Assembly (NCBI GenBank): GCA_017635515.1 | Contig: JAGBLH010000147.1 | Span: forward strand, 1 to 33,962 | Length of the DNA: 33,962 bases | DNA from: Selenomonas sp. | GTDB lineage: Bacteria; Bacillota; Negativicutes; Selenomonadales; Selenomonadaceae | Reading direction: 5' to 3' | Part shown: positions 1-33,962 of the stretch, piece by piece | Numbering within the stretch: the first letter of the stretch is position 1 | Layout: the number at the start of each line of letters is the position of its first letter | The notes under the pieces: model-generated | Database searches by the model: none | What the model saw: the letters and a program-made list of their open reading frames with translations, nothing else | Told to the model about the DNA's origin: nothing | Made by a program: the position numbers and the translations under genes

Positions 1-62
1 ATTCTATTAGATTTCGGGGTGGGCTTCAAGCCCTAACCACAATAAACAGTGAAAGGCCAAAA

Positions 63-102
63 AAGACAAAGTTACCTGCAGGTGTGCAGGCAACTTTGTC
101 TT
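63..102 (-). terminator. Intrinsic terminator of the decayed minus-strand gene
   Basis: Arms 63-80 and 85-102 form an 18-bp stem with one mismatch and a 4-base loop. Read on the minus strand the hairpin is followed by a T-rich tract (complement of the A-run just before 63). It lies 8 bases beyond the stop of the minus-strand pseudogene ending at 111, as expected for that gene's own terminator. Confidence 0.75.
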
Positions 103-110
103 GATAAGTC

Positions 111-490
111 TCAGCGTATCTGCTGAGCCAGTTCTTCAATGCGTTCCCGGGGCAGATGAGAGTATTTTACGATTTTGTCCATAGGTTCATTGTCACGTAG
201 CATTTCACGTGCCATACGAGTATTGGCCTCATCGATACCCTAGTTGCGCCAATCGATGCGCTCTTCGGTCATTAGTTCTTGCATGATTTTGCACACGGCA
301 TTTACCCCCTTAGGTTCGTGCTGGAAGAAATCGGTTTTCGGTGATGAAGATGTCACAGACCTCTGGGAAATCTATGAACTTGGTGCCTTTGCAACCTCTC
401 TAGAGTCGATGAGGCGGAACTTTTTGATGGCCTATAGGTACTTTGGATTGAGGCCGGAGTTGAATATGCTCATTGGCATCATCATTTCTA
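111..490 (-). pseudogene. Rpn/PD-(D/E)XK nuclease-transposase family remnant
   Basis: The minus strand carries scattered pieces of an Rpn-type (COG5464-like) protein. Near 480-400 is an N-terminal piece reading about NPKYL-stop-AIKKFRLID. It jumps directly to a later segment reading GTKFIDFPEVCDIFITEN, so the middle of the gene, where the nuclease core should be, is missing. A frame change follows, then a C-terminal stretch including ERIDWRN-stop-GIDEANTRMA and ending IEELAQQIR at 111. At least two in-frame stops, one frameshift and one large internal deletion are visible. An extended -10 (TGC then TATAAT, complement of 497-505) survives upstream and a terminator survives downstream. Family assignment is from remembered motif patterns. 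Outer limits are approximate. Confidence 0.65.
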
Positions 491-599
491 TCTTGCATTA
501 TAGCATAGTAAGAAAGGTAAAGAAATAATGTTCTAAAATGTGCTTGATCCGATGCTGATGAACATTAAAGGTTTTTTGCAAAACGAACAGGAGTAATAT

Positions 600-1073
600 A
601 TGGGCACAGATGGAAAAAGTTCAGGGCTTCGCAAAACTGAATACTCTTATACAGGCGAATTTGACTCATGGGTTCCTGCTGCTCGGGAATTTTTTGAGAC
701 CATGATGCCGGAAACCATCTCCAAGCGTGTCGCCAGCTCCCTCCTGATAGCAGCTGGCCTTGCCAATGAGGATGTCACCAGGCTGACGGGACTTTGTATT
801 CGCAGCGTCCACGCCCTCCGCAAGCAGATGGAGGAGCAGGAGGCCACGGCGGATATTTTCAATATAAAGCCCGGCTCTGGCAGGAAACGGAAGACTGAGG
901 GGATAGAGGACGAGGTTTTTGCCGAGCTTGATAAGGGTGGCTATCATACCAATCGTCAAGTGGCAGAAATGCTGGGGGAGAAGTTCGGTATCAAGGCTTC
1001 GGTGAATCTGGCTGCCAGATTGGTGAAGCGGTGGAAGAAGGCCAGGGAAATGCGTTATGATTTGGAAGAATAA
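600..1073 (+). CDS. Helix-turn-helix protein, IS630-N-terminus-like
   Basis: This encodes a 157-residue, probably DNA-binding protein of unknown role. Residues about 45-75 (ending RSVHALRKQM) look like one HTH. A basic linker containing GSGRKRK follows, and residues about 115-145 (HTNRQVAEMLGEKFGIKAS) resemble the second winged-helix HTH found at the N-terminus of IS630/Tc1-type transposases. No DDE catalytic domain follows, so it is either a domesticated DNA-binding piece or a free-standing regulator. An AGGAG site lies about 7 bases before the ATG. The 3' end overlaps the next gene by 17 bases, suggesting the two are co-translated. It could be accessory DNA, given the decayed genes on both sides. 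Confidence 0.6.
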   Translation: MGTDGKSSGLRKTEYSYTGEFDSWVPAAREFFETMMPETISKRVASSLLIAAGLANEDVTRLTGLCIRSVHALRKQMEEQEATADIFNIKPGSGRKRKTEGIEDEVFAELDKGGYHTNRQVAEMLGEKFGIKASVNLAARLVKRWKKAREMRYDLEE

Positions 1074-1416
1074 GTTTCATGAACGGATAAACGAATTGTG
1101 GCAGCGGGCTAAAGGCCGAAATCGGAAATTGACACAGGCTGAGTATGCCGGCTGCTTCGGTGTGACCAGGAATGCTCTGCTAGGTTGGCTGCGGGGATCC
1201 GGGCAGCCTGATACAGACGGCCTGGTCCGTATCGCCAGCATAGAGAACGTTAGCCTGTCCTGGCTGTTGGGGGCTGAGTGCTCCGGTGACAAGGAAGAAC
1301 TTCACCAGGACGAGCAGAAGCTGGTTCACATTTATAGAAGTATCAGCTCGGAGCATAAGGAGATTCTGATGGAGCTGGCAAAAAAATTTCAAGTGCATGA
1401 TAGAAAATTGTCGTAA
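1057..1416 (+). CDS. XRE-family HTH transcriptional regulator
   Basis: This 119-residue protein has a Cro/C1-type HTH at about residues 22-68: LTQAEYAGCFGVTRNALLGW, then a conserved downstream stretch ending SLSWLLG. The C-terminal third is charged and helical (EHKEILMELAKKF), often a dimerisation region in such regulators. The start overlaps the end of the preceding HTH gene in another frame, so coupling is likely. The ribosome site (AGGGA) is modest. The target is unknown; control of its own two-gene unit or of neighbouring mobile genes would be typical. The regulator class is clear; the role is not. Confidence 0.7.
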   Translation: MIWKNKFHERINELWQRAKGRNRKLTQAEYAGCFGVTRNALLGWLRGSGQPDTDGLVRIASIENVSLSWLLGAECSGDKEELHQDEQKLVHIYRSISSEHKEILMELAKKFQVHDRKLS

Positions 1417-1475
1417 AAAGGACTTGCATGTGATGATTATTTCCTGGCCAGGCCGTTTTCTGGTTATGGCAAATA

Positions 1476-1514
1476 GGTTTAGAGCACCAAGAGAACTTGT
1501 TTGTGCTCTAAACC
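1476..1514. repeat. Perfect 12-bp inverted repeat downstream of the XRE gene
   Basis: GGTTTAGAGCAC at 1476-1487 and its exact complement at 1503-1514 bracket a loop holding a second short palindrome (CAAG-AGAA-CTTG). It is not followed by a strong T-run on the plus strand (only GATTTT). It could be a weak terminator, an RNA hairpin or a regulator site. Confidence 0.5.
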
Positions 1515-1544
1515 GATTTTAGGCTCGTGATAGGTAGCAGAATA

Positions 1545-1598
1545 AAAATATCCCTGTATATGTCGGTTGGGCACATATAGGGATATTTTCATTTTTTT
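1545..1598 (+). terminator. Intrinsic terminator after the HTH gene pair
   Basis: Arms 1545-1562 and 1572-1589 pair over most of their length (AAAATATCCC against GGGATATTTT plus an AT-rich inner part). A run of eight T follows at 1592-1599. It ends the rightward HTH transcription unit and also interrupts the minus-strand stub that starts at 1641. Confidence 0.8.
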
Positions 1599-1641
1599 TG
1601 AAATCATCAACGCCTACGGGCATGACATAATGCTGCTTCAT
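1594..1641 (-). pseudogene. N-terminal stub of an AAA-ATPase-like (DUF1703-type) gene
   Basis: On the minus strand an AAGGAGG site (complement near 1651-1657) sits 9 bases before an ATG at 1641, which reads MKQHYVMPVGVDDFKK. This matches the usual opening of the AAA-ATPase-like/PD-(D/E)XK proteins that begin with a (V/L)PVG(V/I)DDFK signature. The reading then runs straight into the terminator hairpin at 1545-1589, so everything after about 16 residues of the family is gone. Family recognition rests on this short signature only. Confidence 0.45.
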
Positions 1642-1748
1642 GTGATGCGCCTCCTTCATAAGAATTTTCTTACTTTTATTTTAGCAAAGGGGAGGAGGAT
1701 GTCAACTGCTGGCGATTTCAGGCCGTGAAAAATTATTGATATTTTTTG

Positions 1749-1777
1749 TTGGCAAGCAGGCTTTCATAAGCTATAAT
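1749..1777 (+). promoter_or_regulatory. Sigma-A-type promoter for the DUF1934-argS-rpoE-pyrG unit
   Basis: TTGGCA at 1749-1754 and a perfect TATAAT at 1772-1777 are separated by 17 bases. Transcription would begin near 1784, about 30 bases before the DUF1934 start codon. Confidence 0.8.
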
Positions 1778-1813
1778 AAGGAACAGTATTGTTTGCAGGA
1801 GAGGGGGCCTTTA

Positions 1814-2245
1814 ATGAAGGAAATGAACCCGGTGCTGGTGAAGGTCAGAGGGGTGCAGAAAACTCCTGAGGGGGAGGAAAACACCATTCGGACGGAGGCC
1901 AGGGGACGCTATATTTTCCGGGGGGGCAAGCACTACGTCCTCTATGAGGAAGAGGGGCTCTCTGAGGTGGGGAAGGTTTCCACCACCCTGAAGTTCGATG
2001 AGGAAAAGCTCACCCTCTTGCGGCATGGTGCTGTGGAGCAGACCTTGGAGTTCGTGCCCCGCCGTGAAAGCCGCAGCCCCTACCGCACGCCCATAGGGCT
2101 TTTGAATCTGACAGTGCGCACGGAATTTTTGGGCATGGATCTTTCTGCAGATATCAAGACACTCACGGTGGAATATAGCCTGGCGGTGGAGGGCATCCAC
2201 CAAAGCCAGAACAGCCTCTTCATCGAGGTTGCGCAAATTGATTGA
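1814..2245 (+). CDS. ywiB: DUF1934 (YwiB-like) beta-barrel protein
   Basis: This is a 143-residue cytosolic protein of the DUF1934/YwiB family, predicted to fold as a small calycin-like beta barrel; its molecular role is not established. The body is beta-rich with alternating charged and hydrophobic residues (YIFRGGKHYVLYEEEG, then TLEFVPRRESRSPYRTPIG), typical of the family. The start chosen is the ATG at 1814, preceded by GAGGGGG about 6 bases away. An upstream in-frame TTG at 1736 would place the start within or before the promoter at 1749-1777 and is unlikely. It sits directly before argS, as in Bacillus, and shares its promoter. Confidence 0.8.
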   Translation: MKEMNPVLVKVRGVQKTPEGEENTIRTEARGRYIFRGGKHYVLYEEEGLSEVGKVSTTLKFDEEKLTLLRHGAVEQTLEFVPRRESRSPYRTPIGLLNLTVRTEFLGMDLSADIKTLTVEYSLAVEGIHQSQNSLFIEVAQID

Positions 2246-2284
2246 TATTAACCTTAATGTAATGAAGTTTTAGGGGGATTTATT

Positions 2285-3949
2285 TTGGAAATCAAGGATC
2301 TCTTGTGTGAAGCTATCAGAAGGGCTGCCCAGCAGGCCATCGCTGATGGCGCCCTGCCGGAAGGCGAGCTGCCGGAAATCAATCTGGAGGTGCCCCCCCA
2401 GAAGGAGTACGGCGACTTTGCCACCAACATTGCCATGCAGTCCGCCAGAGTGTTCCATAAGGCACCCAGGCAGATTGCCGAGGCCATTGCCGAGCGGCTG
2501 GAGAATGGGAATAGCAGCTGGCTGGACCACACTCAGATTGCAGGGCCGGGCTTCCTCAATGTCTATCTGAAGGGCAATGTGCTCTACGATGATTTTGCCA
2601 AAATCCTGGCGGCAGAGGAGGCCTTTGGCCAGCTGCCCCGGAAGGATGCCCCCAAGATTCAGGTGGAGTACGTCAGCGCCAACCCCACCGGCCCCCTGCA
2701 TGTGGGCCATGGCCGCGGTGCTGCCGCAGGTTCTGCCCTGGTGAATATCCTCCGGGCGGCAGGATATCCCGTGGAAAGCGAGTATTACATCAATGATGCA
2801 GGCAATCAGATGGATAATCTGGCCCTCTCCGTCAATGCCCGCTATCTGGAGCATTTCGGCGTGGCTGTGGAGTTCCCGGAGAACGGCTACCACGGCGCAG
2901 ACATCATTGATACGGCAGAGCGCATCATCAAGAAGGACGGGGACAAATACCTGAAGATGGAGGAGGCAGAGCGTCTGAAAATCTTCAAGGATCTGGCCTA
3001 TCTTGAGAAGCTGGCTGCCCTGAAGGAAGACCTGGAGGCCTTCCAGGTGACCTTCGACAAGTGGTTCAGCGAGCGCACCCTGCACCCGGAGGCTGTGCAG
3101 GCTGCCGTGAAGATTCTGCAGGACAACGGCAATATCTACGAGCAGGACGGCGCGCTCTGGCTGAAGTCCACCGCCTATGGGGACGACAAGGACAGGGTGG
3201 TCATCCGCGACAACGGCGTGCCTACCTACCTGGCGGCAGATATCGCCTACCATCACAACAAGTACGAGCGAGGCTTTGACCGCCTCATCAACATCTGGGG
3301 CGCCGACCATCACGGCTACGTGTGCCGGGTGAAGGCCGCCATGGATGCCCTGGGCCATGACTCCGAAAAGCTCACGGTGCTGCTCTTGCAGATGGTGGCT
3401 CTCTACCGTGGCGGCGAGCTGGTGAAGATGAGCAAGCGCACGGGCCAGAGCGTGACTTTGAACGAGCTCATGGAGGAAGTGGGCACCGATGCCGCCCGTT
3501 ACTTCTTCCTCATGCGCTCCCTGGACAGCCAGCTTGATTTCGACCTTGATCTGGCGAAGAAGAAGTCCAACGACAACCCCGTGTACTATATCCAGTACGC
3601 CCATGCCCGCATCTGCAGCATCTTCCGTCAGGCAGAGGAAACGGGGCTGAAGCTCACGGACAGCGTGAACCTCGAACTGCTCACGGATGAAAGTGAAATT
3701 GACCTTATCAAGAAGATCGAGTCCTATCCGGAGGAAGTGGAGAAGGCTGCCGCTGACTACGCTCCCCAGCGCATTGCCCGCTACAGCTATGACCTGGCTG
3801 CCCTTTTCCACAGCTTCTACAACAAGTGCCGCATCGTAGGCGTAGAGGCGCCGCTGGCTGAGGCCCGCCTGGCGTTGGTGACGGTCACTGCCCATGTTAT
3901 CAAGCATTCTCTGGGGCTCCTGGGCGTTTCTGCACCGGAGCACATGTAA
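2285..3949 (+). CDS. argS: Arginyl-tRNA synthetase
   Basis: This 554-residue class I synthetase attaches arginine to tRNA-Arg in the cytosol using ATP. The N-terminal additional domain lies at about residues 1-100. The class I signature region SANPTGPLHVGHGRG has its HIGH-type motif (HVGH) at residues 139-142, the KMSK loop is at 381-384 (KMSKRTG), and the anticodon-binding helical domain follows, ending with SFYNKCRIVG and LGLLGVSAPEHM. Length is normal for the family. Initiation is at TTG (2285) after AGGGGGA at 2271-2277; no better ATG is nearby. It is the second gene of the DUF1934-argS-rpoE-pyrG unit. Confidence 0.97.
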   Translation: MEIKDLLCEAIRRAAQQAIADGALPEGELPEINLEVPPQKEYGDFATNIAMQSARVFHKAPRQIAEAIAERLENGNSSWLDHTQIAGPGFLNVYLKGNVLYDDFAKILAAEEAFGQLPRKDAPKIQVEYVSANPTGPLHVGHGRGAAAGSALVNILRAAGYPVESEYYINDAGNQMDNLALSVNARYLEHFGVAVEFPENGYHGADIIDTAERIIKKDGDKYLKMEEAERLKIFKDLAYLEKLAALKEDLEAFQVTFDKWFSERTLHPEAVQAAVKILQDNGNIYEQDGALWLKSTAYGDDKDRVVIRDNGVPTYLAADIAYHHNKYERGFDRLINIWGADHHGYVCRVKAAMDALGHDSEKLTVLLLQMVALYRGGELVKMSKRTGQSVTLNELMEEVGTDAARYFFLMRSLDSQLDFDLDLAKKKSNDNPVYYIQYAHARICSIFRQAEETGLKLTDSVNLELLTDESEIDLIKKIESYPEEVEKAAADYAPQRIARYSYDLAALFHSFYNKCRIVGVEAPLAEARLALVTVTAHVIKHSLGLLGVSAPEHM

Positions 3950-3983
3950 TAAACCGCAAGATCACTTTAGGAGGATTTTTTAG

Positions 3984-4319
3984 ATGGATTTTGTCAACAG
4001 TTCCGAAGTGGATGTAGCTTACCACGTTCTCACCCAGGCTGGCCAGACCATGTACTACAAGGATTTGGTGCTGGACGTCATCGACAAGAAGCGCAAGCCT
4101 GTGCAGTCCCTGTCCGCAGCCATTTCCGAGGTCTATACTCTCATCAACATGGACAGCCGCTTCCAGTACGAAGGTGACGGGCAGTGGGGCCTCACCGAGT
4201 GGAATCCCCCCGAGATGAAGCGCCATGTGCGCAGCTCCTCCTCTGCTGCCAGCAGTTCAAAGGCCGCAGCCAAGGCCAGCAGCGCTCGCAAGAAGAAGCT
4301 GGAGAGCATCCAGGAATAA
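3984..4319 (+). CDS. rpoE: RNA polymerase delta subunit
   Basis: This 111-residue protein is the accessory delta factor of Bacillota RNA polymerase, which helps polymerase recycling and promoter selectivity. The N-terminal HARE-HTH fold covers about residues 5-75 (VLTQAGQTMYYKDLVLDVID, then the GQWGLTEWNPPE end of the winged helix). The tail differs from the acidic Bacillus type: here it is rich in Ser, Ala and Lys (SSSSAASSSKAAAKASSARKKK) and so basic. AGGAGG stands 8 bases before the ATG. It lies between argS and pyrG, the usual neighbour in Firmicutes. Confidence 0.85.
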   Translation: MDFVNSSEVDVAYHVLTQAGQTMYYKDLVLDVIDKKRKPVQSLSAAISEVYTLINMDSRFQYEGDGQWGLTEWNPPEMKRHVRSSSSAASSSKAAAKASSARKKKLESIQE

Positions 4320-4347
4320 GGGAAGGTCCCTTTCATAGTGCACTTGA

Positions 4348-5979
<1,632 letters not shown>

Positions 5980-5991
5980 AAATGCACTCAA

Positions 5992-6023
5992 GGCGCAAGT
6001 CTCAAAAGGGCTTGCGTCTTTTT
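5992..6023 (+). terminator. Intrinsic terminator after pyrG
   Basis: Arms 5992-6001 and 6009-6018 form a 10-bp stem with two G-T wobbles, followed by five T. It closes the DUF1934-pyrG unit. Confidence 0.75.
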
Positions 6024-6026
6024 ACT

Positions 6027-6108
6027 ATGAAATCTTGGCGAGCGCAAGCCGAAGGCGCAGCGGGAGCTTAGATTTCATGTAAGGGCGTGTGGACACCGTA
6101 AGGTGTCC
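6027..6108. repeat. Palindromic intergenic element
   Basis: ATGAAATCT at 6027-6035 and its exact complement at 6070-6078 bracket a GC-rich core (GCGAGCGCAAGCCGAAGG and following bases). Immediately after is a perfect 7-bp hairpin with a GTAA loop (6091-6097 with 6102-6108). Such paired palindromes are typical of repetitive extragenic elements; whether it recurs in this genome cannot be seen here. The rest of the gap to 6302 holds only a possible GCACCG/CGGTGC hairpin near 6193-6218. Confidence 0.45.
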
Positions 6109-6302
6109 GGTAAGTTTGTTAAATTTAATTCAGAAGCCGTCAGAAGTGAGAAGGATTTTGTTGTTTCCTTGGCGAAATATCAAGCAAAGAAGGCACCGAA
6201 GTGAAGATGAGCCGGTGCTTGGTTTACAGGCAAGACTCCGCTCAGGGAAGACCACGGAGATTCATATCCTGTTGCCCGTTTCTGAGGGGAGGAGGAACAA
6301 GG

Positions 6303-6917
6303 ATGCTTATTGATACGCTTTGCTCGGTGGCGCTGTACTGTCAGCGCTGTGGCAAAGTGCAGCTCTTGGATGTGCCTTTGTTCTCCGGGCGGCAGCGTCA
6401 AGAACTTCGCTGCGGAGCCTGCGGGGAGCGGATGGGTGAGACAATCCTGCGTCCCAGGACCGGCTTGGGGCTCACCATACACTGCGGTGTCTGCGGTGGC
6501 ACCAGCCACCAGCAGTACAGCTGGCATCAGCTGAAGAGGCTGCGCTTTGAGAAACTCTATTGCCATCACGATCACTTTGAGCTTGGTTATATAGGCCGCT
6601 GGCAGGATATAGCCGAGTTCCTTGATTTCAATGATGCCGAGTACGATTCCATGCATCCGGGTGACGGAGACCGCTTCCTGGAGCGGCAGCAGATCCTGCT
6701 GGAGGGTCTCACGAGAGTTCACGAACTGGCCGCCCACGGAGATCTTTCCTGCCCCTGTGGTTCGCAGGAGGTGAGTGCCGGGCTTACGGGAGAGAGCATC
6801 GTGCTCCAGTGCCAGGACTGTGGCAGCAGCTGTATCCTGCCAGTGAGATCCGCTGAGGATCTCAATCATCTGCTGCAGGCGCTGGGTGCCTCCTGGAGGC
6901 TCAGGTCACAGCTTTGA
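6303..6917 (+). CDS. Zinc-ribbon protein of unknown function
   Basis: This 204-residue protein carries several paired-cysteine knuckles. CQRC and CGAC form one likely zinc ribbon (residues about 14-45). CGVC is followed by a His-rich stretch (SHQQYSWHQ, then CHHDHFE). CPCG with CQDC forms a second ribbon near the C-terminus (about residues 157-185). A helical central segment contains two acidic patches. I recognise no enzyme domain, signal peptide or membrane segment. The ATG at 6303 has GGAGGAGGAA 6 bases before it; upstream in-frame starts lack a ribosome site. It is a single-gene unit between the pyrG terminator and a shared bidirectional terminator. Confidence 0.7.
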   Translation: MLIDTLCSVALYCQRCGKVQLLDVPLFSGRQRQELRCGACGERMGETILRPRTGLGLTIHCGVCGGTSHQQYSWHQLKRLRFEKLYCHHDHFELGYIGRWQDIAEFLDFNDAEYDSMHPGDGDRFLERQQILLEGLTRVHELAAHGDLSCPCGSQEVSAGLTGESIVLQCQDCGSSCILPVRSAEDLNHLLQALGASWRLRSQL

Positions 6918-6938
6918 GAGTTTAGGAAATAGGATAGA

Positions 6939-6984
6939 AAAAGGCAGCAAGACCGTCTGAGTGCAGGTGGTCTTGCTGCCTTTT
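6939..6984. terminator. Bidirectional terminator
   Basis: AAAAGGCAGCAAGACC (6939-6954) and its exact complement (6969-6984) form a 16-bp stem with A/T tracts on both sides. It serves the rightward zinc-ribbon gene and the leftward permease gene, whose stop codon overlaps the hairpin edge. Confidence 0.9.
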
Positions 6985-8099
6985 CAATTGAGTGAGTTGT
7001 GGAAATGGTAGAACAGGAGCAGCAGGAGCAGGATAGCCAGATTGCTGCCAGTGAAGGAGCGCAGATAGTAGCCGGGCTTGCTGAAGCGCGTCTGCATATA
7101 GGCTTTGAAGGAGATCACGCTGGCCATGGAGGCTATGATGGTGCCCAGGCCGCCGATGATCACCCCCAGGAGCAGGGGCGTGTAGGCATCGGTGAAGCCG
7201 GATAGCAGCACCGTGGCAGGCACATTGCTGAGCAGCTGGCTCAGGAGCAGGGAGAGCCAGAATTCATTTCCTGCCAGTGCCTGGGCAGGCCAGCTTTGAA
7301 ACAGGGGAATCTGGCTTAGATTACCCACACCGATAAAGAGCAGGGCAAAGAGCAGCAGGAGCTTGTAGTCGGCCTCAAAAAAGAGCCTGCGGTCAAGCAG
7401 GGCCAGGCCGGGCAGGACTGCGGCTGCCAGGAGGGGGAAGGACACAAGGTGCAGCACATGCAGCAGGCACAGGGCAAAGAGCAGCAGCAGGGGAACGATG
7501 CTTTTCCACGGCAGGGCATCCTCTTTGCTGTCAGCAAGATTTACCTCACCGTCAGGCAGCAGGCAGGTGCCCAGGTAGATAGCTGCGCCGCTGAGAAGCA
7601 CCACAGGGGTGGTGATAGAGAAGAATTCTGTGGGCGTGAGGCCGTAGTGGGAGTAGATGAAGAGATTCTGGGGATTGCCAATGGGAGTCAGCATGCTGCC
7701 CAGATTGGCGGCAATGGTCTGCCAGGAAACCGTGGGGACGATGAGGCGGATGCGCCTGGCTTCGGTAAAAGTCAGGATGGCCAGAGGCACAAAGATGATG
7801 AGGGCCACATCGTTGGTTATGAGCATGGAGCTGAAGTAGCAGCTGAAGATAAAGAAGCGACTCAGGCTCCTGCCGGAAGCGCGCTCCCGGAATAGCCTGT
7901 GGAAGATGGCGGCAAAGAAGCCACTGAGCCGCAGCCCCGCCACGATGCACATCAGGAACAGCAGCAGTCCCAGCAAAGGAAGGTTGATGCGCTCCAAAAG
8001 CTCCGCCGCTTCCGGGGGAGCGATAAGGCTGGTGAGAAGGGCAAAGAACAGAGCCACCGCAAGGTCAGGATTGCTCCGCAGTTTTTGTAGAATAGGCAT
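6984..8099 (-). CDS. SLC13/ArsB-NhaD-type anion permease
   Basis: This 371-residue integral membrane protein has about ten hydrophobic helices and probably transports an anion or dicarboxylate coupled to cations. Family signs are the paired membrane-hairpin stretches ITNDVALIIFVPLAI and ANLGSMLTPIGNPQNLFIYS (the N-P-Q-N motif typical of CitT/ArsB/NhaD transporters), and a second repeat LLSQLLSNVPATVLLSGF. It resembles the YbiR-like group; the substrate is not predictable. The ATG at 8099 follows an AAGGAG site 12 bases away and a possible promoter at 8137-8165. It runs against the upstream zinc-ribbon gene and shares its terminator. Confidence 0.8.
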   Translation of the reverse strand: MPILQKLRSNPDLAVALFFALLTSLIAPPEAAELLERINLPLLGLLLFLMCIVAGLRLSGFFAAIFHRLFRERASGRSLSRFFIFSCYFSSMLITNDVALIIFVPLAILTFTEARRIRLIVPTVSWQTIAANLGSMLTPIGNPQNLFIYSHYGLTPTEFFSITTPVVLLSGAAIYLGTCLLPDGEVNLADSKEDALPWKSIVPLLLLFALCLLHVLHLVSFPLLAAAVLPGLALLDRRLFFEADYKLLLLFALLFIGVGNLSQIPLFQSWPAQALAGNEFWLSLLLSQLLSNVPATVLLSGFTDAYTPLLLGVIIGGLGTIIASMASVISFKAYMQTRFSKPGYYLRSFTGSNLAILLLLLLFYHFHNSLN

Positions 8100-8136
8100 G
8101 TTGATAAGATACTCCTTATATTGAAATCAAGATAGA

Positions 8137-8165
8137 ATTATACTTCAAATGGGCGGATTTGGCCA
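8137..8165 (-). promoter_or_regulatory. Possible promoter of the permease gene
   Basis: On the minus strand TATAAT (complement of 8137-8142) lies 17 bases after TGGCCA (8160-8165), a 4-of-6 match to the -35 consensus. Confidence 0.5.
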
Positions 8166-8234
8166 GAGGAAGTTTTGACGAAGGCAAAAGTGGAGCAATT
8201 GCTGTGTAATGGTATTGTGCGAAACAAATTCCTA

Positions 8235-8263
8235 TTGACTAGGTCGGTAGATTATCATATGAT
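8235..8263 (+). promoter_or_regulatory. Strong sigma-A-type promoter upstream of mfd
   Basis: TTGACT at 8235-8240 and TATGAT at 8258-8263 are spaced by 17 bases. The predicted start near 8270 gives a leader that meets a terminator hairpin almost at once (8289-8326). Confidence 0.75.
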
Positions 8264-8288
8264 TAAACCAATGTAGATGTATATAGCA

Positions 8289-8326
8289 GGGACTATCACC
8301 GTTTCCCCGGTGACAGTCCTGTTTTT
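8289..8326 (+). terminator. Leader terminator/attenuator before mfd
   Basis: Arms 8290-8301 and 8308-8319 form a 12-bp stem with one A-C mismatch and a 6-base loop, followed by GTTTTT. It lies between a good promoter and the mfd start at 8372, so a transcript of about 55 bases would end here unless terminated transcripts are read through. No alternative antiterminator stem was obvious. Confidence 0.65.
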
Positions 8327-8371
8327 CGTGTTTTGGGAGAAAATAACGGAAGGAAAACAAGAGGTGTAGCT

Positions 8372-11300
8372 ATGCATTCACTTTTTGCGGCCATGCTGCA
8401 GGACAAGTCCCTGCAGCGATTGCAGGAATGCTTCTGCGGGGGGGCGTCTGAGACCTTGGCCTATGGTCTGGGAGGATCTCAGAAACATGCGGCGGTGGCG
8501 GCCTGCTATGAGGCGGGGCCTCAGCCTATGGTGATCATCCTCCACAGCAGGGAGTCCCTGGAGGAGTGGCGGGAAGATCTTTCCTTGCTGCTGCCGGGGG
8601 TGCCGGTGCTGGAACTGCCGGAAGTCGACCTGATGGAGATCAAGGCAGCAGCCAAAAGCATCGAGCGCAGTGCCCGCCGCATGGATGTGCTGGGGCGGCT
8701 CATGCGCAAGGAGAAGGTCATCATCCTTTCCCAGGCGGCGGCAGCGGTGCAGAAGGGACTCAGCCCGGCGGATTTCCAGCGGCTGGCCCTTTCCATAAAA
8801 CTGGGGGAAGTCCTGCCCCGGGAAAAACTCATCCAGCGGCTGACTGAACTGGGCTATGAGCGCACTGAGGAAGTGGAGCTGGCCGGGCAGTTCAGCGCCA
8901 GGGGCGGCATCATGGATATCTTTGCCATCAATGCCCTGGCCCCTGTGCGGCTGGAGTTCTTTGATGACGAGATTGAGTCCCTGAGAGAGTTTGACCTCTC
9001 CACCATGCGCTCGGATAAGTCGGCAGGGCTGTCGGAAATCACGGTGCTGCCATTGCTGCAGGCTGACAGCAATGGCAAGCCGGAGCCTTTCCTCAGCTAC
9101 CTGGGGGGCAGGGGGGCAGTCATCTTTGACGAACCTACCCGCATCCGTGAGCAGATCCGCACCATGGTGAAGGAAAATCCGGAGATCAAGAACTCCATCT
9201 TCAGCTGGGAAAACCTCATCGAAGGTGCCAGGGGCAACAGGGTCATTTACTCTGCCCTGATGCTGCAGCAGGTGCTGGGGGCGGAGCCGGAAAACACCGT
9301 CAGCATCACTTCCACCAATATGACACCCTTCCATCGGCAGATGGATCTTTTGGAAAGCGAGGCCAGCCGCTGGCTGGGGCAGAAGCAGCAGGTGCTGATT
9401 CTCCTGAATGCTCGGGACAAGGCCAACAGCATCCGGGAGTTCTTTGCGCGGAAGCGCATTCCCTCGTTGGTTATCAAAGAGGGGGAGGCGCTGGAAAGGG
9501 GCCTGGTGAATATCCAGGTAGGAGCACTGACCTCCGGCTTTGAGATGGCGGCGGCTCAGTTGGTGGTGGTGACGGAGAAGGATATCTTCGGCCGCCAGAA
9601 GCGCCAGAGTGTCCGCCGGGCGTCCAGGGGGGAGAAGCTGTCCCATTTCCGGGACATCAAGCCTGGGGACTATGTGGTGCATGTGAACCATGGCATTGGC
9701 AAATACCTGGGGGTGGAAACCCTTGAGGTAGGGGGCGTGCACAAGGACTATCTCCACATCAAATACGGCGGGGACGACAAGCTCTTTGTGCCTACTGAGC
9801 AGGTGAACCTCCTGCAGAAGTACATCGGCTCCGAAGGCGAGGTGCCTCGCCTCCACCGCATGGGCGGCACGGAGTGGGCCAAGGCCAAGGCCCGGGCCAA
9901 GAAGTCCGTGGAGGACATCGCCCAGAAGCTCATTGAGATCTACGCCCAGCGCAGGGATGCCAAGGGCTTTGCTTTCTCCAAGGACGACAGCACCCAGCAT
10001 GAGTTCGAGGAGGCTTTCCCCTATCAGGAAACGGATGACCAGCTCAAGGCTATCGAGGAAATCAAGGCGGATATGGAAAAGGAAAAGCCCATGGATCGCC
10101 TGCTCTGCGGCGACGTGGGCTTTGGCAAGACGGAGGTGGCTATCCGGGCGGCTTACAAGGCCGCCATGGACGGCAAGCAGGTGGCGGTGCTGGTGCCCAC
10201 CACGGTGCTGGCCCAGCAGCATTACCAGACCTTTACCGCCCGCTTTGCCGACTTTGCTCCCAAGGTAGATGTCATCTGCCGCTTCCGCTCCGCCAAGGAG
10301 CAGAAGCAGACCTTGGAAAAGGTGAAGCTGGGTCAGGTGGATATCCTCATCGGCACCCATGCCATTTTGAACAGGAAAAAGGTGCAGTTCAAGGATTTGG
10401 GGCTCCTCATTGTGGACGAGGAGCAGCGTTTCAGGGTGAAGCAGAAGGAAAAGATCCGCAGCCTGTCGGCGGGACTTGATGTGCTGACCCTGTCGGCTAC
10501 CCCCATTCCTCGTACCCTCCACATGTCCCTGGTGGGGGCCAGGGATATGAGCATCATCGAGACGCCTCCTGCCGAGCGCTTCCCGGTGCAGACCTATGTG
10601 GTGGAGAACAACGATGCGGTGATTTCCGGCGCCATCAAGCGCGAGCTCAAGCGGGGCGGCCAGGTGTACTTTGTCTACAACCGGGTGGAAACTATCGACC
10701 GCATGCGCGACCATTTGCAGGATCTGGTGCCTGATGCCCGCATCATGACCGCCCATGGACAGATGCCGGAGGAGATGCTGGAGCAGGTGATGATGGATTT
10801 CTACGAGGGCCGCTATGACATTCTCCTGGCCACCACCATTGTGGAGAACGGCCTGGATGTGGCCAATGCCAACACTATCATCGTTTACAATGCTGACCAC
10901 TTCGGCCTCTCCCAGCTCTACCAGATGCGGGGGCGGGTGGGCCGTTCCCACCACATGGCCTTCGCTTACTTCGTCTATCAGGCGGACAAGATCCTGACGG
11001 AGACGGCGGAGAAGCGCTTGCAGGCCATGAAGGAATTCGCCCAGCTGGGGGCTGGCTTCAAGATTGCCATGCGCGACCTGGAGATAAGGGGGGCGGGCAA
11101 CCTCTTGGGCTCCCAGCAGCACGGCCATATTGCCAGCGTGGGCTTTGAGATGTACTGCAGGCTGCTGGAAGAAGCGGTGGAGAACCTCAGGAGCGGCAAG
11201 AAGAACGAGGCCGTGCTGGAGCCTCCTGCCGACCCCATTATTGACCTAGCGGCAGAGGCTTATCTTGATGGCGGCTACATCGAGGATGCCATGCACAAGA

Positions 11301-11812
11301 TTGAGATTTACCAGCGCATCGCCGCCATCAGGAATGATGAGGAAGTGAAGGCGCTCTACGAGGAGCTCAAGGATCGCTTCGGCGAGCCCTCCGAGCCAGC
11401 CCGCAATCTGCTGGAGGCTGCCCGCATCAAGAACCACGCCAGAGCGCTGGGCCTGCGCTCCGTACTGGTGCAGCCCAAGGCCCTGTCCCTGAGCCTGCTG
11501 CCCGGCAGGAAACTGCCAGCCAAGGGGCTGATGCTCATAGACAAGTATTTCGGCCACAACCTGCGCCGCATCATGAAGACCGGGGCTTACGAGATTGGCC
11601 TGACAGAAGCCAAGAAGAAGCATATAGCGTCCTTCGTGCTGCGGGTGCTGCTCCTGGCAGGCGGGGACGAGGAGGCGGCCATGGCCAGCCAAACGGAAAA
11701 TGTGAAGACTGCAAAGGAGAAAAAAGCAAATGGCAAAGATAACAGTCCTGGGCCTGGGGCCGGGCAGGGCCGGGCTCATTACCCGGGAAAGCTGGCAGCT
11801 GCTGAGTTCTAA
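8372..11812 (+). CDS. mfd: Transcription-repair coupling factor
   Basis: This 1146-residue ATP-dependent translocase removes RNA polymerase stalled at DNA lesions and recruits UvrA. The N-terminal UvrB-like module covers about residues 1-340. The RNA-polymerase-interaction (CarD-like) domain opens with DIKPGDYVVHVNHGIGKYLG. SF2 helicase motifs follow: Walker A GDVGFGKT at 580-587, DEEQRF at 682-687, then TLSATPIPRTLHMSL and the RG-translocation motif. The TRCF C-terminal domain comes last. The ATG at 8372 follows AGAGGTG. The reading frame runs 83 bases into the next gene, giving a low-complexity basic and glycine-rich tail unlike the family; the homologous part ends near 11700. Confidence 0.97.
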   Translation: MHSLFAAMLQDKSLQRLQECFCGGASETLAYGLGGSQKHAAVAACYEAGPQPMVIILHSRESLEEWREDLSLLLPGVPVLELPEVDLMEIKAAAKSIERSARRMDVLGRLMRKEKVIILSQAAAAVQKGLSPADFQRLALSIKLGEVLPREKLIQRLTELGYERTEEVELAGQFSARGGIMDIFAINALAPVRLEFFDDEIESLREFDLSTMRSDKSAGLSEITVLPLLQADSNGKPEPFLSYLGGRGAVIFDEPTRIREQIRTMVKENPEIKNSIFSWENLIEGARGNRVIYSALMLQQVLGAEPENTVSITSTNMTPFHRQMDLLESEASRWLGQKQQVLILLNARDKANSIREFFARKRIPSLVIKEGEALERGLVNIQVGALTSGFEMAAAQLVVVTEKDIFGRQKRQSVRRASRGEKLSHFRDIKPGDYVVHVNHGIGKYLGVETLEVGGVHKDYLHIKYGGDDKLFVPTEQVNLLQKYIGSEGEVPRLHRMGGTEWAKAKARAKKSVEDIAQKLIEIYAQRRDAKGFAFSKDDSTQHEFEEAFPYQETDDQLKAIEEIKADMEKEKPMDRLLCGDVGFGKTEVAIRAAYKAAMDGKQVAVLVPTTVLAQQHYQTFTARFADFAPKVDVICRFRSAKEQKQTLEKVKLGQVDILIGTHAILNRKKVQFKDLGLLIVDEEQRFRVKQKEKIRSLSAGLDVLTLSATPIPRTLHMSLVGARDMSIIETPPAERFPVQTYVVENNDAVISGAIKRELKRGGQVYFVYNRVETIDRMRDHLQDLVPDARIMTAHGQMPEEMLEQVMMDFYEGRYDILLATTIVENGLDVANANTIIVYNADHFGLSQLYQMRGRVGRSHHMAFAYFVYQADKILTETAEKRLQAMKEFAQLGAGFKIAMRDLEIRGAGNLLGSQQHGHIASVGFEMYCRLLEEAVENLRSGKKNEAVLEPPADPIIDLAAEAYLDGGYIEDAMHKIEIYQRIAAIRNDEEVKALYEELKDRFGEPSEPARNLLEAARIKNHARALGLRSVLVQPKALSLSLLPGRKLPAKGLMLIDKYFGHNLRRIMKTGAYEIGLTEAKKKHIASFVLRVLLLAGGDEEAAMASQTENVKTAKEKKANGKDNSPGPGAGQGRAHYPGKLAAAEF

Positions 11813-12425
11813 GGAACTGCCGGTGGTGCTGCGCACGGCCATCCACCCCACGGTGGAGGAAATCAGGTCCGCGGGCCTTGAGTTTTCCACCTATGACAAT
11901 TTCTATGAGCAGGCGGGCAGCTTCGAGGAGCTTTACAGCGCCATTGCCAAGGACCTGCTGAGGCGGGCGCAGGAGGAGGGGGACTTCCTCTACGCCGTCC
12001 CCGGCAGCCCTCTGGTGGCAGAGCGCACGGTGGTGCTGCTGCGGGAAATGGCGCAGGATACCTCTGTAGAGGTGAAGATCCTGCCGGGCATGAGCTTTGT
12101 GGAGGTCATGTATACCAGGCTGGGCATTGACCCCATCGAGGGCCTCACCATCATCGATGCGGAGGACGTGGGGGCGCTCAGGGAGCGTCCCCTGCAGTCC
12201 CTGGTGGTGAGCCAGGTTTACAACCAGCAGATTGCCTCCGATACGAAGCTGGCTCTTATGGAGCTTTACGGGGATGAATATGAGGGCCTTTACATCCACA
12301 ATCTGGCCCTGCCGGACGAGTCACTGAGAAAGATTCCCCTTTACGAGCTGGACCGCCAGCCCGATATCGACCATCTGACCACGTTTTTTGTGCCACGGGA
12401 GCCTTTTTTTATTGAAAAGCCTTGA
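11730..12425 (+). CDS. yabN: YabN-type tetrapyrrole methylase-domain protein lacking MazG
   Basis: This 231-residue protein matches only the N-terminal SAM-dependent (uroporphyrinogen-type) methylase domain of YabN/MazG fusions. KITVLGLGPGRAGLIT is the opening glycine-rich loop, and FLYAVPGSPLVAERTV and ILPGMSFVEVMYTRLG are the substrate-pocket segments. The C-terminal MazG nucleotide pyrophosphohydrolase part found in Bacillus YabN (about 490 residues) is absent: translation stops after FFIEKP and a terminator follows. It may work with a separate MazG protein elsewhere. It overlaps the end of mfd by 83 bases in another frame, and its position after mfd agrees with the Bacillus order. The reaction is unproven for this family. 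Confidence 0.85.
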   Translation: MAKITVLGLGPGRAGLITRESWQLLSSKELPVVLRTAIHPTVEEIRSAGLEFSTYDNFYEQAGSFEELYSAIAKDLLRRAQEEGDFLYAVPGSPLVAERTVVLLREMAQDTSVEVKILPGMSFVEVMYTRLGIDPIEGLTIIDAEDVGALRERPLQSLVVSQVYNQQIASDTKLALMELYGDEYEGLYIHNLALPDESLRKIPLYELDRQPDIDHLTTFFVPREPFFIEKP

Positions 12426-12442
12426 TTTTTCAAGGTTTTTTT
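12420..12442 (+). terminator. Intrinsic terminator after the mfd-yabN unit
   Basis: CCTTGA (12420-12425), a TTTT loop and TCAAGG (12430-12435) are followed by seven T. The stem begins inside the last codons of the methylase gene. Confidence 0.75.
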
Positions 12443-12560
12443 GGTAAATTCTTCTAAGCAGGTAGGAATATGGCGCTGTCTGGCGAATAGAACCTACCGT
12501 ACAGGAAGGGATGGACTTATTCATCTTTTCCGCAAAAACTCTTTTAAGGAGGCTACGGTT

Positions 12561-12833
12561 GTGAACAAAACTGAATTGGTAGCTAATGTGGCTGAAACAG
12601 CAGGTCTCACCAAGAAGGACGCTGAAAAGGCAGTAAACGCTCTGTTTACTACGGTTCAGCAGGCTCTCATCGAGGGGGACAAGATCCAGATCATCGGCTT
12701 CGGTACCTTCGAGGTAAAGGAGCGTGCAGCTCGTACGGGCCGCAATCCCCGCACCGGCGCGGATATTCAGATTCCCGCTTCCAAGAACCCCGTGTTCAAG
12801 GCAGGCAAGGCTCTGAAGGACGCTGTGAACTGA
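12561..12833 (+). CDS. hup: HU-type DNA-binding protein
   Basis: This 90-residue histone-like protein binds and bends DNA non-specifically as a dimer in the nucleoid. It shows the full HU/IHF pattern: [20 protein letters not shown] helices, the [20 protein letters not shown] saddle with the DNA-intercalating arm region (residues about 50-75 include RNPRTG and the proline-containing [13 protein letters not shown]), and exact family length. The start is GTG at 12561 with a perfect AAGGAGG 8 bases upstream; the longer frame from 12441 would begin in the preceding terminator. It has a 120-base leader containing a GGTAGG/CCTACC inverted repeat (12461-12498). Confidence 0.95.
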
Positions 12834-12856
12834 TCATTGAGTGCATTGATAGAGAG

Positions 12857-12884
12857 GCCGGGCTTCCCAGGGAGCCCGGCTTTT
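12857..12884 (+). terminator. Intrinsic terminator after hup
   Basis: GCCGGGCT (12857-12864) pairs perfectly with AGCCCGGC (12873-12880), with an 8-base loop and four T after it. Confidence 0.85.
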
Positions 12885-12903
12885 CGCGTATAGAGGGGAC
12901 TTT

Positions 12904-13674
12904 ATGGACCTGATGAATATGAGGGGAAAGGCCGTGCTGATTTCCGGGGGCACCTCCGGCATCGGCCTGGCGGCGGCAAGGCTGCTGCTGAGGGAAGGGG
13001 CGAAGATCGCTCTGCTGGGCAGGGACTCAGGCCGGGGCAAAGAGGCGCTGGTGCTGCTGGGACAGGATTTTTCCCCTGAGCATATGAGATATATACAGGG
13101 CGATGTGGCCAGGAGGGCTGACTGCCAGCGGGCGGTGGAGGAAACGGTGGCCGCCTTTGGCCGCCTTGATGTGCTGGTGAACTCTGCGGGGCTTTACCTG
13201 GAGGGCGCCCTGGAGGAAGTGACGGAGGAGGGGTTGGAGGAAATCCTCTCCGTCAATGTGAAGGGCACCTTCTGGCTCACCCAGGCAGCCCTGCCGGAGT
13301 TGAAGCAGCGCCGGGGCAATGTAGTGAATGTGGCCTCCGATGCGGGGGTGCATGGCAACTACTATTGCAGCGCCTACTGCGCCAGCAAGGGGGCGGTGGT
13401 GCTCTTTACCAGGGCCATGGCCCTGGAGCTGGCCTCCTTCGGCGTGCGGGTGAATGCCATTGCGCCGGGGGATATCCTGACTCCCCTGACGGAGAAGCAG
13501 CTGGCGGATAGCACTGACCGCGAGGCGGCCCTGCGGGAGATGGCTTCGGTCTATCCGCTGGGGCGCATTGGCACCCCTGAGGAAGCCGCCAGCCTCATCG
13601 CCTTCCTGGCCTCTCCCGCCGCCTCCTTCGTGACGGGGGCCGTCTGGGGGGTAGATGGGGGGCTGACCGCATGA
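12904..13674 (+). CDS. Short-chain dehydrogenase/reductase
   Basis: This 256-residue NAD(P)-dependent oxidoreductase is of the classical SDR family (FabG/glucose-dehydrogenase-like). The Rossmann dinucleotide loop is GGTSGIG at residues 15-21, NSAG is near residue 97, and the active site shows Ser in NVVNVAS with Tyr158 and Lys162 in YCASK. The C-terminal family signature VTGAVWGVDGGLTA is present. The substrate cannot be told from sequence. The ATG at 12904 follows GAGGGG. Its stop overlaps the start of the glycosyltransferase gene (ATGA at 13671-13674), so the two are probably translated together, which hints at a shared envelope-lipid or glycan pathway. Confidence 0.88.
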   Translation: MDLMNMRGKAVLISGGTSGIGLAAARLLLREGAKIALLGRDSGRGKEALVLLGQDFSPEHMRYIQGDVARRADCQRAVEETVAAFGRLDVLVNSAGLYLEGALEEVTEEGLEEILSVNVKGTFWLTQAALPELKQRRGNVVNVASDAGVHGNYYCSAYCASKGAVVLFTRAMALELASFGVRVNAIAPGDILTPLTEKQLADSTDREAALREMASVYPLGRIGTPEEAASLIAFLASPAASFVTGAVWGVDGGLTA

Positions 13675-14792
13675 AGAAGCGCATCCTGATACTCACTGCC
13701 TCCGTGGGCTCCGGGCATATCAAGGCTGCCGAGGCAGTGGCCAAAGAACTTCGGCGGCGGGAGCCGGAGCTGGAGCTTTTGACCGTAGACTTCATGTCCC
13801 GGGAGACTTCCCTGCTTCACTGGCTGACCAAGGAGCTCTACCTCATCATGCTGGCCTGGGTGCCCAATCTCTATGACCTCTGCTACAAGTTTTCCGGGGG
13901 CGAGTCAGGCGGGGGGCTGGCCCAGACTGCCGTGGCCAGGCTGATGCTGCCGGCCTTGAGGAAAATCGTGGCTGAGACAAGGCCGGATCTGGTGCTCTGC
14001 ACCCATCCCTTCCCCGAGGGAGCCTGCGCCCTGTTGAAGGAAGAATTGCAGGCAGCGGGCAAGGAACTGCCCCTGGCAGTGGTCATGACCGACTACAGCC
14101 TGCACCAGATCTGGCTCTATCCCCAGGTAGATGCCTACTTCATGGCCACGGAAGCCATGCGGCAGGAAATGGGGCGGAAAGGGCTTGCGCCGAAGCTGGC
14201 TGTGGCGGCTGGCATTCCCGTGTCCATGGAACTCAAGGACCTGCCTGCCAAGGGGGAACTGCGGCAGCAGCTGGGGCTGGAGGAACTGCCCACGGTGCTG
14301 CTCATGGGGGGCGGCCTGGGACTGGGAGGCCTTGACGGCACCCTGCGGGAGCTGGAGCAGCTGCCGCAGCGGCTGCAGCTGTTGGTGATAGCGGGGCGCA
14401 ATGAGAAACTGCTGGCGAGGGTCAGGGCACTGGGAGAAGACTCTCACCATGCCATCCACTGCTGGGGCTATACTGACGAAGCCCGCCGCCTGATGGGAGC
14501 TTCCGACCTGCTCATCACCAAGCCAGGGGGCCTCACCATCAGCGAGGCCTTTGTGCTGGGGCTGCCCATGCTGCTGCACGATCCCATTCCAGGCCCCGAG
14601 ACGGAGAATGCCGTCTACGCTGCCCGCCATGGGGCGGCTGTCTGGCTCCACCCCGGTGAGTCCCTGTCCCGGGCCGTGGCGGAGCTGCTGCAGGGTGACC
14701 TGCCCGCCATGGGGGAGAAGGCCAGGGCCTGCTCCCACCCGGAAGCCGCTGCTGAGATTGCCAAAAAAATAATTGAGCTCTGCCGCCCTTAA
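13671..14792 (+). CDS. UgtP/MGDG synthase-like glycosyltransferase
   Basis: This 373-residue GT28-type glycosyltransferase resembles the processive diacylglycerol glucosyltransferase/MGDG synthase group. The N-terminal domain opens with LILTASVGSGHIKAAEAVAK, the MGDG-synthase acceptor-side signature. The C-terminal nucleotide-sugar domain contains VLLMGGGLGLGG, the segment CWGYTDEARRLMGASDLLIT and KPGGLTISEAFVLGLPMLL, which includes the UDP-sugar pocket of GT28 enzymes. No transmembrane helix is seen, so it is probably a peripheral membrane enzyme making glycolipid. It overlaps the upstream SDR by four bases. The exact acceptor is uncertain. Confidence 0.85.
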   Translation: MKKRILILTASVGSGHIKAAEAVAKELRRREPELELLTVDFMSRETSLLHWLTKELYLIMLAWVPNLYDLCYKFSGGESGGGLAQTAVARLMLPALRKIVAETRPDLVLCTHPFPEGACALLKEELQAAGKELPLAVVMTDYSLHQIWLYPQVDAYFMATEAMRQEMGRKGLAPKLAVAAGIPVSMELKDLPAKGELRQQLGLEELPTVLLMGGGLGLGGLDGTLRELEQLPQRLQLLVIAGRNEKLLARVRALGEDSHHAIHCWGYTDEARRLMGASDLLITKPGGLTISEAFVLGLPMLLHDPIPGPETENAVYAARHGAAVWLHPGESLSRAVAELLQGDLPAMGEKARACSHPEAAAEIAKKIIELCRP

Positions 14793-14818
14793 AATTTTTT
14801 TGGGGCGGCAGGTTTTTT
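14780..14818 (+). terminator. Intrinsic terminator overlapping the glycosyltransferase stop
   Basis: CTGCCGCCC (14780-14788) and GGGCGGCAG (14803-14811) form a perfect 9-bp stem with an AT-rich loop, followed by six T. The stop codon is in the hairpin. Confidence 0.85.
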
Positions 14819-14906
14819 GTCCCTCCGTGGGGAATTAAAGGGCATAAGGAACGGCGTCTAAGGTGGACTGCTTGCTGCCTGCAGTCGGAAAGAGCGGTGG
14901 ACTTGA

Positions 14907-15365
14907 ATGTCAGTGACAAAGCTGGAGCGTAATGCCCAAAATAAATTCGTTTGCCCCACCTGCGGGCAGGAACTAAAATATGTGGAAGGCCAGGCGGTGC
15001 AGCTGGTGGGAGGCAGGGCCGACATGGATTCCATCCTGCCCAAGCATGAATGCCGTAACTGCGGCGTCTTTTACCGCGAGCTCTTAGGCTCGGGCTTTTA
15101 CGATGTGTTTCCCCTGCCCAAGCCGCCGAAGAAGATCCTGAGGACAGGTGATATCCCCCCTACTCAGCTGAAGCGTGAGGCAGACGGCAAGTGCGAGTGC
15201 CCCCGCTGCGGGGAGCGCATGGACTACGTGGAGGGGCGGCCCGTGACCATCGTCAACGGCAAGCCAGACATGGAGAATGTGAAGGATCATTTTTCCTGTC
15301 CCTATTGCAAGTCCGTTTATCGGCGCATTGCCACCACGGACTATTTCCAGTGGTCAGACCACTGA
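14907..15365 (+). CDS. Internally duplicated zinc-ribbon protein
   Basis: This 152-residue protein of unknown role is built from two copies of one zinc-ribbon unit. Copy one (about residues 15-60) reads CPTCGQELKYVEGQAV and ends CRNCGVFYR. Copy two (about residues 97-145) reads CPRCGERMDYVEGRPV and ends CPYCKSVYRR. Both share the spacing CPxCG, YVEG, V-x-G-(R/K)-(A/P)-DM and a closing CxxC then YR. A proline-rich linker (PLPKPPKKILRTGD) separates them. No membrane or signal segment is visible. The ribosome site is weak. It stands alone between a terminator and the divIC-like gene promoter. Confidence 0.75.
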   Translation: MSVTKLERNAQNKFVCPTCGQELKYVEGQAVQLVGGRADMDSILPKHECRNCGVFYRELLGSGFYDVFPLPKPPKKILRTGDIPPTQLKREADGKCECPRCGERMDYVEGRPVTIVNGKPDMENVKDHFSCPYCKSVYRRIATTDYFQWSDH

Positions 15366-15421
15366 TTTTCCCACGAATGATTTTTTTGGAGGAAATTTGC
15401 ATGAAAAAATGCCCATAATGC

Positions 15422-15450
15422 TTGCAAGGAAGCCTATTTGCAGGTATTAT
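15422..15450 (+). promoter_or_regulatory. Promoter of the ftsB/divIC-like gene
   Basis: TTGCAA at 15422-15427 and TATTAT at 15445-15450 are separated by 17 bases, about 30 bases before the start codon. Confidence 0.65.
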
Positions 15451-15486
15451 AAGAGGGTGTGATATTAAGCAAGGGGAGGAATGGGC

Positions 15487-15801
15487 ATGATACCGACTCG
15501 TCAGCCTAAGAAAAGGCGCTTCAGCTGGTTCTTTCTGGTGCTGATACTGGTCATAGTGTATTTCTCTTCGATTATGATTTCCCAGCATATGTACCTAGGT
15601 CAGGTCAGCGAAGACCAGGAGGCCGCAGAGCAACGCCTGGCGGCAGCCAGGCAGGAGAACGAGGCCCTGCGTCAGGAGCGGGAAAACTTGAACCGGATGG
15701 ACTACATAGAGAAGCTGGCCCGGGAGGAACTGGGCATGACCCGCGAAGGGGAGCTGCCCTATAGTCCGGGCGGGGCCGGGCGCAAGCAGGCCCAGCCTTG
15801 A
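15487..15801 (+). CDS. Septum formation initiator (FtsB/DivIC-like)
   Basis: This is a 104-residue bitopic membrane protein of the cell-division machinery. A basic cytoplasmic N-terminus (TRQPKKRRF) precedes one transmembrane helix (WFFLVLILVIVYFSSIMI). A periplasmic coiled coil follows (QEAAEQRLAAARQENEALRQ), then the family motif MDYIEKLAREELGMTREGE. It would join FtsL and the septal peptidoglycan complex. The ATG at 15487 is preferred because GGAGG at 15475-15479 is 7 bases away; the ATG at 15481 is only 1 base from it. Its position before an S1 protein and tilS matches divIC in Bacillus. Confidence 0.88.
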   Translation: MIPTRQPKKRRFSWFFLVLILVIVYFSSIMISQHMYLGQVSEDQEAAEQRLAAARQENEALRQERENLNRMDYIEKLAREELGMTREGELPYSPGGAGRKQAQP

Positions 15802-15864
15802 CACAGTTTGAGGCCTGACGGTATGCTCTGTGTATTCCCATTCATTTAAGGAGGAAGAATTTCA

Positions 15865-16341
15865 TTGTCCATTGAAGTTGGCAGCGTGGTTGAGGGCGTA
15901 GTCACGGGCATCAGCAATTTTGGTGCCTTTGTGGAGTTGCCGGAGGGAAAGACCGGACTCATCCATATTTCAGAGGTGGCCGATGTCTATGTGAAGGATG
16001 TCCATGACTTCCTGAGCGAGAGGGACAAGGTCAAAGTCAAGGTGGTCAGCGTAGATGACCGCGGCAAGATTGGTCTTTCCATCAAGCAGCTCCAGGAAAA
16101 GAAGCCTGAGGAGGCAGCGCGTCCCGCAGCAGGTTCTTCTTCCTTCCGTGCCCAGGGCGGCCCGCCCCGTGCTCCCAGGGATTTCTACAGGCAGGGAGGC
16201 CGTTTCGGAGGCGGGCGCACTTCCGCATCCTTTGAGGACAAGCTTTCCAAGTTCCTGAAGGACAGCGACGAGCGTCTCACGGATCTGCGCCGCAAAACTG
16301 ATTCCAAGCGCGGGGGACGGGGTTCACGCCGTTCAGATTGA
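15865..16341 (+). CDS. yabR: S1-domain RNA-binding protein (YabR-like)
   Basis: In this 158-residue protein an S1 RNA-binding fold fills residues 1-76 (VGSVVEGVVTGISNFGAFVE, then TGLIHISEVAD and the closing RGKIGLSIKQL). A Gly/Arg/Pro-rich flexible tail follows, with a short helix SFEDKLSKFLKDSDERLTDL. This is the layout of the YabR/general-stress-13 group, thought to associate with ribosomes or mRNA. The start is TTG at 15865 with AAGGAGGAA 8 bases upstream. It follows the divIC-like gene in the conserved order and is closed by its own terminator. Confidence 0.88.
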   Translation: MSIEVGSVVEGVVTGISNFGAFVELPEGKTGLIHISEVADVYVKDVHDFLSERDKVKVKVVSVDDRGKIGLSIKQLQEKKPEEAARPAAGSSSFRAQGGPPRAPRDFYRQGGRFGGGRTSASFEDKLSKFLKDSDERLTDLRRKTDSKRGGRGSRRSD

Positions 16342-16360
16342 TCGTTTGTTGGCGTATATA

Positions 16361-16387
16361 AGCACTCTGTTACTCAGGGTGCTTTTT
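16361..16387 (+). terminator. Intrinsic terminator after the S1 gene
   Basis: AGCACTCTG (16361-16369) and CAGGGTGCT (16375-16383) pair with one G-T wobble and a 5-base loop, followed by a T-run. Confidence 0.75.
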
Positions 16388-16423
16388 CTGCTTAAGGAAC
16401 GGTGACAAAGGAGGACAGCCCCT

Positions 16424-17428
16424 ATGCTGGAAGCTCTGCTGAAGGATACAGCCAGATTCTGCGAACATGAGGGCCTGATTCCCCCTGGTGCTAGGGTGCT
16501 GGTGGCCTGCTCAGGCGGCCCTGATTCCCTGGCTCTCTTGGACATTCTCTGGCGGCTCTCAAGGCTTTCCAGGTACGACTTCGCCGTGGAGGTCGCTCAC
16601 TTCGAGCATGGCATACGGGTGGAGGGCGGAGCCTCGCAGAAGGATGCCGACTTTGTGGCCGGGTTCTGCGAGGAGCGGGGCATTGCCTGCACCATCGCCC
16701 ACGGTGATGTGCCCGCCTATGCGGAGGCACGGAAGCTGTCTATCGAGACTGCCGCCCGTAAGTGCCGCTATGATTTTCTGGAAAAGACCAGAAGGGAGCG
16801 GGGCCTTGACCTCATCGCCACTGCCCACCAGGCAGATGACCAGGCGGAAACGGTGCTGATGCGGCTCCTGCGGGGCACTGGCATCACGGGACTTGCGGCT
16901 ATGCGGCCCCGGGCGGAGGGGGAGCTCCCCCTGATCCGTCCCCTGCTCTTTGCCACCCGGGCGGCCATAGAGGCTTACTGTGAGACTAGGGAGCTGAGAC
17001 CTCGGCAGGATGCCACCAATGAGCTTTTAGACTGCACCCGCAACCGCCTGCGGCTGGAGACCCTTCCCAGGCTCAAGGAGGAGTACAATCCCCGGCTGGT
17101 GCAGGCTCTCTGCCAGCTGGCCTCCATCAGTGCCGCCGAATCGGACTTCATCGGAACAGAGGCCAGGGCGGCTTTTGCAAAAATAGCAGGAAAAGAGGGC
17201 CTGGAGGCAGAAGAATTCAAGCAGCTGCCCCGGGCGCTCAAGTGGCATGTGCTGCGGCTCTTCTGGCAGCAGGAGACAGGCGAGTGCAAGGACCTGCCCT
17301 ATGCCCATGTGCAGCGGCTCTGCCATATCATAGACACGGGCCACGCCGGCAGCCAGCAGCAGCTTCCTCACGGCATGTGCCTGCGGCTGTACCGGGAAAA
17401 TAAGAAGCTTTATGCAAGACTTATGTAA
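16424..17428 (+). CDS. tilS: tRNA(Ile)-lysidine synthase
   Basis: This enzyme attaches lysine to C34 of the AUA-reading tRNA-Ile with ATP, an essential decoding modification. The N-terminal PP-loop is SGGPDS at residues 30-35; other family landmarks are VAHFEHGIRVEGG, ARKCRYDFLE, ATAHQADDQAETVLMRLLRGTG and LIRPLL. At 334 residues it is shorter than the roughly 430-470 of Bacillus or E. coli: it ends soon after the TilS substrate-binding helical part, without an obvious full C-terminal domain. It precedes hpt by 19 bases, as in Bacillus. Confidence 0.92.
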   Translation: MLEALLKDTARFCEHEGLIPPGARVLVACSGGPDSLALLDILWRLSRLSRYDFAVEVAHFEHGIRVEGGASQKDADFVAGFCEERGIACTIAHGDVPAYAEARKLSIETAARKCRYDFLEKTRRERGLDLIATAHQADDQAETVLMRLLRGTGITGLAAMRPRAEGELPLIRPLLFATRAAIEAYCETRELRPRQDATNELLDCTRNRLRLETLPRLKEEYNPRLVQALCQLASISAAESDFIGTEARAAFAKIAGKEGLEAEEFKQLPRALKWHVLRLFWQQETGECKDLPYAHVQRLCHIIDTGHAGSQQQLPHGMCLRLYRENKKLYARLM

Positions 17429-17447
17429 GAGGAGAGGTAAACCCATC

Positions 17448-17993
17448 ATGATGAGAGACGATATCGAAAAGGTAGTATTCACCGAGGAGCAGATCCACGA
17501 GAAGATTGCCGAGCTGGGCCGCCGCATCACCGAGGACTACAAGGAGGTGCAGGAGGAAATCTACTGCGTCGGTATCCTAAAAGGGGCTGTGAATTTCTAC
17601 ACCGACCTGGTACAGCAGATCGAACTGCCTGTGCGCTATGACTTCATGATTGCCTCCAGCTATGGCAACGGCACCTCTACCACAGGTTCCGTGAAGATTT
17701 TGAAGGACCTTGATTACGACATCGAGGGCAAGCACCTCATCGTCATCGAGGATATCATCGATTCCGGCACCACCATGAATTACCTCATGAAGTACTTCAA
17801 GGATAGGAAGCCTGCCAGCGTGAAGCTCTGCTCCCTGCTGTCCAAGCCTTCCCGTCGGACGGTGGACGTGCATATCGACTACTGCGGCTTTGAGGTGCCT
17901 GACGAATTCTTGGTGGGCTATGGCTTGGACTATGCCGAGGTTTACCGCAATCTCCCCTTCATCGGGGTCTTGAAGCCTGAGATTTACGCTTGA
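17448..17993 (+). CDS. hpt: Hypoxanthine phosphoribosyltransferase
   Basis: This 181-residue purine-salvage enzyme joins hypoxanthine (and usually guanine) to PRPP, giving IMP or GMP. The type I PRTase signature VIEDIIDSGTTM lies at residues 99-110. The flexible loop region has SSYGNGTSTTGSVKILKDLD, and the C-terminal hood has FEVPDEFLVGYGLDYAEVYR. AGAGGAGAGG precedes the ATG at 17448 by about 10 bases; another ATG follows directly. It sits between tilS and ftsH as in Bacillus, where the protein is reported to influence ftsH expression. Confidence 0.95.
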   Translation: MMRDDIEKVVFTEEQIHEKIAELGRRITEDYKEVQEEIYCVGILKGAVNFYTDLVQQIELPVRYDFMIASSYGNGTSTTGSVKILKDLDYDIEGKHLIVIEDIIDSGTTMNYLMKYFKDRKPASVKLCSLLSKPSRRTVDVHIDYCGFEVPDEFLVGYGLDYAEVYRNLPFIGVLKPEIYA

Positions 17994-18065
17994 TTGCAGC
18001 TTGAAATATGAACAAAATCTTGCCGGGCAGGGCTTCATGGCTCCGGCAGAAGGAGGGGCAATGGA

Positions 18066-20075
18066 TTGAACAAATTTCTACGCAACGTAGGCTTTTACCT
18101 GCTGATTATTCTTGTGGCTATTTCCATCATTGACTACTTCTCCACCAAGCAGACTGTCAGCAAGTCGGTGGAATACACCCAGTTCCTGCATCAGGTGGAT
18201 GCAGGGGAGGTGCAGAAGGTCATCTTTATCAAGAATACTGTCCACGGGACGCTCTCTGACGGGACGGAATTCACCACTATCACGCCGGATGAGCCTTACA
18301 GCGACCCGCATCTTTACGAAAGGCTCACCGCCAAAGGCGTGAACATCGCGGCGGACAATCCGCCGGAGCCGCCCTGGTGGTCCACCATGTTCTCGTCTAT
18401 CCTGCCGATTCTGCTTCTCATTGGCGTCTGGTTCTTCATCATGCAGCAGACCCAGGGAGGCGGCGGCCGGGTCATGTCCTTCGGCAAGAGCCGTGCCCGC
18501 ATGAGCGGGGCCGACAAGATCAAGGTCACCTTCCAGGATGTGGCCGGGGCTGACGAGGCCAAGCAGGAACTGGAGGAAGTGGTGGAGTTTCTCAAGGACA
18601 AGCAGAAGTTTGCCGATTTGGGAGCAAGGATTCCCAAGGGCGTGCTGCTCTTTGGCCCTCCGGGCACAGGCAAGACCTTGCTGGCCCGCGCGGTGGCCGG
18701 TGAGGCAGGGGTGCCCTTCTTCTCCATCAGCGGCTCTGACTTCGTAGAGATGTTCGTGGGCGTGGGTGCCTCCCGCGTGCGCGACCTTTTCGAGCAGGCC
18801 AAGAAGAATGCTCCCTGCATCGTCTTCATTGACGAGATTGATGCCGTGGGCCGCCAGCGCGGCGCAGGTGTCGGCGGCGGTCATGACGAGCGCGAGCAGA
18901 CCCTGAACCAACTGCTGGTGGAAATGGACGGCTTTGCTGCCAACGAGGGCATCATCATCGTGGCCGCCACCAACCGCCCGGATATCCTCGACCCGGCACT
19001 TTTGCGCCCCGGCCGCTTTGACCGCCAGATTGTGGTGGACAAGCCCGATGTGCGCGGCCGTCTGGCTATCCTCCAGGTTCACACCAAGGGCAAGCCGGTG
19101 GCAGAGGATGCAGACCTGGATGTGCTGGCACGCCGCACCCCTGGCTTCACCGGCGCTGACCTCAGCAATCTGGTGAACGAGGCAGCCCTCTTGGCTGCCC
19201 GCCGGGACAAGAAGAAGATTTTCATGGCCGAGCTGGAGGAAGCTATCGAAAGAGTCATGGCTGGCCCCGAGCGCCGCTCCCATGTCATGAGCGAGGAGGA
19301 AAAGCGCCTCACCGCTTATCACGAGGGCGGACATACGCTGGTGGGCATGATGCTGAAGCACGCCGACCCTGTCCACAAGGTCACCATCATTCCCCGTGGC
19401 CGCGCTGGTGGATACACCCTGATGCTGCCCAAGGAGGATCGCTCCTATGCCACCCGCAGCGAGCTCATGGATCGCCTGAAGGTGGCTATGGGTGGCCGCG
19501 TGGCAGAGGAAGTGGTGCTGAAGGAAATCAGCACCGGCGCCTCCCAGGATATCCAGCAGGCTTCCCGCATCGTGCGAAGCATGATCATGCAGTACGGCAT
19601 GAGCGACCAGCTGGGCCCCATAGCCTATGGGGAAAGCCAGAACCATCAGGTCTTCCTGGGTCGCGACTTCAATCATCAGCGCAACTACTCCGAGGAAGTG
19701 GCCAGCGAGATAGACAAGGAAGTGCGCCGCTACATGGAGGAGGCCTACGAGGCCTGCCGCCAGATCATCACGGAGCACCGTGACCAGCTGGAGCTGATTG
19801 CCCAGGCCCTGATCGAGCGCGAGACTCTCAGCGCCAAGGAACTGGAAGAGCTTCTGGAAAAGGGCTGCCTTTCCGATGACGACCACAACAGGCCCCGTCC
19901 CAACCAGCAGCCCCCCCAGGGCCCAAAAGAAGGCGACCCCGCCTACATTCCTCCCAACAAGACCGTGCCCGTAGAGGCTCCCGTGCCCGTGGCAGAGGAA
20001 AAGGAGGAGGAAGTGGCTGCGCCTACGGTGAAGACCACGGAACCAAAATTCAACGTCACGCATTTTGATGACTGA
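18066..20075 (+). CDS. ftsH: ATP-dependent zinc metalloprotease FtsH
   Basis: This 669-residue membrane-anchored AAA+ protease degrades membrane and regulatory proteins as a hexamer. TM1 is [15 protein letters not shown] (residues about 8-22). An extracytoplasmic domain follows, and TM2 is near residues 108-128 ([15 protein letters not shown]). Walker A GPPGTGKT is at 197-204, Walker B is in CIVFIDEID, and the second region of homology has [18 protein letters not shown]. The zinc site HEGGH is at 419-423; most homologues have HEAGH, so Gly replaces the usual Ala but the HExxH ligands are intact. The C-terminal 60 residues are Pro/Glu-rich. It starts with TTG after GAAGGAGGGG. Confidence 0.97.
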
Positions 20076-20083
20076 ATAAGAAG

Positions 20084-20118
20084 AAACGCTGCCTGTATTT
20101 TGTGCGGGCAGCGTTTTT
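20084..20118 (+). terminator. Intrinsic terminator after ftsH
   Basis: AAACGCTGCC (20084-20093) pairs with its complement in 20107-20116, followed by T residues. It closes the tilS-hpt-ftsH unit. Confidence 0.8.
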
Positions 20119-20194
20119 GGCAATAACACCTCCCCTAAAAAGAAATATCGTATTTCTAGATGATAGGTGTGTCCAGAAATATTGCCATAGAGGC

Positions 20195-20386
20195 TTAGGG
20201 CGTGTTGATTAATTCACTAAGCCCATCTTCACGTATCTTGACTGTCCCTGCGTCGTTGACAAATCCTCGACATAGCACCGCCCTAAAGGACTAGCTTCGC
20301 GTCGCTATGCCTCCGGTTTGTCGCCTTGCAATGGACAGCCAATCCCCATAAATCTGTGCCAAGTTCATTTAATCAACACGCCCTAA
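20195..20386. mobile_element. MITE-like element, 192 bp, perfect 18-bp terminal inverted repeats
   Basis: TTAGGGCGTGTTGATTAA at 20195-20212 recurs as an exact inverted copy at 20369-20386. The outermost bases allow a TA target duplication (TA then GGGCG on the left, CGCCC then TA on the right), as made by IS630/Tc1-type transposases. The interior has no coding capacity but is itself an imperfect long palindrome: CTGTCC near 20241 faces GGACAG near 20333, and GACAAA...CATAGC faces GCTATG...TTTGTC. The right end stops 2 bases before the stop codon of the convergent pseudouridine synthase gene, so the element may now supply that gene's 3' end. No transposase is nearby. Confidence 0.7.
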
Positions 20387-20388
20387 AA

Positions 20389-21273
20389 TCACGACAGCAG
20401 CCGCTGCATATCCCGTGGCAGCTCTGCCTTGACATTAATCTGTTCTTTGGTAATAGGGTGGATAAAATGCAATCTGCAGGCGTGGAGGGCTTGTCTTTGC
20501 ATCAGTTCCAGGCTGCCGCCGTAGAGGTCATCGCCTAAGAGGGGGTGGCCGAGATAGCTCATATGCACCCGGATTTGGTGGGTGCGGCCTGTTTCCAGTT
20601 TCAATTCGATAAGGCTCAGCAGCTTGCCCTCTCTTTCTGTGGAAGAGAGGGTTTTATAGTGGGTGCGGGCTTCCTTGCCCTCGGGGGAGACTTTCCGCAG
20701 GATGATGCTGGGGAGAGCACGGGCGATGGGGGCGTCGATGAGGCCTTCGGGCAGCTTTGGCCTGCCTTCCACGATGGCCAGGTACTCCCTGTGGAAGCGT
20801 TTGGTGCCGTCTTTGGCAGTCAGCAGGTACTGCACCTGTGGTTCCTTGGCTATCAGCACCAGCCCCGAGGTGTCCCTGTCCAAGCGGTGGATGGGGTGGT
20901 AGCTATGGGTTTCGCCCTTGGTTTCATAATGGTAGAGAACGGCACCTGCCAAGGTGCCGTGGGCCTCCTTGGTGGTGGGATGCACCAACTGTCCGGGGGG
21001 CTTATTCACGATCAGCAGGTATTCGTCCTCATAGCGGATATCCAGGGGCAGGGCTTCCGGCTCGATCTCTGAGGGCTTTTCCACCTGGTAGCTCACCGTA
21101 TCTCCGTCCTTGAGCATGGTGCGGGCGGCGTTTGTGACTATCCCGTTGACCTTGAAGGTGCCGGAGTGCTTGATGCGCTTCCAGAGGGTACTTGATATGC
21201 CTTTCTGGTGCAAAAAAGCCTTGGCGGGCATACTCGCCAAGGCTTCGGGCAGCACCACTTGGAAGGTGGTCAT
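20389..21273 (-). CDS. RluA-family pseudouridine synthase
   Basis: This 294-residue enzyme converts uridine to pseudouridine in rRNA or tRNA. The catalytic motif HRLDRDTSG is at residues 129-137 with Asp132 as nucleophile. LIVNKPPGQLVHPT and KLETGRTHQIRVHMSYLGHPLLGDDLYGG (given here only as family landmarks around GRTHQIR) confirm the RluA fold. A short S4-like segment occupies about residues 20-45 (FLHQKGISSTLWKRI). RluD, RluC and RluA specificities cannot be separated by sequence reading alone. Its ATG overlaps the uraA stop (ATGA at 21270-21273), so it is translationally coupled to the permease gene. Confidence 0.9.
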   Translation of the reverse strand: MTTFQVVLPEALASMPAKAFLHQKGISSTLWKRIKHSGTFKVNGIVTNAARTMLKDGDTVSYQVEKPSEIEPEALPLDIRYEDEYLLIVNKPPGQLVHPTTKEAHGTLAGAVLYHYETKGETHSYHPIHRLDRDTSGLVLIAKEPQVQYLLTAKDGTKRFHREYLAIVEGRPKLPEGLIDAPIARALPSIILRKVSPEGKEARTHYKTLSSTEREGKLLSLIELKLETGRTHQIRVHMSYLGHPLLGDDLYGGSLELMQRQALHACRLHFIHPITKEQINVKAELPRDMQRLLS

Positions 21274-22541
21274 GCGGCGCTGTTTCCTTCTTTGGCTTCC
21301 GTCCTGCCCTTGCAGGCGTCGATGATGCGGAAGCTGACGGAGAGGATGATGGCTACGATGGTGGCCAGGGACATGCCCTTGAGGGTCACGGTGCCGATGG
21401 TGAGGCTGGCGGTGGAAACCCCCAGGCCCAGCACGATGGAGGTCAGCAGCAGGTTCTTGGGCTTGTTGTAGTCCACCTTGCCCTCCACCAGGATGCGGAT
21501 GCCGGAGGCGGCGATGACGCCGAAGAGCAGGATGGAGACACCGCCCATGACGGGGGCGGGGATGCTCTGGATGAGGGCCGCCAGCTTGCCAAGGCAGGAA
21601 AGGACGATGGCAAAGACCGCCGCGCCGCCGATCACCCAGGTGGAGAAGACCTTGGTGATGGCCAGCACGCCGATGTTCTCGCCGTAAGTGGTATTGGGGG
21701 TGGAGCCGAAGAAGCCGGAAATCACAGTGGAAATGCCGTTGCCCAGGATGGAGCGGTCAAGGCCAGGGTCATGGGTGAGGTCTTTGCCCACGATGTTGCC
21801 CGTGACAATGAGATGGCCGATATGCTCGGCAATGACCACCAGGGAAGCAGGCAGGATGATGAGGATGGCTCCCAGGTCAAAGGCGGGAGTGTAGAAGGTG
21901 GGCAGGGCAAACCAGGGCGCAGCCGCTACAGCAGCCCAATCCACCAGGCCGCTGAAGCCGGCGATGATGTAGCCGCCCACCACGCCGATGAGGATGGGGA
22001 TGATGGAGAGGAAACCCTTGAAGGCGATGGAAGCGAAGATGGTGATGGCAAGGGTCGCCAGGGACACGGTGATGACCGTGGGATCTACAGTTTCGCCGGT
22101 GAGCCCTGCCATGCCTGCAGCCGTAGGCATCAGCTCCAGGCCGATGACCGCCACGATAGCGCCCATGGAAGCAGGGGGGAAGATGACATCTATCCAGCCG
22201 GTGCCTACGGCGCGGATGAGGCCCGCCACCAGGCAGAAGACTAACCCTACGGCGATGAAGCCGCCCAGGGCGTACTCATAGCTGTACTCGGACAGCACCA
22301 GGAACACCGGGGAGAGGAAGGCAAAGCTGGAGCCGAGGTAAGCCGGTATGCGTCCCTTGCAGAGAATCAGGTAGAGCAGGGTGTCGATGCCGTTGAAGAG
22401 CAGCACCGTGGCGGGATTCACATGGAAGAGGATGGGCACCAGCACCGTGGAGCCGAACATGGCGAAGAGGTGCTGGAGGGAAAGGGGAACCGTTTCTAAG
22501 AGCGGCAGTTTCTCGTCCACCGCAATGGGACGCTTTTGCAA
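21270..22541 (-). CDS. uraA: NCS2 uracil/xanthine permease
   Basis: This 423-residue, roughly 12-14-helix nucleobase:cation symporter is of the NCS2 family. The family opening is ETVPLSLQHLFAMFGSTVLV. The substrate-site region contains LVVIAEHIGHL (Glu in helix 8), and the helix-10 signature is SGFFGSTPNTTYGENIGVLA. The TPNTTYGEN form favours uracil over xanthine, but this is inference. The start is TTG at 22541 with AAGGAG 9 bases upstream; the longer frame to 22757 would translate the divergent promoter region and has no family match. Two palindromes occupy the leader (22598-22621 and 22704-22727). Confidence 0.92.
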   Translation of the reverse strand: MQKRPIAVDEKLPLLETVPLSLQHLFAMFGSTVLVPILFHVNPATVLLFNGIDTLLYLILCKGRIPAYLGSSFAFLSPVFLVLSEYSYEYALGGFIAVGLVFCLVAGLIRAVGTGWIDVIFPPASMGAIVAVIGLELMPTAAGMAGLTGETVDPTVITVSLATLAITIFASIAFKGFLSIIPILIGVVGGYIIAGFSGLVDWAAVAAAPWFALPTFYTPAFDLGAILIILPASLVVIAEHIGHLIVTGNIVGKDLTHDPGLDRSILGNGISTVISGFFGSTPNTTYGENIGVLAITKVFSTWVIGGAAVFAIVLSCLGKLAALIQSIPAPVMGGVSILLFGVIAASGIRILVEGKVDYNKPKNLLLTSIVLGLGVSTASLTIGTVTLKGMSLATIVAIILSVSFRIIDACKGRTEAKEGNSAA

Positions 22542-22597
22542 AGAAGAACACTCCTTTTTATAGAACCACATAAATTTACTGCTGTATATCCTAGCAC

Positions 22598-22621
22598 AAA
22601 AGGGGACACATGTCCACTTTT
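22598..22621. promoter_or_regulatory. 24-bp interrupted palindrome in the uraA-lysC divergent region
   Basis: AAAAG-N-GGACA and TGTCC-N-CTTTT are arranged symmetrically around 22609/22610; 10 of 12 positions pair. It lies about 60 bases upstream of the uraA start. It could be a repressor operator or an RNA hairpin in the uraA leader. Confidence 0.45.
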
Positions 22622-22703
22622 CGAAGGGAAAAATAGGCAGGTATACACGCTGGAATATTGGGAAAAAAGGCAATAGGTGGAACAGGATACTATAGGAGAC
22701 AGG

Positions 22704-22727
22704 AAAAATCTCTGTCGGGAGATTTTT
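22704..22727. terminator. Symmetric hairpin with A/T flanks in the uraA-lysC gap
   Basis: AAAAATCTC (22704-22712) and its exact complement (22719-22727) with a 6-base loop. On either strand the stem ends in five T. If uraA transcription starts upstream of it, it would act as a leader terminator. Confidence 0.4.
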
Positions 22728-22743
22728 AATAAAGCATAGTGTA

Positions 22744-22772
22744 TAGACAGAGGACAAAAATTCTTGTATAAT
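22744..22772 (+). promoter_or_regulatory. Promoter of lysC
   Basis: TAGACA (22744-22749), a 17-base spacer and a perfect TATAAT (22767-22772). The leader to the lysC ATG is about 80 bases, too short for a lysine riboswitch. Confidence 0.75.
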
Positions 22773-22859
22773 GGTTTTTGTTACAAAGTGACAAGTGATA
22801 TTCGGGGACGGTCATCTGCTGATGATTGTTTTCAGAATAAGTTATTTAGGGGGAGAATT

Positions 22860-24089
22860 ATGGCGCTAATTGTAAAGAAATTCGGCGGCAGCTCGGTAGC
22901 CACCACCGAAAAGATCATGAACGTGGCTAAGAGAGTGCTGAAGGAAAAGCAGCCCGGCGACAAGATCGTCATGGTGGTGTCTGCCATGGGCAAGACCACT
23001 GACCACCTCATCGACCTGGCCAAGGGCATAAATAAGGAACCTTACCAATATTCCAGGGAAATGGATATGCTGCTGACCACCGGCGAGCAGGTTTCCATCG
23101 CGCTGCTGGCCATGGCCTTCCAGACTTTGGGGCAGCCTGCTATTTCTCTGACTGGCCCCATGGCCGGCATGAAGACCAACGATGTCTATACCAAGGGCCG
23201 CATCATGGATATCACGCCGGAGCGCGTCCATGCAGAGCTGGACAAGGGCCAGATCGTGGTGGTGGCAGGCTTCCAGGGCCGCAATGACCTGGGCGACCCC
23301 GTGACCTTGGGACGCGGCGGCTCCGATACTTCGGCGGTGGCTCTGGCAGGCGCCCTGAAGGCGGACAGCTGCGAGATTTTCACCGACGTGGACGGGGTGT
23401 ATTCCGCAGACCCCCGCATGGTGCCCAGCGCCCGCAAGATGAAGGAAATCACTTATGACGAGATGCTGGAGATGGCCCGCCTTGGCGCAGGCGTCATGCA
23501 GCCCCGCTCCGTGGAGATGGGCAAGCATTTCAGCATACCCATCCACGTCCGTTCTACGTTCACGGAGAGGCCTGGCACGATGATTAGGGAGGATTATACA
23601 ATGGAAGATAAAGATTTTGTGGTTCGCGGTGTAGCTCATGATGACAAGGTGGCCAAGATTGCCGTGCTGGGCATTCCCAACACGCCGGGCATTGCCCATG
23701 AGATTTTCTCCGCCCTGGCAGAGGCCAACATCGATGTGGATATGATCGTGCAGAGCATCCGCAATATCGAGAAGAATGTCACCGACATGGTGTTCACCGT
23801 GGCCGCAGATGATCTTGCCCAGGCCAAGCAGGTGGTGGACAAGGTGGCAGACAAGCTCAATGCCGTGGCCGTGCTCATCGAGGAGGACGTGGCCAAGGTC
23901 TCCATCGTGGGTGCAGGCATGCTGGGCAATCCTGGCATCGCTTCCCGCATGTTCGGTGCTCTTTCCAGGGTTGGTGTCAACATCGACATCATCAGCACTT
24001 CCGAAATCTGCATCTCCTGCCTGGTGAAGGGGGACAAGCTCAAGGAAGCTGTGAACTCCATCCACGAGGAGTTCTTCCCCTCCAGGTAA
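22860..24089 (+). CDS. lysC: Aspartokinase
   Basis: This 409-residue enzyme phosphorylates aspartate, the first step to lysine/diaminopimelate, threonine and methionine. The amino-acid kinase domain (about residues 1-245) starts IVKKFGGSSVATTEKI and contains GRGGSDTSAVALAGAL and TDVDGVYSADPR. Two ACT domains follow (about 265-335 and 340-405), the feedback-regulatory part. The ATG at 22860 is preceded by AGGGGGA; the upstream frame would run into the promoter. An internal GGGAGG before Met248 suggests a separately translated beta subunit as in Bacillus aspartokinase II. Confidence 0.96.
   Translation: MALIVKKFGGSSVATTEKIMNVAKRVLKEKQPGDKIVMVVSAMGKTTDHLIDLAKGINKEPYQYSREMDMLLTTGEQVSIALLAMAFQTLGQPAISLTGPMAGMKTNDVYTKGRIMDITPERVHAELDKGQIVVVAGFQGRNDLGDPVTLGRGGSDTSAVALAGALKADSCEIFTDVDGVYSADPRMVPSARKMKEITYDEMLEMARLGAGVMQPRSVEMGKHFSIPIHVRSTFTERPGTMIREDYTMEDKDFVVRGVAHDDKVAKIAVLGIPNTPGIAHEIFSALAEANIDVDMIVQSIRNIEKNVTDMVFTVAADDLAQAKQVVDKVADKLNAVAVLIEEDVAKVSIVGAGMLGNPGIASRMFGALSRVGVNIDIISTSEICISCLVKGDKLKEAVNSIHEEFFPSR
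23587..24089 (+). promoter_or_regulatory. Internal ribosome site and start for a likely lysC beta subunit
   Basis: GGGAGG at 23587-23592 stands 8 bases before an in-frame ATG at 23601 (Met248). Initiation here would yield a 162-residue protein holding both ACT domains. The surrounding codons (about 23580-23625) are unusually AT-rich for this GC-rich gene, as expected where translation starts. Bacillus aspartokinase II is known to be an alpha2-beta2 enzyme made this way. Confidence 0.65.
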
Positions 24090-24115
24090 GCCTTCCCATT
24101 TTTGCTTTGTTTACG

Positions 24116-24144
24116 GCTCCTTGCCTCATGGCAGGGAGCTTTTT
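24116..24144 (+). terminator. Intrinsic terminator after lysC
   Basis: GCTCCTTGCC (24116-24125) and GGCAGGGAGC (24130-24139) pair with one G-T wobble and a TCAT loop, followed by five T. Confidence 0.85.
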
Positions 24145-24205
24145 CTGTGCAATATTTGCAATGGTGCTGTTTTTGTAATAACAGGCCAAAAAGAAATAAT
24201 ATTGT

Positions 24206-24253
24206 ATACAGACACCTGTATGGGTAGACAGGACGGCATGAAACAGTTATTAT
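24206..24253 (+). promoter_or_regulatory. Promoter with adjoining palindrome before the aminotransferase gene
   Basis: TAGACA (24225-24230) and TATTAT (24248-24253) are spaced by 17 bases. Just upstream, ATACAG-ACAC-CTGTAT (24206-24221) is a perfect 6-bp dyad ending 3 bases before the -35, a plausible activator or repressor site. Confidence 0.6.
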
Positions 24254-24305
24254 ATATACATGTTCAGGAACTAACCTGGCAATGACGGAAAGGGGAACGA
24301 AAGCG

Positions 24306-25550
24306 ATGACTATGAGGATGGCAGCCACTCATGCTGCTGACAAGGAACTCCATGATGCAATTTTCGGTGCCAGCGAGGCTTGCCGCCTGGCTGCCCAGAA
24401 ATACGGTGCCTATAAGGTGACCAATGCTACTATCGGTACCATGATGGACGATGAGGGCAAGTTTGCCACCCTGCCCACGGTGGAGCGGATCTATCGCGAG
24501 CTGAATATCGGCGACTACATGCGCTATGCTCCTATCGCCGGCCTGCCTGAGTACCTGGAAGCTGTGGTGGATCTCACTTTCGCAGACCAGCGCCCCGAGG
24601 GCTACTTCGCCTCCGTGGCTACGCCTGGCGGCACCGGCGCTATCCGTCATGCTGTGGCCAATTATGCCGAGCATGGTGACTTCGTCCTCACCTCTGACTG
24701 GTTCTGGGGCACTTACAATGTCATCTGCAACGAGTGCGGCACAAAGCTGACGAATTTCAAGCTTTTCGATGACAAATTGAACTTCAACCTGGCAGATTTC
24801 ACCCAGAAGGTGGAGGAACTGCTTGCCCATCAGGACAGCCTGCTGGCAATCCTCAATACTCCTGCCCAGAACCCAACGGGCTTCAGCTTGACTGAGGATG
24901 ACTGGGACGGGGTGCTGGCTGTAGCCAAGGCTCAGGCCGCTAAGGGCAAGAAGGTCATCCTGCTGGTGGATATCGCCTACATCGACTTCGCCGGGGAGAA
25001 GAACGAGACCCGCGCCTTCATGAAGAAATTCAGCCACCTGCCGGAGAACATCCTGGTGCTCACCGCCTTCTCCATGTCCAAGGGCTACACGGCTTATGGC
25101 CAGCGCACCGGCGCTCTGGTGGCTGTCTCTTCCTCCAAGGAAGTCATCGAGGAGTTCAAGAACGTCACCAAGTACTCTGGCCGTGCTACCTGGTCCAACA
25201 TCAACCGTGGCGCCATGACCCTCTTGGTGCGTCTCCAGCAGGATAAGGCTGCCTACGCCCAGTTCGAGAAGGAGCGGGATGACTTCTATCAGCTCATTCG
25301 CAACAGGGCGGCCATCTTTACCAAGGAAGCTCAAAGCTGCGGTCTGCCGGCTCTCCCCTACAAGGGCGGTTTCTTCCTGGCGGTGCCTGCTGCAGACCCC
25401 AAGGCCGTCTGCGAGAAGCTCCACGAGGATCTGGTCTTCGCTGTTCCCCTGAAGTTGGGCGTGCGCATCGCTGCCTGCTCCGTAGCTACGGAGAAGATGC
25501 CCGGCATTGCCGAAAAGGTGCTCAAGGCTCTGAATGCAGTAGAAGGATAA
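24306..25550 (+). CDS. Class I/II aminotransferase (aspartate/aromatic type)
   Basis: This 414-residue PLP enzyme transfers amino groups between an amino acid and a 2-oxo acid. The cofactor-binding region shows ATPGGTGAIRHAV (phosphate-contacting turn), NTPAQNPTGF (the conserved NPTG), VDIAYIDF (Asp/Tyr contacting PLP) and the Schiff-base lysine Lys259 in SMSKGYTAYGQRTG. The substrate could be aspartate or aromatic amino acids; aspartate would link it to lysC next door. The ATG at 24306 follows an AAGGGGAA stretch by about 9 bases; ATGs at 24312 and 24318 are also possible, and 24282 is less likely. It is a single-gene unit with its own promoter and terminator. Confidence 0.9.
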   Translation: MTMRMAATHAADKELHDAIFGASEACRLAAQKYGAYKVTNATIGTMMDDEGKFATLPTVERIYRELNIGDYMRYAPIAGLPEYLEAVVDLTFADQRPEGYFASVATPGGTGAIRHAVANYAEHGDFVLTSDWFWGTYNVICNECGTKLTNFKLFDDKLNFNLADFTQKVEELLAHQDSLLAILNTPAQNPTGFSLTEDDWDGVLAVAKAQAAKGKKVILLVDIAYIDFAGEKNETRAFMKKFSHLPENILVLTAFSMSKGYTAYGQRTGALVAVSSSKEVIEEFKNVTKYSGRATWSNINRGAMTLLVRLQQDKAAYAQFEKERDDFYQLIRNRAAIFTKEAQSCGLPALPYKGGFFLAVPAADPKAVCEKLHEDLVFAVPLKLGVRIAACSVATEKMPGIAEKVLKALNAVEG

Positions 25551-25607
25551 AGCGCGATAAAAGCGCCTGAGTTATGCAAGTGATGAAGCTTCAAGCTTGA
25601 TATATGT

Positions 25608-25648
25608 GGTGTGCGTTTCCTGTTGGGAGGGGAATGCACACCGTTTTT
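25608..25648 (+). terminator. Intrinsic terminator after the aminotransferase gene
   Basis: GGTGTGC-G-TTTCC (25608-25620) pairs with GGAA-T-GCACACC (25631-25642), leaving one internal mismatch. Five T follow at 25644-25648. Confidence 0.7.
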
Positions 25649-25670
25649 GCGTTTTCGTGAAAATTGGCGG

Positions 25671-25699
25671 TTGCTGTACGTCCAAAATGAAGTTATAAT
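25671..25699 (+). promoter_or_regulatory. Promoter of the DUF47-pit pair
   Basis: TTGCTG (25671-25676), a 17-base spacer and TATAAT (25694-25699). No phosphate-box-like repeat was recognised nearby. Confidence 0.75.
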
Positions 25700-25757
25700 G
25701 AAAATAGCACTTCATTTGTATATGGATGAGAGAATTCAGGAGGAGGACATAGGGACG

Positions 25758-26384
25758 ATGTTTAAGTTCAATCAGAAGGACACGGAATACTTCGACCTCT
25801 TTGTTGAGAGTGCCCGCTACTTCTACAATGGCGCCCTGATGATGGATGAAGTCATGCTGGACTACAGCAAGGCCGCGGACAAAGTTCGTGAGATTGTGGA
25901 GCTTGAGCATGAGGCCGATGCGGTGAATGACAAGATCATCGACAAGCTCAACATGACCTTCATCACTCCTATTGACCGCGAGGATATTTATGCCATTGCC
26001 AACGGCCTGGATGACGGGGTGGATATCCTGCAGGGGACGTTGCAGCGCGTTGTCATGTACAAGACAGGCAAGGCCATGAGCGGGGCGGTGAGCCTTACCA
26101 AGCTCATCATCGAAGCCACGGATGAAATCATCAAGGCCCTGACCATGCTCAAGGATATCCACAAGAATCAGGCCCAGATCCTTGATGCCACTCACAAGAT
26201 CGCTAAACTGGAGAGCGAGGGGGACAGGGTCTACCGCCATGAGGTGGCTTACCTCTTTGACCAGGAAAAGAACCCCATCGAGCTCATCAAGTGGAAGGAT
26301 ATCCTGGAGAATCTGGAGGATACCCTGGACCACTGCGAGAAGATAGGGGATATGCTCAGGGGCGTGGTGATGAAGTATGCATGA
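25758..26384 (+). CDS. DUF47 (PhoU-like) phosphate transport accessory protein
   Basis: This 208-residue, all-helical cytosolic protein is of the DUF47/YkaA family, which is related to PhoU and usually encoded next to Pit transporters. Family signs include YDLF-type opening FDLFVESARYFYNGALMMDE, metal-binding acidic/His segments ELEHEADAVNDKI and LESEGDRVYRHEVAYLF, and TPIDREDIYAIANGLDDGVD. It is thought to modulate Pit activity. GGAGGAGGACATAGGG lies before the ATG at 25758; upstream in-frame starts would place translation across the promoter. The end overlaps the pit start by 8 bases. Confidence 0.9.
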   Translation: MFKFNQKDTEYFDLFVESARYFYNGALMMDEVMLDYSKAADKVREIVELEHEADAVNDKIIDKLNMTFITPIDREDIYAIANGLDDGVDILQGTLQRVVMYKTGKAMSGAVSLTKLIIEATDEIIKALTMLKDIHKNQAQILDATHKIAKLESEGDRVYRHEVAYLFDQEKNPIELIKWKDILENLEDTLDHCEKIGDMLRGVVMKYA

Positions 26385-27375
26385 GCTGCAATATCTGATT
26401 TTCACCGTCATTGTACTGGCCTTGCTCTTTGACTACATCAACGGCTTCCACGATACGGCCAATGCCATCGCCACTTCTGTTTCCACCAGGGCCATCCATC
26501 CCAGCCACGCCATCATGATGGCGGCAGTGCTGAATTTCGCCGGAGCCATGTACTCCACAGGCGTAGCTAAGACCATCGGTGCGGATATCGTGAAATCGGC
26601 CCAGCATGTGGATGAGCATATCATCATCGCGGCCCTGGTAGGGGCTGTGGTCTGGAATATCGTCACCTGGTGGCTGGCTGTGCCCTCCAGTTCCTCCCAC
26701 GCTTTGGTGGGAGGCATTATCGGGGCGGTGCTGGTGTCCGTGGGGGCGGACGGCCTGAATTTTGCCGGTATCGGCAAGATTGTCATTGCCCTTATCGGCT
26801 CGCCGATTTTGGGCATTGCCACGGGCTTCGTCGTGATGATGGTGCTGTATCGGCTCTTTGGCAATGCCAGTCCATCGAAGGTGAACCACAAGTTCAAGAA
26901 AATGCAGATTGCCGCCGCTGCCATGATGGCCTTCTCCCACGGTTCCAATGATGTCCAGAAGTCCATGGGCATCATCACCCTGGCCCTGCTGTCAGGTGGT
27001 TACATAGATGCCTTTGAGGTGCCCACCTATGTCAAGATACTGGCTGCAACTGCCATGGCCTGCGGCACCGCCATGGGCGGCTGGCGCATCATCAAGACGG
27101 TGGGCGGCAAGATTTTCAAGCTGGAGCCCATCTCAGGCTTCGCCGCCGACCTCAATTCCTCCATCGTCATCTTCACCGCCACCATGCTGCACCTGCCGGT
27201 CAGCACCACTCATGTGGTGTCCGGCTCCATCATGGGCGTAGGCACCGCCAAGCGTGTCAACGCCGTCCGTTGGGGCGTAGCCCAGCAGATGGTCATGGCC
27301 TGGGTCATGACCATACCCTGCACTGCTCTCATGGGAGCAGGTGCCTATCAGGTGGTCTGCATGGTGTTCAAGTGA
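26377..27375 (+). CDS. pit: Low-affinity inorganic phosphate transporter
   Basis: This 332-residue membrane protein of the PiT family imports phosphate (often as metal-phosphate) coupled to protons. The two inverted-repeat signatures are GFHDTANAIAT at residues 23-33 and SHGSNDVQKSMG at 187-198. Each is followed by hydrophobic helices and the SSHALVGG and STTHVVSGSIMGVG segments. About ten helices are visible. It is coupled to DUF47 by an 8-base overlap. Its 3' end (last 13 codons and the following GAATAAAGGA) is repeated in diverged form at 28643-28690. Confidence 0.93.
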   Translation: MHELQYLIFTVIVLALLFDYINGFHDTANAIATSVSTRAIHPSHAIMMAAVLNFAGAMYSTGVAKTIGADIVKSAQHVDEHIIIAALVGAVVWNIVTWWLAVPSSSSHALVGGIIGAVLVSVGADGLNFAGIGKIVIALIGSPILGIATGFVVMMVLYRLFGNASPSKVNHKFKKMQIAAAAMMAFSHGSNDVQKSMGIITLALLSGGYIDAFEVPTYVKILAATAMACGTAMGGWRIIKTVGGKIFKLEPISGFAADLNSSIVIFTATMLHLPVSTTHVVSGSIMGVGTAKRVNAVRWGVAQQMVMAWVMTIPCTALMGAGAYQVVCMVFK

Positions 27376-27388
27376 ATAAAGGATAATT

Positions 27389-27430
27389 AAATTGGCTGTT
27401 GCACGTTCAGATATGTGCAACAGCCAATTT
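27389..27430. terminator. Bidirectional terminator between pit and dacF
   Basis: AAATTGGCTGTTGCAC (27389-27404) and its exact complement (27415-27430) form a 16-bp stem with a 10-base loop. A/T tracts on both sides suit both converging genes. Confidence 0.9.
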
Positions 27431-27446
27431 CGTCATGTTATTAAGG

Positions 27447-28325
27447 TCATGAGTGGGTATGATGTTTTGATTTTCGTTTGGTTTTAGGCTCTGGTTCTGT
27501 TTTCGGGGCAGGTGTGTCCGGCTGGGCAAAAGCATAATCCAGCAGGGCGGCGGCTTCGGTGAAGCGGGTGTCAAAATCCTTCGAATGCATGACAACCACA
27601 ATATATTCTTTATCCCCGTGCTTGGCTGCAGCTGCCAGACAACCCTGGGCGGCTCTGGTATAGCCTGTCTTGATGCCTGTGCAGCCGGGATAGCTGCCCA
27701 AAAGTTCGTTGGTATTCTCACAGTATTCAACGTGTCCTTTGGGTTTCAGGTAATAGATATTCCTGTCCCGCGTGGAAACGATGGTGCGGAAGGTCTTGTT
27801 TCTCATACCGTAAGCGGCAATCTTGGACATATCCCTAGCCGTGGAATAGTGATTTGGATTGGGCATGCCGTTGGGATTGACAAAATTTGAATGAGTGGCG
27901 CCTATTTCCTGGGCCTTCTGATTCATGATTTTAGCGAAGTTACTCTGATTGCCGCTGAGCACCTCTCCTACAGCCAGTGCAGCACCATTGTCTGAAATCA
28001 GCATCATCTGTTTTAGCAGGTCACTGAATATAAGTTCTTCGCCAGGCTGCAGTTTTGTGCACTCCACATCAGTGGCGGTAGGAGAGATGGTGACAATCTT
28101 GTCAGCCTGTCCTTTTTCCAGCCCGATGATGCAGGTGAGCATTTTTGTCATGCTGGCAGGGTATTCCCTCTTGTCGGCATTCTTTTCATAGACAGCTTTC
28201 TCCGTAGCGGCATCAATGACGATGGCCGCGTCAGCAGTAATGGCTGGTGGCGCTGCTAAGACCATCTGCGCCTGCAGGAGCAGGAGGGCAACTAGCAGCA
28301 AAAGGGAATGTAGTGGCTTTTTCAT
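27447..28325 (-). CDS. dacF: D-alanyl-D-alanine carboxypeptidase
   Basis: This 292-residue penicillin-binding protein of the S11 family trims the terminal D-Ala from peptidoglycan stem peptides. A signal peptide (residues 1 to about 25, KKPLHSLLLLVALLLLQA core, AMVLAA-like cleavage region) directs export. Active-site motifs are all present: SMTK with Ser58 and Lys61, SDN at 111-113, KTG at 219-221. The C-terminal PBP5-type beta domain is missing; after the catalytic domain comes a short Lys/Pro/His-rich tail (PKTEPEPKTKRKSKHH). An AAGGAG site precedes the ATG. A possible -10 is the complement of 28377-28382. Which dac gene it corresponds to is approximate. Confidence 0.9.
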   Translation of the reverse strand: MKKPLHSLLLLVALLLLQAQMVLAAPPAITADAAIVIDAATEKAVYEKNADKREYPASMTKMLTCIIGLEKGQADKIVTISPTATDVECTKLQPGEELIFSDLLKQMMLISDNGAALAVGEVLSGNQSNFAKIMNQKAQEIGATHSNFVNPNGMPNPNHYSTARDMSKIAAYGMRNKTFRTIVSTRDRNIYYLKPKGHVEYCENTNELLGSYPGCTGIKTGYTRAAQGCLAAAAKHGDKEYIVVVMHSKDFDTRFTEAAALLDYAFAQPDTPAPKTEPEPKTKRKSKHHTHS

Positions 28326-28642
28326 GGATAGAACGTCTCCTTTTAAGATTTTCTAGTGGTGAATCACATAGACTACATTCTAGCACGGATAAGGAGTTGA
28401 AAAAAGGGTATGTATCATATGAAAATGTTGATTGTTGACAGTTCATGGAGGTATTGGCAATGGCTGGGTAGAATAAATAAGTGGATATTTCATGGGAAGA
28501 TGGCCATACAGGCCCACAGACCCATGTAAATTGCAGCAAGAAGTGCGCAGGGAAGCGCCGGAGGAGTGCGATATGGCGACACAGAGCATTTTGAAAAGTG
28601 TGAATTGCTTCTTATGAGGATTAAATGCGGCTGGTAGGCTAT
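28326..28642. other. Intergenic stretch with no intact gene
   Basis: Apart from the dacF ribosome site and possible promoter at its left edge, I see no supported gene. A minus-strand frame around 28490-28580 reads a hydrophobic tail (LLAAIYMGLWACMAIFP) that may be a leftover of a membrane-protein gene, but there is nothing else to support it. Confidence 0.4.
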
Positions 28643-28690
28643 GCAGGCGCCTATCAAGTGGTTTGCATGATTTTCAAGTGAATAAAGGAA
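28643..28690 (+). pseudogene. Remnant of the 3' end of a second pit-like gene
   Basis: Bases 28643-28681 encode AGAYQVVCMIFK-stop, against AGAYQVVCMVFK-stop at the end of pit. Several of the base differences are silent (for example CAG to CAA, GTC to GTT), and the match continues past the stop as AATAAAGGA. No more of pit is recognisable upstream. This looks like the tail of a former paralogue rather than a fresh copy. Confidence 0.7.
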
Positions 28691-28718
28691 AAGCACTGTC
28701 GTGACGGCAGTGCTTTTT
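28691..28718 (+). terminator. Intrinsic terminator after the pit remnant
   Basis: AAGCACTGTCG (28691-28701) and CGGCAGTGCTT (28705-28715) pair, with one G-T wobble and a 3-base loop, followed by a T-run. It probably belonged to the lost pit paralogue. Confidence 0.75.
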
Positions 28719-28939
28719 GGTGCGTAGTTTGGCTTTATAGAGTATATCTGACAAGAATACGACCACTGCCCCCCAATATGTGCTCTTCATGGGAGCGTTC
28801 GACATGAGCCGCGAGGGAATCATACATCAGAATATAAAGGAGTATCTTGCAGGGGGGATTGATGAGGGGTGGTCGATGTATGAACAATAATACTAATAAT
28901 AAGGGCGTTGGCTCAATGCTGAGTCGGCGTCTTTTTGAT

Positions 28940-29497
28940 TTATGGGGCATGATGATTTCTTTTTTCCAGATAAGCTTGTAGTAATTCTGAGGCCCAGCCT
29001 TTTAGGAGATGGTGATGCTTATGGAAGTATTTATACCAATCTGGATTAAAGGTGATTGTGCTTTTGAGACCGCATAAGTTCGTGAATCGGTAAGGTAGAT
29101 GAGGGATTAGGTTGAGTTTATGGACAAGTGCTCTTCTGTTGCCATTCAATTCTTGTTCTGTCAGATTTTTAGCAAAGGGGGACAGGAACCTGTAGGGAAC
29201 ATGTGCTAATATTTTAGATTTCAATTTTTGCTGGTCTGTGCTTTTGTTGCCGTATACAGAAGTGACAGCGGTTTAGAGTGTGTCTCGATAACCCAATGTT
29301 AGGTGTTGCTTGAGAACATAGGGCTGGGCAGTGTGAATCATTTCATTTGCCAGGTCATTGAATTTGCAAGTAGTTTGAGCATCTTTGACAGCCGAAAGAA
29401 GAGATAGAAACCAGAAATATTTATGGCTATTGGTAGTTCTGTTAAAAGTTTCATACAGGTAGCTGATATTCAGGTCGTTTTGCAATGGTAAATCCAT
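28940..29497 (-). pseudogene. HNH-endonuclease-family protein, nonsense-mutated and missing its HNH domain
   Basis: A single minus-strand frame runs from ATG at 29497 to TAA at 28940 (186 codons) but is broken by an in-frame TAA at codon 75 (29273-29275). The first part (NDLNISYLYETFNRTTNSHK, then YFWFLSLLSA) and the second (VPYRFLSPFAKN, then NPDWYKYFHKHHHLLKGWA and LQAYLEKRN) line up in order with the N-terminal half of a family of about 330-residue HNH endonuclease-domain proteins seen in restriction/defence settings. The C-terminal half, which carries the HNH nuclease motif, is absent. A TTG at 29224 could restart the second piece, but function is unlikely. Family match is from memory of conserved patterns. 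Confidence 0.65.
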
Positions 29498-29595
29498 GTT
29501 GTGTCTCCCTGTAAATCAAAAGGAAAAATGACAAAATAGACGAAATATTTTAGAAATATGTAGGTGATATGCTTTTAGGCTAGGAGTGGAGAAAT

Positions 29596-30216
29596 ATGGA
29601 TAGCGTCAAGGTTCAAACTATGTATGGATATGCCAGAGTTAGTTCAATATCACAGAACGAGGACAGGCAACTTATAGCTCTTAGGGAGGCAGGGGTACCA
29701 GAAGAAAATATCTATGTGGATAAGATGTCAGGTAAGAATTTTGATCGGCCAGCATATAAAAGACTTATGGATGAGCTTTGCCAGGGGGCAGTTCTCTATA
29801 TAAAATCCATAGATCGCTTGGGGAGAAGCTATTCTGATATTGGTGAGCAGTGGCGTATCATAACCAAGGAAAAGAAGGCTGATGTTTGCGTGATTGATAT
29901 GCCTGTGCTTGATACTAGGCGAGAGAAGAACCTCTTGGGAACCTTTATCAGCGATATCATTCTGGCTTTATTGAGTTATTGCAGTGACAATGAATTGAGC
30001 CTTATACATCAGAGACAGAGGGAGGGGATAGAAGCTGCCAGGGCTAAAGGTGTGAGGTTAGGTAGACCGCCCAAGCCACTGCCGGAAAATTTCCATGAGG
30101 TGTGCAAGGAGTGGGCTATGGGGAAACTTAGCACGGCTGTCGCAGCTAAGAAATGCGGTATACCGGAGTCAACTTTTCGTTACAAGGCAAAAGCGTATAG
30201 AATGCAAAGTAGGTGA
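29596..30216 (+). CDS. Serine recombinase (resolvase/invertase family)
   Basis: This 206-residue site-specific DNA recombinase has the resolvase catalytic domain at residues about 9-145: YGYARVSSISQNEDRQ with nucleophile Ser16, IKSIDRLGRSYSDIGEQW with the catalytic arginines, then the long E-helix. RLGRPPK starts the DNA-binding part, whose C-terminal HTH (STAVAAKKCGIPESTFRYKA) recognises the crossover site. Length fits Pin/Hin/Tn3-resolvase-type enzymes. AGGAGTGGAG precedes the ATG; ATG at 29620 is an alternative. It lies between decayed genes and the defence-like operon, so it may belong to the element that brought the operon or act on nearby sites. Confidence 0.9.
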   Translation: MDSVKVQTMYGYARVSSISQNEDRQLIALREAGVPEENIYVDKMSGKNFDRPAYKRLMDELCQGAVLYIKSIDRLGRSYSDIGEQWRIITKEKKADVCVIDMPVLDTRREKNLLGTFISDIILALLSYCSDNELSLIHQRQREGIEAARAKGVRLGRPPKPLPENFHEVCKEWAMGKLSTAVAAKKCGIPESTFRYKAKAYRMQSR

Positions 30217-30277
30217 GAGGGTGTATCTAAATTGTATAGAAATGTCTATATTTATCAACAAATTGTGTTTATAACTT

Positions 30278-30327
30278 AAACCTATTTGCACAAAAAGGTA
30301 TACATTTTAAAGTAGTGGAATAGGTTT
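30278..30327. repeat. 9-bp inverted repeat framing a possible promoter
   Basis: AAACCTATT (30278-30286) and AATAGGTTT (30319-30327) flank TTGCAC (30286-30291) and TAAAGT (30308-30313), a possible -35/-10 pair with 16-base spacing for the downstream operon. It could be an operator pair; the recombinase gene next door makes a recombination site conceivable. Confidence 0.4.
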
Positions 30328-30377
30328 CGCTCTATGCAGGCTTCCTACAAGGGATTTGTCTACATGGAGTGATTTTT

Positions 30378-32105
30378 TTGTGGTGCAAAGTTTGTGAGAG
30401 GGAGACCGAGACTGAGCGTTGCGAGGTCTGCGGCAGTTTAACCGAAGCTGATGTGCCGGTAGAGATATGTTATTGCCAGAATTGTCAAACGCCTATCGTT
30501 GTGAGCGTCAATGAGAAATCTGATAAGATGTGCTGCCCAAACTGCGGTGAGCGTATAAAGCGACTATGCAAGGATATGCGTCCGGTTTTTCCGGAAGAGA
30601 GATTGTTGTTGGAAATATTAACGGCAGAGCCATTGGCATATTTAGAGAAGAGTGTGTGGGCGTGTGGCAGTAGGTATTACATAGATGGTAAATCTATGGT
30701 GGTACCGCTTAAGGCCTTTGCTGAAGCAGATACGGATAAGATCAAGGCATTACTTGAAAAATGGAAACTGAAGAACAGATACGAATATTTTGATGCACAG
30801 ATAGAGAGATTCGTAGCGGCTAATGCGAGGCGACTCACAGCTATGAAGGAAGAAGCATTTCGATTCATCAGGGAAACTGCGGCAAAGTTTTCTCAAGAGC
30901 AGATAGTTCTTTCCTTTTCTGGTGGGAAGGATTCTACTGTTACAGCCGATTTGGCTGTAAGAGCTTTGGCTAATCCAAGTCTGGTGCATATTTTTGGCAA
31001 TACTACTTTAGAATTTCCTATGACCATGGCTTATGCGGAGCGCTTTAGGAAAAGCCATCCGCAGGCTATCTTCAAGGTGGCGCAAAACAAGGAACAGAAT
31101 TTCTATGAAGTCTGCTCTGATATAGGTCCTCCAGCACGAATGCTTAGATGGTGTTGCACAATGTTTAAGACAGGACCTATTACCCGTGCTTTGAATAGTT
31201 TGTTCAGAGGGCAACGAGTTCTGACCTTTTATGGTGTCCGCAAGTTTGAGTCTGTATCGCGCAGCAAGTACAAGCGTGTAGAAGATGATGCAAGTTCAGT
31301 GAAGATACAGCGTCAGACAGTGGCTTCTCCAGTGTTCCTATGGCACGATATTGATATTTGGTTGTATATATTGGGTGAGCGGCTGGATTTCAATGAGGCA
31401 TATCGTTTAGGGTATGATCGCGTGGGCTGCTGGTGTTGTCCTAATAACAACGTGCGGGCAATGTTTTTGTCCAACATATACATGCCAGAGGCTGCTGAGA
31501 AATGGCATAGTTTTTTGGTGGATTTTGCTCGACGGATTGGAAAACCAGACCCTGAAGAATATGTTGATTCTGGCAACTGGAAAAGCAGACAGGGGGGCAA
31601 TGGTGTAAAGGCAGCAGAGGATGTAAAGCTGAAGTTTGCTAATTGCACAGCAGAGGAAAATGCTAAGATTTATCGTTTGAAAAGTCCCATGTCCAGAGAT
31701 TTAACCAATTTATTTATCCCTATTGGTATAGTTTCGGAGGAAATGGGAAGAAAGATACTGCATGAAGTTATGGTTTTAGAGCCCAGGACTAAGGTTCCTA
31801 TTATGTCCTTGCAGCCGTTTCAGCAGGATGGTTATGAATATGCTGTCAAGGTTAAGACCATGAATGTAGTAGACCATGAAGCTTTGCAGCGTATGGCCGG
31901 ATATCAGGTTAGGAAATTTAATGCCTGTCGCAGGTGCTTGAAGTGTGAATCTCTTTGCCCACACGGTGCCATCAAAATCAAGGGAAATAGCTACAAGATA
32001 GATGAAGAAAAGTGCAAGAGATGCAAAATGTGTGTTACTGCTAAGTTCCTTGACGGCGGCTGTCTCATGGACAAGTTTTTGAAGACAAATTTGGAGAAGA
32101 AATAG
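30378..32105 (+). CDS. PAPS-reductase-like ATP-pyrophosphatase with zinc ribbons and 2x[4Fe-4S] (BrxP/SspD/DndC-like)
   Basis: This is a 575-residue protein. The N-terminus has several cysteine pairs (WCKVC, RCEVC, CYCQNC, CCPNC) forming two or so zinc ribbons. The central adenylyl-sulfate-reductase-type PP-loop is SGGKDS at 181-186, followed by RWCC and VGCWCCPNN cysteine motifs. A ferredoxin-like end has CxxCxxCxxxCP from Cys517 and CxxCxxC from Cys546. By analogy with DndC/SspD and BREX type 4 BrxP, it would activate DNA backbone or sulfur for phosphorothioate modification; this is inference. Ordinary cysteine-synthesis PAPS reductase is unlikely given the neighbours and size. TTG at 30378 (GGAG 8 bases before) is chosen over GTG at 30369. 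The DUF4007 gene starts 2 bases after its stop. Confidence 0.85.
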   Translation: MWCKVCERETETERCEVCGSLTEADVPVEICYCQNCQTPIVVSVNEKSDKMCCPNCGERIKRLCKDMRPVFPEERLLLEILTAEPLAYLEKSVWACGSRYYIDGKSMVVPLKAFAEADTDKIKALLEKWKLKNRYEYFDAQIERFVAANARRLTAMKEEAFRFIRETAAKFSQEQIVLSFSGGKDSTVTADLAVRALANPSLVHIFGNTTLEFPMTMAYAERFRKSHPQAIFKVAQNKEQNFYEVCSDIGPPARMLRWCCTMFKTGPITRALNSLFRGQRVLTFYGVRKFESVSRSKYKRVEDDASSVKIQRQTVASPVFLWHDIDIWLYILGERLDFNEAYRLGYDRVGCWCCPNNNVRAMFLSNIYMPEAAEKWHSFLVDFARRIGKPDPEEYVDSGNWKSRQGGNGVKAAEDVKLKFANCTAEENAKIYRLKSPMSRDLTNLFIPIGIVSEEMGRKILHEVMVLEPRTKVPIMSLQPFQQDGYEYAVKVKTMNVVDHEALQRMAGYQVRKFNACRRCLKCESLCPHGAIKIKGNSYKIDEEKCKRCKMCVTAKFLDGGCLMDKFLKTNLEKK

Positions 32106-32106
32106 A

Positions 32107-32979
32107 ATGAAATTCAAAGGGCATGAGTCGTTTTATATACGTCGCGGGTGGCTTTACAAAGGGTTAAAGCATGTGCGAAAGCGTGAGGATATATTTTTGG
32201 CAAAGGATGCCATGGAGGAGTTGGGCTTGGGCAGCAATATGATCAAGTCCCTCAGATATTGGTTGCAAACTACAGGGCTTACCAAGGAAGTAAGTGAAGG
32301 AGGGCGGCGCATCCAGCATCTGACCCATCTGGGGGAGATTATCTGGCAGCATGACCCATACATAGAAGAGATAGGAACTCTGTGGTTGCTTCATTTAGAG
32401 ATGGCATCAAATCAAGAACTTGCTACTTCTTGGTATGAATTTTTCAACGAGTTTTCCATGCAGGAATTCCAAAAGGAAGATTTTGTCCGGTTCATTCAAA
32501 GGAAGACGGAGGCGGCAGAAAGCTCTTTGGGCAGTGACTTTGACTGCTTGATGAGCACTTACATTCCACGTAGCTTACTGAAGGGTAAGATTGATCCAGA
32601 AAGCAACATGGAATGTCCTATGGGAAATCTGCAACTGATAGGCTATGCTTCGGCAAAAGAAAAAATTTACCGGCGGCAGACCTTGAATGGTAATTCTGTG
32701 CCTGAGTGCATATTTATGGCTTGTTTGATAAGAGAAGCCAAAGGTAGAAAAGAAATAAGTCTGCAGGAAATATTGTCTGGCAGACAGGACAATCCTGGTG
32801 TGGGCAGGATGTGTCAAATGGATTTGGTGGCCATGCTGGAAGTCCTGTATAGTCTGGAAAAACGGAAGGCCTTGAAAGTGGTGCGTACAGCGGGTCTGGA
32901 TGTGGTCAGACTGTCTGATTATCAGGAGCCTTTAGAGTGGGTTAGCAGGTATTATCAGGAATTGAGCGGAGAAGGATGA
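32107..32979 (+). CDS. DUF4007 protein (SspB-like candidate)
   Basis: This 290-residue protein has the DUF4007 opening KFKGHESFYIRRGWLYKGLK, with the conserved GHE(S/T)F and RxxWLxKG pattern, then LGLGSNMIKSLRYWL, THLGEIIWQHDPY and LWLLHLEMA. DUF4007 proteins are found with PAPS-reductase-like and ATPase genes in DNA-modification defence loci; as I recall, SspB of Ssp systems, a DNA nickase, belongs to this family. No HNH or other nuclease motif can be pointed to by eye. It begins directly after the preceding stop and shares ATGA with the next gene, so all three are one translation-coupled operon. Confidence 0.85.
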   Translation: MKFKGHESFYIRRGWLYKGLKHVRKREDIFLAKDAMEELGLGSNMIKSLRYWLQTTGLTKEVSEGGRRIQHLTHLGEIIWQHDPYIEEIGTLWLLHLEMASNQELATSWYEFFNEFSMQEFQKEDFVRFIQRKTEAAESSLGSDFDCLMSTYIPRSLLKGKIDPESNMECPMGNLQLIGYASAKEKIYRRQTLNGNSVPECIFMACLIREAKGRKEISLQEILSGRQDNPGVGRMCQMDLVAMLEVLYSLEKRKALKVVRTAGLDVVRLSDYQEPLEWVSRYYQELSGEG

Positions 32980-33962
32980 CTTTGGGAATAGAAGAATTGA
33001 TAAAACCACGCAGTGGATTTCAGACATCGGTCAATTTGGCCTATGATTTGGAGCGGGCGGATAAAATAAAAGATTTTGTGCCCACCAAGGCCACTATGAA
33101 AGTGTTGGAGAAGCTGATGCTCCCTACAGCTCCTGGAGCTTCGGAAAGGGCGCATATACTGATTGGAGCCTACGGCAAGGGAAAAAGCCATTTGGTGCTT
33201 GTACTTTTGGCTATGATGGCTAAGAGACATAAGGAAGAATTGGCACCAGTGGTCAGTGCCATGCTGGAATACAAAGAGGAATTGGGCCGCTTTGCAGAAG
33301 AACAGCTTTTGGGAGAAAGTCAGAAGCCTATTCTGCCAGTGGTCATAGATGGCAGCCAGGGAAGCCTTTCTCAAGCATTTTTGAGTGCTCTGTATGGTGC
33401 GTTATCTCAGGCGGGTATGGAAGATTTGATGCCAGAGACACATTTTGAAGCAGCAATAAAGCAGATTGAGCTTTGGGAGAAGGATTTTCCAGATACATAT
33501 GCAGCTATGAAGAAAATACTCCCGGATTCGCCTAAGGAATTTAAAAACAAACTGGCTTCCTTCGATGGGGCAAGTTACGAGTATTTCCTGGAGATTTATC
33601 CTCAGCTTACTTCTGGTAGCGTATTTAATCCCTTCATGGGGTTCAATATTGTGGAACTGTATACTAGGACGGCTGAGGCGGTAAAAGCTAAGGGTTATAG
33701 AGGGCTTTACGTAGTTTATGATGAATTTAGCAAGTTTCTGGAGGCTAACATTGCTTCGGCTGGTGTAAGTGATACCAGATTGCTGCAAGATTTTGCTGAG
33801 CGGGCGGGGCGTAGTGGCTCGGCTCAGCTTCATCTATTGTTGATTGCTCACAAGGATATTGCCAATTATCTTGACCGTCTGCCTAAAAAAAAGGTGGACG
33901 GTTGGCAGGCAGTTTCGGAGCGATTTGTCCCCATAGAAATGCGCAATAGTTTTGTGCAGTCC
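32976..33962 (+). CDS. P-loop ATPase of the defence operon, partial (SspC or BrxC/PglY-like)
   Basis: The gene starts with ATG inside the ATGA overlap at 32976-32979 and stays open to the window edge (329 codons), so its 3' end is missing. It opens MTLGIEELIKPRSGFQTSVN. A Walker A motif GAYGKGKS lies at residues 64-71 after an HILI strand, and a Walker B-like strand LYVVYDEF carries Asp249/Glu250. HLLLIAHKD follows as a sensor-like strand. The layout resembles the N-terminal ATPase of BrxC/PglY and of Ssp/DUF499-type defence ATPases. Which one it is depends on its full length and the genes after it. Codon use is AT-richer than the core genes. Confidence 0.75.
   Translation, partial: MTLGIEELIKPRSGFQTSVNLAYDLERADKIKDFVPTKATMKVLEKLMLPTAPGASERAHILIGAYGKGKSHLVLVLLAMMAKRHKEELAPVVSAMLEYKEELGRFAEEQLLGESQKPILPVVIDGSQGSLSQAFLSALYGALSQAGMEDLMPETHFEAAIKQIELWEKDFPDTYAAMKKILPDSPKEFKNKLASFDGASYEYFLEIYPQLTSGSVFNPFMGFNIVELYTRTAEAVKAKGYRGLYVVYDEFSKFLEANIASAGVSDTRLLQDFAERAGRSGSAQLHLLLIAHKDIANYLDRLPKKKVDGWQAVSERFVPIEMRNSFVQS

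Follow-up and report, generated by a model that had tools for sequence, protein, structure and literature searches.

What kind of operon begins at the right-hand end of this Selenomonas contig, and what would its missing half encode? The stretch of DNA analysed here (the window) is one entire contig of 33,962 bases from a MAG of 316 contigs, estimated to be 95% complete with 5.8% contamination, and because it is a whole contig, the operon is unreadable past position 33962 in this assembly. Three open frames of the plus strand lie in the same direction between 30378 and 33962 (ORF list), and an earlier note, made from the sequence alone, read them as a DNA-phosphorothioation-type defence operon running off the right edge. 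Gene 3 is indeed still open at the contig end, and both profile matches and the operons of relatives support the defence reading. In our assessment, the contig end quite probably holds the modification genes that head a DNA-phosphorothioation defence operon with the layout SspDBCA-(DUF262)-PbeABCD. This reading is drawn from the family matches, the operon layout in relatives, the sister group of the SspB protein, the branch formed by Ssp-linked PbeA and the failure to find PglZ in the genome itself and four relatives; the estimated contamination of 5.8% is a caveat on it, and the effector half could differ or be lost in this strain.

Three Genes at the Contig End

Profile searches, which the earlier note had suggested as a check, placed all three products in the expected families (Table 1). 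The gene 1 product, described in that note as PAPS-reductase/ATP-pyrophosphatase-like, combines a cysteine-rich, zinc-ribbon-like stretch at the N-terminus, a PAPS-reductase/ATP-pyrophosphatase core with an SGGKDS loop and a 4Fe-4S ferredoxin-type motif at the C-terminus; the SGGKDS loop and several cysteines are near-invariant across 36 aligned SspD proteins, the window's own included. Its start at TTG 30378 is preferred to an in-frame GTG that is also present upstream (30369), since the product start MWCK... agrees with the starts of relatives. Gene 2 encodes the DUF4007 protein that had been recognised, with a match to the solved SspB structure, and is predicted to be the subunit for DNA recognition and nicking. 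Gene 3, proposed as a P-loop ATPase and confirmed as such, has the Walker A motif GAYGKGKS and the Walker B motif VVYDEF, with G64, G69, K70, S71, D249 and E250 conserved across 42 aligned SspC proteins (window included); full-length SspC in relatives has about 1200 amino acids. The tight coupling of the genes stands at the second junction, an ATGA overlap (32976 versus 32979), while the gap of two bases given for the first is one base by measurement, from the stop TAG at 32103-32105 to the ATG at 32107.

Table 1. Features at the right-hand end of the window.
Feature	Positions	Strand	Evidence and remarks
Probable horizontally acquired island	28476..33962	.	Composition; blastn against G002 contigs
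Serine recombinase (resolvase)	29596..30216	+	PF00239 1.3e-25; immediately upstream of the trio
SspD/BrxP-like Fe-S PAPS-reductase protein, 575 aa (gene 1)	30378..32105	+	PF01507 9e-31, Fer4-type matches; PADLOC BrxP/SspD
SspB (DUF4007), 290 aa (gene 2)	32107..32979	+	PF13182 1.6e-74; PADLOC SspB 2.9e-57; PDB 6juf/6lb9 5e-25
SspC, N-terminal 329 codons, P-loop AAA ATPase (gene 3)	32976..33962	+	PADLOC SspC 5.9e-40; cut by the contig end

The trio lies in a stretch with a G+C content of about 0.40-0.46, against about 0.53 to its left. Similarity to a genome of the same genus (G002, L073), which at 28235-28475 includes the start of dacA, ends at 28475 (blastn), and gene content diverges from there on; judged by sequence, the segment from 28476 onwards was probably acquired horizontally. 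The resolvase, with a homologue in the same position in the Selenomonas relatives L013 and L037, is possibly a mobility gene of the island that stands outside the defence mechanism. A 50-base repeat (88%; 27337-27386 and 28643-28692) corresponds to the 3' end of a phosphate-transporter gene and recurs past dacA, on the left side of the low-G+C stretch, where it may be a trace of insertion or duplication.

A PADLOC search for SspC elsewhere in the genome gave no match, and a query joining the rest of SspC with the DUF262 protein, PbeA and PbeC, all from a relative, found nothing in the genome's own assembly. The same query recovered the operon in three relatives, and the absence is therefore real for this assembly. 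For everything that would follow SspC codon 329 in this genome, we infer the content from relatives.

Operon Layout in Relatives

DNA around DUF4007 genes was collected across the class and, for the phylum, in an even sample, and the loci were annotated with seeds whose names came from Pfam, PADLOC and NCBIfam; the neighbour genomes named here are Selenomonas and Veillonellaceae MAGs. Close relatives have the order D-B-C-A, followed by PbeA, a PbeB-like frame, PbeC and a small protein, and in many a DUF262 gene stands before, after or inside the Pbe set. Two examples, L013 and L016, continue from C-A with DUF262, PbeA, PbeC and the small protein, with scores of 783 and 808 bits for PbeA, 304 and 353 bits for PbeC, and 431 and 468 bits for SspC; SspA of L013 scores 105 bits. 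Among the D-B-C loci, 28 extend more than 4 kb past SspC; PbeA lies downstream in 21 of them (L048 having a fragment only), and one more (L044/L087) has the Pbe set upstream; some of the 28 are near-copies and thus not independent events. Most Selenomonadaceae loci carry Pbe.

The lack of a cysteine desulfurase in the window, correctly stated before, agrees with this layout: in most relatives SspA directly follows SspC, and as the next gene it would fall past the contig end here. The gene order had also seemed unusual, as it differs from sspB-sspC-sspD. It does differ, and D-B-C-A is the normal arrangement in this clade, with B-C-D also in the sample (L046, likewise with Pbe). In the SspB tree, the window's protein is sister to three Selenomonas-type copies with support of 100/100. 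Two of these sisters have complete loci (L013, L037), both with DUF262 and with PbeA, PbeB, PbeC and PbeD, and the third locus stops inside SspC.

Searches in a phage collection returned SspB only on unannotated fecal scaffolds. One of them, deposited as bacteriophage (L091, MT835493.1), encodes an SspB 44% identical to that of a relative, and may be either DNA of a bacterium or a defence island carried by a phage.

The Pbe Cassette and the DUF262 Protein

The PbeB-like frame has about 50-68 amino acids in the PbeA-PbeC junctions examined; archaeal PbeB has 66 (PMC6459918). As to the small protein behind PbeC, 12 of 20 copies match TIGR04062 (dnd_assoc_4; best 3.4e-6), a name also borne by a gene close to PbeA and PbeC on a plasmid of the cyanobacterium Pseudanabaena, and on these grounds it is read as PbeD; a profile search with it gave no convincing match, and DndE was matched once, weakly (E 0.023). 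The PbeA proteins of relatives retain HEK...GS.N and the DUF262 proteins DGQQR and HH...N, consistent with active enzymes. Searches against solved structures with SspC, PbeC and the DUF262 protein of L013 gave no match. The DUF262 protein resembles SspE/GmrSD in its GmrSD_N domain and in both motifs, and in L014 GmrSD_C matches as well, whereas the DUF262 proteins of L013 and L016/L019 have no PADLOC match to SspE.

Ssp-linked PbeA proteins form 19 rows on one side of a branch (99/96), one of them about 37 kb from Ssp on the same contig, with ten PbeA proteins without Ssp on the other side; most of the 19 were gathered via SspB, which could inflate the split. A PbeA search independent of SspB in a phylum-wide sample gave the same split, and 10 of its 21 full-length PbeA genes adjoin SspB. 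In L036 and L037, PbeA is present in two frames, and in L048 as a fragment, with the Ssp genes still open; this suggests effector decay or assembly errors.

The nearest described arrangement is DndCDEA-PbeABCD of Haloterrigena jeotgali, in which a four-gene PbeA-B-C-D cassette is likewise tied to a phosphorothioation module. There, however, the modification genes are of the Dnd type, with the ABC ATPase DndD and DndE, whereas here they are of the Ssp type, with the AAA ATPase SspC and SspB, and Ssp-linked PbeA has its own branch in the Bacillota sample. With SspABCD systems, which work with SspE or SspFGH, the locus shares homologous SspB and SspC, a PAPS-reductase-type SspD and, in relatives, SspA; it differs in the order D-B-C-A as against B-C-D, in a long SspD with zinc-ribbon-like and 4Fe-4S parts, and in the partner, which in most relatives is PbeABCD, often together with a DUF262 protein.

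Alternative Readings

With regard to the effector half, some relatives speak against the main reading: L014 retains the DUF262 gene and has no Pbe, L048 has a PbeA fragment, and L053-L055 have other effectors. An Ssp modification module could be joined here to a different effector, namely SspFGH, a single DUF262 gene or a set of helicase, GHKL ATPase and PLD protein. There are precedents: D-B-C(-A) modules come with SspFGH in L054, with a helicase and HATPase in L053 and L055, and in L014 with a DUF262 gene but not Pbe. We nevertheless regard this as unlikely for the window, as both complete members of its own branch (L013, L037) carry DUF262 and Pbe, as do most Selenomonadaceae loci in the case of Pbe. 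The effectors beside a D-B-C(-A) module thus differ between loci and appear, from locus comparison, to have been exchanged. In four loci (L044, L053, L055, L089), SspDBC(A) is followed by a GHKL-type ATPase, with an SF2 helicase in three of the four and a PLD protein on the Treponema plasmid; the set of helicase and GHKL-type ATPase is that of L053, L055 and this plasmid, and no named system was found for it in this analysis.

It is highly improbable, in our estimate, that the locus is of the type 4 BREX kind, with BrxP, DUF4007 and BrxC in view and PglZ and BrxL past the contig end. Gene 1 does score far better against PADLOC BrxP (1.6e-79) than against SspD (1.5e-11); a DUF4007 component belongs to type 4 BREX, which often includes a cysteine desulfurase as well (PMC12839542), and PglZ-like and BrxL genes occur in one D-B-C relative (L063). 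The BrxP-like score reflects an Fe-S PAPS-reductase architecture common to type 4 BREX and a subset of SspD proteins (PMC12839542). Against this reading, gene 3 matches SspC better than BrxC in PADLOC, L063 is remote from the window in the SspB tree while the close branch carries Pbe, and no PglZ was found in the genome itself, an incomplete assembly, or in G014, G020, G029 and G039, with the control positive in two of 14 genomes. BrxL is not among the annotated operon genes of close relatives. Type 4 BREX and this locus share the BrxP-like Fe-S PAPS reductase, DUF4007 and an ATPase of the BrxC/SspC type; the differences are the DUF4007 gene, which here is separate and not fused, and, in relatives, PbeABCD in place of the PglZ that was not found. 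As PglZ was not found, type 4 BREX was rejected as the main reading. The suggestion of a variant or hybrid accordingly holds for a combination of Ssp with PbeABCD, as seen in relatives, and fails for one with type 4 BREX. In L063 itself, D-B-C is followed by a second pair of SspB-like and SspC-like genes, a PglZ-like gene, BrxL and SspA; this locus resembles type 4 BREX with its B-C genes doubled, and L041 may be similar.

We give equally little credence to a decaying or orphan modification module whose effectors have been lost in this strain. The downstream half is absent from the assembly and some relatives have a broken PbeA (L036, L037, the L048 fragment), but all three frames are intact and keep the conserved motifs, and the break is a contig end, as expected in a fragmented MAG. 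A Dnd (DndBCDE) module was rejected, with the DndC match of gene 1 (1e-09) far below that to BrxP and an ATPase of the SspC type.

Proposed Mechanism

On the main reading of an SspDBCA-(DUF262)-PbeABCD operon, SspDBCA would mark host DNA, while PbeABCD and the DUF262 protein would act on unmarked or foreign DNA. By analogy with the Ssp literature, SspA would take sulfur from cysteine and pass it to the Fe-S protein SspD, and SspB with the SspC ring ATPase would find, and perhaps nick, host backbone sites for the placement of sulfur. PbeC (a CxC-type ABC ATPase), PbeD and PbeB may then scan DNA, and PbeA, with an HKD nuclease-like domain and an SF2 helicase, may block the replication of unmarked DNA or cut it; the DUF262 protein would add another nuclease, one responsive to the mark. 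The assignment of nicking to SspB, of sulfur transfer to this SspD and of cutting to PbeA draws on family knowledge. In an archaeon, PbeABCD with Dnd marks blocked the replication of virus DNA, with pbeB, pbeC and pbeD essential and pbeA partly so (PMC6459918). Cutting by PbeA has been argued from its HKD domain (PMC10853773) and is disputed between these two papers.

Significance of the Ssp-Pbe Pairing

PbeABCD has been described with Dnd modification genes (PMC6459918). In the part of the literature available to us, Pbe appears with Dnd or methylases, and Ssp with SspE or SspFGH; strains have also been scored for PT genes and pbeA-D, with Ssp and Dnd not separated in the accessible text (PMC7464106). 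A full-text literature search, with many subscription papers outside its scope, found no description of a linked Ssp-Pbe operon, and the novelty of the pairing is provisional.

Two surveys have left modules without partners: of 2,678 sspBCD modules, 2,211 lacked both sspE and sspFGH in their vicinity (PMC8092258), and for 165 of 553 PbeAC pairs no modification genes lay close by (PMC6459918). Linkage of SspDBCA with PbeABCD would close each of these gaps in part. We hold it somewhat more probable than otherwise that SspDBCA-PbeABCD is a distinct, stably co-inherited type of phosphorothioation defence with its own PbeA branch, providing the restriction partner for some "orphan" SspBCD modules and the modification partner for some "solitary" PbeAC pairs. 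With the pairing, two questions become testable: does Pbe read Ssp-type marks, which may lie at other sites than Dnd marks, and can several interchangeable effectors share a single modification module?
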